Assembly: GCF_009728935.1 (NCBI RefSeq)
Contig: NZ_CP034235.1
Coordinates: forward strand, 6,275,501-6,339,500
Length of the DNA stretch: 64,000 nt
Reading direction: 5' to 3'
DNA from: Paenibacillus psychroresistens
GTDB lineage: Bacteria; Bacillota; Bacilli; Paenibacillales; NBRC-103111
Positions 1 to 64,000 of the stretch are shown here, in pieces (position 1 is the stretch's first letter; every line of letters begins with the position of its first letter). The notes beneath the pieces were generated by a model. The model had not been told where the DNA came from. It saw nothing but the letters and a program-made list of their open reading frames with translations, and made no database searches. A program made the position numbers and the translations under genes.

Positions 1-165
1 ATCGTTTACAGGCAAGCTACTCAACCTCCGTCTATTGTTGAACTTATTATATCTGTCTGCCAGCAATGTAGCAAGGTATACATACCAAGTTGAATCATCA
101 TTAAAATGTAAAAATGCCGCTCCAGCCAACAATTTGCTTGTCGACAGAGCAGCATCTAAATTCAT
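1..165 (-). CDS. Partial CDS running off the left edge, unknown
   Basis: An open frame starts with ATG at 165 and stays open for 55 codons to base 1, so only the N-terminus is in the window. The first residues read MNLDAALSTSKLLAGAAFLH. Its ATG overlaps the TGA stop of the small upstream gene by 4 bases (ATGA), the usual sign of translational coupling, which is the main reason to believe it. No domain is recognisable in 55 residues. The N-terminus is mixed in polarity, without a clear signal peptide. What lies further left cannot be seen. Confidence 0.5.
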   Translation of the reverse strand, partial: MNLDAALSTSKLLAGAAFLHFNDDSTWYVYLATLLADRYNKFNNRRRLSSLPVND

Positions 166-329
166 TCGGTCTCATCCATGGTTTCCGTTGTAGATTCCTC
201 GATTAAGCCATTATGAGGAGTAACATTACCACCGCCAAGCCCTTCATTAATCATCCGATCAATATCCATATAGTGATCTTCTCTGCCTTCATGTTCCCCA
301 TCCACACAAGACTCGCAATCCTCCGCCAT
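162..329 (-). CDS. Small acidic hypothetical protein (55 aa)
   Basis: This short protein is rich in Asp and Glu and begins MAEDCESCVDGEHEGRED. It has a CxxC pair near the N-terminus and a glycine-rich turn in the middle. The ATG at 329 has an AGGTGGTG ribosome site 5 bases upstream. A longer frame reaching 401 has no such site, so the shorter start is chosen. The stop overlaps the next start by 4 bases, so the two genes are probably co-translated. It lies downstream of cls on the same strand with a gap of about 77 bases. I do not recognise the family. The CxxC could bind a metal, but there is only one pair. Confidence 0.55.
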   Translation of the reverse strand: MAEDCESCVDGEHEGREDHYMDIDRMINEGLGGGNVTPHNGLIEESTTETMDETE

Positions 330-406
330 TTTACACCACCTAGTATTTTGGATAAGTGCATTTTTATTATGGGCATGATGAGAGTAGTCTATGCGATCCA
401 ATTATT

Positions 407-1837
407 TCATAAAAGTGGAGAAAGTGTTCTAGCGAAAGCTTCCTTGGCTTTCTCAAACCGCGAGCGTTTTCGGAATTCTTCCAGGATCATTAGCTTGCTA
501 TCCAGTAAATCCTGGCGGAAATCAGCTTCTAATTGGCCGATTACCTTGTTATCAAACATCACAGCATTCAATTCAAAGTTGCTAAAAAAGCTGCGCATGT
601 CCAAATTCGCCGTACCTACAAAAGCGATCGTATCATCTATTATCAATATTTTGGAATGGATAAAACCTTTTGCATATTGATAAAAAACGACCCCTGCCTG
701 CATTAATTCTTCCATATACGACAAGGAAGCCAAGTGAACAAGCTCTGAGTCCGGCACCAATGGAAAAATAATCTTCACTTCAATCCCGCTTATTGCCGCC
801 ATTTTGAGCGCCATAAAAATGCTGGCATCTGGCACAAAATAAGGCGAAGCAATATGTATCCGCTGTTGTGCTGTCGTAATTGCGGCAAAATACACCTCCA
901 GAATCGCATCCCAATGCTCATCCGGGCCACTGGTAACTATTTGCACCCACTGATTGTTTTCTTTATCCAGCAGCTCTGGATAATATCTAGAATCCGACAA
1001 CACAGCTCCACTGGCAAAACACCAATCCGTTAAAAAAGTATTCTGCAGAAAATAAACCGCATTGCCTTCCAGTTGAAAATGGGTATCTCGCCAATAACCT
1101 AGCTTAGGATTGCCTCCTAAATATTCATCACCAACATTGACACCGCCAAAAAAACCAACCGTTCCATCAATCACAACAATTTTACGATGATTGCGGTAAT
1201 TTAAACGCTTATCGATAAAGGCAATCAACGGATCCAGAAAGCTATGTACCTCAGCTCCCGCATCCGTTAACTCCTTAACATAACCTTTTGGAAGACTATA
1301 GCTGCCTATCCCATCATACAAGACACGTACCTTAACACCCTCTTGAGCTTTACGAATCAACAGCTGTTGAAATTCTGTACCTATTAGGTCATTGCGAATC
1401 GTATAAAATTGAAAATGAATATGATCCTTTGCAGCCTCTATTGCTGATTTAAGCGCATCGAACATCTCTTTAGTCTCCGCGAAGGTTGTCACCGAATTGT
1501 GTTTACATATCACACATCCTGGCAAGTTATGCAGCAGTCCAAATAATCGTTGATGCTTCCAAACTCCATGCAGCGGCACATCCGCTTCGTCCGACCGCTG
1601 AGCTATTTTTTGCAAATCACGCCGTATTTCCTTCATTACCCTTTGGCCTTTACGCTTCGATTTACGCTTCTGTGAATACGTTTTTGCCATAAAATAATAC
1701 ATTACAAATCCAATAAGCGGGAATATAAAGAGGATAACCAACCATGCCACTGTCTTAGAAGGGTAACGAAACTCAGCAACTAGAATAGTCATAATTTGAA
1801 AAATGAACAACAGCAGCACAATGATGACCCAGACCAC
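407..1837 (-). CDS. cls: Cardiolipin synthase, phospholipase D family
   Basis: Cardiolipin synthase condenses two phosphatidylglycerols into cardiolipin and glycerol at the cytoplasmic membrane. The 476-residue length is usual for bacterial Cls. Two N-terminal hydrophobic segments (about residues 2-22 and 31-50) fit the PLDc_N membrane anchor. Two HKD motifs follow: HRKIVVIDG with His217 and HSKILIIDD with His394, each with the downstream Gly/Asn positions of the phospholipase D fold. The start is GTG at 1837, preceded by GGGAGGTGATCTT. The ABC-2 genes end just upstream without an obvious terminator between. The family is clear. Which of several Cls paralogues this is cannot be told from one window. 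Confidence 0.95.
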   Translation of the reverse strand: MVWVIIVLLLFIFQIMTILVAEFRYPSKTVAWLVILFIFPLIGFVMYYFMAKTYSQKRKSKRKGQRVMKEIRRDLQKIAQRSDEADVPLHGVWKHQRLFGLLHNLPGCVICKHNSVTTFAETKEMFDALKSAIEAAKDHIHFQFYTIRNDLIGTEFQQLLIRKAQEGVKVRVLYDGIGSYSLPKGYVKELTDAGAEVHSFLDPLIAFIDKRLNYRNHRKIVVIDGTVGFFGGVNVGDEYLGGNPKLGYWRDTHFQLEGNAVYFLQNTFLTDWCFASGAVLSDSRYYPELLDKENNQWVQIVTSGPDEHWDAILEVYFAAITTAQQRIHIASPYFVPDASIFMALKMAAISGIEVKIIFPLVPDSELVHLASLSYMEELMQAGVVFYQYAKGFIHSKILIIDDTIAFVGTANLDMRSFFSNFELNAVMFDNKVIGQLEADFRQDLLDSKLMILEEFRKRSRFEKAKEAFARTLSPLL

Positions 1838-1891
1838 AAGATCACCTCCCTATAGGAAGTGTTGCCTTAATGCTTGAATCAAATCCAGAAT

Positions 1892-2836
1892 TTAAGCCGC
1901 AACATCCCTTTTCTTAAAAAGAGACCATGACAATAAATTAAAGACTAAAAAGTACACAACTAATACGGCTATCGAGAATTGTAACGTCATCCCTTCAACA
2001 CGAGGACTATCATTAAGATATTGGGATAAATCTGTATTGGTAAACAAATAATACTTGGACCAGCTATATCGGGAAATCAATTCATCTATCCCTGAGCCTA
2101 CAAAAAGCAGCCCTAAAGAGATACCAATAGCTAATGAGCTGCTACGAAATACGGTAGATAGCATAAACGCCATCGTGACAATCATAATTAAATCCACACA
2201 ATTATATCCATAGGTTTGGATAACATGGCCAATAATACTAACCTGATGAATAACATGCTCATTATCTGTATAAATATGTGAAACGCCTATATCCTTGAAT
2301 CCTTCCATGAAGCCTGACAAGAGAAAGGAGCTTCCGAACAGCACCCCTAACAATAAAACGGAGAAAATCAAGATTGAAATATATTTGGAGAGCAATATTT
2401 TGGAGCGAGATGCTGGCCGAATTAATAACAGCTTGATTGTGCCACCACCAAATTCTCCGGCAACACTATCTGCAGCAATGACTACTGTAAAAATAGTTAC
2501 AATAATAATTAAATTAGCAGCGTTCAGTACTCCTCCCCATACAGAACGATCAGATGGCGGTAGGTTATTAGATAATCGGTATTCATTCTCTTTGATATCA
2601 TCGGTAATATCTGCTTTTATATCTTCTGGAAGATTTTTATCACTTTGTAGAGCACTTTTGCCGTCAGCAATTTGTTCCTGCACTTCAGCTTTCCAATTAC
2701 CATCCTTTAAGGCTGGTGTTTCATTGTGAATGATAATAAGCAATGTGCTAGTCAAAGCAATTAATAGGAGAATTAGCATCCATGTACGAAGGCGGCGATA
2801 AATTTTCATATTCTCATTTCTTAATAAATTAAGCAA
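1892..2836 (-). CDS. ABC-2 type transporter permease (copy 1)
   Basis: This membrane half of an ABC exporter has about six hydrophobic segments. It carries the conserved stretch AGEFGGGTIKLLLIRPASRS, typical of ABC-2 permeases of the bacitracin/lantibiotic-immunity type. It is about 50 residues longer than its paralogue at 3974-4771, because of an extra extracytoplasmic loop (about residues 45-95) rich in Lys, Asp and Glu. The chosen start is TTG at 2836, which has GGGAG 8 bases upstream. The GTG at 2845 abuts that same site and is too close. The start lies inside the 3' end of the ATPase gene (8-base overlap), so the pair is coupled. The substrate is unknown. Confidence 0.85.
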   Translation of the reverse strand: MLNLLRNENMKIYRRLRTWMLILLLIALTSTLLIIIHNETPALKDGNWKAEVQEQIADGKSALQSDKNLPEDIKADITDDIKENEYRLSNNLPPSDRSVWGGVLNAANLIIIVTIFTVVIAADSVAGEFGGGTIKLLLIRPASRSKILLSKYISILIFSVLLLGVLFGSSFLLSGFMEGFKDIGVSHIYTDNEHVIHQVSIIGHVIQTYGYNCVDLIMIVTMAFMLSTVFRSSSLAIGISLGLLFVGSGIDELISRYSWSKYYLFTNTDLSQYLNDSPRVEGMTLQFSIAVLVVYFLVFNLLSWSLFKKRDVAA

Positions 2837-3749
2837 TTTGCTCACTCCCTGTCATTTCCAGAAATTTGTCCTCAAGCGATTGTATGATTGGTTTGATACT
2901 ATAAACTTTGATACCATTCTGAACCATGAGAACGACCGCTTCTGCAATTTGCTCTCTGTCTAAACTAAGCTCGATAAGTCCATTTTTAACGAAAGCCACT
3001 TGTGAAGTTTTTTCACTAAAAACCCTTAGAGCAAGCTCCGGCTGATCCACTTCAAAAGCAACCTTATTCTGATCCCCTTCATTGAAATAATCCTTAATTA
3101 AGCGAACATCGACCAGCTTTCCATTCTGGATAATGGCAACGCGATCACACATCAGTTCCATTTCTGATAGAAGATGACTGGATACCACTACAGATATGCC
3201 TTCCTCACGAGTTAATCTCCGCAAATAATCACGCAGCTCACGAATCCCCGCTGGATCTAAACCGTTGGTTGGTTCATCGAGTATTAATAAAGATGGCTTA
3301 TGTAGAAGCGCTTGAGCAACACCTAATCTTTGGCGCATGCCTAACGAATATGTTTTGACTTTATCATTAATCCGATTCTCCAAAGCAACCAAAGTAATAA
3401 CTTCCTGAATACGTTCTTTCGTGACCCCAGGCGACATTCTCGCAAAATGCACTAGGTTTTGATACCCGGTTAAATATTTATACATCTCTGGATTCTCGAC
3501 AATAGCTCCTACTTTGGCAATAGCCTTCTCAAAATCCTTAGTAATGCTTACTCCATCAATCAATATCTCACCTTCACTGATCTTCATCAATCCGACCATC
3601 ATTCGAATCGTTGTTGTTTTCCCTGCACCATTAGGTCCAAGAAAACCGAACACCTCACCTTTGGGAACCTCAAAGCTCAGCTGATCAATAATTGTTTTGG
3701 CACCTATCTTCTTACTAACATTGCGAATCTGTACAATTGGCTTAGTCAT
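2829..3749 (-). CDS. ABC transporter ATP-binding protein (copy 1)
   Basis: This is the nucleotide-binding subunit partnering the permease at 1892-2836. It has a Walker A GPNGAGKTT (residues 38-46), the signature YSLGMRQR, Walker B LLILDEPTNGLD and a switch His in SSHLL. A C-terminal regulatory part follows that is typical of the BcrA/CcmA-like family of drug and peptide exporters. The ATG at 3749 has AGGAGG upstream; an in-frame extension to 3812 has no such site. It is close to 75-80% identical by eye to the ATPase at 4764-5681, so the two cassettes are recent duplicates. A terminator at 3904-3942 separates them. Confidence 0.93.
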   Translation of the reverse strand: MTKPIVQIRNVSKKIGAKTIIDQLSFEVPKGEVFGFLGPNGAGKTTTIRMMVGLMKISEGEILIDGVSITKDFEKAIAKVGAIVENPEMYKYLTGYQNLVHFARMSPGVTKERIQEVITLVALENRINDKVKTYSLGMRQRLGVAQALLHKPSLLILDEPTNGLDPAGIRELRDYLRRLTREEGISVVVSSHLLSEMELMCDRVAIIQNGKLVDVRLIKDYFNEGDQNKVAFEVDQPELALRVFSEKTSQVAFVKNGLIELSLDREQIAEAVVLMVQNGIKVYSIKPIIQSLEDKFLEMTGSEQIA

Positions 3750-3903
3750 CTTTATCCTCCTTGGATATTTCTTAGAAAACTTACTTTGCAAGCATTTCTG
3801 TATCCTTAGCATACTTGATATACAGCACGGTCAAGAATGGACCGAGGGATGGTTTATTAATTCACAAAGGTCGCATTCTTTCCCTAGACCAAGGGCGGAG
3901 ACA

Positions 3904-3942
3904 ACAAAAAAGCGCCTCGTCGATTTAGACGAACAGCGCTTG
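3904..3942 (-). terminator. Rho-independent terminator between the duplicated ABC cassettes
   Basis: Read on the minus strand, AAGCGC and TTCGTC are matched by GACGA and GCGC around a small loop, followed directly by TTTTTT. It lies about 30 bases after the stop of the upstream permease gene (3974), so it ends that two-gene unit. Confidence 0.8.
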
Positions 3943-3973
3943 ATTGATTTATGCTTTATTTGGAAATCAGGGC

Positions 3974-4771
3974 TTAAGAAGCCACGTCTCTTTTCTTGAA
4001 AACAAACCAAGAAAGACCATTAAAGATGATAAAATAAACAAGCAATACAATAATGGAAAAGGTTAGCGTCATACCTGATCCTGGAATTGGAATTTGATCA
4101 GTAAGATAAATCTGTAAGTCTACATTTGAGAAAAGGTAATATTTCGCCCATTTAAATTGGCTGATAATGCCTCCGATAATGGCTCCTGCAAAAAACAATA
4201 CGATAGATATCGTGATAGCAATCGCACTGCTTCTAAATACGCTAGAAACCATAAAACATAAAGATATGATAATAACAATTAGAATGCAACTAAAACCATA
4301 GGAGCGAAAGGTCTGGCTTGCCAATGAGATATGATGAGTAACATTGCCTTTCCCCATATAACTATACAATTCTGTTGTAGAACCAAAACCGTACATTAAA
4401 CCCGATACAATAAACGACGTCACGAATAAAATTACAAATAAAAACAATAAAAAGCCAAAAACAGAAAGATATTTAGATAAGAGTATTTTGGTTCGGGTTG
4501 CAGGCCGGATCAATAATAGCTTAATCGTTCCACCGCTAAACTCACCAGCCACAGAATCAGCCGCTATTATAATAGTTGCAAACAAAGCTGCAATCGTTAA
4601 ATTTGACATAAACAGAACTCCACCCCATAGAGTATGATCATAGGGCTGTCCGCCGCTCTCATTATAAATCCAGAATGCTAAACCTTCCACAATGAGCACA
4701 AGTCCTACCAAAATCCAAGTACGTATTCGACGATAAATTTTCATATTTTCGTTTAAGATAAGATTAAGCAA
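3974..4771 (-). CDS. ABC-2 type transporter permease (copy 2)
   Basis: This paralogue of the permease at 1892-2836 has about 265 residues and six hydrophobic segments. It shares the near-identical core AGEFSGGTIKLLLIRPATRT and the C-terminal VFKKRDVAS. The long charged loop of the other copy is missing here and the first extracytoplasmic loop is short. TTG at 4771 is the likely start, with GGGGAG 8 bases upstream and an 8-base overlap with the ATPase gene, exactly as in copy 1. It should form one exporter with the ATPase at 4764-5681. The substrate is unknown. Confidence 0.85.
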   Translation of the reverse strand: MLNLILNENMKIYRRIRTWILVGLVLIVEGLAFWIYNESGGQPYDHTLWGGVLFMSNLTIAALFATIIIAADSVAGEFSGGTIKLLLIRPATRTKILLSKYLSVFGFLLFLFVILFVTSFIVSGLMYGFGSTTELYSYMGKGNVTHHISLASQTFRSYGFSCILIVIIISLCFMVSSVFRSSAIAITISIVLFFAGAIIGGIISQFKWAKYYLFSNVDLQIYLTDQIPIPGSGMTLTFSIIVLLVYFIIFNGLSWFVFKKRDVAS

Positions 4772-5681
4772 TTTGATCACTCCCCGTCATTTCCAAGAAT
4801 TTATCCTCAAGAGTTTGAGTGATCGTCTTGATACTGTAAACCTTGACTCCACCGTAAACCAACAAAGTATTCAATTCAGCAATTTGATCGCGATCAATTG
4901 CGAACTCCAAACCATCCGGTATAGTGGTAGCAGTGAAAGGACTAGTTGCGAGCACACGAATAGCCAGCTCTTTATCATTGACTTCGAAGACAACCTTGCT
5001 CTTATCGCCATCATTGGTATACTCTTTGATCAAACGCACATCAATTAGCTTACCATTCTGAATAATCGCTACACGGTCACACATAAGCTCCATTTCAGAT
5101 AATAGATGACTGGAAACGACTACGGAGATCCCTTCCTCCTGAGTAAGCTTACGCAGATAATCACGCAGCTCACGAATCCCTGCTGGATCCAAACCATTGG
5201 TCGGCTCATCAAGAATTAGCAAGGAAGGTCTTGCTAATAACGCTTGAGCAACACCTAATCTTTGACGCATCCCTAAGGAATAGGTTTTCACCTTGTCGTT
5301 AATCCGATTCTCTAAAGCTACTAGCTTTATTACTTCTTGAATCCGTTCTTTAGTAACTCCAGCTGACATTCTCGCAAAATGGACTAGATTCTGATACCCA
5401 GTTAGATACTTGTACATCTCTGGATTCTCAACAATAGCGCCTACCTTAGAAATTGCCTTTTCAAAATCCTTCGTTATGCTGTGCCCATCAATTAGAATTT
5501 CACCTTCGGTGATTCTCATAAGTCCAACCATCATCCGGATCGTTGTTGTTTTACCAGCACCATTGGGACCTAGAAATCCGAATACCTCGCCTTTTGGCAC
5601 TTCAAAGCTTAAACCGTCTATAATGGTTTTACTGCCAATCTTTTTCGTTACATTTTTAAGCTGTACAATCGATGTACTCAT
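4764..5681 (-). CDS. ABC transporter ATP-binding protein (copy 2)
   Basis: This is the nucleotide-binding subunit of the second exporter cassette. It has Walker A GPNGAGKTT, signature YSLGMRQR and Walker B LLILDEPTNGLD, in the same order and spacing as the copy at 2829-3749. The two differ mainly in the last 80 residues, the part that would sense or contact the cognate permease. The ATG at 5681 follows GGAGGGGACAC. An in-frame start at 5705 lacks a ribosome site. The gene opens a two-gene unit ended by the terminator at 3904-3942. Confidence 0.93.
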   Translation of the reverse strand: MSTSIVQLKNVTKKIGSKTIIDGLSFEVPKGEVFGFLGPNGAGKTTTIRMMVGLMRITEGEILIDGHSITKDFEKAISKVGAIVENPEMYKYLTGYQNLVHFARMSAGVTKERIQEVIKLVALENRINDKVKTYSLGMRQRLGVAQALLARPSLLILDEPTNGLDPAGIRELRDYLRKLTQEEGISVVVSSHLLSEMELMCDRVAIIQNGKLIDVRLIKEYTNDGDKSKVVFEVNDKELAIRVLATSPFTATTIPDGLEFAIDRDQIAELNTLLVYGGVKVYSIKTITQTLEDKFLEMTGSDQIA

Positions 5682-5756
5682 GTGTCCCCTCCAAATTTCT
5701 CTCATTTATAGACCTTTTTTAATACTACCATTGTTGTTATATGTTGGAAAGTTATT

Positions 5757-6416
5757 TTAGCGTAAAAGTAGGTTTTTACCCACATTTGTCCGATAAAACC
5801 ATCTTTCTAGCAATCCATATAGAGAGCTTGTTGCCCAATAGAGTCCTAGAGCAATCGGCGAGCGCCACATCATAAAGATATAAATCGTCGATGCGAATAC
5901 GGAGATTCCCAGCTTTTGCCGTGTAGAAGTTTGTAAACTCATTTCACTTGTTAATGGAATCATACTTGATGCAAACGTTAATGCCGCTGCAAGAAATGGC
6001 ATAATATGCGAGCTATCCGCATGCGCAAGTGTTGCAACCCACGGAACCAGCATAGAGGTCATGGCACCACCGTGAAGCACAAACAGTCCATACATACCCA
6101 TAAAAATCGGCATTTGCAGCAGCGCTACAGCTATAGTAGAGAATGGCTTAATCCCATTTTCTTTGTATAATTGTAGATTAGCTTCCGCAAGCTTTTTAGG
6201 ATCATCCTTGCTTTGTTTGCGGAGCTCTTGCAATTGAGGCTGAAGCTTAGCTTGCTTGACCTGCTGACGTGCTACGCGTAGGTTGAGAAAGAATAACGTG
6301 GACTTGATAAATAAGGTAAAAATGATAATAGCTAAACCCCAATCTTGGGTCAGATTGAAAAAGAAGGTGAGTACAGGCTGCAAGATCGCAGCGATTGGAT
6401 AAAACCATGAATACAT
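5757..6416 (-). CDS. yidC: YidC/Oxa1-family membrane protein insertase, short form
   Basis: YidC inserts and folds proteins in the cytoplasmic membrane. The 219 residues contain the hydrophobic segments of the conserved YidC core, a Lys/Gln-rich cytoplasmic hairpin (KQAKLQPQLQELRKQ) and the segment LLQMPIFMGMYGLF. Two features are unusual. There is no lipoprotein signal with a lipobox, unlike B. subtilis SpoIIIJ. Also, the membrane-buried Arg of the family (segment IIIxxxxxR) appears to be Lys here (IIIFTLFIKST). It is not next to rpmH/rnpA, so it is probably an accessory copy. The ATG at 6416 follows GGGAGGAATTTCT. Confidence 0.85.
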   Translation of the reverse strand: MYSWFYPIAAILQPVLTFFFNLTQDWGLAIIIFTLFIKSTLFFLNLRVARQQVKQAKLQPQLQELRKQSKDDPKKLAEANLQLYKENGIKPFSTIAVALLQMPIFMGMYGLFVLHGGAMTSMLVPWVATLAHADSSHIMPFLAAALTFASSMIPLTSEMSLQTSTRQKLGISVFASTIYIFMMWRSPIALGLYWATSSLYGLLERWFYRTNVGKNLLLR

Positions 6417-6721
6417 AGAAATTCCTCCCTTGTTTTGGTATTGCTTGGGCTAAACAACAAGGGGGTTGGCGACGCTTCTTCTGCTAAAGACGAGGTTTTA
6501 ATCATTCTTAAGCTGGGTTTTCTTCTACGGATATTTCCTAATCTACGATTAGAGCTGGATAACAGCTGCCCATTGGGGATCATTTTCAAGAAAAATCCTT
6601 TTAAGCTCATCACACGACTTGATGGACCATATAACAAAGGACTTAAGGCAAAGTAGCCGAATAAACAGCTCGTAATCCCCAGTAATATCGTTATCCATGT
6701 TATATCGATGGTGAAATCCAA
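6350..6721 (-). CDS. Possible small membrane protein overlapping yidC
   Basis: The frame begins with TTG at 6721, which has AAAGGAGG 8 bases upstream, a strong site. The first 35 residues include one good membrane segment (WITILLGITSCLFGYFAL). The rest is basic and Ser/Arg-rich with no recognisable domain, and its last 22 codons overlap the start of yidC in another frame. The N-terminal half looks translated; the C-terminal tail could be the result of a frameshift in an ancestral longer gene. Alternatively it is a leader gene coupled to yidC. Confidence 0.45.
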   Translation of the reverse strand: MDFTIDITWITILLGITSCLFGYFALSPLLYGPSSRVMSLKGFFLKMIPNGQLLSSSNRRLGNIRRRKPSLRMIKTSSLAEEASPTPLLFSPSNTKTREEFLCIHGFIQSLRSCSLYSPSFSI

Positions 6722-7103
6722 TTGACTCACCTCCTTTCGTAGTTTAGTAACTTTCGTTTAATAATTAAATCATTTACCTGTTAATTACTATCTAATTTTA
6801 CGGTGCTTATTGCCTTTGGTTTCATTCAAATTCGATTATTCTTGTACCATTGCTAAGACGATATGGAGCATCTTGGCAATTAAAGAAATATAGAAAAATT
6901 TTCATTATATCATACCAAATTTTCTTTATTTTTGATTAAAAGCATAATAATTCTCGATTTTTAAGAATAATCTGCGTTATTAACGCCAGAGTTACTTTAT
7001 CAACGCCAAAATTTCGCTAAAGTTCCATTTTCAAAGGTTATTGAAGCAGATTAAAGAAAAAGATGTATCTAATAACGAAATTGTTTCTTTATCGGTTGAA
7101 AAA

Positions 7104-8336
7104 CTAATTATTTTGCCTGTTATATTTATTTTGCGTCACCTTATCAAAAATCGGCTGCAATCGATCGCTTAATCCCTTCTCCAAATAAGGCGTTATTTGT
7201 AGCATTTGCTTGAAGGTTAGATATTCTTTAGCTTTCTGATCGAGATGGTCATCGGCAGCTTCTAGATCTTGAACCTGTTTTACAGCGCGAATAAGCAGAT
7301 TTTTTGGTGTATTCTCTACATCGATAAATTCGATAATTTGTGTTTTATAGCCCATGAGATCAAGCAGCTGTGCTCGCAAGGAATCCGTCGCTAATGCTGC
7401 AAAACGCTCCTTAATAATGCCATGCTGCAGCATCGGAATAAGCGCATCATTCTTTACCTGAGCATATAACTCATGCTGGCAGCAAGGAACAGAAAGAATG
7501 ACTGCTGCATCCCAGCGTACTGCTTTTTCTAAAGCCGCATCTGTTGCAGTATCGCAAGCATGCAAGGTTACGACCATATCCACATGCTCCGAATCGGAAT
7601 AATCATTTATATCTCCTAAACGAAAAATCAAATTCTCATACCCTAGCTTTGCAGCCAAAGTACTGCAAGTTGCAATAACATCTGCTTTTAAGTCCAAGCC
7701 AATCATTCGAACATTCAGCTTCTGAGTGTTTACTAAATAGTGATATAAGGCAAATGTTAAATAAGACTTCCCGCAGCCAAAATCAATAATCTCCAGCTGT
7801 CTGTCACGCTGTAAATGCGGCACAACATCATCAACCATCTCCAAGAAACGGTTGATCTGCTTGAACTTATCATACTTAGCTGCCAGCACCTTGCCTTGCG
7901 AATTCATCACACCAAGCTCTATAAGAAAAGGGACTACTTCCCCTTCATTTAGCAAGTAATTTTTCTTGCGATTGTGGCTAAGCTCCACAGGTGCAGCAGC
8001 CTTACTTGCACTTTTCTTCAATATGGATGCTTTGGTAGGTTTATTAGCGAGGATTTGATAATCCGCATCCTTCGCTTGCAGCAAGGCCTGTTTGAACTCA
8101 TCACGAAGCAGCTTTAACAATTTATCACTCGCTTCTTCGGCGGCAATATTCTCATGCAGGACTTTCGCTCCCACTGTAAAAGTAAACTGATAGTGTTGTT
8201 TGCCCTTCAGCTGAACGGGTTTAATTTGGACTTTTGTAGCTTGATCTGGTGTTTTTTTCCGAAGATTGCTTAATGTCCCCTGTACTAAGGATTGTTCTGT
8301 TATTAATCGGTCAATCAACATTTTTACTTGCTCCAT
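7104..8336 (-). CDS. SAM-dependent methyltransferase (Methyltransf_32 type)
   Basis: The 410-residue protein has an N-terminal region of about 130 residues rich in Lys and Gln. A class I methyltransferase domain follows, with motif I IIDFGCGKSYLTFALYHYL, an acidic residue at the next strand end (GLDLKAD), and VTLHACDTATDAAL and SVPCCQHEL. The HACD and CCQHEL signatures match the family that includes eukaryotic GSTCD. In such enzymes they suggest an RNA or protein substrate, but none is established here. The ATG at 8336 follows GCGGAG. A perfect 12-base inverted repeat sits 25 bases upstream of the start. Confidence 0.8.
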   Translation of the reverse strand: MEQVKMLIDRLITEQSLVQGTLSNLRKKTPDQATKVQIKPVQLKGKQHYQFTFTVGAKVLHENIAAEEASDKLLKLLRDEFKQALLQAKDADYQILANKPTKASILKKSASKAAAPVELSHNRKKNYLLNEGEVVPFLIELGVMNSQGKVLAAKYDKFKQINRFLEMVDDVVPHLQRDRQLEIIDFGCGKSYLTFALYHYLVNTQKLNVRMIGLDLKADVIATCSTLAAKLGYENLIFRLGDINDYSDSEHVDMVVTLHACDTATDAALEKAVRWDAAVILSVPCCQHELYAQVKNDALIPMLQHGIIKERFAALATDSLRAQLLDLMGYKTQIIEFIDVENTPKNLLIRAVKQVQDLEAADDHLDQKAKEYLTFKQMLQITPYLEKGLSDRLQPIFDKVTQNKYNRQNN

Positions 8337-8360
8337 GATTCAAAACTCCGCTTCTTTACT

Positions 8361-8396
8361 GCTAACGGGCAACAATGGAACAAATTGCCCGTTAGC
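8361..8396. promoter_or_regulatory. Perfect 12-bp inverted repeat upstream of the methyltransferase gene
   Basis: GCTAACGGGCAA at 8361-8372 is matched exactly by its complement at 8385-8396, with 12 bases between. There is no T-run on either side, so it is not a simple terminator. Its place, 25-60 bases before the ATG at 8336 and after the terminator of the preceding gene, fits an operator or a leader hairpin. Confidence 0.5.
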
Positions 8397-8408
8397 CGTA
8401 TTATTGGT

Positions 8409-8437
8409 TAAAAAAAACCCTCAGCAACATGCTAGGG
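8409..8437 (-). terminator. Terminator after the 145-aa hypothetical gene
   Basis: On the minus strand CCCTAGC pairs with GCTGAGGG (one bulged base) and is followed by seven T. It lies 11 bases past the stop at 8448. Confidence 0.75.
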
Positions 8438-8447
8438 GCGTGGATGA

Positions 8448-8885
8448 TTACCTTAAAGATCGATTGCGATGGGTGTACAACCAATATTTTTTCATATCCT
8501 TAACGACGTCATCATAGCGTTCCAGCACTGTCTCCACATAATGGTCAAAGGTCGCATAATTGTCAGGCGCCACATCTATGGATTTGCCTTCTCCATCTAT
8601 CTTCAAGATTGCATTATGGCGTTCGGCTAAGGTATGGGCAAGGTTCATCAGCAGAAAATCCTCCCAAGAGGTGGCATCTTCTTCTCTACAAACCTTACAG
8701 CCTTCTTCGATAAAAAAAACAAAGATGCCATGCTTGCGCATCATAACTTCCGGCAACAACAGATATCCATCATCAATGGGTTGAATATCACATACCCATT
8801 GATGTGCAAATTGTTGCAGATCCGGTTCAATCTGTTGCTGAAAATCTGGTTTTGCTTGCTTCAATTGCAAATGTAATTCTGGCAT
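8448..8885 (-). CDS. Hypothetical protein, 145 aa
   Basis: An intact small soluble protein that I do not recognise. It is mildly acidic, with a hydrophobic core segment (HGIFVFFIEEG), a CxxC-like KVCREED and a C-terminal stretch rich in Asp, Tyr and Lys ending in basic residues. The ATG at 8885 has GAGGGATCC upstream; the frame extends to 8930 without a ribosome site. It lies 28 bases downstream of the chemoreceptor-like gene on the same strand and is followed by its own terminator, so it is probably the last gene of that unit. Confidence 0.75.
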   Translation of the reverse strand: MPELHLQLKQAKPDFQQQIEPDLQQFAHQWVCDIQPIDDGYLLLPEVMMRKHGIFVFFIEEGCKVCREEDATSWEDFLLMNLAHTLAERHNAILKIDGEGKSIDVAPDNYATFDHYVETVLERYDDVVKDMKKYWLYTHRNRSLR

Positions 8886-8913
8886 ATTGGATCCCTCAAT
8901 TGATTCTAGCTTC

Positions 8914-9792
8914 TTATAGTGAATTTGCAATATTGGCTAATTTATTCGCCATGCCTGCCACTTCATCAACAGATGTGACCATGTTATGGGTAGCCAAAGA
9001 CTGCTCTTGGCTTTTCTGAGTACTGGTATTAGAAGCTTTAGTAACTTGCTCCATTTTAGCATTGATTTGTAAGGTCAGGTTATTCATTTTCTCAGCATTT
9101 TGACGGGAAACCTCGGATAGTTTACGAATTTCTTCAGCAATTACACCAAAGCCTCTACCAAATTCTCCGCTTCGCGCCGCCTCAATAGATGCATTCAACC
9201 CAAAAACCTTGGTTTGCTGAGCTACCTTGCCAATAAACATAAGGGATTCACTAATTTCCTTGGAGATATCTTTGATTTCTGTTATATTATGGGCCAATTG
9301 CTGTTCATTTAATTCAATCTCTTCTGCAGATGCTGCTATTTGCTTAATGGTTCCTGAAATTCCTTGAGCACTTGAATTCAATTGATCCGCTACATCTTGC
9401 AAATCTTTGCCTAATCTTTGGGCAAATTCCCGATTTTGGTTGCGCAAGCGAGTTGATAGACCATTCATCACTTGCCACGCCAACTCACTGTCACTAGTCA
9501 TAAACTGGCGGAAGGATTCTTGCTGCAGAACCACTAGCTGAGTGGATACAACTGCTTTTGCCGTTCCACTGCGCGGCATGCCTTCAAGCAAAGACATTTC
9601 TCCAAAAAACCCGCCCTCATCCACTTGCCCTAAAACAATCGATCTAGATTCCTGTTGTATAGTAATTTCAACTTGTCCGCTAATTACTACATACATCTCA
9701 TGCCCTGGCTCACCTTCGCTAAAAATAACCTCTCCGGCTCGTTTGTTCATAACACTACCAATTTCACTAAGCTGAGCTATATTTAATTCCAT
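8914..9792 (-). CDS. Soluble cyclic-nucleotide-binding / methyl-accepting signalling protein
   Basis: Residues 1-115 or so form a cyclic-nucleotide-binding (Crp-type) domain, with GEVIFSEGEPGHEMYVVISG and the phosphate-binding-cassette-like GGFFGEMSLLEGMPRSGTA. After a coiled-coil linker, residues about 140-292 form a methyl-accepting signalling domain with the conserved hairpin tip (GLNASIEAARSGEFGRGFGVIAEEIRKLS is its core, given here only as a landmark for residues 195-225). No membrane segment is present, so this is a cytoplasmic receptor that could couple a nucleotide or metabolite signal to CheA/CheW. The signalling domain is shorter than in normal chemoreceptors. ATG at 9792 follows GGGAGTGTTCATA. 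Confidence 0.88.
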   Translation of the reverse strand: MELNIAQLSEIGSVMNKRAGEVIFSEGEPGHEMYVVISGQVEITIQQESRSIVLGQVDEGGFFGEMSLLEGMPRSGTAKAVVSTQLVVLQQESFRQFMTSDSELAWQVMNGLSTRLRNQNREFAQRLGKDLQDVADQLNSSAQGISGTIKQIAASAEEIELNEQQLAHNITEIKDISKEISESLMFIGKVAQQTKVFGLNASIEAARSGEFGRGFGVIAEEIRKLSEVSRQNAEKMNNLTLQINAKMEQVTKASNTSTQKSQEQSLATHNMVTSVDEVAGMANKLANIANSL

Positions 9793-9851
9793 TATGAACA
9801 CTCCCTAAAGTTTGCTTCGGAATACGATCTCGTATGTTTATCTTTTCAAGG

Positions 9852-10622
9852 TTACTTAAGTAATCTGCTCATAAACGATGGTTTGCGCTCTCGATGGCGA
9901 GCTGATCTGGAGATTAAGCTAGATTCTTGCGGAGTGTCAGTAGAGTATAAGCCTGTTTCCGAAATTTGCTCGGATTCATCTAGTCGATCAGGTTCATGGT
10001 TGGAATCTGATTCAACTAACGAATCTGCCTCATCACCAATAGTTTCCGAGTCACTTGCTAATAACATAGCTTTTTCATCCTCGGATATCTCCATATTTTC
10101 TTCCAGCTCATCTATTTCAACTAGCTCATCTATCACTTCTTGCTCGTTTAGTTCTTCTGTTTTGAGCTCGATTTGATCCTCTAGTTGTGGTTCGAACTCA
10201 GGTTCTATGTAAGTTTCAGCTTCTATTTCAGTTTGTTGCTCATCTAGTTCATTGGATAGGATTACATCCCTATAGTCTGTTACCACTGTGTCATCATCTA
10301 ATTCGTTGTTGTCCAAACTAGCTTCTAATCCTACTATAGGCATTTCGAATAAAGCGGTCTCGATGACTTTATTAACTACTTGCAGAATTTCTGGCTCTAG
10401 GAGCAACGGCTTTAAAGCTAATTGATCTTCTAACTGCCCTACTCTTGCTGTTAATCGCCCAACCGTATCTTCTAATTCCCGTAAAGCCAATAATAAATGA
10501 GCAGGGTTCAACATAAGCTCATGCTCGACAGTATCTTGCTGTTCGGTTTTAAATACCTCTAATTCTTCAGGAGTTAATAAAGCTTCAAGCTCCTCTTTAG
10601 ATAAAATATTGCTATACATCAT
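9852..10622 (-). CDS. Acidic coiled-coil protein with a FliM/FliN-like N-terminal motif
   Basis: The 256-residue protein starts with ILSKEELEALLTPEEL, resembling the 'LSQxEIDALL' peptide by which FliM and FliY bind CheY. A predicted coiled coil follows (LRELEDTVGRLTARVGQLEDQL), then about 130 residues that are extremely Glu/Asp-rich, and a basic tail (ARHRERKPSFMSRLLK). No enzyme domain is visible. It precedes the cyclic-nucleotide/chemoreceptor protein by 60 bases on the same strand, which may hint at a motility or signalling role. That link is inference only. ATG at 10622 follows AAAGGAG. Confidence 0.7.
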   Translation of the reverse strand: MMYSNILSKEELEALLTPEELEVFKTEQQDTVEHELMLNPAHLLLALRELEDTVGRLTARVGQLEDQLALKPLLLEPEILQVVNKVIETALFEMPIVGLEASLDNNELDDDTVVTDYRDVILSNELDEQQTEIEAETYIEPEFEPQLEDQIELKTEELNEQEVIDELVEIDELEENMEISEDEKAMLLASDSETIGDEADSLVESDSNHEPDRLDESEQISETGLYSTDTPQESSLISRSARHRERKPSFMSRLLK

Positions 10623-10665
10623 AGAAGTTAACTCCTTTAGTAGAATTACAGAATCTAGTAGAATA

Positions 10666-10729
10666 ATAAAGAGGAGCCCCTAACGAATTCCCCACTTGAA
10701 TGGGGTGCTCGTTAACGATTCCTCTTTAT
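10666..10729. terminator. Long imperfect palindrome after gltD, probable terminator
   Basis: Three nested arms pair over 64 bases: ATAAAGAGGA with TCCTCTTTAT, TAACGA with TCGTTA and CCCCA with TGGGG. The hairpin starts 12 bases beyond the gltD stop and ends about 45 bases before the next gene. The outer arm ends in an A/T-rich run rather than a pure T-run, so it may terminate in either direction or act as an mRNA-end stabiliser. Confidence 0.6.
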
Positions 10730-10740
10730 CGTAACTGTTT

Positions 10741-12225
10741 TTATGGCAAATTGGAAGAGCCCATCAAATAACGATCACATTCTCTAGCAGCCGCGCGGCC
10801 TTCATTAATAGCCCATACAACCAAGCTTTGACCACGACGCATATCTCCTGCAGTGAACACACCTTTTACATTTGTTGAAAACTTGTCATATTCAGCTTTA
10901 GCATTGGAACGTTCATCCTTCTCCACGCCTAGCTGATCCAAAAGACTATTCTCAGGTCCCATAAAGCCCATTGCAAGAAGCACAAGCTGTGCCGGATAAA
11001 CCTTCTCACTGCCTGGAACTTCAACAGGTCCGAAACGACCATTATCATCTTTTTTCCATTCAATAAGAACGGTATGCAATTCCTTCACATGTCCATTATC
11101 ATCGCCAACAAATTTCTTGGTGGAAATCAGGTATTGACGTGGATCCCCGCCAAATTTAGCAGCAGCTTCTTCTTGGCCGTAATCCATTTTGTAAACCTTT
11201 GGCCATTCTGGCCAAGGATTGTTGCCAGCACGTTTCTCAGGAGGCTTAGCCATGATTTCATATTGGGTAACCGTTGCACAACCATGACGTACCGAAGTAC
11301 CTACACAGTCCGTCCCGGTATCACCACCACCAATAACGATAACATCTTTACCTGAAGCCGAAATATATTGTCCATCTTCATGTTTGCTGTCTAACAAGCT
11401 TTTTGTGTTCTTATGCAGAAATTCCATCGCTAGATGAATGCCCTTTAATTCGCGGCCTTCAATTGGCAAATCGCGTCCTTTTGTAGCTCCACCGCACAAT
11501 ACAACCGAATCAAACTCCTGAAGTAATTTCTCAGCTGGATAATCCTTACCCACTTCTGTGCTGGTGATGAAAGTTACTCCTTCAGCAGCTAATACCTCAA
11601 CACGGCGTTGAACGTGTTGTTTATCCAGCTTCATGTTTGGAATTCCGTACATCAACAAACCGCCGACACGATCGGAACGCTCAAATACTGTTACCAGATG
11701 ACCGGCTTTATTCAATTGTGCAGCACAAGCTAACCCTGAAGGACCTGAACCAATAACAGCTACTTTCTTACCTGTGCGATGAACAGGTGGTTCTGGAACA
11801 ACCCAGCCTTCGTCAAAGCCTTTATCAATAATCGAGCGCTCGATATTCTTAATCGTTACAGGGGAGCCGTTTAAGCCCACTGTACATGAACCTTCGCACG
11901 GTGCGGGGCAAACTCTTCCCGTAAATTCAGGGAAGTTATTCGTTTTATGCAAACGATCGAGTGCCTCTCTCCATTGTCCACGGTAAACCAAATCGTTCCA
12001 CTCTGGAATCAAGTTATTAACAGGACAGCCAGCTGCCATCCCGCTAATTAATTTACCTGTATGACAGAAAGGGATTCCACAATCCATACAGCGAGCGCCT
12101 TGCGTTTGGAGCTTTTCTTCCGAAAAATGCTGGTGAAATTCCTCATAATGACTAATCCGCAGCAGCGGGTCATCTTCTTTTGGAACTTCACGAGTGAATT
12201 CAATAAAGCCAGTAGGTTTGCCCAT
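10741..12225 (-). CDS. gltD: Glutamate synthase [NADPH] small subunit
   Basis: GltD takes electrons from NADPH through FAD and Fe-S centres to the large subunit GltB, which makes two glutamates from glutamine and 2-oxoglutarate. The 494-residue length is typical. Two cysteine clusters near the N-terminus (Cys46, 49, 54, 67 and Cys106, 110, 114) fit two 4Fe-4S centres. A FAD fold ([13 protein letters not shown]) and an NADPH fold ([13 protein letters not shown]) follow. It lies 73 bases downstream of gltB on the same strand, and the pair forms the gltBD operon. ATG at 12225 follows AAAGGAG. Confidence 0.97.
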
Positions 12226-12298
12226 CGTTCCGTTCTCCTTTAGAGTTTTGCATTTGCAAAACTAGCATCGTAAGCATTGTAAGCATTTGATAAATTTA

Positions 12299-15200
12299 TT
12301 AATTTCCACCCACGCGGGATATATCCTTCATGTTTTGTTCAAAAGCAGCCATAATGGCTTGCTCATTGCTTAAGCCTGATTTCTTACCGCTCTCAATGGA
12401 TTCAAACATCCGTTTGTAATCCTTAGGGATAACCTTCACGAAATCAAAAACACTTTCTTCCCATGACTCGAGGATCCGATGTGCGACTTCGCTGCCAGTA
12501 AACTTATGATGATTGCGAATCATTAAATGTACTTCATTATTCTCGTAATGCTCCGTAATTTGCTCCAGGTAGACCATTTCCGAATTGACCTGTGTTGAGA
12601 ATTTGCCATGTGGATCGTACACATACGCAATACCACCAGACATACCTGCTGCGAAGTTGCGTCCAGTAGGACCTAGAACCACTACGCGCCCGCCTGTCAT
12701 GTATTCACAGCCATGATCGCCAACACCTTCAACTACAGCACGCGCACCACTATTACGTACACAGAAGCGCTCTCCTGCTCTTCCACGAATATAAGCATCG
12801 CCGTCAGTCGCTCCATAAAGGGCAACATTCCCGATAATGATATTTTCTTCTGCTACAAATGAAGATTTGCTAGCCGGGAAGACCGCAATTTTACCACCAG
12901 AAAGACCTTTGCCCACATAATCATTGGAATCGCCTTCCAAAGATAATGTGATCCCTTTTGGAATGAAAGCTCCAAAGCTCTGACCTGCTGAGCCGTTAAA
13001 ATGAAGACGGATCGTATCATGTGGTAATCCATCTATTCCATATTTGCGAGTAACTTCACTCCCAAGAATCGTACCGACTACTCGGTTTACATTGCGAATC
13101 GGCAGAATGGCATGAACATGCTCTTTATTATCTAAAGCTGGTTTACAAATGGTAAGCAGCTGTTGCATATCAATCGAATTCTCTAACCCGTGATCTTGTT
13201 GCTCTTGGCAGAATCTACCGACATTATCTGGCATATCAGGCTGATATAATAAAGCGGATAAATCAATGCCTCTAGCCTTCCAATGTTCAACAGCTTGCTT
13301 CGCTTCTAACACATCTGTACGTCCTACCATTTCTTCAATGGTGCGGAATCCTAATTGTGCCATAATTTCACGAACATCCTGAGCAATAAAGGTCATAAAG
13401 TTAACTACATGAGCAGGATCGCCTGCGAATTTTTTACGCAGCTCTGGATTCTGTGTAGCTACACCAACCGGACAAGTATCCAAATGGCAAACTCTCATCA
13501 TAATACAGCCTAATGAAATTAACGGTGTTGTTGCAAAGCCAAATTCCTCGGCTCCAAGCAATGCTGCAACTACTACATCACGGCCAACTAAAAGCTTGCC
13601 ATCTGTTTCAACTACAATACGACTGCGTAAATTATTCAAAACGAGGGTTTGGTGAGTTTCCGCTAACCCAAGCTCCCATGGTAAACCCGCATGATGAATA
13701 CTCGTTTCTGGAGATGCGCCTGTTCCGCCATCATAACCACTAATTAGCACAACATCCGCTTTACCTTTGGCAACACCTGCTGCAATTGTTCCAACTCCAA
13801 CCTCAGAAACTAATTTAACGCTGATTCTTGCACGAGGATTGGCATTCTTTAAATCATGTATGAGTTCAGCTAAATCTTCAATTGAATAAATATCATGATG
13901 CGGCGGCGGAGAAATCAAACCAACTCCTGGTGTAACACCGCGAACCTCTGCAATCCAAGGATATATCTTCGCACCAGGCAACTGACCGCCTTCACCAGGC
14001 TTAGCACCTTGAGCCATTTTAATCTGAATTTCGTCTGCATTAACCAAGTAATTACTCGTTACCCCAAAGCGGCCTGAAGCTACTTGTTTAATTGCACTGC
14101 GGCGTGAATCTCCATTGGCATCCTGAACAAAACGGTTTGGATTTTCTCCGCCCTCACCCGTATTGCTCTTGCCGCCGATCCGATTCATTGCAATTGCAAT
14201 GCTCTCATGGGCTTCTTGGCTAATGGAACCATAGGACATGGCACCTGTTTTGAAACGCTTGAATAACGATTCAACTGGCTCTACTTCATCGATTGAGATC
14301 GGTGAACGATCGCCTTTGAACGCTAGCATTCCACGTAAATTAAACTGTTGCTCGGAATCACGTTGGATATGACCGACAAACGTTTTGTACATACTATAGT
14401 TATTCGTCCGTACAGCCGTTTGCAGAGCATGAATCGTTTGTGGGTTATAGAGATGCTCTTCGCCGTTTGAACGCCATTGCAAGTCTCCGCCTGTATCAAG
14501 CACAGGATCGCGACCTTCTTGTACAGAATAAGCACGTTGATGACGAATTTGCACTTCTTGTGCAATGATGTCTAAACCAATACCTTCAATACGTGAAGCT
14601 GTCCATGTAAAATATTTATCCACTACCGCTTTATTCAAGCCGATTGCTTCAAAAATTTGTGCTCCACGATAGCTCTGAATAGTTGAAATCCCCATTTTGG
14701 CTAAAACTTTAACTACGCCCTTAGTGGTTGCTTTCAAATAGTTATAAACCGCTTTTTCGTGCGTCATGTTAACTAGAATCTTCTGATTGATCATATCGTC
14801 CAAGGTTTCAAAAGCGAGGTAAGGATTAACAGCCCCAGCCCCGAACCCAATTAACAAAGCAAAATGATGAACTTCGCGCGGCTCAGCAGATTCAACGATT
14901 AAGCTGACCTTGGTTCTTGTGCCTTCACGAATCAAATGATGATGTGTGCCAGATACAGCAAGCAGCGCAGGTATAGCTGCAAATTCTTCGTCTACTCCAC
15001 GGTCAGATAAGATTAGAAATGTAGCACCTTCAGCAATTGCACGATCAGCAGCAACATAAAGCTCTTCGATTGCTTGCTCCAAACCAGTAGTACCTTCTGC
15101 AACTTTGTAGATTATAGGAAGTGTTACTGACTTGAAGCCAGCACGATCTATATGACGCAGCTTAGCAAGCTCATCATTATTCAGAATCGGAGTTTTGATC

Positions 15201-16891
15201 CGAATTTGTCTACAGCTTTCAGGCTCTGGGTTAATTAAATTGCGCTCAGGTCCAATAGTTGTTCCTTGAGCTGTAATAATTTCTTCAAAATTCGCATCAA
15301 TTGGCGGGTTAGTAACCTGAGCGAACAATTGTTTGAAATAGTTATATAGAATTTGAGGGCGTCCGGATAGTACAGCAAGCGGTGCATCATTCCCCATGGA
15401 ACCGATTGGATCGACACCATTCTTAGCCATAGGCTCCAACACTTTGCGCAATACTTCAAACGTATAACCAAAGGCTTGTTGGCGCTTAAGCACTGTAGCG
15501 TGATCAGATTCATGGACATGCGGCGCTTCTGGTAAATCTTCTAAACTAACCAAATGTTCGGAAAGCCAAGCTTCGTAAGGATGCTCATGAATAATATCCT
15601 GTTTGATCTCTTCATCTGTAAGAATTTTACCTTGCACAGTATCTACGACTAGCATACGCCCAGGCTGTAAACGATCCTTACGAATAATTTTCTCAACGGG
15701 TATATTCAATACTCCCGCTTCAGAAGCAAGTACGATTAAATCATCGGATGTAACATAATAACGAGCGGGTCTTAGTCCATTTCGATCCAATAAAGCTCCG
15801 ATCATTTTGCCATCTGTGAAAGCAATTGCAGCCGGTCCATCCCACGGCTCCATCAAACAGCTGTGATATTCATAAAAAGCACGTCTAGCTGCATCCATAT
15901 TCTCATGCTTGGACCAAGGCTCCGGAATCATCATCATAGCTGCATGCGGCAATGAGCGGCCTGACAGCATAAGAAATTCCAATGTATTATCAAAAATCTG
16001 TGAATCGCTTCCATCGTTATCTACAACAGGCAGAATCCTTTTAAAATCCTCACCGAATAAGTCCGTTTCACACATAGCCTGACGTGCATGCATCCAGTTT
16101 ACATTACCGCGCAATGTGTTAATCTCTCCGTTATGAATTAAGAAGCGATAAGGATGTGCCCGTTCCCAGCTTGGGAATGTGTTCGTGCTAAAGCGTGAAT
16201 GCACTAAAGCAATGGCAGACTCCAAAGAAGGATCCTGCAATTCAAGATAATACGCATCCACTTGCTCAGGAGTTAACATCCCTTTATATACTATAGTACG
16301 ACTCGAAAAGCTCGCGAAATAAAATTGAGAAACCGCATCCATTGCAGCTATAGCATTCTCTGCTAGTTTACGAATAACGAACAGCTTACGCTCGAAAGCT
16401 AAGTTATCTTTAACATCCTTGCTTTGACCAATGAACAATTGACGCACAAAAGGTTCTGCTGAAACGGCTGAATCGCCCAATGATCTATTATTCGTAGGAA
16501 CCGTACGCCAGCCAAGCACAATCTGACCTACTTCTACTACAAAACCTTCAAGAATCTGCTCACATTGCGCCCTTAATGCTTCATCCTGCGGCAAGTAAGC
16601 CATTGCCACACCATATTCATTGGCAGCAGGAAGCTGAACTCCCTGATCAGCCAAGGATTTCAGGAAAAAAGAATGAGGGATTTGCAATAATATCCCTGCA
16701 CCGTCACCTGTATTGGACTCACTGCCTTGACCGCCACGGTGGTCTAAGTTGCAAAGTACAGTCAATGCTTGACGAACGATTTCATGTGATGGCTTTCCTT
16801 TAATGTTCGCGACAAATCCAATCCCGCAAGCATCATGTTCATTCTTTGGGTCATACAATCCTTGTTTTTGAGGTAATCCATTGTGCTTCAT
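12299..16891 (-). CDS. gltB: Glutamate synthase [NADPH] large subunit
   Basis: GltB hydrolyses glutamine in an N-terminal Ntn amidotransferase domain and channels ammonia to an FMN site, where 2-oxoglutarate becomes glutamate. The 1530 residues carry the full set: a short propeptide ending before Cys22 (HDACGIGF), [11 protein letters not shown], the central and FMN-binding domains ([10 protein letters not shown]), the 3Fe-4S cysteines in [15 protein letters not shown], and the C-terminal GXGXG beta-helix. A weak AAGG-type ribosome site precedes the ATG at 16891. A cre-like sequence lies 28 bases upstream, suggesting catabolite control. No gltC regulator is adjacent. Confidence 0.97.
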
Positions 16892-16918
16892 TTCTTGTGC
16901 GACCTTCCCTTCTCTACT

Positions 16919-16932
16919 TGAAAGCGCTTGAG
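16919..16932 (-). promoter_or_regulatory. cre-like site upstream of gltB
   Basis: On the minus strand CTCAAGCGCTTTCA matches 12 of 14 positions of the CcpA operator consensus (WTGNAANCGNWNNCA-type, central CG flanked by matching arms). It sits 28-41 bases upstream of the gltB ATG, where binding would affect transcription start or early elongation. One imperfect match by eye is weak evidence. Confidence 0.35.
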
Positions 16933-17161
16933 TTTCCCAGACGCCACTCTATGCAAGTATTCGACCTCTAATTTGATTTGGCTTAATTATATTTTTATAG
17001 TTTAACATCCCGAAATAATTATATCAATTTAAAAAATCGCATTTTGATGTGAAAATTGTTAATTTTTAAAAATCATTTCGAATTTCCTACAAAGGTAAAA
17101 CGTGTTATCATAAAGTAAAAATAAAGCATATCTAAATATTTTGTAAAGGTGGTGAATTTTC

Positions 17162-18280
17162 TTGCGAAAAAAAAGAGTCCTTCTCCTATCCGAAGGATTC
17201 GGTTCCGGGCACACCCAAGCCGCTCAAGCCTTATCTATGGGATTGCGACAATTATCTAAAAACATTACGACTCGCGTTCTTGAATTAGGAGCCTTCCAGC
17301 ATCCTACCATTGCGCCTTGGATTTTCTCAGCCTATCGTAAAACCGTAACCAACAAGCCAAACTTGGTTGGTAAGCTATACCAATCTTATAATAAATCATC
17401 TATGAGCCGTCTAAGCTCATTAGCCTTACATCGGCTTTTTTATTCGCGAACAGCTAATATTATTAGGCAACTGCGACCGGATTTAATTATTAGCACTCAT
17501 CCCTTTCCTACCGTAATTGTTTCACGATTGAAACGAGCAGGTTTATCAACACCTCTATGTACGGTAATTACAGATTATGATGCACATGGCTCCTGGGTAG
17601 ATTTAGAGGTAAACTATTACATGGTTTCTACTAGTGAAGTTAAAAACAAATTGATTCAACGGGGCATCTCTTCAGATGTCATTCAAATAACCGGCATTCC
17701 CGTTCACCCTAAATTCTGGGAAATACCAAACAGAGAAGAATCCAGATTAAGCTTTAAGCTGCAAGATATGCCAACTGTACTAGTAATGGGCGGTGGCTGG
17801 GGATTAATCGATGATGAAGAAATGATGAACTATATTGCCCAATGGCGCGATAAAATTCAGCTCATTTTCTGCACTGGGAATAACGAGAAGGTATTACATA
17901 AATTATCAGAGGATGAACGCTTTAAACACCCGAATATTCATCTGTTTGGTTTCACTAAAGATATCAATAAACTAATGGATGTTTCGGATTTATTGATCAC
18001 CAAGCCTGGCGGGATGACTTGTACGGAGGCCATGTCAAAAGGAATCCCAATGTTGTTTTATAGCCCAATTCCAGGTCAAGAGGAAGAGAATCGTCAATAT
18101 TTTATTGAAAATGGTTTTGGTGAAGAAATTCAATCGATTGCTACAATTGCAGCTTGGTTTAATAAACTGCTAAGTGACCAATATCCATTGTTGCTGCAGA
18201 ATCGGATTAATAATCAGCTTAATATTAAATACAGTCCACAATTTTGTACGGAATCGATTATTGAGTTATTCCAATTGTAA
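17162..18280 (+). CDS. MGDG-synthase/UgtP-type glycosyltransferase
   Basis: The 372-residue GT28-type enzyme has the MGDG_synth N-domain (LLLSEGFGSGHTQAAQAL, residues 6-23; the family's glycine loop) and a UDP-sugar-binding C-domain (VMGGGWGLID; LITKPGGMTCTEAMSKGIP). Family members add glucose or galactose to diacylglycerol, giving glycolipids and the lipoteichoic acid anchor, at the inner membrane face. TTG at 17162 is used, with AAAGGTGGTG upstream. The gene is divergent from gltB and ended by the terminator at 18283-18318. A second family member is at 29701-30930. Which of them is the true UgtP is not clear. Confidence 0.85.
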   Translation: MRKKRVLLLSEGFGSGHTQAAQALSMGLRQLSKNITTRVLELGAFQHPTIAPWIFSAYRKTVTNKPNLVGKLYQSYNKSSMSRLSSLALHRLFYSRTANIIRQLRPDLIISTHPFPTVIVSRLKRAGLSTPLCTVITDYDAHGSWVDLEVNYYMVSTSEVKNKLIQRGISSDVIQITGIPVHPKFWEIPNREESRLSFKLQDMPTVLVMGGGWGLIDDEEMMNYIAQWRDKIQLIFCTGNNEKVLHKLSEDERFKHPNIHLFGFTKDINKLMDVSDLLITKPGGMTCTEAMSKGIPMLFYSPIPGQEEENRQYFIENGFGEEIQSIATIAAWFNKLLSDQYPLLLQNRINNQLNIKYSPQFCTESIIELFQL

Positions 18281-18282
18281 AA

Positions 18283-18318
18283 GACCTATCCGTCTGCTCT
18301 GACGGGTAGGCCTTTTTG
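18283..18318 (+). terminator. Terminator after the glycosyltransferase
   Basis: GACCTATCCGTC pairs with GACGGGTAGGCC around a six-base loop and is followed by TTTTTG. Confidence 0.85.
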
Positions 18319-18328
18319 TTTTAGTTAA

Positions 18329-18439
18329 TTAAATTAAGATAGCACGACTAATAATAACCAACAAAATGAACAGCACCAATATAGCACCAGTAGATGTGAA
18401 TCCACCTAATCCTCCAACTCCACCTGCAACTACTCCCAT
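18329..18439 (-). CDS. YjcZ-family tiny sporulation protein (36 aa)
   Basis: A 36-codon frame translates to a glycine-rich start (MGVVAGGVGGLGGFTSTGA) followed by one membrane segment (ILVLFILLVIISRAILI). This is the pattern of the tiny YjcZ/SscA-like sporulation proteins, which are 25-55 residues with Gly-rich N-termini and a single helix. The ATG at 18439 has AAAGGAGG seven bases upstream. Such proteins are made late in sporulation and some influence spore assembly. It stands beside the spore-appendage genes, which supports a sporulation role. Confidence 0.8.
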   Translation of the reverse strand: MGVVAGGVGGLGGFTSTGAILVLFILLVIISRAILI

Positions 18440-18598
18440 TGTGCAATCCTCCTTTCTTCTACCTAAATTAAACGAGGCATTAAGCATAATGCTGTTTGTT
18501 TACAATCATAGTGTATGGTAAATTCCACTAATTGCTTGGGTGCTAATGCACATTTTTATTAGACTAGAGCAGACATCCAATCATCTCATTTGGCCATG

Positions 18599-18607
18599 CA
18601 TATGATA
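18599..18607 (+). promoter_or_regulatory. Possible sigma-K type -10 element
   Basis: CATATGATA matches the sigma-K -10 consensus CATANNNTA and lies 54 bases before the ATG at 18661. I could not find a convincing -35 AC at the right distance, so this is only suggestive of mother-cell expression. Confidence 0.25.
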
Positions 18608-18660
18608 GGTAAGTAGGGATTTCTTTACTAGTGATTATAACCATAATGGAGGCGAACAAA

Positions 18661-19011
18661 ATGAGTGTAGCTGTCAGTAAAGAAGAAGCCAAAAAATGGA
18701 TCGGGCGTAATATTGATGCGGTGAAAAAAGACGGCACTGTAGTAACAGGTAAATTAGTAGGAATTAAAGGGTCAAGATTAATTTTTGCTGCACAAAAAGG
18801 GAAAGTACACACTAAAGCAATTATTCCTCTAGTTTTATTTGACCTTCTTGCAGTTGGCACTGCTGGCGCTTATGGCGGTTACGGTTACGGCGGTTATGGA
18901 GGCGGCTTTGGTGGTTATCCAGGAGGGTATGGCTACGGAGCACCCGGTTATGGAGCACCTGGTTATGGAGCACCTGGTTATGGATACGGATATGGGCAAC
19001 CCTTTTTTTAA
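18661..19011 (+). CDS. Gly/Tyr-rich small protein, spore-coat candidate
   Basis: The protein has two parts. Residues 1-65 include a small basic domain (WIGRNIDAVKKDGTVVTGKLVGIKGSRLIFA) that looks like a KOW/Sm-type beta-barrel, and a hydrophobic strand (IIPLVLFDLLAVG). Residues 66-116 are almost only Gly, Tyr, Ala and Pro, in repeats such as GAPGYGAPGYG. Tyrosine- and glycine-rich tails of this kind occur in spore coat and crust proteins that crosslink. The ATG at 18661 follows GGAGGCGAACAAA; an upstream ATG at 18631 lacks a site. It lies upstream of the Ena-like genes and has its own terminator. Confidence 0.75.
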   Translation: MSVAVSKEEAKKWIGRNIDAVKKDGTVVTGKLVGIKGSRLIFAAQKGKVHTKAIIPLVLFDLLAVGTAGAYGGYGYGGYGGGFGGYPGGYGYGAPGYGAPGYGAPGYGYGYGQPFF

Positions 19012-19031
19012 TGTAGTAAACACAATTAGGA

Positions 19032-19063
19032 AATGAGGTGCCTTCATGCATCTCATTTTTTTT
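19032..19063 (+). terminator. Terminator after the Gly/Tyr-rich gene
   Basis: ATGAGGTGC pairs with GCATCTCAT (one G.T pair) around a six-base loop and is followed by eight T, so the Ena-like genes downstream need their own promoter between 19063 and 19200. Confidence 0.85.
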
Positions 19064-19211
19064 CTATACTCAAACAATCATAACCTTCTAAATACATATA
19101 AATATAATAATAGGCTTATAAAAGTTAATAGACCTGAGATAGATGTCCACGCGATATAAGAGCATTCTGCATTAACTATCTAGAAATTAAAAAAAGGAGG
19201 TTGCACAGAAT

Positions 19212-19586
19212 ATGGGATGTAATAGTTCATCATCTGCATTAAGCTGCTGCCCTAATAAAGAATTCGTGCAAGACAAGGTCTGTAGCCCTTGGAGTGGGCT
19301 CGGAGCAGTAGCTGCAGTTGATGTTATTGTCTATACCAACAACATCACTCAGAATATTGTGGGTACTGGTTATTTGCAATATGACATTGGAAGTGGAAAT
19401 GTTTCTCTTGAGGTTCTTGATAGCACTGGGGCAGTCATCGGCACAGCAATTACACTTACACCAGGAACCAGCGTAGCCTTTACGTACCGACGCTTTAGCG
19501 CTATCCAGGTTGTTCTGCCAGCGGCATCGGCTGGTATCACCTTTCAAGGAGAATTCTGCATAACTACTCGTTATCCCATTTCATAA
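19212..19586 (+). CDS. S-type endospore appendage (Ena, DUF3992) subunit 1
   Basis: The 124-residue protein has the diagnostic pattern of Ena1-type fibre subunits. A flexible N-terminal connector carries LSCC (Cys12, Cys13) and a third Cys24 in VQDKVC. A beta-jellyroll body follows, and the end is GEFCITTRY (Cys116), matching the described G-x2-C-x4-Y. In Bacillus cereus Ena1A/B, connector cysteines form disulphides with neighbouring subunits, giving very resistant helical fibres on the spore. A strong AGGAGG precedes the ATG at 19212. The next gene is a paralogue 22 bases downstream, so the two form an operon like ena1A-ena1B. The assignment is from family motifs remembered, not from a search. 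Confidence 0.88.
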   Translation: MGCNSSSSALSCCPNKEFVQDKVCSPWSGLGAVAAVDVIVYTNNITQNIVGTGYLQYDIGSGNVSLEVLDSTGAVIGTAITLTPGTSVAFTYRRFSAIQVVLPAASAGITFQGEFCITTRYPIS

Positions 19587-19608
19587 TTAAGAACCAAGGA
19601 GGCATATG

Positions 19609-19950
19609 ATGAGTACATGTACAACCACATCCTCGCTAAGCTGTTGCTCAGATAAAACTATTGTGCAAGATAAAGTTTGCACCAACTGGGTAGTCCCAGC
19701 CGCTGGCACTCAAATCATTTATTCGGATAATATTTCTCAGATCATCAGTGGTACCGGATATGTTAAGTTCGAGGTCGGAACAGGGCCACTGACTATTACC
19801 TTTTCTCAGAATGCGGGAACTGTTCAAACAATCACAATACTTGCAGGAAGCAGTTACACTTTCACGATCTCTCGTTTTGATACGATTACGCTGGGCTCAA
19901 CTGCAGATGCAGAAGGTGAATTCTGTATTACGGTTCGATATAGCTTATGA
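19609..19950 (+). CDS. S-type endospore appendage (Ena, DUF3992) subunit 2
   Basis: The 113-residue paralogue of the preceding gene has its three connector cysteines at identical positions (Cys12, Cys13, Cys24; SLSCC and VQDKVC) and ends GEFCITVRYSL (Cys103+3 = Cys106). The body is a predicted jellyroll with short strands rich in Thr, Ile and Gly. The ATG at 19609 sits 6 bases from AGGAGG; the ATG at 19606 is too close. The stop is followed by a terminator at 19965-20007, ending a two-gene operon. Like Ena1A/Ena1B, the two subunits probably co-polymerise. Confidence 0.88.
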   Translation: MSTCTTTSSLSCCSDKTIVQDKVCTNWVVPAAGTQIIYSDNISQIISGTGYVKFEVGTGPLTITFSQNAGTVQTITILAGSSYTFTISRFDTITLGSTADAEGEFCITVRYSL

Positions 19951-19964
19951 TAGTGTATACTCAT

Positions 19965-20007
19965 AGTGGTTTTTCAGTGCATTTGCTGAAAACCCACTTT
20001 TTATTTT
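19965..20007 (+). terminator. Terminator after the Ena-like operon
   Basis: AGTGGTTTTTCAG pairs with CTGAAAACCCACT (one mismatch) around a seven-base loop, followed by TTTTATTTT. Confidence 0.8.
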
Positions 20008-20023
20008 ACATAGGCAGGTCCTT

Positions 20024-20497
20024 TTAAGAAGCTTCATTCTTTAATCGAAAAGTTGAAGACACCGTATACTTACCTTCCACATATATCGAATTGCTTCCCT
20101 CAGCAGTTATATGAATGGTTTTAATGTTCTGACCTGTATATGTGCCCGTATTGCCTGGATATATCTGCATATTCGCTTGTTCTGAGCCTGTAATGTCTAC
20201 TTCGAGAGATTCTGTACTGGACGAGCTATTAAAAACAGAAATTTGAGCTAGATCTACTTGTAAACTTTCACCAGCTTCCCATAATTGCAAAGGAAATGAT
20301 TGACCGTTTTGAATTAAAAAATTACCACAGCATTCCTTTTCCAATAACTTCACTTGCTTTTCAGGTGACCCTTTGTGTGGATCATAGGGTGGATCTGATT
20401 TTACCTTACGAGATGAATTACTGGATGAATTACTGGAAGAATTACTGGATGAATTACTGGGTGAATTACAGGATGAATGTACACATACCTTGTGCAT
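20024..20497 (-). CDS. Ena-like protein with Cys-rich, Ser/Asn-repeat N-terminus
   Basis: The C-terminal 100 residues (from KECCGNFLIQNGQ) look like a divergent DUF3992/Ena jellyroll. A CC pair precedes the first strand, and IYPGNTGTYTGQNIKTIHI parallels LTPGTSVAFTYRRFSAIQV of the true subunits. The C-terminal Cys is absent. Before it lies a linker of (Ser-Ser-Asn-Ser) repeats encoded by a 12-base DNA repeat, plus further cysteines. ATG at 20497 follows AAAGGATATCGGTTG. The same frame is open for 72 more codons upstream (to 20713) and would add a membrane or hydrophobic segment and many Cys/Lys/Arg, so the true start may be non-standard. A role in anchoring or capping Ena fibres is inference. 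Confidence 0.65.
   Translation of the reverse strand: MHKVCVHSSCNSPSNSSSNSSSNSSSNSSRKVKSDPPYDPHKGSPEKQVKLLEKECCGNFLIQNGQSFPLQLWEAGESLQVDLAQISVFNSSSSTESLEVDITGSEQANMQIYPGNTGTYTGQNIKTIHITAEGSNSIYVEGKYTVSSTFRLKNEAS
20408..20470. repeat. 12-bp coding tandem repeat (Ser/Asn linker)
   Basis: About five copies of GATGAATTACTG (plus-strand reading, one or two substitutions each) encode the SSNS linker of the Ena-like protein on the minus strand. The unit is a multiple of three, so length changes would keep the frame. Confidence 0.8.
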
Positions 20498-20840
20498 CAA
20501 CCGATATCCTTTTGGGGAGCATGGTGAACATGGATACTTTTGTTTTTTACTTATTTTACAATGCTCAGAATAGATTCTTGGTCGAATACAACGTTTTCTT
20601 TTTATATGGCATTTGCGCTTATGCTTTTTCCGATTTTTTGAAGGGCATATTAGGAATAGTATGGTTATAAAAGCTACAACAGCTTTTTTTGAACAACAAT
20701 TGTTCCTTTTCAGCGATATCCCTTCTTTCCCCCATACGAATTAAAATGCCTTCTTGTATTAAATGTAAGTTGGAGGGAAAAGGTTATCTCTTTAACGATT
20801 TTTCAGAGTAACCATGTTATTTGCCCATTTGTTGTTAGCA

Positions 20841-21950
<1,110 letters not shown>

Positions 21951-22122
21951 TTATAATCTCTTTAAATTAACTTTCGTTTCCCTTGCTCCTCTTGCTCCTG
22001 ATTCCCTAATCCTCTTCTTCTATTCTCTCTTTCTCTCTCTAATACTATTAAATGTTAATATTTATCTATTGATTGCACACTAGCCTTATCCAAATAGAAA
22101 TGTACGCTTCTTTGCTCAATGC

Positions 22123-22150
22123 AAAATAATGGCTCCCAGATAAGAGCCAT
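22123..22150 (-). terminator. Terminator after the 118-aa gene
   Basis: On the minus strand ATGGCTC pairs with GAGCCAT around an eight-base loop, followed by TATTTTG. It lies 28 bases past the stop at 22178. Confidence 0.7.
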
Positions 22151-22177
22151 CATCCACAATTTTAAATTCAATTGAAT

Positions 22178-22534
22178 TCAATTAACTATATGCTCCAAGC
22201 TCCCAGAGAAACAGACAGCCAAGGCTTCAGAAAACGAGCTTATCATAGCTTGATTCCATTCAGCACGTCTATTATCATGGATTTCCACCCATAGACGTTT
22301 TTTAACTGGCCAATAGGTGACTTCCAATAAACCAGCTTGTTTACCTATTTTAAGATGATAATGTGTCGAGCCCTTCAAAGTGGAGAGCGGAGATTTTTGC
22401 GTAATTAGCAATCCAAACTGCTCAATAATTCCTTCAATCTCTTTGATGGTCTTTTCCTCCATATACTGACCCTCATTTTCTATATCAATCCGTTCTTCAG
22501 ACAATCTAGAACCGACAATCTCATACTTAATCAA
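22178..22534 (-). CDS. Hypothetical protein, 118 aa
   Basis: This is a small soluble alpha/beta protein of unknown family. The N-terminal 50 residues are charged and helical (EEKTIKEIEGIIEQFG). A beta-rich middle follows (HYHLKIGKQAGLLEVTYWPVKKRLWVEIHDN) and then a helical end. The start is TTG at 22534, with AGAGGTG nine bases upstream, located inside the last codons of the phosphoesterase gene; the gap between the two is 4 bases. It is therefore translated with that gene. No function can be assigned. Confidence 0.7.
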   Translation of the reverse strand: MIKYEIVGSRLSEERIDIENEGQYMEEKTIKEIEGIIEQFGLLITQKSPLSTLKGSTHYHLKIGKQAGLLEVTYWPVKKRLWVEIHDNRRAEWNQAMISSFSEALAVCFSGSLEHIVN

Positions 22535-22538
22535 GGGA

Positions 22539-23393
22539 TTACACCTCTCTTAAAAGCGTGAAAACAGTTATTTCAGGGCGGCAAAACAAGCGAACAGGTA
22601 AATTAGTCGTACCAATTCCACGATTTGTATAAACCAAAAGCTGGCTGTCTTTTACTTTGTGAAGCCCTTGAATATATTTTCGTCCAAATTTAGGAGTAGT
22701 TATCGCCCCGATAAATGGCAACCTTACCTGCCCACCGTGACTGTGACCCGATATTTGGAGATCAATCGGAAAATGACTGGCTTGATCTGCATAATCCGGA
22801 GCATGCGACAGCAGCAACGTAAACGACGGAGCAAATTCCTCTTGCAAAGCTTTATTTAAATTTGGTTTGCCCATAAACATATCGTCTACCCCAACAATCC
22901 GAATGCGTTCCCCTTGTTTTTCCAGAATACTCTGCTCATTGTCCAAAACACGAAGTCCACTTCTAGTGAGAATATCAACAATTCTTGATTTGCCCTTTGC
23001 ATGATCATGATTTCCTAATGCGGCAAATTTGCCTAAAGGCGCATTAAGCTTTGCCAGCAATGGAATTATACTATCATTTGGATCTCCGTCATGTGTATCG
23101 AATAAGTCTCCAGTAAAGCAAATCAGATCTGGCTTCAGCTCCATAATTTCGGCAACGAGCTTTTCTAATCTATGGTTGCTATAATGTTTTCCCAAATGAA
23201 CATCACTAAATTGTACCATACGCATTCCGCTAAATGTCTTCGGCAATTTAGGAAAGCTTAATGAAACTTGTTTTGTTTGAATCCAATATCGTTCACCGAA
23301 AAAGGCATAACCACCTGTAAAAGCCGCCAATGCCGCAAAAAACCCCATACCCTTGAGCATAAATTTTCTCCTTGTTATTCGTTCTGGCTCCAT
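22539..23393 (-). CDS. Metallophosphoesterase with twin-arginine signal (YkuE-like)
   Basis: The N-terminus reads ITRRKFMLKGMGFFAALAAFTGG, a twin-arginine signal or anchor, so the protein should be exported folded by Tat. The calcineurin-like metal-binding motifs follow in order: FSDVHLGKH, GDLFD, GNHDH, LLSHAPD and GHSHGGQ. These coordinate a two-metal centre for phosphate-ester hydrolysis. B. subtilis YkuE, a Tat substrate at the cell wall, has the same build. The natural substrate is unknown. ATG at 23393 follows AAAGGATG. A terminator at 23414-23455 separates it from the lipid operon upstream. Confidence 0.9.
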   Translation of the reverse strand: MEPERITRRKFMLKGMGFFAALAAFTGGYAFFGERYWIQTKQVSLSFPKLPKTFSGMRMVQFSDVHLGKHYSNHRLEKLVAEIMELKPDLICFTGDLFDTHDGDPNDSIIPLLAKLNAPLGKFAALGNHDHAKGKSRIVDILTRSGLRVLDNEQSILEKQGERIRIVGVDDMFMGKPNLNKALQEEFAPSFTLLLSHAPDYADQASHFPIDLQISGHSHGGQVRLPFIGAITTPKFGRKYIQGLHKVKDSQLLVYTNRGIGTTNLPVRLFCRPEITVFTLLREV

Positions 23394-23413
23394 AAAAACA
23401 TCCTTTCATTACC

Positions 23414-23455
23414 AAAACCGCCCTCCCCATAATGATGCCTGGAGAAAACGGTTTT
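23414..23455 (-). terminator. Terminator after the lipid-modification operon
   Basis: On the minus strand AAAACCG and CTCC pair with GGAG and CGGTTTT across an interior loop; the 3' arm itself supplies the T-run. It follows the stop at 23472 by 17 bases. Confidence 0.6.
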
Positions 23456-23471
23456 CTATGCTTTTATGAAA

Positions 23472-25466
23472 TTATACCATTTGTGGTAGATTACTGTTAT
23501 TCGTTCTTGTTAGTACAAATTGCAGGGTTCCCAAAACTCGCTTATTAAAGCCCGCTTCACAATAACAAAGATAATATTCCCAGCTGCGCTGGAAGGCTTC
23601 ATCAAAGCCCAGCTGTTGAATATCTGCTTGGTTTTTAGTAAAAGCTTCACGCCAATCGCGCAAGGTTCGTGCATAATGGATTCCCATATTATCTAGCTTC
23701 TCAATCATGAAGGTGGAATGCTTGGTCATGGCAGCTGTCATCGCCGTCAATGAGGGTACCGTACCTCCAGGAAAGATATGCTTCTGAATCCAGTCCACAC
23801 TTTTACGATACATCTCATAGTTCTGATCCGCAATGGTTATGACCTGCATAGCTACAAGTCCATTTGGTTTCAGCAGCCGATCACAGGTTTGAAAAAACGT
23901 CCCATAATATTGATGCCCGACAGCTTCGAACATTTCAATCGAAACAATTTTGTCGAATTGTCCTGTCATTTTACGATAATCGCATAGCTCTACAGAAATA
24001 CGGTCCTGCAGTCCTGCATCAAGCACCCGCCTAGTAGCAAGCTCATATTGCTGATCCGACAAAGTAATTGTCGTCACCCGACACCCGGTTTGCCTAACCG
24101 CTTCTATAGAAAACGCTCCCCAGCCTGAGCCAATTTCCAATACGTGATCACTTGCTTTAATTTGCGCCTTTTCAATCATTGCATTCAATTTATTTCTTTG
24201 CGCTTGTTCTAGACTATCTTCAGGCTGATTGTACAAGGCACAGGAATATGTCATGGTCGGATCTAAAAAGGTGCGATAAAAGGAGTTGCTCAGATCGTAG
24301 TGAAAAGAAATGTTTTTACGGCTGCCGCTTAAGCTATTGCGATTAAATATATGCCCTACACGGTTGAACAAGCGTCCCAATGAAGCGAATATTAAATTAT
24401 TATCGTTGATATAAGGCCGATTTTCCACAAAAATCTCAATTAATTTAGTTAAATGATCACAATCCCAGAAACCATCTGTATAAGCTTCTCCTAAACCAAT
24501 ATCAGCATCCTTAGCTAGACGGAGGAATACGCGGTAATCTCGAACGTAAAAGTTTACTTTGAGCGTTGAGCTCGAATCCCCAAAAACATGCTGCTCCCGA
24601 TTAGGCAAATGAATGATAAGACAGCCTACTTGGAGATTAGAGAAGAATCGAAAAACAAGACGTTGACAGATGCGGATGCGAATTGATGGTTTGGCTACTT
24701 GTACAGTCATGGCACTGCTCGGTTGTGGTTTCATATAGATGGGAAGTCCTTTCTTCCAGTGAATTTTTGCTGCTTGCCATACAATTCGCGGCATCGTCAG
24801 GGCAGTTGAAAGCGGGTATCGCATGATCGTACTCAACAGAGAGCTTGATTGAAAAGGCAATGCAGCACCTTTCATCATAGTTGCGAAAACCCGCTTTCCT
24901 TCTTTGTAAAGGTCAACTTTAATCTTAATTTCTTCGGTAATATCGCTAAAATAAAATTTATAATAACCTGCCATATCATTGAAGGGTGAAACATGAAAAG
25001 CTTTTGCTTCTTCATAAATATAACTATTACTTTCATCCTGCAAACTTTTTGCGGAATCCAAAACATAAACATGTCGTTCGCCAAATGTGTTATTGACTTC
25101 AGCAACAATACAGCTCAACGATTGATCGGCTCGATAGCAATAGTAGAAGCTAACTGGATTGAAAACATAGTGGAAATAGCGGGCCGTTGTAACCAAATCG
25201 ATCTCTTCCACCTCAGCATTAAGACCTTTTTCAGTTAAAATGCGACGCAATTTTTGTTCAATGCTGCCACTCCCTGATAGATAATCACGATCATACAAGG
25301 AAACAAGATTGCAACGATTGTAGCTAAAAAATCGTACCTGCTTGCTCAATCCCTCTAGCTCACTAAGTCGAAAAGAAAAGAAATATACCGGATATTGAAA
25401 CGAATGGCCAACAGGGTTAAATCTGGCATGCCACACCTCACCTTGATAAATCCGTGAATGGCTCAT
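23472..25466 (-). CDS. DUF1365 / cyclopropane-fatty-acid synthase-type methyltransferase fusion
   Basis: Residues about 1-245 are a DUF1365 domain (IYQGEVWHARFNPVGHSFQYPVYFF is its start; HYVFNPVSFYYCY and EVNNTFGERHVY are landmarks). Residues about 280-664 are a CFA synthase-type domain, with FHYDLSNSFYRTFLDPTMTYSCALY and SAM motif VLEIGSGWGAFSIEA. Enzymes of this type use SAM to alkylate double bonds of membrane phospholipids. DUF1365 and CFA-like genes are usually separate neighbours, so their fusion in one 664-residue chain is notable. The start overlaps the oxidoreductase stop by 4 bases (ATGA), giving tight coupling. Confidence 0.88.
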   Translation of the reverse strand: MSHSRIYQGEVWHARFNPVGHSFQYPVYFFSFRLSELEGLSKQVRFFSYNRCNLVSLYDRDYLSGSGSIEQKLRRILTEKGLNAEVEEIDLVTTARYFHYVFNPVSFYYCYRADQSLSCIVAEVNNTFGERHVYVLDSAKSLQDESNSYIYEEAKAFHVSPFNDMAGYYKFYFSDITEEIKIKVDLYKEGKRVFATMMKGAALPFQSSSLLSTIMRYPLSTALTMPRIVWQAAKIHWKKGLPIYMKPQPSSAMTVQVAKPSIRIRICQRLVFRFFSNLQVGCLIIHLPNREQHVFGDSSSTLKVNFYVRDYRVFLRLAKDADIGLGEAYTDGFWDCDHLTKLIEIFVENRPYINDNNLIFASLGRLFNRVGHIFNRNSLSGSRKNISFHYDLSNSFYRTFLDPTMTYSCALYNQPEDSLEQAQRNKLNAMIEKAQIKASDHVLEIGSGWGAFSIEAVRQTGCRVTTITLSDQQYELATRRVLDAGLQDRISVELCDYRKMTGQFDKIVSIEMFEAVGHQYYGTFFQTCDRLLKPNGLVAMQVITIADQNYEMYRKSVDWIQKHIFPGGTVPSLTAMTAAMTKHSTFMIEKLDNMGIHYARTLRDWREAFTKNQADIQQLGFDEAFQRSWEYYLCYCEAGFNKRVLGTLQFVLTRTNNSNLPQMV

Positions 25467-26737
25467 AGGCTTAATCCAAAATTCATTGTTACATCCACCG
25501 CTGACCGAACCGCGTCCTCGTGAAAACCATAACCGAAGTAGCTCCCGCAGAAATAAGTGTTTTTCACTCCATTTAATGCAGGCAATTTTCTTTGAGAGTC
25601 CAACGCCGCTAAAGAATACATAGGATGCATATAGTTAAATTCTCGAATGATCTGATTAGCTGGAATAGGCTTCGAACGGTTTAACGTTACACAATAATGG
25701 GCATGAGTTTGCAGTCCTTGCAACCGATTCATGTAATAAGTAAGCGATACAGGTTGATTATCTCCCGTATTCTTCTCTTTCCCATAGTTCCAAGAAGCCC
25801 ATGCACGTTTAAGCGGTGGGAGCACGGAGGAATCTGTGTGCAGCACTGTGTGATTGGAGGAATACTTCCAAGCTCCTAACCATTTCTGCTCTTCAATTGA
25901 AGGGTCGGCTAACAATTTCAGAGATTCATCCGCATGAGCAGCCATAATGACACGATCATATTTCCGCTCAGAGCCGTCTCTCATTTGCATGGATACTCCC
26001 GATAAATCCCGATGTACAGATGCGATTTGCGCATTCAATTGAATTTCCCCTGAGAACTGCTTCAGAAATGCTTTTACATAGCTGTGGCTTCCACCCATAA
26101 CCGTTTGCCATTGGGGACGATTACTTAACGAAAGCAATCCATGATTCTTGAAAAATCGCACAAAGCTCTCAACCGGATATTCCATAACATACGAGGCAGG
26201 TGTCGACCAAATTGCGGCTCCCATTGGCAACAAGTACTGGTGGATAAAAGCTTTAGAAAAATTCAGCCGAAAAAGATATTGACCCAATGACAGCCCTAGT
26301 AAAGCACCATTATGCAAATCAACCAGAGCTCTTTTATTGAAATAAGTAATGTCATGAAGCATTTTATAAAAAGCAGGTCGCAAAAGGTTTATTCTTTGGG
26401 CGAATAACCCGTTCACCGAAGTGCCTGCATATTGAAATTGATTTTCCTCGTTGTAATAGCTGAAAGACATTTCACTATCACGAACAGCTACGCCCAATTG
26501 CTGCAATAACCGACTAAATAATGGATAAGTTTGATTATTAAGCACAATAAAGCCTGTATCCACTGCAATCCCTTGATCTGGACCATCTGGGATGACAACC
26601 GTATTCGTATGCCCGCCTACATAATTATTCTTTTCATATAAAGTAATTCGATGCTGACGATCTAGAATATGCGCTGCTGTAAGTCCCGCAACTCCCCCAC
26701 CAATAATGGCTATATTCAGCCTCGGATTCGGCCCCAT
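25463..26737 (-). CDS. FAD-dependent oxidoreductase of the CFA/DUF1365 cluster
   Basis: The 424-residue flavoprotein has an N-terminal dinucleotide fold (IAIIGGGVAGLTAAHIL) and NNYVGGHTNTV, followed by an amine-oxidase-like body and a C-terminal FCGSYFGYGFHEDAVRSA that would close the FAD site. It resembles the flavin proteins that accompany DUF1365 and CFA synthases, including the UfaD-type desaturases proposed in furan fatty acid synthesis. The ATG at 26737 follows GGGGAGGTTACCTA and overlaps the upstream stop (TAATG). It probably oxidises an acyl chain already alkylated by one of the neighbours. The exact reaction is inference. Confidence 0.85.
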   Translation of the reverse strand: MGPNPRLNIAIIGGGVAGLTAAHILDRQHRITLYEKNNYVGGHTNTVVIPDGPDQGIAVDTGFIVLNNQTYPLFSRLLQQLGVAVRDSEMSFSYYNEENQFQYAGTSVNGLFAQRINLLRPAFYKMLHDITYFNKRALVDLHNGALLGLSLGQYLFRLNFSKAFIHQYLLPMGAAIWSTPASYVMEYPVESFVRFFKNHGLLSLSNRPQWQTVMGGSHSYVKAFLKQFSGEIQLNAQIASVHRDLSGVSMQMRDGSERKYDRVIMAAHADESLKLLADPSIEEQKWLGAWKYSSNHTVLHTDSSVLPPLKRAWASWNYGKEKNTGDNQPVSLTYYMNRLQGLQTHAHYCVTLNRSKPIPANQIIREFNYMHPMYSLAALDSQRKLPALNGVKNTYFCGSYFGYGFHEDAVRSAVDVTMNFGLSL

Positions 26738-27792
26738 TAGGTAACCTCCCCGCGCTTGCCTAATAGATAATGGCTTACAAACCATTCATTACCTTTATTT
26801 AGGCCAAATAGCTCTGCACAGGACATGAAGAATACCCGCCAATAAACCCACCATTTAGTTGCTTGTTCTACACCGTAGGTTTCGACTAGAATCGGCATAA
26901 CTGTTTGTCGATGGGCATCCATCTTTTGCAGCCATGCTTCACAGGTTTTCTGATAATGCTTGCCGTTAACTTTCCACTGCTGCTCCACAACAAGATGGTG
27001 ATTAAAATGAGCAAAAATATCAACAGAAGGCATCATACCGCCCGTAAAGAAATATTTAGCCATCCAATCTGTCTCATCCTGAACTTCGAATAAATAAGCA
27101 GTTGATTGATGTGTAAAGATATGCACAAAAAGCTTTCCATCCGGCAAGAGAAATCTATTAAGCTTTTCTAGCAATAAAGCATAATTCTGCATATGCTCAA
27201 ACATTTCAACGGACACAATACGTGCAAATTTTACCTCAAGCTCCAGATCATTCATATCTGCTGTGATTACATTAAGATTTGTTAAGCCCCTTTCACGAGC
27301 AGCTTGATCAATATATGCTTTTTGTGAAGCCGAGTTAGATACAACCGTTATCTGACTTTGTGGATAATTAGACGCCATATATATGGAAAGCGAGCCCCAG
27401 CCGCAGCCTAGCTCTAATATTTCTTGTCCATCTACTAATCCCGCACGCTGGCAGGTTAATTTAAGCATATGCTCTTCTGAAGCATCTAAATGCTCTAATG
27501 CGTTATGTATGGATACCGAATCCGCCCAATAACCACTGCTATATTTGAGCTGCTTACCTAAAACCTCAAAAAAGAAACTGGTAGGCACTTCATAGTGCTG
27601 TTGATTCGCTTCTGTTGTATGAACAGCTATTGGTTTTTGCCGCAGTCTCTTAGTAAATGTATGCATATACTGATTATCTGTTTTTCTAGCCTGCTCAAGC
27701 TCCTTCAAACGTTGCTTTAATAAGCGGCGAATACCGATTCGAATTAGAAAATCGGGGAATCTATTTTTCTCAAGCCAGTTATCCGTCCACAT
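26737..27792 (-). CDS. Second CFA synthase-type SAM methyltransferase
   Basis: The 351-residue single-domain enzyme has the CFA-type entry HYEVPTSFFFEVLGKQLKYSSGYW, SAM motif ILELGCGWGSLSIYMA and the later VSVEMFEHM and FVHIFTHQ. It lacks the long N-terminal domain of the classic CFA synthase. The methyltransferases that work on modified acyl chains (UfaM-like, 10-methyl type) have similar reduced forms. It is the first gene of the operon, with GGGGGATTATCG before the ATG at 27792. Two different CFA-type enzymes flanking a flavoprotein suggest successive steps on one lipid. Confidence 0.85.
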   Translation of the reverse strand: MWTDNWLEKNRFPDFLIRIGIRRLLKQRLKELEQARKTDNQYMHTFTKRLRQKPIAVHTTEANQQHYEVPTSFFFEVLGKQLKYSSGYWADSVSIHNALEHLDASEEHMLKLTCQRAGLVDGQEILELGCGWGSLSIYMASNYPQSQITVVSNSASQKAYIDQAARERGLTNLNVITADMNDLELEVKFARIVSVEMFEHMQNYALLLEKLNRFLLPDGKLFVHIFTHQSTAYLFEVQDETDWMAKYFFTGGMMPSVDIFAHFNHHLVVEQQWKVNGKHYQKTCEAWLQKMDAHRQTVMPILVETYGVEQATKWWVYWRVFFMSCAELFGLNKGNEWFVSHYLLGKRGEVT

Positions 27793-27951
27793 CGATAATC
27801 CCCCATTTTAGAGTTTATTTATCTATTCGTAAAATGATTCATTTTGGATCAGTTTAATTAATATAATCATGCTGCTCCATATTGCGCAAGCATAATACTT
27901 CAATCTGGATGGGATGCTAAGCTTATCTTAGTGACACAAGGGGATTTGAAG

Positions 27952-28818
27952 ATGAATGGAGTCGGCCTGGTACTGCAAGGTGGGGGTATGCGCGGAGTTT
28001 ATACGGCAGGGGTATTGGATTATTACATGGAGCAAAGGTTGTATTTCCCTTATGTAGCTGCTGTTTCAGCAGGTGCTTGTAATGCATCGGCTTATTTAGC
28101 CAGACAAAAAGGACTTGGAAGAAACATGCATATCAACTATCTTCATGACCACAGGTATATAAGCTATCGTAATCTATGGCGAGGAAAAAGTATTCTTGGC
28201 TTAGACTATATTTTTGATGAGCTTCCTTATACGCTGGAGCCTTTTCATTTTGAGGCGTTTCAACATGCTAAGGAGATTTTCAAAGTAGGCGTAACCAACT
28301 GCGCGTCGGGCTGTTGTATGTTTTTCGATAAAATGACCTGTACGGAGATATTCAAAATCATTCGAGCTTCATGCAGCATTCCTTTTATCACTTCAATCGT
28401 TCCGTATCAAGATTTACAATTACTTGACGGTGGAATTACAGCACCGATTCCTATCCAGCAATCCATTTCAGATGGTAATCGAATGAATGTGATAATACTT
28501 ACGAATTCAGGGGAATATCAGCGCAAGCCTCGTCTTCTTCCCTTATTGACTAGGCAGTTTTATGGTCGATATAAAGAGCTGGGACAAGCTATAAACAATC
28601 ATCACGAGGTTTATAATCAAACTTTGGATGAAATCAAGCAACTGGAAGCATCGAAGGCAGCTTTTGTGATTCGCCCTAGCCGCACTATTCAAACTAAAGG
28701 TATGGAAAGAAATCCACTTGTACTGACATCACTTTATGACCAAGGTTATCAGGATGCTGAGCATAATTTCAGTTCAATGATGAACTGGTTAGAAAGTGGT
28801 TTATCAAGCATTCAGTGA
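27952..28818 (+). CDS. Patatin-like phospholipase (YjjU type)
   Basis: The 288-residue protein has the oxyanion glycine loop LVLQGGGMRGVYTAGVLDYY (residues 5-24), the nucleophile Ser in AVSAGACN, and the catalytic Asp in LLDGGITAPIP. This is the Ser-Asp dyad of patatin lipases, which release fatty acids from phospholipids or lysolipids. The first position of the nucleophile elbow G-x-S-x-G is Ala here. The ATG at 27952 follows AAGGGGATTTGAAG; an upstream frame to 27931 lacks a site. It diverges from the lipid operon and converges on the HAD gene, with a 15-base overlap of the 3' ends. Confidence 0.88.
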   Translation: MNGVGLVLQGGGMRGVYTAGVLDYYMEQRLYFPYVAAVSAGACNASAYLARQKGLGRNMHINYLHDHRYISYRNLWRGKSILGLDYIFDELPYTLEPFHFEAFQHAKEIFKVGVTNCASGCCMFFDKMTCTEIFKIIRASCSIPFITSIVPYQDLQLLDGGITAPIPIQQSISDGNRMNVIILTNSGEYQRKPRLLPLLTRQFYGRYKELGQAINNHHEVYNQTLDEIKQLEASKAAFVIRPSRTIQTKGMERNPLVLTSLYDQGYQDAEHNFSSMMNWLESGLSSIQ

Positions 28819-29439
28819 AGCAATAACTTTAAGGATATCCGCAGGAGCATCAATCATGTAATCTGGATTTGCCTTCCTCAATAATGCAACCGGGTCCAGT
28901 CCCCATTTGACGGAGATAATCTTGATCTTCGCTTTTTTACACGCTTCTATATCCCGGTGTTCATCTCCAATATAAATGACTTCCTGCAAACCGATTTTCT
29001 GTTGGCTAAGCAAAGCTTTGATCGACCTGTGTTTACCAAAAATATTGCTTTGAGAATGGATAGTTTCAAAAGAATTCATTTCATGCTTAACTAAAAACTT
29101 TTTTATATTCTCAACCGAATTAGAAGAGATCACTACCGTTTTAATATTTTGGCGCTTTAAAGAGAGCAACACTTCCTTGATTCCTTTAAAGGGTTTAATA
29201 AATGGCAGAATCTTTGCATAATTTTTCTTAAGCTCCATGACCATAAATGGCAGCTGTACCAAAGGAACATGCAAAGATTTAAGTCTTTCTTTCATAGAAA
29301 GCAGCATTAAAGCATTAGCTTCGGTCCTTGTTATTTTGCGAAATCCATATTTATCAGACAGCTCATTTAGCAAATCAAATGCAAGCTCCTTTGAGTCTGC
29401 AACCGTTCCATCAAAATCAAAAATCACATATTTAATCAA
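28804..29439 (-). CDS. HAD-superfamily phosphatase (phosphoglycolate-phosphatase-like)
   Basis: The 211-residue HAD phosphatase has DFDGTVADS (nucleophile Asp8 and general acid Asp10), VVISSNS (motif II), a Lys in the cap-proximal region, and GDEHRDIEACKKA (motif III/IV). The helical cap between motifs I and II is that of small-molecule phosphatases such as Gph. The start is TTG at 29439 with GGAGGAATTGCC upstream. It overlaps the patatin gene tail to tail by 15 bases, with no terminator between them. The substrate cannot be told. Confidence 0.85.
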   Translation of the reverse strand: MIKYVIFDFDGTVADSKELAFDLLNELSDKYGFRKITRTEANALMLLSMKERLKSLHVPLVQLPFMVMELKKNYAKILPFIKPFKGIKEVLLSLKRQNIKTVVISSNSVENIKKFLVKHEMNSFETIHSQSNIFGKHRSIKALLSQQKIGLQEVIYIGDEHRDIEACKKAKIKIISVKWGLDPVALLRKANPDYMIDAPADILKVIASLNA

Positions 29440-29647
29440 GGCAATTCCTCCAGTTTATAAAACTATACCATGCTTCTTTATACCATTATATAGTGGTAAT
29501 CTCTATTCAGAAGCAGGAGAATAACGAACCAATAGCGAAGTTTTAAGTTCTTACTATTTGTATTGTAAATTAAATTAAGAAAAAAATTATATTTCACATA
29601 ATAAAATGTTAATAATTATAGACTACAATTAAGGGAGTACATCATCC

Positions 29648-29704
29648 ATGATAGGGATACGGTGTCTATTCTTGAAATTAATAGTGGGGTGTTCTATCCG
29701 ATGA
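29648..29704 (+). CDS. Possible 18-codon leader ORF coupled to the glycosyltransferase
   Basis: ATG at 29648 has AAGGGAG ten bases upstream, the best ribosome site in this leader. The frame of 18 codons (MIGIRCLFLKLIVGCSIR) ends in TGA at 29702, which overlaps the glycosyltransferase ATG at 29701 (ATGA). Since that ATG has only a poor site of its own, translation may depend on reading this leader. Confidence 0.4.
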   Translation: MIGIRCLFLKLIVGCSIR

Positions 29705-30930
29705 ATGAATGCAAGAAACAAAAAATCCTAATTCTATCCGGTGATTATGGCGACGGGCATAAACAAGCTGCACGAGCAATATCTGAAGCTTCATTGGTTT
29801 CTCATCCCGATATTGAGGTTGAGATTGTCGACTTCATGGCATGGACTCATCCTCATCTGCACTCGGTTGGTAAATATTTTTACTTGCAGCTGGTTAAAAA
29901 CTTTCCCGTTTTTTACGGTTATTTATTTCAAATTACCCGAAATGATACAACCATGTCCTATATTTTCAAAAAAATTCGTTCGTTTAGTTTGAGCAGAATG
30001 GTTAAACTATTAGAGGAAGTGCAGCCGGATGTCATTGTAAGCACATTTCCTTCTGCCGCTGCCGCAATTTCGATTCTTAAATCCAAAGGATTAACAACAG
30101 TTCCAACTGTTACAATCCTAACCGACCATACCGACCATAGCTACTGGCTTCACCCCCATACAGACCAATATCTTGTGGGATCTGATCATGTTAGTCAGCT
30201 TCTGCAGCGTGAGCATGGCATTCCAGAATCCGATATTTCTGTTACAGGCATTCCCATACGCTCTCATTTTTGTGTAGAGTATGATCGAACTGGGCTTAAG
30301 GAAAAGCACGGTTTGTCTACAGAGCTCCCCATTGTAATGGTCATGGGCGGTGGTCTTGGCATGATTAGCAAAGAATTCATCCAATTGCTGCAATCCGATG
30401 CTTTACCTAAAAAGATTCAGTTTGTCATTGTTTGTGGTCACAATCATAAACTAAAGCAAAAGCTAACAGAGGAATTAAAAAATTCTAAGCATTCTATAGC
30501 ATTAACTGGATACATACAGCATGTTCATGAAATTATGGCTATCTCTGATTTGATTGTTACGAAGCCAGGTGGATTGACTATTTCGGAAGCACTTGCATTA
30601 GAATTGCCAATGCTGCTGTATAAGCCACTCCCAGGACAAGAGCAGGACAATGCTGCCTTTTTATTAAAAGCAGGCGTTGCCAGACAAGCCAGAGATGAAA
30701 TGGAGTTATTGGACCAATTAATTGCCATTATTCACAATCCACAGATCTTGCTTACCTTGAAGCTTAAAGCCAAAGCTTTCCAAATGAAGTCCTCCACATT
30801 AGATGCTTTAAACGCGATATTGCTAACGGAAAGCTGCGGAATTGTTCCACAGAGCAAATGGAGTTTATATCGTTATCAGCGTTATATCAGTCTTTTTTTT
30901 AGAAGAAAGCTTGCAGGACGAAGTTCTTAG
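29701..30930 (+). CDS. MGDG-synthase-type glycosyltransferase, second copy
   Basis: The 409-residue GT28-type enzyme has ILILSGDYGDGHKQAARAI near the N-terminus, the MGDG_synth domain, and a C-terminal sugar-nucleotide site (MVMGGGLGMIS; IVTKPGGLTISEALALELP; PGQEQDN). It is a distant paralogue of the enzyme at 17162-18280. The following polysaccharide deacetylase is 42 bases away on the same strand, so the two form an operon, perhaps modifying a glycolipid or wall polymer. A GTG at 29662 would extend it by 13 residues without a better ribosome site. Confidence 0.85.
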   Translation: MNECKKQKILILSGDYGDGHKQAARAISEASLVSHPDIEVEIVDFMAWTHPHLHSVGKYFYLQLVKNFPVFYGYLFQITRNDTTMSYIFKKIRSFSLSRMVKLLEEVQPDVIVSTFPSAAAAISILKSKGLTTVPTVTILTDHTDHSYWLHPHTDQYLVGSDHVSQLLQREHGIPESDISVTGIPIRSHFCVEYDRTGLKEKHGLSTELPIVMVMGGGLGMISKEFIQLLQSDALPKKIQFVIVCGHNHKLKQKLTEELKNSKHSIALTGYIQHVHEIMAISDLIVTKPGGLTISEALALELPMLLYKPLPGQEQDNAAFLLKAGVARQARDEMELLDQLIAIIHNPQILLTLKLKAKAFQMKSSTLDALNAILLTESCGIVPQSKWSLYRYQRYISLFFRRKLAGRSS

Positions 30931-30972
30931 ATTATACTTACGATATACGGTTCTTAGAAAGGAAGAAAGATC

Positions 30973-32274
30973 ATGCGTGAAAAACTACTATGGGGGATTC
31001 TGATCTTTCTAGTAATCTATATGTTCATACCTTGGTTATTAACAAGGATATTTGGATTAGGTGTATTTCGCAAAGGCAGCGTGCGGCGAGAAATTGCCTT
31101 CACCTTCGATGACGGCCCTGATCCTAAGTATACCCCCCAATTATTGGATTTATTAAAAAAACATAATGTAAAAGCTACTTTTTTTGTTCTCGGTCAGAAG
31201 GCAGAGCTTAACCCAGCTATTATTAAACGCATTCATGATGAAGGGCATCAAATCGGAATTCATAATTACATTCATGCTTCTAATTGGCTGATGACACCAT
31301 GGACTATTAAAAAAGAGCATATTCATAAGTCCGCTGATATTATCGAAGCTATCACAGGGGATCGTCCTACTTATTATCGACCACCCTGGGGGATTCTTAA
31401 TCTAGGTGACTTTTTCTTAAAAAATCAATATCACATCGTATTCTGGTCACTAATGGCTTATGATTGGCGCAGTCAAATCAGCAAGAAAAATCTCAAGAAC
31501 AAGCTGCTGCGCAAAATTACAGATGGTTCCGTTATTTTATTACACGATAGCGGTGAAACCTTTGGCGCTGACCATGATGCGCCTTTTTACATGTTAGAAG
31601 CCTTAGACCATGTTCTAGAAGATGTTACACGAAGAGGCTTACATTGTATGCGGATTGACGAGATGATGAATTACCAGGATAGACGAACGCCTACCCCCTT
31701 AATTCTAAGTCGCACCAAGCAAACTGTTGTTTTCTTGTGGATGTTATGGGAGCGATTATTCCTTAAGTTATTCCGAGTGGTTGCCATAGATCTGCAGAAT
31801 CCGTTACTTAAAGTACGAGTTAGAGAATATACCGGAAAAGAAATTTTAACGCTAGAAGATGGAGAACAGATTGTTAAAGGGGATCTGATAGCTGAGCTGC
31901 ATCTCGATAATAGTATTCTATTCCAGCTTAGTGCCGATGCAACAAGTGAAATGAGTTTAGCCATCCAAATTATTCGGAGAATGGAAGTATTCATGCCGCA
32001 GGTCAACTTATTGCTGCAGAATGATCCCCAGTGGCACAATGTCAAAGGATTATATGGAATAAGTCTTATTCACCGCGGATCTAGAAAACTTGGGTTCTCT
32101 GTCATTGATTTGCCAACTGGAATCTTCTCGATCAGTACACGGTATTATTTGAAATTATTACTTTTCGTCTTACATCCACAAGGCAAAAAAAGACTGCAAT
32201 CCAAACCGCAATTGCTCGTCCCCAAAATTATTGCTATATCCAAAAAAGAGCTTTTGAATCGCTATTATGCTTAA
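30973..32274 (+). CDS. Membrane-anchored polysaccharide deacetylase with extra C-terminal domain
   Basis: After one N-terminal membrane segment (residues 5-27), a NodB domain spans about residues 42-235. Its motifs are TFDDGPDP (motif 1 with the catalytic Asp), a metal-binding pair in GIHNYIHAS (where the usual second His-x-x-x-His spacing differs), RPPWG and LLHDSG. These enzymes remove acetyl groups from N-acetylglucosamine polymers outside the cell. About 190 further residues form a domain I cannot name; similar tails occur in YkoP-linked deacetylases. The ATG at 30973 follows GGAAGAAAGATC. It probably shares a transcript with the glycosyltransferase upstream. Confidence 0.85.
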   Translation: MREKLLWGILIFLVIYMFIPWLLTRIFGLGVFRKGSVRREIAFTFDDGPDPKYTPQLLDLLKKHNVKATFFVLGQKAELNPAIIKRIHDEGHQIGIHNYIHASNWLMTPWTIKKEHIHKSADIIEAITGDRPTYYRPPWGILNLGDFFLKNQYHIVFWSLMAYDWRSQISKKNLKNKLLRKITDGSVILLHDSGETFGADHDAPFYMLEALDHVLEDVTRRGLHCMRIDEMMNYQDRRTPTPLILSRTKQTVVFLWMLWERLFLKLFRVVAIDLQNPLLKVRVREYTGKEILTLEDGEQIVKGDLIAELHLDNSILFQLSADATSEMSLAIQIIRRMEVFMPQVNLLLQNDPQWHNVKGLYGISLIHRGSRKLGFSVIDLPTGIFSISTRYYLKLLLFVLHPQGKKRLQSKPQLLVPKIIAISKKELLNRYYA

Positions 32275-32284
32275 TTAAACTTCC

Positions 32285-33220
32285 TTAAATGGGCCGGACT
32301 GCAGAAATGCGATTTCGGCCATTTTGTTTGGCTTCATACAAAACTTGATCTGCTGCATAAACCAATTCCTTAGCCGTCTGCTCCACACCCGGTGAAATGG
32401 TAGCTACCCCAAGACTTACTGTCACATAGTCGTTAATTAAGGAGCCTGCGTGAACGATTTGCAAAGCTTCTACCGTAGCCCGAATGGACCGCGCCACCTT
32501 CATTGCTCCTTCTAGCTCCGTATCTGGAAGCAGCACAATAAACTCTTCTCCTCCAAAACGCGCAGCCAGATCACCTGGTCTATTTACCGAACTATTCAAA
32601 ACTTGGGCAACGGTTTTAATACACTCATCACCGCTTAAATGTCCATATGTATCGTTAAAGGATTTAAAATAATCAATATCTATCATGATAAGTGAAAGCT
32701 CTGTCTTCTTGCGAATCGCTCTTCTCCACTCTCGTTCTAGGTTCTCGTCAAAATAGCGCCGGTTGGCAATGGATGTTAGCCCATCAATCGAAGAAAGCTG
32801 CTGCAGTACCGAATTAACCTCTTCGAGCTTTTCCCTTTCGAGCTTGTATGTCGTTATGTCAGTGGATATCGCCACATAATACGCAACGTCACCTTGCTCG
32901 CCTTTAACTGCACTAATACTTATTTGTTCGAAAAATAATCGCCCATTTTTATCACGATTCCATAGCTCACCTTGCCATTGTCCAATTTCAAGCAGTGTTT
33001 CCCATAGGTCATGATAATATTGGTTATCTTGCTTACCTGATTTCAAAATGCGGGGTGTTTGACCATATAGCTCTGTTAATTCATAACCCGTTTGTTTCAA
33101 AAAAGCTCCATTTGCGTAAATAATTTTACCTTCAATATCCGTAATTAGAATGGCTTGCAGTGTATTCTCAATCACTTTCGCATAGAGTCTAAGTTGTTGA
33201 TCCATAGTAAGATTCAGCAT
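32285..33220 (-). CDS. PAS-GGDEF diguanylate cyclase
   Basis: Residues about 10-130 form a PAS domain (ILITDIEGKIIYANGAFLKQTGY) with the following PAC segment, then a short coiled coil. Residues 145-311 form a GGDEF domain with the intact active site RFGGEEF and SIDGLTSIANRRYFD. An RxxD inhibitory site (RPGD) lies five residues before GGEEF, so product feedback is likely. It should make cyclic di-GMP from two GTP. No membrane segment is present; the signal sensed by PAS is unknown. ATG at 33220 follows GCGGAGGTACTCTT. It converges on the deacetylase gene with a 10-base gap. Confidence 0.93.
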   Translation of the reverse strand: MLNLTMDQQLRLYAKVIENTLQAILITDIEGKIIYANGAFLKQTGYELTELYGQTPRILKSGKQDNQYYHDLWETLLEIGQWQGELWNRDKNGRLFFEQISISAVKGEQGDVAYYVAISTDITTYKLEREKLEEVNSVLQQLSSIDGLTSIANRRYFDENLEREWRRAIRKKTELSLIMIDIDYFKSFNDTYGHLSGDECIKTVAQVLNSSVNRPGDLAARFGGEEFIVLLPDTELEGAMKVARSIRATVEALQIVHAGSLINDYVTVSLGVATISPGVEQTAKELVYAADQVLYEAKQNGRNRISAVRPI

Positions 33221-33417
33221 AAGAGTACCTCCGCTTCATACTCCGATAATAGCGCACTAATCCGTATTCATCAATAAATCCTTTTATTGCAATAAATATA
33301 ATGCGAAGCTTTGCGTTTTTTTATTACCCTTTTAGGCATAAAATATGCTATTATAGAATAGAGTAAGAAGTAACGGACAAGAATGAAATGCCTTTAAGCA
33401 ATCGAAGGAGACCATGT

Positions 33418-34062
33418 ATGAAGCAGCAGCGCGTCCTTATTTATTCAGGCGGGGCTCTAGGCGCTTGGGCGCTAGAGGATACCCAACTTGGAGATATATA
33501 CGTTGGTGCAGACCGCGGTGCTCTATTTTTAGTGCAGAATGGAATTAGGCCAAATATAGCCTTGGGTGATTTCGATTCCGTAAACGAAACGGAGCTTAAT
33601 CTAATTCGCCTCAATAGTGAAGAATTGTTAACCTGTGACCCTGTCTTGAAAGACTATTCAGACACAGAAATGGCATTCTCCTGGGCGCTAGATCAAAAAC
33701 CACAAGAAATTATCTTGTATGGCGGTTTAGGTACGCGGTTTGATCATTCATTAGCTAATATCCATTTATTATCGCAAGCATTGCCGAGTCAAACAACCTG
33801 TACCATTGTTGACTCGCATAATCGCATACGTTTGATTAATCAATCCACCAGACTTCAAAGATCCAATCGCTTTAGTCATGTTTCTTTATTACCCTTTACC
33901 TCCAAGGTAACGGGTATTACCTTACAGGGCTTCCAGTATCCATTGCATCAAGCTACGCTTACAATTGGACAATCTCTAGGCGTTAGCAATCGAATTATTG
34001 AGCCATTTGCTCATATTGAGATTGATCAAGGCCAACTGCTTGTAATTGAAAGCATAGATTAA
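33418..34062 (+). CDS. thiN: Thiamine pyrophosphokinase
   Basis: The 214-residue protein transfers pyrophosphate from ATP to thiamine, giving thiamine diphosphate. It has the family's N-terminal DIYVGADRGALFLVQNGIRPNIALGDFDSV with the metal-binding aspartates, DYSDTEMAF, and the strand-rich C-terminal thiamine-binding half (GLQFN-type replaced by GVSNRI). The ATG at 33418 follows GAAGGAG; an upstream ATG at 33388 lacks a site. It overlaps the next, opposite gene by 4 bases. No TPP riboswitch is seen upstream. Confidence 0.9.
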   Translation: MKQQRVLIYSGGALGAWALEDTQLGDIYVGADRGALFLVQNGIRPNIALGDFDSVNETELNLIRLNSEELLTCDPVLKDYSDTEMAFSWALDQKPQEIILYGGLGTRFDHSLANIHLLSQALPSQTTCTIVDSHNRIRLINQSTRLQRSNRFSHVSLLPFTSKVTGITLQGFQYPLHQATLTIGQSLGVSNRIIEPFAHIEIDQGQLLVIESID

Positions 34063-34355
34063 ATTAAATGTACCACTCGGATAATCTTGTCATCTGCATA
34101 TTTGATGTGAATCGTATGCTTGATTGAATCATACGTAATAAGCCCATCTCCGAATGGTAATACGGGCTCTGAGCCCAATCCATAGAAGATATCATCTGCC
34201 AAAGTTCGCAAGCATTCCTGTCTCTCGTCTTCATCAAGCTCTACCCACTGTTGAGGCTCTATTTCTAACAATTCAGCGCAGCCCTCCATTTCACCTATGG
34301 CCTGCACTAATTCGGCAATAATGTCCTCATATTCTTTTGCAAATTTCACGCCCAC
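34059..34355 (-). CDS. Hypothetical acidic protein, 98 aa
   Basis: A soluble acidic protein of unknown family. The first 60 residues are helical and rich in Glu (EYEDIIAELVQAIGEMEGCAELL). The C-terminal 35 residues are beta-rich (GDGLITYDSIKHTIHIKYADDKIIRVVHLI). The start is GTG at 34355, preceded by AAGGATGGATCAAT. Similar proteins accompany cold-shock genes in some Paenibacillus, but I cannot name the family. It is convergent with thiN, with the stops overlapping. Confidence 0.75.
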   Translation of the reverse strand: MGVKFAKEYEDIIAELVQAIGEMEGCAELLEIEPQQWVELDEDERQECLRTLADDIFYGLGSEPVLPFGDGLITYDSIKHTIHIKYADDKIIRVVHLI

Positions 34356-34521
34356 ATTGATCCATCCTTTCTTCCATACCTTATTTCATTGTAAATCGGA
34401 AGGTCCGTATATGCAAATTTACTTATACCTCCTGATTTACTAAAATAAGCCGTATAGATAAAGGGGATCATTGACATATTATTAAGGGAGTTTCACACGA
34501 AAACTAACGGAGGTTTTAAAC

Positions 34522-34722
34522 ATGGCAACAGGCAAGGTAAAATGGTTTAACGCAGAAAAAGGATTTGGATTTATTGAAGTAGAAGGCGGAGATGATGTTT
34601 TTGTTCATTTCTCAGCTATTTCAGGAGAAGGCTTTAAGTCACTTGACGAAGGTCAAGCAGTAGAGTTTAACGTGGTTCAAGGCAATCGCGGAGCACAAGC
34701 AGAAAACGTAGTAAAGCTGTAA
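34522..34722 (+). CDS. csp: Cold-shock protein, CspA family
   Basis: The 66-residue five-stranded OB-fold protein binds single-stranded nucleic acid and keeps mRNA open in the cold. RNP1 (KGFGFIEV) and RNP2 (VFVHFSAI) are intact. ATG at 34522 follows ACGGAGG. The leader is about 60 bases or longer and A-rich, but shorter than the classic cold-shock leader. The YdjO-like gene follows 32 bases later, so the two are co-transcribed. Confidence 0.97.
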
Positions 34723-34754
34723 TTGAATTTCAGTAATAGAGGAGTGGATGTCTG

Positions 34755-34955
34755 ATGTTTGCGAAGAGAACTACGGAAATTATCCCGGAAGAAGCTACAT
34801 CCATATGGGCTTGCAGCAGTGAAAGCTGCTCTGGTTGGATGAGAGACAACTTTTCTTTTAAGAATGTTCCGACTTGCCCCGTCTGTAAGTCAGAGATGGT
34901 TATCGGGGAAAAGATGCTACCCTTTCTGCATAACAACAACAAAAAAGGACTTTAA
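34755..34955 (+). CDS. YdjO-like cold-inducible zinc-ribbon protein
   Basis: A 66-residue protein with WACSSESCSGWMRDNFSF and PTCPVCKSEM, four cysteines in two pairs that would bind one zinc. It matches the small family of cold-inducible YdjO proteins often found just after a csp gene in Bacillales, as here. ATG at 34755 follows GAGGAGTGGATGTCTG. Its job is not known. A hairpin pair follows (a short one at 34981-34998, then the terminator). Confidence 0.85.
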   Translation: MFAKRTTEIIPEEATSIWACSSESCSGWMRDNFSFKNVPTCPVCKSEMVIGEKMLPFLHNNNKKGL

Positions 34956-35005
34956 TCCAAACCTCGTTGGTTAGAATTAAAGTTTCAATAGTGAAACTGA
35001 CTAGT

Positions 35006-35050
35006 AAAGGACGTACTATTGGGTGAAAATCCGTTAGTACGTCCTTTTTC
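35006..35050 (+). terminator. Terminator after the cold-shock pair
   Basis: AAAGGACGTACT pairs perfectly with AGTACGTCCTTT around an 18-base loop, followed by TTC. Confidence 0.9.
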
Positions 35051-35110
35051 TCTACCCACTTTAAGTTTCTTACAGTACACTAAATATAAACAAAGATTGG
35101 AGGACAAGTT

Positions 35111-38080
35111 ATGAAAAAAATACTAAATGCTATCCTATTAATAGCCCTACTCACGTACGGATTATTAACACCCACGATACAAAATTATGTACAAGCTGCG
35201 TCCATGGTAAAAGTAGGGGATTACATAAATTATGGCTCATATGATGGGGAACCCATACTATGGAGGGTAATAAACATTGATAAAGATGGGGATCCGCTTT
35301 TATTTGCCGAGAAGATCCTTACCAATAAAGCATTTGATTCTAGCGGCAGTAAACACTCGGAAACTATTAGAATCGAACTTGGCAGCAACTACTGGCATGA
35401 TTCAAATATTAGGCAATGGTTGAACAGCGGCGATAGCGTGATCTCATGGATTCAGAATCCCCCTTCAGCTGCAAATGTATATAGTGGATATAATTCTTAT
35501 GACACGGAAAAAGGATTTCTTGCTGATAGTAATTTTACTGAAGCTGAGCGTAACGCAATTAAATCAGTAACCAACAAAGTATTGTTGACTGAGTTGGATA
35601 AAGACAAACGAGATGGTGGTAATGAGTCACATCAATATGTATCTGAAGAGTGGAAAGATAGTAAAGCTGTTATCGAGAATTATGACCAAGCTTACTATCA
35701 AAATGTTACAGACAAGGTCTTTGTACTGTCAATTAATGAATTGAAGCAATTCGTTTATGACAGAGGATGGGACTATCGCGCCAAACCAACGTTAAAAGCG
35801 TTCCAAAACATGTCTACTAGTAACAACGGTTCGAAGGAAGTTAGTTATGGGAGCTATTGGTTAACGACTCCTTATCCCTCCAATGATTATGGCTCGGTTG
35901 AATACTATGTAAGTGGCGAAGGATTCATCAACAATGACTATGCATATAACAGTATAGGAATTCGTCCCGCCATTTACTTAGATTTAACTTCTGTCAATTT
36001 TAAATCAGGGGATGGCAGTGCTGATCTCCCGTATAGGCAACAAGCGGTGGGTGGTTCTTTACAAAAGAAGCGTATCATAGTCGCACAGGGTCAAGGAGAA
36101 GTTCTTGATTTTACGTTTATACCAGGACAAGGAATCGATAAAATTAGCTGGACTACTCAGAATAGCAAGATCGCCACTGTTAGCGAGAGTGGTCTTGTTA
36201 CTGGGGTTGGAGCAGGCACTACATATATCACTGGGACAACCACATCTGGTCTTTCCGATCAGTGTGAGGTTATTGTTTTTCCAAGGCAATTTCACGATAC
36301 AATAGTTAAAAAGTCAGTTATAGTTACGAAAGAAAACAACCCAACTGTTAGTTCGTTTTCGGATTTTCCTAGATCAACCGATAATATTGCTGGGGGAACA
36401 TCTGAGTTTTTCGACCATCAGGGAAGATTGAATTTGCTATATGAGGGTAATGATAAAGTTTATATCACTATTCTGAATAAAGAGTTTATAAGTATTAATA
36501 CATTTGAAATATCAAAAGAGCTTCCTCTTTTTGGTGCAGCGACAATTGATGAAAACGGTAATTATTATATGTTGTGGGGAAAAACGGTAGATGAATCTGA
36601 TAAATCAAGCAAGAATGTGATCATTACGAAATACAATTCGAGTGGTAAAAAAGTTGGCAGCGCTGAATATAGGGCTGGAGATTTAAATGTCAAAATTCCT
36701 TTTGATGCAGGGAATGCAAGTATTGCTTATAAAAACGGTACGATATCAGCGTATTTTGCCCGAAAAATGTTTCAAAGCCCGGACGGTTTGAACCATCAGG
36801 CAAGCCAAGTAGTTTATGCTAGCAGCAGTACAATGGAGCCGCTCGATATGCCAAAACCGTATTCGAGCCATTCCTTTGACCAACAAGTCATTAACACTTC
36901 CGATGGCGGATTTTTATACGCAGACCGTGGGGATGCGTACCCTCGTGGGTTTCTAATCACAAAGGTAGTACAAGGTGATTCAGCTACTATTGAACCTTTT
37001 CATTTCCGTGAAGGTGAAGCATTTCCATACGGCTATAATGCTACATTTTCTCAGCTGGGTGGTATTTCTGAAGGAACTAAAGGCTATGCTCTAGTCGGTT
37101 CGTCAGAAAAGACTTTGTCAGGAGCGCCCGCCCCAAATGAACGAAATGAATCTCGAAATTTGTTTATCCAAATAATAAAGAAGGATCTTGGAGACAACAA
37201 AAGTTGGAATACAATCGACATTCAGTCTAATTTGCTAAGTAAAGGAAAAGAGCGTGTTCTGAAGGGAGAAACTGGGAATCAACCAGGAAGTTATTTCCTT
37301 GATAAAGATTTGGTTGACTATGGTGTAATTTGGTTAACTGAATATACGGCTGATAAGGATGTGGCTAACCCTAGGATTGTAGCAACGGATGATGACAGGT
37401 TTATTGTTATGTGGGAAGAATTTGAGAACCATAGCTTTAAGAATTCGTACTATATGATATTGTCCTCCTATGGTGAAACTTTGCGCGAAGCAACGAATAT
37501 GAAGGGTACTCGTATTTATACTTCTAAGCTTCCTCTTTACAAAGAAGGAAAACTATTTTGGACATATTCCTATGACAAGGATTTGGGCAATGCTGCTCAA
37601 AGTAGAATAGAAGTTTATACTCTAGACCTAATTCAGTCTGAACCTACTGTTAATGCTATTCCTACAGCTTCCATTGTGTTGGTTAACGATAAACAAATAT
37701 CTTTCGAGGCCTACACTATCAACGGCAATAACTTTTTTAAATTGCGGGATTTTGCTACAGTGGTACATGGTTCCGAGAAACAATTTGGAGTTGGTTTTGA
37801 TAATTTGAAAAATGCTATTAGCCTTGAATCGAACAAAGCCTATACAACTGTTGGCGGAGAACTTGCATTATCGGATCAAACAGTATCAAAAGAAGCAAAG
37901 ATCACCGCATCCACTGTATACCTCGACGGAACATTGCTTAATCTTATCACCTTTAATATTGATGGAAATAACTACTTTAAGCTCCGCGATATAGCAAAGG
38001 CATTCAATATTGGTGTAACATGGGATGGTAAAACCAAAATGATTGGGATTGATACGAAATCCGAATATAAAGAAGAATAG
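35111..38080 (+). CDS. Large secreted protein: DUF6273, BIG2 and stalk-type domains
   Basis: The 989-residue protein has a signal peptide (MKKILNAILLIALLTYGLL... cleaved after about residue 31). A DUF6273 domain (residues about 35-300; YGSYDGEPILWRVI, NIRQWLNS, SYWLTTPYPS) is followed by a BIG2 Ig-like domain (about 316-393; SWTTQNSKIATVSESGLVTGVGAGTT). A long beta-rich middle may be a propeller (FFDHQGRLNLLYEG, repeated IVATDDDRFIVMWEE). Two copper-amine-oxidase-like 'stalk' repeats end it (FEAYTINGNNFFKLRDFA; FNIDGNNYFKLRDIA). It should be extracellular or wall-associated. The role is unknown. ATG at 35111 follows GGAGGACAAGTT. Confidence 0.85.
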   Translation: MKKILNAILLIALLTYGLLTPTIQNYVQAASMVKVGDYINYGSYDGEPILWRVINIDKDGDPLLFAEKILTNKAFDSSGSKHSETIRIELGSNYWHDSNIRQWLNSGDSVISWIQNPPSAANVYSGYNSYDTEKGFLADSNFTEAERNAIKSVTNKVLLTELDKDKRDGGNESHQYVSEEWKDSKAVIENYDQAYYQNVTDKVFVLSINELKQFVYDRGWDYRAKPTLKAFQNMSTSNNGSKEVSYGSYWLTTPYPSNDYGSVEYYVSGEGFINNDYAYNSIGIRPAIYLDLTSVNFKSGDGSADLPYRQQAVGGSLQKKRIIVAQGQGEVLDFTFIPGQGIDKISWTTQNSKIATVSESGLVTGVGAGTTYITGTTTSGLSDQCEVIVFPRQFHDTIVKKSVIVTKENNPTVSSFSDFPRSTDNIAGGTSEFFDHQGRLNLLYEGNDKVYITILNKEFISINTFEISKELPLFGAATIDENGNYYMLWGKTVDESDKSSKNVIITKYNSSGKKVGSAEYRAGDLNVKIPFDAGNASIAYKNGTISAYFARKMFQSPDGLNHQASQVVYASSSTMEPLDMPKPYSSHSFDQQVINTSDGGFLYADRGDAYPRGFLITKVVQGDSATIEPFHFREGEAFPYGYNATFSQLGGISEGTKGYALVGSSEKTLSGAPAPNERNESRNLFIQIIKKDLGDNKSWNTIDIQSNLLSKGKERVLKGETGNQPGSYFLDKDLVDYGVIWLTEYTADKDVANPRIVATDDDRFIVMWEEFENHSFKNSYYMILSSYGETLREATNMKGTRIYTSKLPLYKEGKLFWTYSYDKDLGNAAQSRIEVYTLDLIQSEPTVNAIPTASIVLVNDKQISFEAYTINGNNFFKLRDFATVVHGSEKQFGVGFDNLKNAISLESNKAYTTVGGELALSDQTVSKEAKITASTVYLDGTLLNLITFNIDGNNYFKLRDIAKAFNIGVTWDGKTKMIGIDTKSEYKEE

Positions 38081-38093
38081 TATGATGATTTTA

Positions 38094-38141
38094 TGGCAAC
38101 TCAGATGGGATCCAATTTCCCCCTCTGTAGTTGCCTTTTAT
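38094..38141 (+). terminator. Terminator after the secreted protein
   Basis: GGCAACT and CAGA pair with TCTG and AGTTGCC around a 20-base loop, followed by TTTTATT. Confidence 0.75.
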
Positions 38142-38266
38142 TAATAATAAAGTTTTAAATGGGAAGTTTTTACACAAAAAAAATACTCCCTCCTATTTGC
38201 TAAACAAAGCAGATAAAAGAAAGTAATTTTTTGCACTCTATTGTTGCAGTTGAACTTGGAATTACA

Positions 38267-39805
38267 CTACTCCCACTCAATTGTTGCAGGTGGTTTAGAG
38301 GTAATATCGTAGACAATGCGGTTTACATTCTCAACTTCGTTAACAATTCGATTCGAGATTTTCTCAAGTACATCATAAGGAATTCTTGCCCAATCTGCAG
38401 TCATGCCATCAATTGATGTGACAGCACGCAGCCCAACTGTATAGGAATACGTTCGAGCATCGCCCATAACGCCAACACTTTTCATATTCGGCAATGCCGT
38501 AAAATACTGCCAGATCTCACGATCAAGGCCTGCTTTTGCAATCTCGTCACGCAGAATTGCATCGGATTCACGAACAATTTTAAGTTTTTCTTCCGTCACT
38601 TCACCAAGTACACGAATCGCTAAGCCTGGACCTGGGAATGGCTGACGCCATACAATCGCATCCGGTAAGCCGCATTCCGCACCCACTATACGTACTTCGT
38701 CTTTAAACAAAGCTTTTAGCGGCTCTACTAGCTTAAACTTCATATCCTTAGGCAATCCGCCTACATTATGATGTGATTTGATCGTTTGCGCCGTAGCAGT
38801 ACCACTCTCTACAATGTCTGTATACAAAGTACCTTGTGCTAGGAATGTGAAATCATCGAATTGTGCAGACTCTTCCTCGAACACGCGGATAAATTCAGTA
38901 CCAATGATTTTTCGCTTTTGTTCAGGATCATCGATGCCAACTAATTTGCCCAAAAATCTCTCTTGAGCATCAATTTTGACAACCTTCATATCAAACTTGC
39001 CTACAAAGGTTTCCATAACGCTTTCGCCTTCATCTTTACGCAACAAACCGTGGTCGATGAACATACAGGTTAATTGTTTACCAATAGCTTTATGCAGCAG
39101 TATGGCAACAACAGAAGAATCTACACCACCACTTAATGCACAGAGTACCTTTTTATCGCCAACCTCTTCACGAATTTCACGGATTGTATCCTCGATGAAC
39201 GTTCCCATACTCCAGTTGCCATCACAATCACAAATGTTGTAAAGAAAGTTGCGAATGATCTCATTGCCAAATATGGAATGCCTGACCTCAGGGTGGAATT
39301 GAACCCCGAACATTTTTTTATCGAAATGGCTCATTCCAGCAATTGGGGCATGGTCCGTGCTTGCATCAGCCACGAAGCCTTCTGGCAATTCAGAAACCAT
39401 GTCTCCATGACTCATCCAGACTGTTTGCTTGCGGTCTAACCCATGAATCAGCAGATTATCTTCAGCAAAATCTACATCAGCTTTACCGTACTCACGCTTG
39501 CCAGCCCGCTCTACTTTCCCTTTAAGCTGGTGTGCCATTAACTGCATCCCATAACAAATCCCCAAGATAGGAATACCCAAATCATAGATTGCTGGATCCA
39601 CCTGTGGAGCTTTGTCTTCGTAAACGCTAGATGGGCCGCCTGAGAAAACAATTCCTTTGGGATTTAGTGCTGTTAATTTCTCTGCAGTAACATTATAAGG
39701 CAATAGTTCGCTGTAAACGCCTAGATCGCGAATACGTCTAGCAATCAATTGATTATATTGGCCTCCAAAATCCAAGACCACAATTATTTCATTTGGCTTC
39801 GTCAT
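38267..39805 (-). CDS. guaA: GMP synthase (glutamine-hydrolysing)
   Basis: GuaA aminates XMP to GMP using ATP and glutamine. The class I amidotransferase domain (residues 1-190) has the nucleophile Cys in [10 protein letters not shown] and the His/Glu pair in QFHPEV. The ATP-pyrophosphatase domain follows with [12 protein letters not shown]. The C-terminal dimerisation domain ends [11 protein letters not shown], a characteristic end. The length of 512 is standard. ATG at 39805 follows GGAGAGAATGTGACCC. The leader is only about 57 bases from the thrC stop and has no purine riboswitch, so it may be read through from thrC. Confidence 0.97.
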
Positions 39806-39862
39806 GGGTCACATTCTCTCCTCGGTCGTTTCCTTGATAATATTTAGTAATTATATAGAACC

Positions 39863-41047
39863 TCAATTATCATAGTCAAGGAAAGATGCGAAATCCTTCA
39901 AAATATGACCCGTAAGAACACACAAAGCTGTCTCATCTGGATCAATGATCAAACTGGCAGTCAATTTCCTTAACCCAGCAACCGTTGCCGCAGATGCCGG
40001 CTCACATCCTATTCCACTTCGATCTATCAGCTGCTTTGCTGCTAGAATTTCCTCATCTGTTACACTCACCGTTACTCCTTTGGTTTGGCTCAACATTGCT
40101 TGAGCCTTGCGCCAGCTAGGTAGGTTGCCAATATTCATTGCTGAAGCTATCGTTTGTGGCTGCAGCTCGGGGATTAGTGTTGGATGGTTGCCTTCGATCA
40201 TCCGATGAAATGGACTCGCCCCCTCTGCTTGAACAACAGCTACTTTCGGCAAATGATCAATAAATCCAAGCATGTACAAATCATTCAAGCCTTTGCCCAG
40301 TGAAACGGCATTGCTTAATGCACCACCGGGTACAATAATCCAATCAGGAATCTTCCAGTTTAAAGATTGTGCTGCTTCATAAATCATGCTTTTCTGTCCT
40401 TCAATTCGCCAGGGATTGATTGAATTGCATACATAAAGACCTAACTCTTCATAATTCTGCTCCAGAAAACGGATTCCATCGTCATACGTCCCTGCAATCC
40501 GGATAATTTCAGCTCCATAAGCTAGAGTTTGCTTGATTTTATTCTCCGACACCTGACGCTCCGGTACATAAACATAAGCTTTACAACCAGCCAATGCGGC
40601 ATACATGGCCAAAGAGGAAGATGTGTTTCCTGTAGATGAGCAAGCAAGCTTCTGTTTTCCTAAGGAACGTGCATGTGAAACGGCTACTGTCATCCCATTA
40701 TCCTTAAATGAACCGCTGGGATTCTCACTTTGCGCCTTTAGCCATACTTGACGAACCCCTGTGTAAGCCTGGAGCGACTCTGAAGCATACAAGCCCGTAT
40801 TGCCTTCATATTTGGTCGTTACAAAGGCTTCAGGCAGTTCAGGGTAAATCAGCTCTTTGTAGCGCCATACGCCACTAGCGTGCATACTCATGCGTTGTGA
40901 AAGCCGCTCAGCGAACATTCGGCGCAATTTCTCACTATCCACCGCTTTAAAATCATGAACCACCTGAAATAAACCGCCACAATGACATTGATATTGAAAA
41001 GATTTATCGGAGTAATCACTCTTACATTCAAAACAAATCAGCTTCAT
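39863..41047 (-). CDS. thrC: Threonine synthase
   Basis: This PLP enzyme converts O-phosphohomoserine to threonine. The 394-residue chain begins with a four-cysteine ribbon (CFECKS; CHCGG), then ENPSGSFKDNGM with the PLP Lys, a substrate loop STGNTSSSLAMYAA and GCEPASAATVAG near the C-terminus. ATG at 41047 follows GGGGATGCTACTT; a longer frame to 41113 has no site. It stands apart from hom-thrB, as an extra or orphan copy, next to a divergent LysR regulator. Threonine-synthase-like enzymes with other phospho-substrates exist, so the substrate is likely but not certain. Confidence 0.87.
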   Translation of the reverse strand: MKLICFECKSDYSDKSFQYQCHCGGLFQVVHDFKAVDSEKLRRMFAERLSQRMSMHASGVWRYKELIYPELPEAFVTTKYEGNTGLYASESLQAYTGVRQVWLKAQSENPSGSFKDNGMTVAVSHARSLGKQKLACSSTGNTSSSLAMYAALAGCKAYVYVPERQVSENKIKQTLAYGAEIIRIAGTYDDGIRFLEQNYEELGLYVCNSINPWRIEGQKSMIYEAAQSLNWKIPDWIIVPGGALSNAVSLGKGLNDLYMLGFIDHLPKVAVVQAEGASPFHRMIEGNHPTLIPELQPQTIASAMNIGNLPSWRKAQAMLSQTKGVTVSVTDEEILAAKQLIDRSGIGCEPASAATVAGLRKLTASLIIDPDETALCVLTGHILKDFASFLDYDN

Positions 41048-41178
41048 AAGTAGCATCCCCATTCTTATCGTTGCAATGTGTGCATCGTTAGCTTTAGAAT
41101 AAGACATAACCATTCATAAGAATAATATTTATTTTTACCTAATACATAAATTATATTGATGAATAGGAGGAACAAGGA

Positions 41179-42081
41179 GTGAATCTTCACGCCTTAAAGA
41201 TATTCGCTAAAGTCGCCTTGCACGGCAGCGTAACCCAAGCAGCAGATGAGCTGCGAATCAGTCAACCGGCCGTAACTGCCCAAATTCGAAATTTGGAAAA
41301 AGAGCTAAACACCAAACTCATCTCTCCCAAAGGCAGAGGCATTATCTTAACCTCCTCTGGTGAAATTTTAGCTAAGGATGCTATTCGCCTATTTGCCTTG
41401 GAAAGTGAAATCGAAGCGCGGATGAAAGCATACAACTTAGGTCATTTAGGTAGTCTCCAGATTGTTTCAACCTATCTCCCTGCCAACTATCTGCTTCCAT
41501 TGTGGCTCTCACAATTCAAACAATTGCATGCTCTAATCGATTGCACACTAACAACAAAAAACTCCACAGATGCTATGGAGTCCTTGCTTCATTATGAGGC
41601 AGAGCTTGCTGTAATTGGTGGAGGAGCTGTCAATCACCCACTAATCCATAGTGAGCTTTTGTTCGAGGATCCGCTTTGGTTTGTCGTGCCTACTAAACAT
41701 CCTTATGCAGATCAGGCCGTCGCCTTGGACCAAATGATGAATGAGCCATTTATTCTAAGAGAAGAGGGAAGCTCATCTCGAGATAAATTATTTGCTTTAT
41801 GCAAAATTCAGAATGCTCCTCCTCCACGAATTGGGCTGCAGTTTAATGGCTTGTCCGAATCCATTAGAGCAGTTATCGGTGGTTATGGGGCTATCTTCGT
41901 ATCAGCCTTGGAAGTCAGAGAATATATAGAACGCGGTGAATTAGCCAGAGTTTATGTACAGGATGTCAATTTAGTCAATCCCATCTCACTCTGCAGAAGA
42001 GCTAAGGAAGAGCTAAGTCCGGCAGCAGCGAAGTTCCGTCAAGCAGTACTGCAGTTACACCAAGCAGACTTGCACCAATAG
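41179..42081 (+). CDS. LysR-family transcriptional regulator
   Basis: The 300-residue protein has an N-terminal winged helix-turn-helix (LKIFAKVALHGSVTQAADELRISQPAVTAQIRNLEKELN) and a periplasmic-binding-like effector domain (residues 90-290). The start is GTG at 41179 with AGGAGG eight bases upstream. It is divergent from thrC, with 131 bases between the starts, the usual place of an autoregulating LysR protein. It may control thrC in response to a threonine-pathway metabolite. Its last 80 bases overlap the 3' end of the opposing deacetylase gene. Confidence 0.92.
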   Translation: MNLHALKIFAKVALHGSVTQAADELRISQPAVTAQIRNLEKELNTKLISPKGRGIILTSSGEILAKDAIRLFALESEIEARMKAYNLGHLGSLQIVSTYLPANYLLPLWLSQFKQLHALIDCTLTTKNSTDAMESLLHYEAELAVIGGGAVNHPLIHSELLFEDPLWFVVPTKHPYADQAVALDQMMNEPFILREEGSSSRDKLFALCKIQNAPPPRIGLQFNGLSESIRAVIGGYGAIFVSALEVREYIERGELARVYVQDVNLVNPISLCRRAKEELSPAAAKFRQAVLQLHQADLHQ

Positions 42082-42997
42082 GCAATATTACAGGTCGTTT
42101 CAGACGCTGCAAGATATCCTGTTTAACCCGTTCTTCTTGCTCGATGAACTGTTCATAGCTGTAGGGAGATTTTGGTTTATTGGGAGAAAGCGGCGCTTGG
42201 ACAGGTTTTACCGTCGTCGTCAACGGAGCAAATGCATAACCCAGTTTCTTAAAATATGCGATAATTTCTGGAAGAGCTTGAACCGTTTGACCATGCCCTG
42301 TACCATCATGCATCAGTAATATTACCTCATGATTCAAGGTGCTCCCCTTGATTTTTGCCACGATTTCATCAGCAGGTACATTCGCACGCGAAGAATCAGA
42401 GCTATCCATATTCCAATCCATCATCGTATAACCCGCTTCATCCATATCATAGTAATAGAAGGCATCAAAATGCGTATAGGTTCCTCCAGGCGCCCTGACA
42501 AGCTCTGGTTTAATTCCACATATCGAATAAAGAATTTTTTCGGTTTGCTGAATTTGCCGCCAAAACTCTAAGAGGTTCCTATTATAGAGTTGCTTATAAA
42601 CATGATTATAAGTGTGATTTCCAATCGTATGACCTGCAATAAAAACCTGTTTAACAAGCTCTGGATGCTCTTCAGCCATTTTTCCAACCATAAAGAAAGT
42701 TGCCTTAATCTTGTCCTTTTTTAAAATTTCCAATACCTTAGGTGTCTGGATACTGGGTCCATCGTCAAAGGTTAAATAAACCGTTGGCTGCGTTGGCTTT
42801 GTATATGTTTTCTTTTCTTGATTGGCAGGGTAAATTCTTTTTCCGAGCATTAATTGCTCATAAAGCTCAGAAGATAAATCACTAGACTTTGCATAAATTG
42901 CAGAAATTCCATGTATATTTAGGTAAAATTGACACAATAATAGAAGTAACAGCACTATTAGTACTCTTACAGTAAAAGTGAATAAGCGAGTAAACAT
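42002..42997 (-). CDS. Polysaccharide deacetylase (NodB domain)
   Basis: The N-terminal hydrophobic stretch (VLIVLLLLLLCQF, residues 12-24) acts as signal or membrane anchor. The NodB domain has YLTFDDGPSIQTP (motif 1), GNHTYNHVY (motif 2, metal His pair), RAPGG (motif 3) and LLMHDG (motif 5), so it should be active on N-acetylated wall glycans outside the cell. ATG at 42997 follows GGAGGTAAGATTGTTA. The last 27 codons overlap the LysR gene on the other strand, an unusually long convergent overlap. The C-terminal tail ends in a hydrophobic segment (PVILPIGASLLGVTAVLL). Confidence 0.87.
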   Translation of the reverse strand: MFTRLFTFTVRVLIVLLLLLLCQFYLNIHGISAIYAKSSDLSSELYEQLMLGKRIYPANQEKKTYTKPTQPTVYLTFDDGPSIQTPKVLEILKKDKIKATFFMVGKMAEEHPELVKQVFIAGHTIGNHTYNHVYKQLYNRNLLEFWRQIQQTEKILYSICGIKPELVRAPGGTYTHFDAFYYYDMDEAGYTMMDWNMDSSDSSRANVPADEIVAKIKGSTLNHEVILLMHDGTGHGQTVQALPEIIAYFKKLGYAFAPLTTTVKPVQAPLSPNKPKSPYSYEQFIEQEERVKQDILQRLKRPVILPIGASLLGVTAVLLDGTSLLPDLALP

Positions 42998-43254
42998 TAA
43001 CAATCTTACCTCCGTCGGCTCTTCAGTTCCTTCTTCCATAAATTATATGTTTACATAGAGTCAATTATGACTATTATTGACTTTGTCAGCATAAACATAT
43101 ATGTTAAGGGGTAGTATTTAAAAATGATAAAATTATCGACACAAAAAAGAGTCATTTACTACAGTAAAAAAGTGCAACCAATGCTTGGCTATCCACGTAG
43201 ATTAAACTTACGAAGCAAGTTCAGACTCAAAACTTAGATTTTGCTTACGCAGCC

Positions 43255-43274
43255 AGCTTTGCCTCGGTAAAGCT
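43255..43274 (+). promoter_or_regulatory. Leader hairpin next to the desaturase ribosome site
   Basis: AGCTTTGCC pairs with GGTAAAGCT (one G.T pair) with a very short loop; the AGGAGG of the desaturase gene starts four bases after it. Preceding bases (ACTTACGAAGCAAGT at about 43207-43221) can form another small hairpin. Such a structured leader could make translation temperature-sensitive. Confidence 0.35.
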
Positions 43275-43287
43275 CTTAGGAGGAAAC

Positions 43288-44199
43288 ATGCTTCCAGAAC
43301 ACTATCAACTTAATATTTTTGATCACAAATTAGAGCCTTACCTAACAGAGTTATATAGACAGCATAAGGAACGTGCGGCCAATATTGACTGGAGCTACCA
43401 TGAGTTCATCCCTTGGGAACTTGGTAAAAGCTTTATTGAGTTGCCTTGGTCGATAGACCAAAGGACACTTCCACCTGCCATTTATACGGCTGTTGAAACT
43501 TCGCTTTTAACGGAAGTAAATCTACCTTTCTTCTATCATCACTTAGCTACAACCTTCAAAGGATCTTTAAAAGTACTTCAGGATTTCGTTCACACCTGGG
43601 TTTCGGAAGAAGACCAACATTCATCACTATTGGAAACCTATCTTATAATAACACGAAATGCAGATCCGCATGCACTTCATTTACTGCGCAAGGAAGTTGT
43701 AGAAGGCGGGTATGCACCTGACTTTGATACTGCTATTGAGACGATGGTTTATACCACAGTTCAAGAATTAGCTACTCTAGTATTTTATAATAATGTGGCC
43801 ATTGCTTGTAAAGATCACGATAAAATGTTAGCTAGCTTACTACGACGCATTGCTAAGGATGAGTCCTTGCATTTTGCTTTTTACCGCGATGCTGTTAAAG
43901 GTTATTTAGCTGTTGATCATAACTTTATTTACTATATTCACAAAGCAATGACTAATTTTGCAATGCCAGGTGTTAGCATGCCGCAATTTAAAGACCGCAT
44001 GGAAGTAATCGCGAAAGATGCCAATTACGGTCCCGTCTCTTACTTCAATCAGGTATTCGAGCATTTGATCATCTTCTGGGGCATTGAAAAACTGCAGCCT
44101 AGCCGACCAGATGCTGAAAAAGCAAAGGTTGATTTGATGACCTATTACCATAAGCTTAAACGTATTTCAGAACGGATGGCTGCTAAGGGCAGTCATTGA
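43288..44199 (+). CDS. Acyl-ACP desaturase, soluble di-iron type
   Basis: The 303-residue protein has the ferritin-like di-iron ligands of plant and actinobacterial acyl-ACP desaturases: an upstream Glu (TEVNLPFFYHHL), EEDQH (first ExxH motif), a Glu in VQELATL and DESLH (second ExxH motif). It would place a double bond in the acyl chain bound to ACP, using O2 and a ferredoxin-like donor. Most Bacillota desaturate with the membrane enzyme Des, so the soluble type is worth noting. A membrane lipid with a double bond is also the substrate the CFA-like operon at 23-28 kb would need. ATG at 43288 follows AGGAGGAAAC. Confidence 0.9.
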   Translation: MLPEHYQLNIFDHKLEPYLTELYRQHKERAANIDWSYHEFIPWELGKSFIELPWSIDQRTLPPAIYTAVETSLLTEVNLPFFYHHLATTFKGSLKVLQDFVHTWVSEEDQHSSLLETYLIITRNADPHALHLLRKEVVEGGYAPDFDTAIETMVYTTVQELATLVFYNNVAIACKDHDKMLASLLRRIAKDESLHFAFYRDAVKGYLAVDHNFIYYIHKAMTNFAMPGVSMPQFKDRMEVIAKDANYGPVSYFNQVFEHLIIFWGIEKLQPSRPDAEKAKVDLMTYYHKLKRISERMAAKGSH

Positions 44200-44214
44200 G
44201 TTTTAAATAATAAT

Positions 44215-44251
44215 AAAAAGACCAGAAGCAGATAACGCTTCTGGTCTTTTT
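44215..44251. terminator. Bidirectional terminator between desaturase and peroxiredoxin
   Basis: GACCAGAAGC pairs perfectly with GCTTCTGGTC; A-runs on the left and T-runs on the right let it serve both convergent genes. Confidence 0.9.
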
Positions 44252-44273
44252 ATTGCGATATCGGCTACTTAAA

Positions 44274-44738
44274 TTACTTCCCTCTTACAGTCCCCAAAAC
44301 AGCTTCTACATGCCCTTTAACGCGAATGTTTCGCCATTCCTTAACTAGAATCCCTTTTTTATCGATTAGAAAAGTCGATCTGACAATCCCCATATATTCA
44401 ACGCCGTACAATTTTTTAAGCAGCCAAACCTCATACAACTCACATACAGCATGATCTTCGTCCGCCAGCAGCATAAAAGGCAGGTTGTACTTATCGATAA
44501 AACGATGATGCTGTTTCACGGGATCCATACTGACTCCGAGAATTACAGTATTATTGTCAGTAAACTCTGTTATTTTATCACGAAAATCACAGGCTTGATT
44601 AATACAGGCTGTTGTCAAATCCTTAGGATAGAAATAGAGGATAACGTTTTTTCCTTTAAAATCTGATAATTTTACAATCTCCCCATTTGTAGCCGCTAGC
44701 TTAAAATTCGGTGCTTTTTTGCCAATTTCTAAAGTCAT
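44274..44738 (-). CDS. bcp: Thiol peroxidase/peroxiredoxin, BCP type
   Basis: The 154-residue thioredoxin-fold protein reduces peroxides. The peroxidatic loop reads YPKDLTTACINQACDFRD, so both the peroxidatic Cys and the Cys five residues later are present, but the usual Pro-Gly before the first Cys is Thr-Ala. FLIDKKGILVKEW and VEAVLG near the end are normal. ATG at 44738 follows GAGAGGGAAATCACA. It converges on the desaturase gene across a shared terminator. The altered loop may lower activity. Confidence 0.85.
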   Translation of the reverse strand: MTLEIGKKAPNFKLAATNGEIVKLSDFKGKNVILYFYPKDLTTACINQACDFRDKITEFTDNNTVILGVSMDPVKQHHRFIDKYNLPFMLLADEDHAVCELYEVWLLKKLYGVEYMGIVRSTFLIDKKGILVKEWRNIRVKGHVEAVLGTVRGK

Positions 44739-44768
44739 TGTGATTTCCCTCTCTGCTTGCCATTTAAT

Positions 44769-45557
44769 CTATGAGCCTGCTCCACGGTATCTTTTTACAC
44801 CAAAGTTCCAGAATAGTAATGCGGCTGTAAAGAACAACACACCAATAAGCGGAGTAATGAAGGCAAAACCTGCCCAATTATCTGCATCCAAGAAATAAGC
44901 AGCCGGATAAAAGCCAACGAAAGCAAATGGCAATATCCAGGTTAATAAAATTTGAATAGCTCTGTTGTAAATTTTCACGGGATATCTGCCATAATTCTGA
45001 ATATTGTAAACAAGCGGCAAAATACCCGTCTGCGCATCCACAAAGAAGGAAATAGCCGTTAGAATGATATAAACGCCAGCATAGACGAGTACTGATCCTA
45101 ATAGGAATAAAAGAAATACGAATATGTCGAGCACATGGAAAGGCAGTCCAATCTGCGCCCAAGCAATGCCCATGATAATTGCGCCAACCAACGAGCCTAC
45201 TAAGGAGGCAGGATCCATATTTTCAAGGATAAGCTGGACCAGGTTGTGTGCAGGACGTGTAAGTACACGATCCATTTCGCCTTTTACAATGTATTTATCT
45301 GCGAATCCCCAAAGATTGAAAAAGCATGTAAATACACCGTAAGGAATCATAAAGTAACCATAAATAAACAAAATTTGCGCCTCGGACCACCCAGCTAAGG
45401 ATTGCGTATGCAAGAAAACAACCAGAATAAAAAACAAGTTCATCCCTTGAAAAAGCAAATCTGAGATGATCTCAAGCCATAGATCGGCACGATAAGTCAG
45501 CTTCGTTTTCATATAATTTTTGGAGTAATCTAGAAATAAGGATCCATAGAATAACAT
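44769..45557 (-). CDS. ABC-2 family permease (third gene of exporter)
   Basis: A 262-residue membrane protein with six hydrophobic segments and the cytoplasmic signature VKGEMDRVLTRPAHNL of the ABC2_membrane_6 (DUF990) family. Two unequal permeases with one ATPase is the usual arrangement of that family. ATG at 45557 lies 4 bases after the upstream permease stop. The substrate is unknown; relatives are called antibiotic or daunorubicin-type exporters without proof. Confidence 0.85.
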   Translation of the reverse strand: MLFYGSLFLDYSKNYMKTKLTYRADLWLEIISDLLFQGMNLFFILVVFLHTQSLAGWSEAQILFIYGYFMIPYGVFTCFFNLWGFADKYIVKGEMDRVLTRPAHNLVQLILENMDPASLVGSLVGAIIMGIAWAQIGLPFHVLDIFVFLLFLLGSVLVYAGVYIILTAISFFVDAQTGILPLVYNIQNYGRYPVKIYNRAIQILLTWILPFAFVGFYPAAYFLDADNWAGFAFITPLIGVLFFTAALLFWNFGVKRYRGAGS

Positions 45558-45560
45558 GCC

Positions 45561-46355
45561 TTAACCTCCCTGCACAAACAAGCGATGACGCGCACGGCGC
45601 CAAATTAAATAAATCGGCAAAATCAGAACGAGAAACCAAGCAATTTGCACAGCAAATACCTGTTGGATTGCCGAGCCTGCTACTTTTCCAGTGAAAACCG
45701 CACTGGGTAAATATGAGATGGCTTGAAAGGGCAGCCAGTGTAAAATCCGCTCAGCCCACAACGGAAAAAAAGCAATGGGTACGATTAGCCCTGAAAACAA
45801 ATCGACAGCAACCCGCTTCATCCGCATCAAACCTTCATTATTTTCCACGAAGAACGCAAACAATCCGGTTAAAATGTTAATTTGTGAGTTAATCAAGTAA
45901 CTGAATAGCAGCATGGCGAAAAAAATCAACCAAATGACAGGATCCTTGGGCAGCTGCACCGGCAGTATAAAGCAAACAATAATCATTCCAGGTGTTGAAA
46001 ATAGGATCAATCGAAAAAGTCCCTCACCCATGCCTTGGAATATTTTGACTAGAAGATATTTATATGGTCGAATAAATTGGATTGCTACACTGCCGTCTTT
46101 GATTTCACGAGCAATCTCACTGTCCAGATTGTTGAAATAAAACGCACGTGCCATCCATGAAACGGCTACATAAGTGGTCATTTGACCCATATCCATGCCC
46201 ATTAAACTGCCATTTCCTGCATAAATCGCTTTCCACAAAAAGTATTGCGCTCCTATATTAACGATGTAAATCACAATTCCACTATAATAATTCATCCGAT
46301 AAGCTAACATCATCAGAAAACGCATACGGATCATTTCCAAATAAGCACCCATCAT
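45561..46355 (-). CDS. ABC-2 family permease (second gene of exporter)
   Basis: A 264-residue membrane protein with six hydrophobic segments and REIKDGSVAIQFIRPYKYLL, the equivalent of the neighbour's VKGEMDRVLTRP. Its start overlaps the stop of the ATPase gene by 4 bases, and its stop is 4 bases before the next permease, so all three are translated together. Together with the neighbour it would form the heterodimeric channel. Confidence 0.85.
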   Translation of the reverse strand: MMGAYLEMIRMRFLMMLAYRMNYYSGIVIYIVNIGAQYFLWKAIYAGNGSLMGMDMGQMTTYVAVSWMARAFYFNNLDSEIAREIKDGSVAIQFIRPYKYLLVKIFQGMGEGLFRLILFSTPGMIIVCFILPVQLPKDPVIWLIFFAMLLFSYLINSQINILTGLFAFFVENNEGLMRMKRVAVDLFSGLIVPIAFFPLWAERILHWLPFQAISYLPSAVFTGKVAGSAIQQVFAVQIAWFLVLILPIYLIWRRARHRLFVQGG

Positions 46356-47371
46356 AGCTCTATCTTTCCTTTTGCCGAACCTGATTTATAGATTTCACGC
46401 ACAATGTCATCGGTGTTGGTTTCAATGATTTTGACATCGTGGATAGGCATTACACCAACGACTCTGCTCAATACCTCCGAGAGATTAGCCTGCTCCGTTG
46501 GCACCCAGACTTTGGCCACATATTCATTTTCTTGTGACCACGCTACCTCTAGCCCAGCAGTTAAAGCCTGTAAAGCAAAAAGTTCCTGTCCCGAGGTAAA
46601 TTGGAAAACAATTTCCTTGCCCTTACCCCAACGATTTTTCAGTTCTTCTAGTCCACCGTCATAAATAACTTTTCCATCATCCAACATGATTACTCGTGAG
46701 CAAAGCGCCTCAATATCCTGTAAATCATGGGTAGTGAGTAAAATCGTTGTTTCATAACGTTGGTTCATCGATTTAAGAAACTCACGAATTTCGGTTTTTA
46801 CGACAATATCCAGACCAATGGTCGGCTCGTCCAAGAAGACTATAGCCGGATTATGAAGTAACGAGGCAGCTAGCTCACAGCGCATCCGCTGTCCCAGACT
46901 AAGCTTTCTTACTGGCCGATTAAGTAAATCTGCCAATTGCAGACGCTGCACCAGCTCATCTAGACGTGATTTATAATCCGCTTCACTAACTCGATAAACC
47001 TTCCGCAGCAGCTGAAAGGACTCAATTACACCAATATCCCACCATAATTGACTGCGTTGGCCAAATACTACACCAATTCCACGAACGAATTTTTCTCTTT
47101 CTTTATAAGGCACAAAGCCATTCACATGAATTTCTCCCGAAGTGGGCACAAGAATCCCTGTGAGCATCTTGATTGTTGTCGATTTACCTGCGCCATTCTC
47201 GCCGATGTAGCCACAAATCTCACCTTTTGGAATCTGAAAGCTAATATCATCTACAGCAGTAATTTCATTATATTCCCGGCGAAAAAGATCTTTTAGTGCC
47301 CCCTTAACTCCTTCTCGGTTGCGTTGTGCTTTGAATTGTTTAGTAAGGTTTTTGACATCTATTGCCAGCAT
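46352..47371 (-). CDS. ABC transporter ATP-binding protein (first gene of exporter)
   Basis: The 339-residue subunit has Walker A GENGAGKSTT, the family-specific GVVFGQRSQLWWDI (Q-loop region), signature LSLGQRMR, Walker B IVFLDEPTIGLD and switch TTHDL. The GQRSQLWWD segment is typical of ABC ATPases paired with ABC2_membrane_6 permeases. ATG at 47371 has GGAGG 12 bases upstream. It is divergent from the LCP gene, with 125 bases between starts. Confidence 0.92.
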   Translation of the reverse strand: MLAIDVKNLTKQFKAQRNREGVKGALKDLFRREYNEITAVDDISFQIPKGEICGYIGENGAGKSTTIKMLTGILVPTSGEIHVNGFVPYKEREKFVRGIGVVFGQRSQLWWDIGVIESFQLLRKVYRVSEADYKSRLDELVQRLQLADLLNRPVRKLSLGQRMRCELAASLLHNPAIVFLDEPTIGLDIVVKTEIREFLKSMNQRYETTILLTTHDLQDIEALCSRVIMLDDGKVIYDGGLEELKNRWGKGKEIVFQFTSGQELFALQALTAGLEVAWSQENEYVAKVWVPTEQANLSEVLSRVVGVMPIHDVKIIETNTDDIVREIYKSGSAKGKIEL

Positions 47372-47495
47372 TGTATTTCGAGTCCTCCGTTCGACTTGCA
47401 TATCTGAAGTTGGGCATTCTATAATGAAAGAATATACAAATCATACATCAACCCTTAGCAAAGGAAAAGGTTTGAATCGTAAAGGTAGGGACATC

Positions 47496-48824
47496 ATGCG
47501 TAAAAAGATTAAATGGAGTTTGATTTCAATAGGCAGTATCGCAATTCTTCTTATCGGCTATTATATTATTCATCTATACTCGGCGGTTAATCATATAGGT
47601 GCAGCAAAACCGAATTCACCCATTCAGCAACTCGACAACATAAGTAAAAATGACCCGGAATTAGCCGCTCCCAAATGGGAAGGCACACAAAGAGTTAATA
47701 TTCTAGTGCTTGGTGCCGATGCTCGCGGTCTGGAAAAAAGCGGCAACGAAGTACCTCGTTCTGACTCAATGATGGTAGTTTCAATAGAACCTAATACTAA
47801 AAAGGCCTTATTAATTTCCATTTTGCGTGATACATACGTGAAGATTCCAGGGCATGGTTCAGATCGAATCAATGCAGCAATGGCATTAGGCGGACCTACA
47901 TTAGCGATGAAAACTGTCAGCAATTTATTGGATATTCCGATTCAGTATTATGTCTATATGGATTTCAAAGGCTTTATCGGCGTTGTCGATGCACTCGGCG
48001 GAGTCAGTATCGATGTTGAAAAAGATATGGATTATGAAGATGCAGAAGATGATCATGTTTATGATATCCATCTTAAGCAAGGTTATCAGGAATTGGATGG
48101 AAAAACAGCTCTGCAGTATGTACGTTTCCGTCATGATGCCATGTCAGATTTCACCCGTTCCGAAAGACAGCGTAAGTTTTTAACAGCTATCTCAGAAAAA
48201 ATGCAATCAACTGCAGGCATTATTAAACTGCCAAGTATTCTTGCAGCTATTGATCCCTATATCGAAACGAATATTGATACCTTTTCGGAAAAGATGAAGC
48301 TTGGAGCCCTTGGTTTTGATGCAAAATCCTCTGGTTTTGTGGGAATTCAAGTTCCCCCTGCTCATTTATTAGATGATACCCGAATTAACGGAGCGTCTGT
48401 TCTTTCAACGGATCCTGAATTATTGAAAGCCTATATTCAAGATAAGTTTGTTGAGTCCCTAACCGGAGTGGAGCAGCCCCTTGCCCATATGCAACCGACT
48501 GCAACGAGGAGACCTACATCAAGACCATCTACACCAAAGCCTACACCAACTGCTACACCACTTGCATCAGTAAAACCAACACCAACACCAACTCCCACTC
48601 CAACTTCATCTGGGGAGCCTATAATACCATCGGAATCCATACAGCCTAGTCCTTCGGGAGACCCTGTTGAATCCATTAGTCCTACTGAGGTACCAGTAAC
48701 AAATGTTGACCCAACGCCAACACCTATACCATCAGCAACTCCAATTCCAACAACTACACCAGTACCTACAGTAGCACCTAATGTAACACCATCGCCTAAG
48801 CCTGTTATTCAATCGGGTGGTTGA
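47496..48824 (+). CDS. LytR-CpsA-Psr family cell-wall ligase with Thr/Pro-rich tail
   Basis: An N-terminal membrane segment (residues 5-26) is followed by the LCP domain (about 66-280). LVLGADARG, SDSMMVVSI, ISILRDTYVKIPGHG and LQYVRFRHD carry the Arg and Asp residues that hold the pyrophosphate of polyprenyl-linked glycans. The enzyme attaches teichoic acid or another polymer to peptidoglycan outside the cell. From about residue 325 an extended tail of 115 residues follows, rich in Pro, Thr and Ser (TPTPTPTPTS), probably spanning the wall. ATG at 47496 follows AAAGGTAGGGACATC; the frame continues upstream to 47319 without a site. Confidence 0.93.
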   Translation: MRKKIKWSLISIGSIAILLIGYYIIHLYSAVNHIGAAKPNSPIQQLDNISKNDPELAAPKWEGTQRVNILVLGADARGLEKSGNEVPRSDSMMVVSIEPNTKKALLISILRDTYVKIPGHGSDRINAAMALGGPTLAMKTVSNLLDIPIQYYVYMDFKGFIGVVDALGGVSIDVEKDMDYEDAEDDHVYDIHLKQGYQELDGKTALQYVRFRHDAMSDFTRSERQRKFLTAISEKMQSTAGIIKLPSILAAIDPYIETNIDTFSEKMKLGALGFDAKSSGFVGIQVPPAHLLDDTRINGASVLSTDPELLKAYIQDKFVESLTGVEQPLAHMQPTATRRPTSRPSTPKPTPTATPLASVKPTPTPTPTPTSSGEPIIPSESIQPSPSGDPVESISPTEVPVTNVDPTPTPIPSATPIPTTTPVPTVAPNVTPSPKPVIQSGG

Positions 48825-48839
48825 AGGGAATCGTTGGGG

Positions 48840-48891
48840 AAGTGACCTAGGGAATTGGCCTAGAGAAGTGACCTAGAGAAGTGACCGAGTA
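48840..48891. repeat. Four tandem copies of a 13-bp unit
   Basis: The units read aagtgacctaggg, aattggcctagag, aagtgacctagag and aagtgaccgagta, head to tail, directly after the LCP stop codon. No coding role is apparent. Confidence 0.8.
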
Positions 48892-48906
48892 AATAAAGAT
48901 AAGTGA

Positions 48907-48942
48907 AGCAGTCGGTCTAACCTAGACCGGCTGTTGTTTATT
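48907..48942 (+). terminator. Terminator after the LCP gene
   Basis: AGCAGTCGGTCTA pairs with TAGACCGGCTGTT (one G.T pair) around three to five bases, followed by GTTTATTT. Confidence 0.8.
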
Positions 48943-48958
48943 TAAGGGGGGTGTCCCC

Positions 48959-49102
48959 GAATGAACTGAGATCACTTAAACAAGGTGCAGAAATGCACCT
49001 CATTTCGGGGAATGAGCCATGATCACTCAAGCAAGGTGCAGATTTGCACCTCATTTCGGAGAATGAGTGGAGATCGTTCAAACAAGGTGCAGAAGTGCTC
49101 CT
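48959..49102. repeat. 51-bp tandem repeat with an internal hairpin (2.8 copies)
   Basis: Units start at 48959, 49010 and 49061. Each contains AAGGTGCAG, three or four bases, then its complement TGCACCT, giving a 7-base hairpin. The third unit loses part of the right arm (gtgctcct) and then breaks off. There is no open frame through it. Confidence 0.85.
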
Positions 49103-49139
49103 TAGCAAATTGAGATTTTCTTAATAGCTAAAGAGAATG

Positions 49140-49670
49140 ATATTGTAACGGTATGAAATATCGTTACAGAATCAGATTGGTTTTAAGTAACCTGCTGTTA
49201 GGATGTTTTTTATCGTTAGAAGGATTTTAGATAGTTGCTGCTTGCTGACACACACGTTGTAACGGTATTAAATATCGTTACAGAACCAGATTGGTTTTAA
49301 GTAACCTGCTGTTGGATGTTTTTTATCGTTAGAAAGATTTTAGATAGTTGCTGCTTGCTGACACACACGTTGTAACGGTATGAAATATCGTTACAGAACC
49401 AGATTGGTTTTAAGTTACTGCTGTTAGGATGTTTTTTATCGTTAGAAGGATTTTAGATAGTTGCTGCTTGCTGACACACACGTTGTAACGATATGAAATA
49501 TCGTTACAGAACCAGATTGGTTTTAAGTTACTGCTGTTAGGATGTTTTTTATCATTTGAGTGACTTTAGACGGTTATTGTTTGTAGACACATACGGTGTA
49601 ACGGTATGAAATATCGTTACAGAACCAGATTGGTTTTAAGTAACCTGCTGTTAGGATGTTTTTTATCGCT
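49140..49670. repeat. 113-bp tandem array of palindrome-bearing units (5 copies)
   Basis: Five units carry a 25-base palindrome starting at 49144, 49258, 49371, 49484 and 49597, so the period is 114, 113, 113 and 113 bases. The palindrome has 11-base arms around 3 bases (left arm TGTAACGGTAT or TGTAACGATAT). Each unit then has ACCAGATTGGTTTTAAGT and a second, weaker dyad around GATGTTTTTTATCG. The array fills the space between the LCP gene terminator and hemL. Relatives of it are at 63476-63750. Confidence 0.92.
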
Positions 49671-49718
49671 ATAGAAATATTTTGAGTAATTCATTTTAGT
49701 TACAAGGGGAGATACTTA

Positions 49719-51074
49719 GTGGGGAAAGTTAGGAAGCAATCTGAGGTATTTTATAAAGAAGCTTTAAAGCATATTGTTGGTGGAGTTAACAGTCCTTCGC
49801 GGTCATTCAAGGCTGTGGGTGGAGGCGCGCCAGTATTCATGAAGCGCGGGAAAGGCGCTTATTTCTGGGATGTGGATGATAATCGCTATATCGATTATCT
49901 GGCAGCTTATGGTCCGATTATTCTCGGACATGCCCATCCAGATGTGACGGAGGCAATATGCCGTGCCGCAGAGAACGGGCTTTTGTATGGGACACCGACG
50001 GAGCTCGAGGTAACTTTTGCCCAGATGCTGAAGGACGCGATTCCTTCGTTGCATCAGGTCAGGTTTGTGAACTCCGGCACGGAAGCGGTGATGACGACGA
50101 TTCGCGTGGCACGCGCCTACACCGGACGCAGCAAGATCATCAAGTTTGCCGGATGCTATCACGGCCACTCGGATCTGGTGCTGGTTGCGGCCGGTTCGGG
50201 TCCTTCAACGCTCGGCATTCCGGATAGTGCCGGCGTTCCGCCTTCTATTGCGCAAGAGGTCATTACAGTGCCGTTCAACGACTTGGCGGCGCTGGAGACC
50301 GCGCTTGCGCGGTGGGGTTCTGAAACGGCGGCGGTGATGGTCGAGCCGATTGTCGGGAACTTCGGCATGGTTATGCCGAAGGCGGGTTATCTGGAAGGGC
50401 TGTGCAGCTTGGCGCGACAGCACGGGGCTTTGGTGATCTACGACGAGGTGATCACCGCGTTTCGCTTTCAGTACGGCGCGGCGCAGACGTACGAGGAGTT
50501 GCCTTTGCTAGGCGACGCTAAGGACGCCGCAGCTTGGAAAGCGGTCGAGCCGGACCTCACGGCGCTCGGCAAGATCATCGGCGGCGGCCTGCCCATAGGC
50601 GCCTATGGCGGCCGCCAAGACATTATGGAGCAGGTAGCCCCTCTCGGTCCCGCTTATCAAGCGGGAACCATGGCCGGTAACCCTGCCTCCATATCTGCAG
50701 GCATCGCCTGCTTACAGGCGCTGAAGCAGCCAGGCGTCTACGCCAAGCTCGACTCCATGGCTGCCCGCTTAGCCGCAGGCATTCAAACCGCAGCCGATAA
50801 GCACGCTATCGACTTAACCATCAACCGGATTGGCGGAGCCTTCTCCACTCATTTTTGCAATCATCCCATCACCAATTATGAGGAAGCGCAAGATACCGAT
50901 GGTGAAATATTTGCGCAATTTTTCCGATTGATGCTGGATCAAGGAATTAATCTTGCGCCATCCAAATATGAAGCTTGGTTTATGACTATTGCACACAGCG
51001 AAACTGACTTGGATGAAACCCTAACTGCCGTAGAGAATGCTTTCGCAGTAATGAGCAAAACACGAACAATCTAA
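49719..51074 (+). CDS. hemL: Glutamate-1-semialdehyde 2,1-aminomutase
   Basis: HemL moves the amino group of glutamate-1-semialdehyde to give 5-aminolevulinate, the tetrapyrrole precursor. The 451 residues carry [15 protein letters not shown] at the start, the PLP-binding Lys in [24 protein letters not shown] and [10 protein letters not shown] with the cofactor Asp, and [14 protein letters not shown]. The start is GTG at 49719 after AAGGGGAGATACTTA. It is not in a hem operon here and may be a second copy. The middle of the gene (about 49960-50780) is far more G+C-rich than both ends. Confidence 0.95.
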
Positions 51075-51112
51075 TTTTTCATCCAAGACTATTTTTTTTC
51101 AAAACCCACCTC

Positions 51113-51148
51113 AAAGCCAACGTCAGCATTATGACATTGGCTTTTTTA
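51113..51148 (+). terminator. Terminator after hemL
   Basis: AAGCCAA and GTCA pair with TGAC and TTGGCTT, followed by TTTTTATTT. Confidence 0.8.
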
Positions 51149-51506
51149 TTTACCAACACCGCCAATATTCACCATTATTCACTGATATGCAATTTAGGTA
51201 ACGCTTTCATTTCACTAAATTTCCAATCTTACCCTTCTCGCTATTGTCCTGCCTTGAATTTCATGTTATTCTGATACTACTTTGCCATATTAATAATTTT
51301 TAAGAATCAAAGCATATAGACAAAGGATTTTCTTACCATCGCTCAAACGTCAGAAATTATATTCGCCCCGCATGGCTTACCAATTCAGAGATATTCTAAA
51401 GTGAAATACCCCATGAAAAACGAAGTTTTAAATAAATGAAATATGCAGTATTAATGTATTTTTATTCATTTATTATTCAGATAAATCATTCCCTACAGGA
51501 GGTGGA

Positions 51507-51522
51507 GGTCAGTCATCTGACC
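51507..51522 (+). promoter_or_regulatory. Hairpin between ribosome site and start of the second glutamate synthase
   Basis: GGTCAG and CTGACC pair perfectly around TCAT. The AGGAGG at 51497-51502 is 26 bases from the ATG at 51529 in linear sequence, too far. If this 16-base hairpin folds, the effective spacing is about 10 bases, which is normal. The upstream 470-base gap otherwise holds only the hemL terminator and A/T-rich sequence. Confidence 0.5.
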
Positions 51523-51528
51523 GACAAC

Positions 51529-54500
51529 ATGAACAGAATTATGCATAACGAAAGCCATTTTCAGAATCTTTTGGAAACCGAACATGACAGCTGTGGGATT
51601 ATCAGTATCATCGAAAAGAATGGTTTACCCTCAAGCGACAATATAGCAAAAACGATAAATGCACTGGTCAAGCTAGAGCATCGTTCGGGTTTTATCAATG
51701 GCGAAGGTGACGGCTGTGGTATTCTCACAGATATTCCTCGTGCACTTTGGGAAGCTCGTTTGCAAGCTGCTGGCTTAGATGGCAAGCTTGCTTTTGATAG
51801 CCGTTTTACGATTGCCCATATTTTCGTACCGCGTAAATTGGAGCTTAGTGTAGCTGAAATCCAAACTCAGATCCGTCAGCTTTTTAACTCACACCAGGTT
51901 ACTATTCTAATAGAGCAAGAAAACCAAGTCGACAGCTCCGTGCTTGGAAGCAACGGTCGTTTGGATGAGCCTACTTTTTGGCAGGTCGCTGCAATATGTG
52001 AAGAACCCAATGTGCGTACAGCGGATCACCTTTTTGAACTGCATATCGCCATCGAGAGCAAATTCACCGTTCATGTTGCAACATTAAGCAACACTACTGC
52101 TGCTTACAAAGTTATGGGTGCTGCTAGTATTCTCCCACTTTACTTTAATGATACACGTGATCCCTTATTTGCTGCGCAAGTAACGATTGGTCACAACCGT
52201 TTTTCTACTAATACATTATCCAGCTTCTTCCGTGTTCAGCCTTTCTCTTTGCTCGGACATAATGGAGAGATTAACACTATCAAGAAGCTTCGTTACGAAG
52301 CAGATATGATTGGCGTTCCTCTCGTAGATGGCGGAAGTGACTCACAGGACATGAACCGTACGATCGAAACGTTTATTCATCGTTTTGATTTAAGCTTATT
52401 TGAAGCCATGGAAATTGTTTTCCCACCCATTATTAGTGAAATGAAATTATATCGCCCAGAGCTGCAGGATTTATATGTGTACTTCCGTCAAATCTGGGGG
52501 CACTTTGCCCAAGGTCCTGCTGGGATTGTCTCAAGATACGGAAACGAATGTATTTATAGCGTGGATGCGCTAGGCTTACGTCCATTATGGATGGTAGAAA
52601 GCGAGGAATCTCTATTCTTTTCATCGGAGCAAGGGATTATTTCCGTCGGGGAAATGGTTAGTGAACCAAAAGCAATCGCACCAGGCGAAAAGATCGGCGT
52701 AAAGTTAAATCCAGGCCAACCAGTTGAGGTTGTTACTTACCCAGAAGTGCAGAATCTAGTTTTGGAACGGGCCAGCCGCAAAATAGATTTCACAGGCATG
52801 CGCAAATTCTTATCCTACACTCCAACTGGTTTAAACGAATCCTTTGACGATGCCTCAACTATTACAGATTCACTTTATAGCGCATTTGGTTGGGATCGCG
52901 AAGGCATTCAAATGATCGAAACCATGTCGGAAACCGGCGCAGAGCCGATTCGTTCATTAGGTCATGATGGCCCACATGCTGCATTACACTGGGAACGTCA
53001 AAATATTCCTGATTTTATTAAAGAAAGCGTTGCTGTTGTAACCAACCCTGCGATTGACCGCGACCGTGAAATGGAGCATTTCTCGACTCGAATTATTGTT
53101 GGGCCGCGTCCAGCCGTATTCGCAGCATTAGACAACCGCCTTCGTTTGGAGCTATTGGCTCCGCTTGTGCTTGAAGGAGTTAATGGACTTGATAGTGAAG
53201 CCGATTTAAGCCAGCCATCACTTGAGCAATTGCTTGGCGTTTTCCAAGCACATTCTCCAAATGCTGTAGCAACTCTATCCACAACCTTCCCAAAAGGAAC
53301 TACCATTAGTGCTGCATTAGACAAATTAGCTGATGATGCTGTTGCTGCCGTTAAACAAGGAGCACTTTTACTCTTATTGGACGACAAGCTTGCTCATCAA
53401 AATGACCTTTTGTGGCTCGAACCGCATCTTGCTGTATCCAAAATTGATATTGCCCTGCGTTCAGAAAAACTAGGCTTAGGCGATAACCTGCGTCGACAGG
53501 CTTCCATTGTGCTTCGTTCTGGTGCTATTCGTAATCTGCATGACATTGCAGTAGCTTGCGGGCTAGGTGCAGATGTGATTTCACCTTACTTATTATTCGG
53601 TACTGCATCAAGTAAAAGCGGATCTCCAGCAGCAAAAAAAGTCCATTCGGCTTTATCAAAAGGTTTGGAAAAAGTTATCTCCACCATCGGTACTCACGAG
53701 TTGCGCGGTTATACCCGCTTCTTTTCTTCCATCGGACTACATCCCGAGGTTGCAGAAGTACTGGATATCGTTAACTATCTGGGCAGTGAAAAAGCGGGTA
53801 CCAGCTTTGCCAAACTAGAAGCGGATGCCGAGAAACGGTATGCTGACTTCAGCGATCCAAAAGCCAAAGCAGCACGCAACTTCCACTTTTTCCAACGGAT
53901 GTGGAAATCCTTGAATGAAGCGGCTGCCGGTACATCACCATATAGCGATTACACAGATAAGCTTCGCGAAGAAGAGATCAAGAACCCTGTTTCAATTCGT
54001 CATATCACTGACTTCAATTATACTAAAGCTCTACAAGGTCGCAGCCCGTTGAATCCAGAGCAAGTGGATATTTCTGTGGGTGATCACAGCTTGCCGATGC
54101 TTATCTCTTCGATGTCATTTGGCTCACAGAATGAAACGGCCTTCCGCTCTTACGCCGAAGCTGGTGAACGTCTTAACATGGTTACCATGAACGGTGAAGG
54201 CGGCGAGATCAAGGATATGCTCGGTCGCTACAAAAAAACGCGTGGAGCGCAGGTCGCATCTGGTCGTTTCGGGATTAACGTCGAGCTTGCTAATTCCGTT
54301 GCTTTCCTAGAAATTAAAATTGGCCAAGGTGCAAAACCAGGTGAAGGCGGACATTTACCAGGCTCCAAGGTAACAGCCAAAATCGCAGCAGCACGTAATG
54401 CGACTATCGGTTCCGATTTGATCTCACCTTCCAATAATCATGATATTTATTCCATTGAGGATTTATCACAGATTATTTCGGAATTACGCGAAGCAAGCGG

Positions 54501-56091
54501 CCGTAAAGCCAAAATTATTGTAAAAGTACCTGTTGTTCCAGGCATCGGTACAATTGTAGTTGGTGTTGCCAAAGCAGGCGCTGATGTTATTACGTTATCC
54601 GGTTTCGATGGCGGTACAGGTGCAGCACGGATTCATTCCTTAACACATGTAGGATTGCCAACAGAAATTGGTACCAAGCTTGCTCACGTCGCTTTAATTG
54701 AAGCAGGTCTGCGTCATCAGGTTGAGCTTTGGTCCGATGGCGGCTTAAAGTCGGGTGTCGACGTTGTGAAAATGATGATGCTCGGCGCTAACCGCTGTGG
54801 CTTTGGAAGTATCGCGATGCAAGCAATCGGCTGTACGACTTGCCGAGGCTGTCATTTAGATACCTGCCATGTCGGAATTGCTACGCAGATTGATTCGATG
54901 GAAGAAGCCGAAGAAAAAGGCTTGCGTCGTTTCGTACCACGCGTCTTGGATCTTGCAGTGGATGGCTTGGTTCGTTTATTCGGGTCGATGGGCGAAGAGG
55001 TTCGTTCCATTGTTGCAGAGCTTGGTTTTAAAAACGCGCAAGAGCTTGTTGGCCGTTCTGATTTATTGGTGCAAGCACGTTGCCTCGAGCAAATTGATTT
55101 GTCCGATATTTTACGCCCTGCTCCTGCTCAATTCATCAATGTTGAAAAACCAGACACTGCGATTAATTATGATGATGTTGCCGAAATGGCAACTGTAGAT
55201 ATTCCATTAGCTGCTGGTGCTGAAGGGCAAGCCTTCTATCCAACTGCCGTTTCTTTTCAAGCTCCAGTCAATCGTACTTGGTCAAAGCTTTCATCTGAAG
55301 CACGTATTCTTGGTGCTCGTTTCTCCAGTCTTCGCGTTAGCGATCACCTCGATGGCAGCTACGATAGCTTGCCTAAGATTTCGCTTGATCTTACGGATGG
55401 CTCTGTACCTGGAAATGGTTTAGCTGCATTTAATGCTCGCGGTGTTAATATCACCGTACATGGCGGAGCTGAAGACGGCGTTGGTAAAATGGCCGCAGGC
55501 GGGAAAGTTGCCATTCTAAAATCTCCAAGTCGTTATAATGCTTACATCAATGGATCTGTTGGTAAATCCTTCGGATACGGTGCACAACACGGTCTATTCC
55601 TAATTCAAGGAAATGCGGATTCTCGTGCTTGCATTCGTTTCTCTGGAGCTGATGTCGTATTCGGTGGTGAAATTACTACTCCTCTGCAGGATCATTTAGG
55701 TGGAATAGCTAGTCGCGCTAACTTAAAAGGCTTCGCTTTTGAATATATGACCAACGGTCGTGCCGTTGTTCTTGGTGATCCAGGTCCATGGATATGTGCA
55801 GGTATGACAGGTGGAGTCGTTTATCAACGACTTAACCCTGAGATGGGCCTCGATATCGCTGCCATTGAGCGTCGTATTGCAAAAGGAGCTAAGATTAAAA
55901 TTGAGCCGATCGGTGCTCAGAGCCTTAAAGATCTAAATGAGCTCCTAGGCGCTTATCAAGCTGAGCTTGCAAACTCCGGTCAAACGGATGCAGCAGCACA
56001 AATAGAGTCGCTATTGAATGATCTTGTTACAAGCTTCGTACGGATTGCTCCAGTTGGCTTACAGGCTGATCAATCAGTTGCAACGGAGTAA
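51529..56091 (+). CDS. Second glutamate synthase large-subunit paralogue
   Basis: About 1520 residues have the full architecture of GltB: amidotransferase Cys in EHDSCGIIS, HNGEINTIKKLR, the FMN domain (SGFDGGTGAARIHS), 3Fe-4S cysteines in CTTCRGCHLDTCHVG and the C-terminal GXGXG region (GDPGPWICAGMTGG). It differs greatly from the gltB at 12299-16891 and has no gltD beside it. It may use another electron donor (ferredoxin or the other GltD) or another ammonia acceptor. The ATG at 51529 is favoured by the hairpin-bridged ribosome site; an in-frame ATG at 51541 and a long frame from 51436 are alternatives. Confidence 0.88.
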   Translation: MNRIMHNESHFQNLLETEHDSCGIISIIEKNGLPSSDNIAKTINALVKLEHRSGFINGEGDGCGILTDIPRALWEARLQAAGLDGKLAFDSRFTIAHIFVPRKLELSVAEIQTQIRQLFNSHQVTILIEQENQVDSSVLGSNGRLDEPTFWQVAAICEEPNVRTADHLFELHIAIESKFTVHVATLSNTTAAYKVMGAASILPLYFNDTRDPLFAAQVTIGHNRFSTNTLSSFFRVQPFSLLGHNGEINTIKKLRYEADMIGVPLVDGGSDSQDMNRTIETFIHRFDLSLFEAMEIVFPPIISEMKLYRPELQDLYVYFRQIWGHFAQGPAGIVSRYGNECIYSVDALGLRPLWMVESEESLFFSSEQGIISVGEMVSEPKAIAPGEKIGVKLNPGQPVEVVTYPEVQNLVLERASRKIDFTGMRKFLSYTPTGLNESFDDASTITDSLYSAFGWDREGIQMIETMSETGAEPIRSLGHDGPHAALHWERQNIPDFIKESVAVVTNPAIDRDREMEHFSTRIIVGPRPAVFAALDNRLRLELLAPLVLEGVNGLDSEADLSQPSLEQLLGVFQAHSPNAVATLSTTFPKGTTISAALDKLADDAVAAVKQGALLLLLDDKLAHQNDLLWLEPHLAVSKIDIALRSEKLGLGDNLRRQASIVLRSGAIRNLHDIAVACGLGADVISPYLLFGTASSKSGSPAAKKVHSALSKGLEKVISTIGTHELRGYTRFFSSIGLHPEVAEVLDIVNYLGSEKAGTSFAKLEADAEKRYADFSDPKAKAARNFHFFQRMWKSLNEAAAGTSPYSDYTDKLREEEIKNPVSIRHITDFNYTKALQGRSPLNPEQVDISVGDHSLPMLISSMSFGSQNETAFRSYAEAGERLNMVTMNGEGGEIKDMLGRYKKTRGAQVASGRFGINVELANSVAFLEIKIGQGAKPGEGGHLPGSKVTAKIAAARNATIGSDLISPSNNHDIYSIEDLSQIISELREASGRKAKIIVKVPVVPGIGTIVVGVAKAGADVITLSGFDGGTGAARIHSLTHVGLPTEIGTKLAHVALIEAGLRHQVELWSDGGLKSGVDVVKMMMLGANRCGFGSIAMQAIGCTTCRGCHLDTCHVGIATQIDSMEEAEEKGLRRFVPRVLDLAVDGLVRLFGSMGEEVRSIVAELGFKNAQELVGRSDLLVQARCLEQIDLSDILRPAPAQFINVEKPDTAINYDDVAEMATVDIPLAAGAEGQAFYPTAVSFQAPVNRTWSKLSSEARILGARFSSLRVSDHLDGSYDSLPKISLDLTDGSVPGNGLAAFNARGVNITVHGGAEDGVGKMAAGGKVAILKSPSRYNAYINGSVGKSFGYGAQHGLFLIQGNADSRACIRFSGADVVFGGEITTPLQDHLGGIASRANLKGFAFEYMTNGRAVVLGDPGPWICAGMTGGVVYQRLNPEMGLDIAAIERRIAKGAKIKIEPIGAQSLKDLNELLGAYQAELANSGQTDAAAQIESLLNDLVTSFVRIAPVGLQADQSVATE

Positions 56092-56111
56092 AACACACCT
56101 AATATAATATA

Positions 56112-56152
56112 TAAAAAAGCGTTAGAGTAAAAACTCTAGCGCTTTTTTATAT
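56112..56152. terminator. Bidirectional terminator after the second glutamate synthase
   Basis: AAAAAAGCGTTAGAGT pairs with ACTCTAGCGCTTTTTT around four bases, so it works on both strands for the two convergent genes. Confidence 0.9.
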
Positions 56153-56178
56153 TAACTCAAAGTAAGAAAAGCTCCATT

Positions 56179-56661
56179 TCACTTTACAACTGTTCCACAC
56201 TTCTCACAAAAATGAGCTTCAGGTGCTAATTCAGCCCCACAATTGTTGCAAACGGTCTGAATTTGCGCAACTTCTTCCTCTTCGTCTTCCTCCATTTCCA
56301 CCTCAGGTTCAAATGGGAATTGCTTCCCACACTTAGGGCAGAATCTTGCTTCCATGGAAGCCTTGCCGCCGCAATCACACATTTTCTCATTCTTGATCAC
56401 TTCAATATCGCGTTCCAGCTGAGAGATTTCATTTTCTAGAATCATGTTATCTTTGGAGAATTTTCGGACTGCATCCTCTGCCAAGGTTAAATCATTTGCT
56501 TTATAAGCTTCATATACTGCATGACCTATTTGTGTATTATTGCGTTCAATTTCGCGCTTTAATCCAGAAATCTGCGTATTGATTTTTGTTGTTTTCATGG
56601 TTTGCTGGGCATAATCTGTTGCTTTATTTGCCCCTTCTTTAAGCTTCTGAAAAATATTCAT
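56179..56661 (-). CDS. Coiled-coil protein with two zinc ribbons
   Basis: The 160-residue protein begins with about 90 residues of charged helix (GLKREIERNNTQIGHAVYEAYKANDL; ENEISQLERDIEVIKNEK). A first ribbon follows (CDCGGKASMEARFCPKCGKQF), then an acidic stretch (EVEMEEDEEEEVAQ) and a second ribbon (CNNCGAELAPEAHFCEKCGTVV). Each ribbon has four Cys for one zinc. This build resembles general zinc-ribbon adaptor proteins of Bacillota with no fixed role. ATG at 56661 follows AAGGGAGACTACTAAA. Confidence 0.85.
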   Translation of the reverse strand: MNIFQKLKEGANKATDYAQQTMKTTKINTQISGLKREIERNNTQIGHAVYEAYKANDLTLAEDAVRKFSKDNMILENEISQLERDIEVIKNEKMCDCGGKASMEARFCPKCGKQFPFEPEVEMEEDEEEEVAQIQTVCNNCGAELAPEAHFCEKCGTVVK

Positions 56662-56693
56662 TTTAGTAGTCTCCCTTTCTTAAATAAGCTCAA

Positions 56694-57284
56694 TTATGGT
56701 TTAAAGCTCTCTAACGGAACAGTAATAATATTGATTTTACTGCCGTCCTTAGCACTATATTCGAATAATTCCACAGATAATGTGCCGTTAAGAGGCAGCT
56801 TATCTTTAGAAATCTGAATATCTAATGTAAATGCTGACCAAGCAGGACCACCTTCATTCAACATATAGTTTTTCTCTAAAAGATAGGTATGCCCGTCTGT
56901 TACCGCATAACTCATGACAGCTTCGAACACCCTTCCTTCACCTGTTACACTATACTTGCCATTTGTCCCACTAGCTTTAATCTTACGAAATGCATTGTTT
57001 TCTGTAGGCTCCACGCCACCATAATATATTTCAGCTCGCTTTAGATCTGCATTCCATTGAACCGCTCCGCCTAATAATTCACCAATCGCCTTCATCGGAA
57101 TATAAGTATTCCCTTCATAATTCAGAATAGGCAGCTCCGGGCTATTATATTGTGTATTGTTGACATAAATCGGATATGTAGCTTTAACCAGCATATATTT
57201 CATCGTTGCAGCCAATGAAGGTAACGTAGTCATAAGTATACCACCCACCAATACCCCAATTGCAAATCCTCTAAATTTCTTCAT
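56694..57284 (-). CDS. Secreted copper-amine-oxidase N-terminal-like (stalk) protein
   Basis: The 196-residue protein has a signal peptide (MKKFRGFAIGVLVGGILMTTLPSLAA). A stalk-type domain follows with INVNTQYN-like IYVNNTQYNSPELPILNYEGNTYIPMKAIGELLGGAVQWNADLKRAEI as landmark at residues 33-80. A beta-rich C-terminal domain comes after it. Stalk domains are very common in Paenibacillus exported proteins and are thought to bind the wall. ATG at 57284 follows GGGTGGGGATCTA; a longer frame lacks a site. The zinc-ribbon gene follows 32 bases downstream on the same strand. Confidence 0.85.
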   Translation of the reverse strand: MKKFRGFAIGVLVGGILMTTLPSLAATMKYMLVKATYPIYVNNTQYNSPELPILNYEGNTYIPMKAIGELLGGAVQWNADLKRAEIYYGGVEPTENNAFRKIKASGTNGKYSVTGEGRVFEAVMSYAVTDGHTYLLEKNYMLNEGGPAWSAFTLDIQISKDKLPLNGTLSVELFEYSAKDGSKINIITVPLESFKP

Positions 57285-57399
57285 TAGATCCCCACCCTCA
57301 CACAAATTAGTTATAATCATTATATAACTGAATTTAGTGTTCTAATACTAATACCCATCTCCTTAGCTTTTGAATAATAAATAAATTGGAGGCTTCCAA

Positions 57400-58335
57400 A
57401 TGAAATTAGATCGACTGCTTGCCATAACTATGCTACTGCTAAATCGGAAACGGGTTGGTGCCAAAGAGCTCTCAGATCGATTCGAGGTTTCTTTGCGTAC
57501 CATTTATCGAGATTTGGAATCAATTAATCAATCTGGGATTCCTATTATTTCGTATACCGGCTCCGACGGTGGTTATGAGATTATGGACCAGTATCGATTG
57601 GATCGACAGCTGCTTTCTTTGGAAGAGCTGCAATCAATTATACTTGCATTAAAAAGTATGCACCCCTCCTTAGATGAGCCGGATATAGGCAGTCTATTAG
57701 ATAAGGTTGGCACTCTGATGTCCAAAACAGAGCAAGGTGCAGCCGCAGCCATAAGCCAGCAAGTCGTGATCGATCTTAATCCTTGGCATGGCGGAGATAC
57801 AGAAAAAGAGAAGTTAAGTATTTTAAAAAAGGCAGCACGCGATCTTCAATTGGTCCGGTTTGCTTATACAAATTCAGAAGGCTCTGACAGCGAAAGGGAT
57901 TGCGAGCCTTTGGGTATTGTCATGAAACGATACATTTGGTACTTACATGGGTACTGCCGTTTGCGCAAAGAGCTGCGGATTTTCCGGCTTTCGCGGATTA
58001 AAGATTTGCAGCAGCTTTCTGAAGCTTTTGAGCGTAGACTTATCCCTCCTGAGGATATGGATTACCGCTGGGAGCGTTCGAACCGTGCAGAGTGCGTCCG
58101 CTTAGTCTTGTTGTTTCAGCCAAAAGCTAAAGCGAAGGTTCAGGATTATTACTCAGCCGATAAAATTGTCGTACAGCCCGACGGTACAATATTAGTTACC
58201 ACTATGCAGCCTGAAGAGCCCTGGCTCTATGGATTTTTACTGAGCTATGGTGCAGACTTGAAAATTCTAGAACCACAATCGGTCTTACAAGCTGTTATGA
58301 AAAAGGCGCAAGAAATTGTTCAGCTATATATTTAA
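57400..58335 (+). CDS. WYL-domain transcriptional regulator (YafY type)
   Basis: Residues 1-60 are a DeoR-type winged helix (RVGAKELSDRFEVSLRTIYRDLESINQSGIPI). Residues 140-225 hold the WYL domain (YIWYLHGYCRLRKELRIFRLSRIKDL), and a WCX-like end follows. WYL domains bind nucleic acid or nucleotides and often control stress or efflux genes. ATG at 57400 follows TTGGAGGCTTCCAA. The MFS exporter and DinB-like genes downstream are its likely targets. Confidence 0.9.
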   Translation: MKLDRLLAITMLLLNRKRVGAKELSDRFEVSLRTIYRDLESINQSGIPIISYTGSDGGYEIMDQYRLDRQLLSLEELQSIILALKSMHPSLDEPDIGSLLDKVGTLMSKTEQGAAAAISQQVVIDLNPWHGGDTEKEKLSILKKAARDLQLVRFAYTNSEGSDSERDCEPLGIVMKRYIWYLHGYCRLRKELRIFRLSRIKDLQQLSEAFERRLIPPEDMDYRWERSNRAECVRLVLLFQPKAKAKVQDYYSADKIVVQPDGTILVTTMQPEEPWLYGFLLSYGADLKILEPQSVLQAVMKKAQEIVQLYI

Positions 58336-58414
58336 TTACTGACATAATGCTGTCAGGGAGAGTGGGGTAAGATGAAAACATGAATCGAACATGTAAATGA
58401 AGGGGAGAATGAGG

Positions 58415-59962
58415 TTGGCTATTAAGAAAAGCAATATGAACATTGTAATTGTAGGGCTACTGTTAGGAATCTTTATTGCAGCAATTGATAACACGATTGT
58501 CGCAACTGCCATGGGAACGATTGTTGGGGATTTGGGAGGCTTGGACAAGTTTGTCTGGGTAACCTCAGCTTATATGGTTGCTGAGATGGCTGGGATGCCG
58601 ATTTTTGGCAAGCTCTCAGATATGTTTGGCCGTAAACGATTCTTTGTATTTGGGATATTGACGTTTCTACTTGGTTCGGTGCTTTGCGGGACAGCCCATA
58701 GCATCGTTGAGCTGAGCATCTATCGGGCGATTCAAGGCATTGGTGGCGGAGCATTAGTTCCTATCGCATTCAGTATTTTGTTTGATATAATCCCTATGGA
58801 AAAACGCGGCAAAATGAGTGGAATATTCGGAGCTGTTTTTGGACTCTCCAGCATATTCGGACCGTTGTTAGGTGCTTATATTACAGATTACATAAGCTGG
58901 CATTGGATATTCTACATTAACCTTCCACTAGGATTATTGGCTTTTGTGCTTGTTGCTTTCTTTTACAAAGAATCCTTGCAGCACGCTAAACAAAAAATTG
59001 ATTGGTGGGGATCGCTCACACTAGTCAGCTCGATTGTTGCTCTCATGTTCGCCATTGAGCTTGGCGGTAATAAATATGCGTGGGATTCTTTCACTATACT
59101 CGGGCTTTTCGCTGCTTTCTTCGTGTTATTAATTACCTTCCTGATTATAGAAACCAAGGTTGAGGAGCCTATAATCTCATTCAATATGTTTAAATATCGT
59201 TTATTCGCGGGAAGCACGTTAGTCGCCTTATTCTCAGGGGCTGCATTTGTTGTCGCTGTGGTTTTTATCCCTCTATATATTCAAGGTGTATTCGGAGGTA
59301 CCGCTACTAATTCCGGACTAGTCCTGCTGCCAATGATGGTTAGCTCCGTTATAACCGCAATGATTGGCGGGATGATCATGAATAAATTCAGCTATCGCAA
59401 TATCATGTTAACTTCTTTAATCCTACTTGTACTCGGCATCATTTTACTGACTACTCTAACTCCAACCACATCTCGTTTTGTGGTGACGATTTATATGATT
59501 ATTACTGGGCTTGGAATTGGAGCTTCCTTCTCCGTGCTGAGCAATGCCGTTATCCATCATTTTGATACCGTTCAACGCGGTTCGGCGAATGCAACCTTTG
59601 CTTTTGTTCGCTCACTTGGCATGACGATTGGGATTACTATTTTTGGGATTATTCAACGAAATATATTTACAAGTCAAATGAGTGAAGCTTTTGCAGGGCA
59701 AGGAAATACTCCAGAAAGTATCGGTGACCCTCGCGAATTACTCTCACAAGCAGGCAGAGCCCAAATCCCAGCTTCCACACTGGATAAAATCACCGCTGCA
59801 TTGTCCTCATCCATTGCTCAAACCTTTGCATGGGCAATTATTCCAGCAGGGTTAGGCTTTCTATTCGTCTTATACATGAGCAATGAACGTCTACTTACAG
59901 CAAGTCATGATTCACAAGCAGCAAATAAAGATCTTAAGAATACTGCCCTTATCCAAGGGTAA
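58415..59962 (+). CDS. MFS multidrug exporter, DHA2 (EmrB/QacA) family
   Basis: About 515 residues with 14 hydrophobic segments fit the DHA2 drug-proton antiporter group. Motif D1-like AAIDNTIVATAMGTIVGDLGG, motif A GKLSDMFGRKRFF and motif C IFGAVFGLSSIFGPLLGAYITD are clear. TTG at 58415 is preferred, with GGGGAG seven bases upstream; the ATGs at 58397 and 58409 are poorly spaced. It follows the WYL regulator by about 80 bases. The range of drugs cannot be told. Confidence 0.9.
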   Translation: MAIKKSNMNIVIVGLLLGIFIAAIDNTIVATAMGTIVGDLGGLDKFVWVTSAYMVAEMAGMPIFGKLSDMFGRKRFFVFGILTFLLGSVLCGTAHSIVELSIYRAIQGIGGGALVPIAFSILFDIIPMEKRGKMSGIFGAVFGLSSIFGPLLGAYITDYISWHWIFYINLPLGLLAFVLVAFFYKESLQHAKQKIDWWGSLTLVSSIVALMFAIELGGNKYAWDSFTILGLFAAFFVLLITFLIIETKVEEPIISFNMFKYRLFAGSTLVALFSGAAFVVAVVFIPLYIQGVFGGTATNSGLVLLPMMVSSVITAMIGGMIMNKFSYRNIMLTSLILLVLGIILLTTLTPTTSRFVVTIYMIITGLGIGASFSVLSNAVIHHFDTVQRGSANATFAFVRSLGMTIGITIFGIIQRNIFTSQMSEAFAGQGNTPESIGDPRELLSQAGRAQIPASTLDKITAALSSSIAQTFAWAIIPAGLGFLFVLYMSNERLLTASHDSQAANKDLKNTALIQG

Positions 59963-59984
59963 AAAAACAGGAGGTTTTCTAATT

Positions 59985-60485
59985 ATGTTTATGACAATCA
60001 ACGATTTTGTTTCAAGCTGGACCCAAGAATCAACTGGTACACAGCGAGTACTCAACACATTAACAGATGCATCGCTGCTGCAGCAAATCGCACCTAATCA
60101 CCGCAAGCTCGGTCAATTAGCATGGCACATAACCACTACTGTTCACGAGATGATGTCTCGTACTGGACTTGAATTTCCTGAACCAGCAGGCGGTGAGCTT
60201 GCACCTGATTCAGCCGCCTTAATTGCAGCCGAATATAACAGAGCTAGCCAAGGCTTGATCCTAGCTATTCAATCTCAATGGACGGATGCTAGTTTGCTGC
60301 AAAAGACTAATATGTATGGTGAAGATTGGCTCAACGGCTTAACGCTGCGGATTCTCTGTTCTCATGAAATCCATCATCGCGGCCAGATAACTGTAGTCAT
60401 GCGCCAAGCCGGATTACGTGTGCCAGAATTATATGGACCTGCTCGCGAGGATTGGATCGAACTTGGCATGGAGCCGCATATTTAA
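59985..60485 (+). CDS. DinB-family protein
   Basis: The 166-residue four-helix protein has His residues placed as a metal site (LAWHITTTVHEMM; HEIHHRGQI), as in DinB/YfiT-like proteins, some of which are thiol-dependent S-transferases or metal hydrolases. ATG at 59985 follows AGGAGGTTTTCTAATT. It follows the exporter by 22 bases and was probably transcribed with it. Its stop overlaps the opposite AraC gene by 4 bases. The reaction is unknown. Confidence 0.85.
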   Translation: MFMTINDFVSSWTQESTGTQRVLNTLTDASLLQQIAPNHRKLGQLAWHITTTVHEMMSRTGLEFPEPAGGELAPDSAALIAAEYNRASQGLILAIQSQWTDASLLQKTNMYGEDWLNGLTLRILCSHEIHHRGQITVVMRQAGLRVPELYGPAREDWIELGMEPHI

Positions 60486-61315
60486 TTTTCAATAAACAAT
60501 TTACGATATTCGTTAGGTCTCATGCCTTCATGCTTCAGAAACTGCTCGTTGAAATAACTGGCACTTATGTAGCCCGCTTGAAGGGCAATGTCTTTAATGT
60601 TTAAATCCGTTTGCTCTATTAATAGCTGTTTAGCCACTTGCATTCGACACAATGTAATAAATGAAACAGGAGTCATTGAGGTTGATTTGCGAAAAAGCTT
60701 ACAGAAATAATGAGTACCTACCCCCACCTGCTCAGCCCATTCCTCCAAAAGGAAGGGCTCGCAGGCTTTTTGTCGCATCAAAGGCAGCAGGTTCATGATT
60801 CGGTCCGTTGACTCAATGCCACGGTTAGCGGTGTGGGGAATCGCATAACTCATGAACTCTGCGAGGATGGCATAAGTCTGCGCTGAAAGCTTAGCTGGAT
60901 GTAAAATCCCATAGGTCTCTGCTGAGACTAATAACTCTTTATAGGCAACCTCTAGCTCGCTCCATCTGTGAAGTGTCCAAATATTATGAAAAAAGCCTTG
61001 CTCAAACAGAAACTCCTTCAGCTTAGCCCCATAGAAATGGACCCATCTTATTTCCCAAGGATCGTCCTTACTGCTGTAGTAATGTTGTTTTTGCAGAGGT
61101 GTATAAAGAAATGCATCCCCCTTATGCAAAGTATGTACTATACCATCTCGTTCAACGAAACCTTTACCGGATACAATAAAATGAAGGCTGTAGGAATTAT
61201 AGCCATTTGGCCGTTCTACATAATGCTGCGGCAATTCATAATAATACCCAACTGATTCTGGAAAAATAAAAAACGTAGACTTTTGCAATGTAGGAAGCAT
61301 GCTTTGCCGTTGCAT
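60482..61315 (-). CDS. AraC-family transcriptional regulator
   Basis: The 277-residue protein has an N-terminal cupin-like sensor domain (RPNGYNSYSLHFIVSGKGFVERDG landmark region, residues 35-60) and a C-terminal pair of helix-turn-helix units (LLEEWAEQVGVGTHYFCKLFRKSTSMTP; NIKDIALQAGYISASYFNEQFLKHEGMRP). Sensors of this build often bind sugars. It is divergent from the oxidoreductase/aldo-keto reductase pair across 135 A/T-rich bases, so it is their likely activator. ATG at 61315 follows AAGGAGCGACGAATCCAA. Confidence 0.9.
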   Translation of the reverse strand: MQRQSMLPTLQKSTFFIFPESVGYYYELPQHYVERPNGYNSYSLHFIVSGKGFVERDGIVHTLHKGDAFLYTPLQKQHYYSSKDDPWEIRWVHFYGAKLKEFLFEQGFFHNIWTLHRWSELEVAYKELLVSAETYGILHPAKLSAQTYAILAEFMSYAIPHTANRGIESTDRIMNLLPLMRQKACEPFLLEEWAEQVGVGTHYFCKLFRKSTSMTPVSFITLCRMQVAKQLLIEQTDLNIKDIALQAGYISASYFNEQFLKHEGMRPNEYRKLFIEN

Positions 61316-61450
61316 TTGGATTCGTCGCTCCTTAAAGATTGTAATAACAATATTGTTTTATAATCCACAAAATAATGTTATATATATTTTAATTTATCAG
61401 TATTACAATTACAATATAACGTTAATATAAAAGAAACAGGATGTGATCTC

Positions 61451-62449
61451 ATGCATAAAGATAAGCTTAGATGGGGGATTCTTGGATGTGCTGGCATTGC
61501 CATTCGCTCTGCTATTCCGGGCATACAACAATCCAAGACTGGAATTGTTACAGCAATTGCAAGCCGCAGCTTAGAAAAAGCACAGAAAGCAGCAGAAGCT
61601 TGTGGAATACCAACTGTCTACGGAAGCTATGAAGAGTTATTGGCTGATAAGAATATTGATGCCGTCTACATCCCGCTCCCAAATCATCTCCACAAGGAAT
61701 GGACTATCCGGGCTGCGGAAGCCGGCAAGCATGTGCTCTGCGAGAAGCCTTGCGCATTGAATGCGGAAGAAGCAGAGTCTATGGTCACAGCATGTGCCAA
61801 AGCTGGCGTTCAATTCTCCGAAGCTTTTATGTATAGACACCACCCTCGCTACGATCGAATAAAAGCCATTATTAAATCCGGTGAAATCGGTGAGATTCGC
61901 GGTATCCATGGTGCTTTCACCTTCAATAATGCAAAAGATGCTAAGAACGTTCGTTATCAACGCTCTATGGGAGGAGGCTCTCTCTATGATGTTGGGTGCT
62001 ATCCAATCAGTGCAGCGCGTTACCTGCTTGATGAAGAACCACAAGCGGCTACGGTGCATGCTTTCTTCTCACCAGAGCATGATGATGTCGATATGATGGC
62101 CTCTGGTCTAATCGAGTTTTCTGGTGGCGTGGCTCTTTCGTTTGACTGTGGCATGTGGGCTGATTTTCGCAATCCGCTTGAGGTCTTGGGAACAATCGGA
62201 CGCATTGAAGTTCCATCCGCTTATGTTACATCAGGAAACCGTGGGGGTTTCGTCGTAATAACCCCAGAAGGACGTCGTGAAGAAGAAGTGCCTGACTTAG
62301 ATCAGTATGCACTACAAGCCGATGATCTTGCTTATGCCGCTTGGGGACAAAAACCAATGCGTTTCGCAGCAGAGGACGCTCATCTTAATATGAAGGTTCT
62401 TGATGCTTGTTTACAATCTGCACGAGAACGCAATCGTATAATTATATAG
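61451..62449 (+). CDS. Gfo/Idh/MocA-family oxidoreductase
   Basis: The 332-residue NAD(P)-dependent enzyme has the nucleotide fold WGILGCAGIAIRSAIPG at residues 8-24, CEKPCALN with the catalytic Lys, and the C-terminal sheet with GGGSLYDVGCYPISAARYL holding the conserved Asp and a His replacement by Tyr nearby. Members oxidise sugars or sugar alcohols. ATG at 61451 follows AGGATGTGATCTC. The aldo-keto reductase follows 15 bases later, in the same operon. Confidence 0.9.
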   Translation: MHKDKLRWGILGCAGIAIRSAIPGIQQSKTGIVTAIASRSLEKAQKAAEACGIPTVYGSYEELLADKNIDAVYIPLPNHLHKEWTIRAAEAGKHVLCEKPCALNAEEAESMVTACAKAGVQFSEAFMYRHHPRYDRIKAIIKSGEIGEIRGIHGAFTFNNAKDAKNVRYQRSMGGGSLYDVGCYPISAARYLLDEEPQAATVHAFFSPEHDDVDMMASGLIEFSGGVALSFDCGMWADFRNPLEVLGTIGRIEVPSAYVTSGNRGGFVVITPEGRREEEVPDLDQYALQADDLAYAAWGQKPMRFAAEDAHLNMKVLDACLQSARERNRIII

Positions 62450-62464
62450 GAGGCAATGTACCTG

Positions 62465-63397
62465 ATGAAAACTATTACAATTCAAGGCTTGGCAGCCCCT
62501 GTATCACAGCTGATCATGGGAACTGATTTTTTTAGATTGAATAACCCGGATGAAGTCAGCGATATCATGGACAAGTATTTAGCTATTGGCGGAAACACAT
62601 TGGATACTGGCTTTATTTATTGTGGCGGCGAGAGTGAGCAAGCAATTGGGAAATGGCTAGATGAGAATAATAAACATGGTGAAATCAATGTCCTTACCAA
62701 AGGTGCGCATCATGATGCTAACGGTCCTCGTGTGAATGCAACGGCTATTCGGAGTGATTTAATGATAAGTCTGGAAAGACTGCATACGGATTACGTAGCT
62801 TTATATGCGCTGCACCGCGATGATCCGGAAGTGCCTGTAGGTCCTATACTCGAAGCTTTAAATGAACATATTGAAGCGGGGCGAATTGGTGCCATTGGCG
62901 CTTCGAACTGGTCGCACGAACGGCTGCAAGCTGCTGCGGAATATGCGTCGCAGCATGGAATTATCGGCTTCAGCTTCAGCAGCCCTAACCTTAGCTTGGC
63001 TAAGGCTAACGAACCTTTTTGGATGAACTGTGTTTCGATTGATGCCGAGGGTTTGAAGTGGTATGAAGAACACCAGCTGCCCCTGCTTTCATGGTCTGCA
63101 CAAGCAAGAGGCTTCTTCAGCGGCCGCTTTACCCCGGAGAATCGCGATAATGCTGATCTAGTCCGTGTTTTCTATAGCGATGAAAACTGGGAACGTCTAC
63201 GCAGAGCGGAAGAGCTCGCGAAGAAAAAAGGCTTGAGTGCCATCCAGATCGCATTGGCATATGTGCTGAATCAACCTTTTCCAACATGCGCTCTCATAGG
63301 TCCACGCAGTGAGGAAGAGATGCGCTCTTGCCAGCAGGGGGCAGAGCTTGAGCTAACTGCGACGGAAATGGCTTGGCTGGATTTGTCAGAGAAGTGA
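62465..63397 (+). CDS. Aldo/keto reductase
   Basis: The 310-residue TIM-barrel protein uses NADPH to reduce aldehydes or ketones. Catalytic residues are visible: Asp in NTLDTGF, Tyr in IYCGGESE, Lys in LTKGAH and His in YALHRDDP; the cofactor region IGPRSEEEM is near the end. ATG at 62465 is favoured by spacing from AGGAGG (ATG at 62456 is 2 bases away). Together with the preceding Gfo/Idh/MocA protein it would convert a sugar between oxidised and reduced forms. Confidence 0.9.
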   Translation: MKTITIQGLAAPVSQLIMGTDFFRLNNPDEVSDIMDKYLAIGGNTLDTGFIYCGGESEQAIGKWLDENNKHGEINVLTKGAHHDANGPRVNATAIRSDLMISLERLHTDYVALYALHRDDPEVPVGPILEALNEHIEAGRIGAIGASNWSHERLQAAAEYASQHGIIGFSFSSPNLSLAKANEPFWMNCVSIDAEGLKWYEEHQLPLLSWSAQARGFFSGRFTPENRDNADLVRVFYSDENWERLRRAEELAKKKGLSAIQIALAYVLNQPFPTCALIGPRSEEEMRSCQQGAELELTATEMAWLDLSEK

Positions 63398-63414
63398 AGG
63401 GCAATAAATATTGT

Positions 63415-63455
63415 AGAAGCTGAAGACTATGACTAGTTTTCGGCTTCTTTTTTTC
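63415..63455 (+). terminator. Terminator after the aldo/keto reductase
   Basis: AGAAGCTGAAGAC pairs with GTTTTCGGCTTCT (G.T pairs) around a seven-base loop, followed by seven T. Confidence 0.85.
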
Positions 63456-63475
63456 GTCGAGTTCCTTTCGGATCT

Positions 63476-63500
63476 TGTAACGCCAGTTTCTGGCGCTACA
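63476..63500. repeat. Single 25-bp palindrome of the array family
   Basis: The arms are 11 bases around TTT, left arm TGTAACGCCAG, the same 11-3-11 geometry and end sequences as the array at 49140-49670 but with a different inner stem. It is flanked by an outer pair (GTCGAG on the left and CTCGTCGAG on the right). Confidence 0.8.
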
Positions 63501-63559
63501 GCTCTCGTCGAGCTCATAAGTAAAGAACAAACTCATCCTGCGGGCTCGCTTCAACCTCA

Positions 63560-63772
63560 ACCTAACAATATTAAATATCTCTACAGCCGATTACTTTAAC
63601 TAAACTAGCTCTGTAGCGATATTTTTTATAGCTACAGCATGGTACTCAACCAATTCCCATCTCCAACTTCCACCCTAACAATATTAAATATCTCTACAGC
63701 CGATTACTTTAACTAAACTAGCTTTGTAGCGATATTTTTTATAGCTACAGCACGGTACTCAACCAAATTCCA
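63560..63772. repeat. 113-bp tandem repeat, two copies, related to the array
   Basis: The palindrome with left arm TGTAGCGATAT starts at 63612 and again at 63725, a period of exactly 113 bases. Each unit also has AACAATATTAAATATCTCTACAG-type sequence (bases from 63562 and 63675), aligning with the first palindrome of the array at 49140. The rest of 63500-64000 holds no open frame that I can support. Confidence 0.88.
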
Positions 63773-63950
63773 TCTCTAACTTCCACCTTAATTATAATTC
63801 TGAGATATCTTGAGATACTGGAGGTGATTTCACTTTCGTATATTCCCTCACAGCTATCTACTGAAATGAAGCTTACATAATTTTCTATGATACATGTATA
63901 AACGGTTATGCGCATTTACGTCGGAGCGTTAGTCGGAATCCTAAGATCAT

Positions 63951-63986
63951 TAAAAAGACCGTTAAGCCACTTAGCTCAACGGTCTA
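63951..63986 (-). terminator. Terminator of a gene beyond the right edge
   Basis: AGACCGTT and AGC pair with GCT and AACGGTCT around six bases. On the minus strand it is followed by TTTTTAATG, so it probably ends a minus-strand gene lying to the right of the window. Confidence 0.7.
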
Positions 63987-64000
63987 ATTTTATTTCCCTA

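What the first reader, a model, noticed from the sequence alone, without database searches (positions are those of the whole stretch)
63476..63750. Same palindrome family 14 kb away with compensatory arm changes
At 63476 the palindrome has left arm TGTAACGCCAG and a right arm that matches it. The tandem pair at 63612 and 63725 has left arm TGTAGCGATAT. All use 11-3-11 geometry and keep TGTARC at the ends, while the inner stem changes on both sides together (for example GTAT to CCAG). The tandem pair keeps the 113-base period, and its flanks align with the array at 49140. Covariation means the fold, not the letters, is under selection. I know no named repeat family with these features.
Basis: partly seen in the sequence, partly recalled or inferred. 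Interest (0 to 1): 0.75.

Follow-up and report, generated by a model that had tools for sequence, protein, structure and literature searches.

The report
Helically phased palindrome arrays in Paenibacillaceae
Between genes in many soil bacteria related to Paenibacillus sit rows of short mirror-image DNA sequences spaced five, six or seven turns of the double helix apart, whatever their letters, which suggests that something recognises them on one face of the DNA.

Summary
Each 113-bp unit holds two 25-bp palindromes, spaced 51 bp and then 62 bp. The window pair is really four palindromes (63561, 63612, 63674, 63725), lying between two facing terminators. The 8.1-Mb home genome holds about 11 such intergenic loci.

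Gap searches over 105 family genomes and a GTDB-wide scan show one rule. Across 41 groups of differing spacers the modal spacing is only 51-52, 61-63 or 72-74 bp, i.e. 5, 6 or 7 helical turns; hits from other organisms show no phase. Palindromes with other stems (AAAGCG, GTGTCGA, GGTGCA, GTAACGCC) also sit 51 bp apart. Orthologous loci in five close species show empty, solo, four- and about 13-palindrome states.

So palindromy plus helical phase is what is conserved. This favours a DNA-level structure (phased protein-dimer sites or cruciforms, built like a resolvase res site) over an RNA fold. The covariation claim is weak: few two-sided changes, no consistent G-U bias, and template switching could mimic it. 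I found no described family with this geometry. It is REP/BIME-like, but no Y1 transposase was found. Binding protein, function and spreading mechanism are unknown.

The parts
63476..63500 (.). Solo palindrome TGTAACGCCAG-TTT-CTGGCGCTACA (GTAACGCC sub-family)
   Evidence: 5 copies in the genome, three at 51-bp spacing elsewhere. It starts 85 bp before the next palindrome at 63561, about 8 helical turns.
63561..63585 (-). Imperfect palindrome P1, first of the four-palindrome element
   Evidence: Starts 51 bp before the palindrome at 63612; same place in aligned units
63612..63636 (-). Palindrome P2 TGTAGCGATAT-TTT-TTATAGCTACA
   Evidence: covariance-model match at G000:C1:6339059-6339138 minus, E 4e-13 (the model was built with this copy in it)
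63674..63698 (-). Imperfect palindrome P1, third of the element, 62 bp after 63612
63725..63749 (-). Palindrome P2, fourth of the element, 51 bp after 63674
63415..63448 (+). Terminator-like hairpin of the aldo/keto reductase gene, pointing towards the element
   Evidence: Consensus scan; gene family Aldo_ket_red
63956..63985 (-). Terminator-like hairpin facing the element from the other side (convergent GFO_IDH_MocA gene beyond the window)
49144..49683 (+). Array of five 113/114-bp units; strong palindromes at 49144, 49258, 49371, 49484, 49597, each with a weaker one 51-52 bp later
48969..49102 (.). Neighbouring 51-bp tandem array with another palindrome (AGGTGCAGAAATGCACCT)
   Evidence: a further 7-copy array of this type at L117:10328-10703

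Best explanation
Intergenic arrays of 25-bp dyad-symmetric DNA sites whose centres are kept an integral number of helical turns apart (5 turns within a pair, 6 or 7 between pairs). Shown: intergenic location, palindromy, spacing restricted to about 51, 62 and 73 bp across differing spacers and several palindrome sequences, tandem gain and loss between close species, and single-palindrome states at orthologous loci. Inferred: the phase is kept because proteins (homodimers on each palindrome, or a structure-specific protein on extruded cruciforms) sit on one face of the double helix and contact each other, building a higher-order nucleoprotein complex. In geometry this works like the res site of a serine resolvase. 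The arrays grow and shrink by duplication or deletion between palindromes. The protein, and what the complex does (recombination, nucleoid structuring or supercoil handling), are not identified.
For: Gap search over 105 genomes: listed spacings at 50-53 and 61-64 although 42-71 was allowed, reversed control zero. Across named species 41 spacer groups with modes only at 51-52, 61-63, 72-74; best period 10.5-10.8 bp; hits in other organisms have no phase. Lineage-level R 0.94 at 10.5 bp, n 25. A second palindrome type, AAAGCG, obeys 50-52 in three genera. Tandem arrays of 1.26 Mb outside coding repeats have period 51 or 112-114 with one exception. All 13 loci examined intergenic, none between divergent genes. 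The window element lies between facing terminators, so it need not be transcribed. Published res sites: 5 turns generally, 4-7 allowed, phase important (PMC12217951).
Against: No binding protein found; no recurrent gene beside the arrays. Several unrelated stems would need several proteins or a structure-reading one. Length constraint is only about two- to three-fold over short times (10 length changes against 18-32 expected). Palindromes decay at some loci. Many spacer groups share descent, so the p-values overstate independence.
Confidence: 0.48

Rival explanations
1. A selfish or neutral REP/MITE-like repeat. Palindromes prone to replication slippage, template switching or an unknown mobilising enzyme duplicate in tandem. 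The fixed spacing reflects the ruler of that machinery or inheritance from an ancestral element, not a host function.
For: Patchy distribution (13 of 105 genomes); presence/absence and copy number differ between close species; whole palindrome-to-palindrome modules are lost; hybrid arms hint at common descent of the palindrome types.
Against: Inheritance alone does not explain why long spacers changed only by whole turns (62, 73) or why several stem types share 51 bp. No Y1 transposase in the genome; no match on plasmids or phages.
Confidence: 0.28
2. Active or former recombination sites of a serine or tyrosine recombinase: each palindrome pair is a res-like site, and unit loss is site-specific recombination.
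For: Same geometry as res sites: dyad subsites of 25-30 bp, 51 bp centre to centre, 4-7 turns allowed, 114-bp res in Tn3 (PMC12217951, PMC9943657). Losses end at palindromes and can leave one palindrome.
Against: Many dispersed copies per chromosome would be dangerous if active. Palindrome centres vary and lengths are odd, unlike the 2-bp crossover of serine resolvases. No linked recombinase gene.
Confidence: 0.09
3. A structured RNA (tandem hairpins in transcripts).
For: Two-sided changes at a few pairs and a covariation score above 498 of 500 shuffles; G.T excess in the weak palindrome of the home genome.
Against: Helical quantisation of spacers is hard to explain in RNA; G.T against A.C is not consistent between palindromes and species; the window element sits between facing terminators; no Rfam match at gathering score.
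Confidence: 0.08
4. Ordinary tandem repeats with no constraint; the shared spacing is descent from a recent common unit.
For: Short spacers share a weak motif (TTAGTTGA) between the home genome, G001 and P. lupini.
Against: Spacers are otherwise diverged beyond recognition while length keeps to whole turns; other stems show the same 51 bp.
Confidence: 0.07

Closest known systems
REP / BIME / REPIN repeats with RAYT (Y1) transposases
   Same: Short intergenic palindromes, dispersed, in pairs and clusters with preferred spacings (71 and 110 bp in P. fluorescens SBW25, PMC3116915), patchy between species
   Different: No Y1 transposase in the home genome; no one-sided GTAG or CGTC tag, the palindrome is symmetric; spacing is quantised by whole helical turns and shared by different stems
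res sites of Tn3-family serine resolvases
   Same: Dyad sites of about 25-30 bp, 51 bp or 5 turns between sites I and II, 4-7 turns allowed, phase important (PMC12217951)
   Different: Many dispersed copies, tandem arrays, no linked resolvase gene found, different sequences
CRISPR arrays
   Same: Palindromic repeats of about 25 bp separated by spacers of fixed length
   Different: Few units, alternating spacer lengths, spacers homologous between units of an array, many loci
Bacterial MITEs such as bcr1 of the Bacillus cereus group
   Same: Dispersed non-coding intergenic repeats (named in PMC3733652)
   Different: No terminal inverted repeats or target duplication recognised; what is shared is geometry rather than sequence

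Membership tests
REP/RAYT system | Y1 (HUH) transposase in the genome | tested here: not met
   PF01797: no match in the home genome; the same search rings in 5 of 14 control genomes
REP/RAYT system | One-sided GTAG or CGTC tag beside the stem | tested here: not met
   TGTARC is mirrored on both ends of the strong palindrome
REP/RAYT system | Dispersed intergenic palindromes avoiding promoters | tested here: met
   13 of 13 loci intergenic, 0 divergent
Tn3-type res site | Dyad subsites at an integral number of helical turns | tested here: met
Tn3-type res site | Adjacent resolvase gene | tested here: not met
   Recurrent neighbours are only common paralogues, mainly a sensor/AraC-like protein and an oxidoreductase
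Tn3-type res site | Binding and recombination by a recombinase | not testable with these tools
   Needs experiments
CRISPR array | Unique spacers between identical repeats | tested here: not met
   Spacers within arrays are homologous to each other
MITE | Terminal inverted repeats, target-site duplication and clean empty sites | tested here: inconclusive
   Empty orthologous sites exist but flanks are too diverged to define ends; no duplication seen
Rfam RNA families | Score above gathering threshold | tested here: not met
   None in the window; only weak sub-threshold chance-like matches elsewhere
Conserved structured RNA | Covariation above expectation and strand-consistent G-U pairs | tested here: inconclusive

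The most novel reading that the evidence does not exclude
A class of chromosomal DNA element whose conserved information is not a sequence but the helical phase of palindromes (5/6/7-turn spacing), read by a structure-recognising protein or a recombinase and used to build repeated nucleoprotein assemblies along Paenibacillaceae chromosomes.
Probability: 0.3. Interest if true: 0.87.

Novelty: new variant of a known kind. Interest (0 to 1): 0.72.

Why it matters
If confirmed, spacing rather than sequence would be the heritable signal, so ordinary homology searches would miss the family. The arrays would be a natural assay for how a protein or a cruciform reads the face of DNA. They also warn that two-sided stem changes are not proof of RNA structure. 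Copy number changes quickly between close species, so they matter for assembly and strain typing too.

Tried and rejected
Rfam: nothing at gathering score. RAYT origin: no Y1 transposase. Gene association: only common paralogues. Plasmids and phages: no match; viral-contig hits have mostly other spacings, 69 bp the commonest. RNA-strand test by G.T against A.C mismatches: first looked positive in the home genome (25:2) but did not hold when more copies and species were added. GTGTCGA pattern in relatives: found only in the home genome. Literature: no description found, in an open-licence library only. The first Rayleigh p (about 1e-16) treats related spacer groups as independent; the lineage count (n 25, p about 2e-10) is safer but still approximate, and its list of lineages was compiled by hand.

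Full report
OBSERVATION. The palindromes at 63476, 63612 and 63725 exist. TGTARCG-N11-CGYTACA with up to two mismatches occurs eight times in the window against 0.37 expected. The arms match imperfectly: 10 of 11 at 63476, and 9 of 11 at 63612 and 63725. The tandem period is 113 bp in both arrays.

ANATOMY. A unit holds two palindromes: a strong one (P2), 26-27 bp of spacer, an imperfect one (P1), and about 37 bp of long spacer. Start-to-start distances are 51 and 62 bp, adding to 113. The window element is P1 63561, P2 63612, P1 63674, P2 63725, read on the minus strand. Its unit matches the 49-kb unit only in reverse complement (62%, score 26.5 against a shuffled maximum of 17).

HOME GENOME. 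A covariance model of 80 positions finds about 11 loci in the 8.1-Mb chromosome, mostly arrays of 2-5 units. Of 13 loci examined (including a related 51-bp array and two diverged ones) all are intergenic: 7 between convergent genes, 6 codirectional, 0 divergent (by simple ORF calls). The window element lies between an aldo/keto reductase and a GFO_IDH_MocA oxidoreductase, with a terminator-like hairpin on each side pointing towards it.

THE SPACING RULE. A pattern of two ACGAT-N7-ATCGT palindromes with any gap from 25 to 54 bp was searched in 105 genomes of the family. It hit 13 genomes (145 pairs in G030, 53 in G081), with zero hits for the reversed control. Listed spacings sit at 50-53 and 61-63, with rare values beside them. 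Grouping 146 pairs by spacer similarity gives 41 groups with modes only at 51-52, 61-63 and 72-74; the best period is 10.5-10.8 bp, and hits in other organisms show no phase (R 0.22, p 0.16). Reduced to lineages and palindrome types (n 25), R is 0.94 at 10.5 bp. These groups are not fully independent, so the p-values are indicative only.

SEQUENCE INDEPENDENCE. In 1.26 Mb of the home genome, tandem arrays of period 30 or more outside genuine coding repeats have period 51 or 112-114, with one exception (126), while coding repeats have many periods (some 51-bp arrays carry chance open frames, since 51 is a multiple of three). The 51-bp arrays carry several other palindromes. AAAGCG-N7-CGCTTT occurs as 113 pairs in the home genome, 24 in G096 and 2 in G065, three genera, and the listed rows are all 50-52 bp although 43-72 was allowed. 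GTAACGCC, the stem of 63476, forms a 51-bp array at 4.496 Mb.

DYNAMICS. At one locus P. glycanilyticus NBRC 16618 has 13 palindromes, two relatives have one pair and two have none. At a second locus NBRC has four, BK033 three decaying ones, P. lupini a solo palindrome, mu1 a half remnant and MERTA38 none. A third is occupied in all five species, with P. lupini 4, MERTA38 about 12-13, mu1 1, NBRC 4 and BK033 5 palindromes. A fourth is occupied only in NBRC. P. eucommiae copies differ by whole palindrome-to-palindrome modules. Spacers drift by substitution; length changes number 10 where 18-32 would be expected from local non-coding DNA.

DNA OR RNA. Helical phase is a double-stranded property. 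Covariation among the 19 units is modest. Mismatch bias on one strand is not consistent. Template switching during replication can make and repair stems (PMC8794818), so compensatory changes do not prove RNA selection.

MECHANISM. I favour phased dyad sites on one DNA face, bound by dimers or by a structure-reading protein. The nearest described geometry is the resolvase res site: 51 bp or 5 turns between sites I and II in SGI1, 4-7 turns allowed, phase important (PMC12217951). It works like a res site in geometry; membership fails because no resolvase gene is linked and the copies are dispersed. REP/RAYT membership fails because no Y1 transposase is present and there is no one-sided tag. The binding protein, the activity and the spread are unknown.

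LIMITS. The literature library is open-licence only. The exact-core patterns miss diverged copies. The stretches of the home genome used for the census were partly chosen around arrays. The binding step and any function are inference.

Noticed in passing
   Followed up: partly
L134, L135, L138, L150, L151, L162, L183, L184, L209, L219, L232 (Prevotella sp. RGIG8630): Inverted pairs of GAGACGATG..CATCGTCTC palindromes with TTGT/ACAA outer ends, spaced 49-53 and 63-64 bp: perhaps an independent, helically phased REPIN-like element in another phylum (p about 2e-4).
   Followed up: partly
L063:1209-1728 and about 12 aligned copies in G030 (P. eucommiae): A mosaic dispersed element of about 500 bp that carries the four-palindrome module plus a long AAAGATTTGTTC/GAACAAATCTTT inverted repeat.
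   Followed up: partly
L142, L147, L152, L194, L223 (Saccharopolyspora) and eight viral contigs such as L245: A recurring ACGAT..ATCGT pair spaced exactly 69 bp (about 6.6 turns); unrelated to this family, not examined further.
   Followed up: no
window 21259-21813: Long 18/27/45-bp repeat inside an open frame, resembling the collagen-like coding repeats elsewhere in this genome.
   Followed up: no
L022 near position 1400 and the 8-copy array at G000:C1:7235348: Hybrid palindromes (TGTAACGCCA with TCGCTACA; TTTAAAGCGG with CCGCGTTACA) that look like intermediates between the sub-families, hinting at common descent of the arm types.
   Followed up: no
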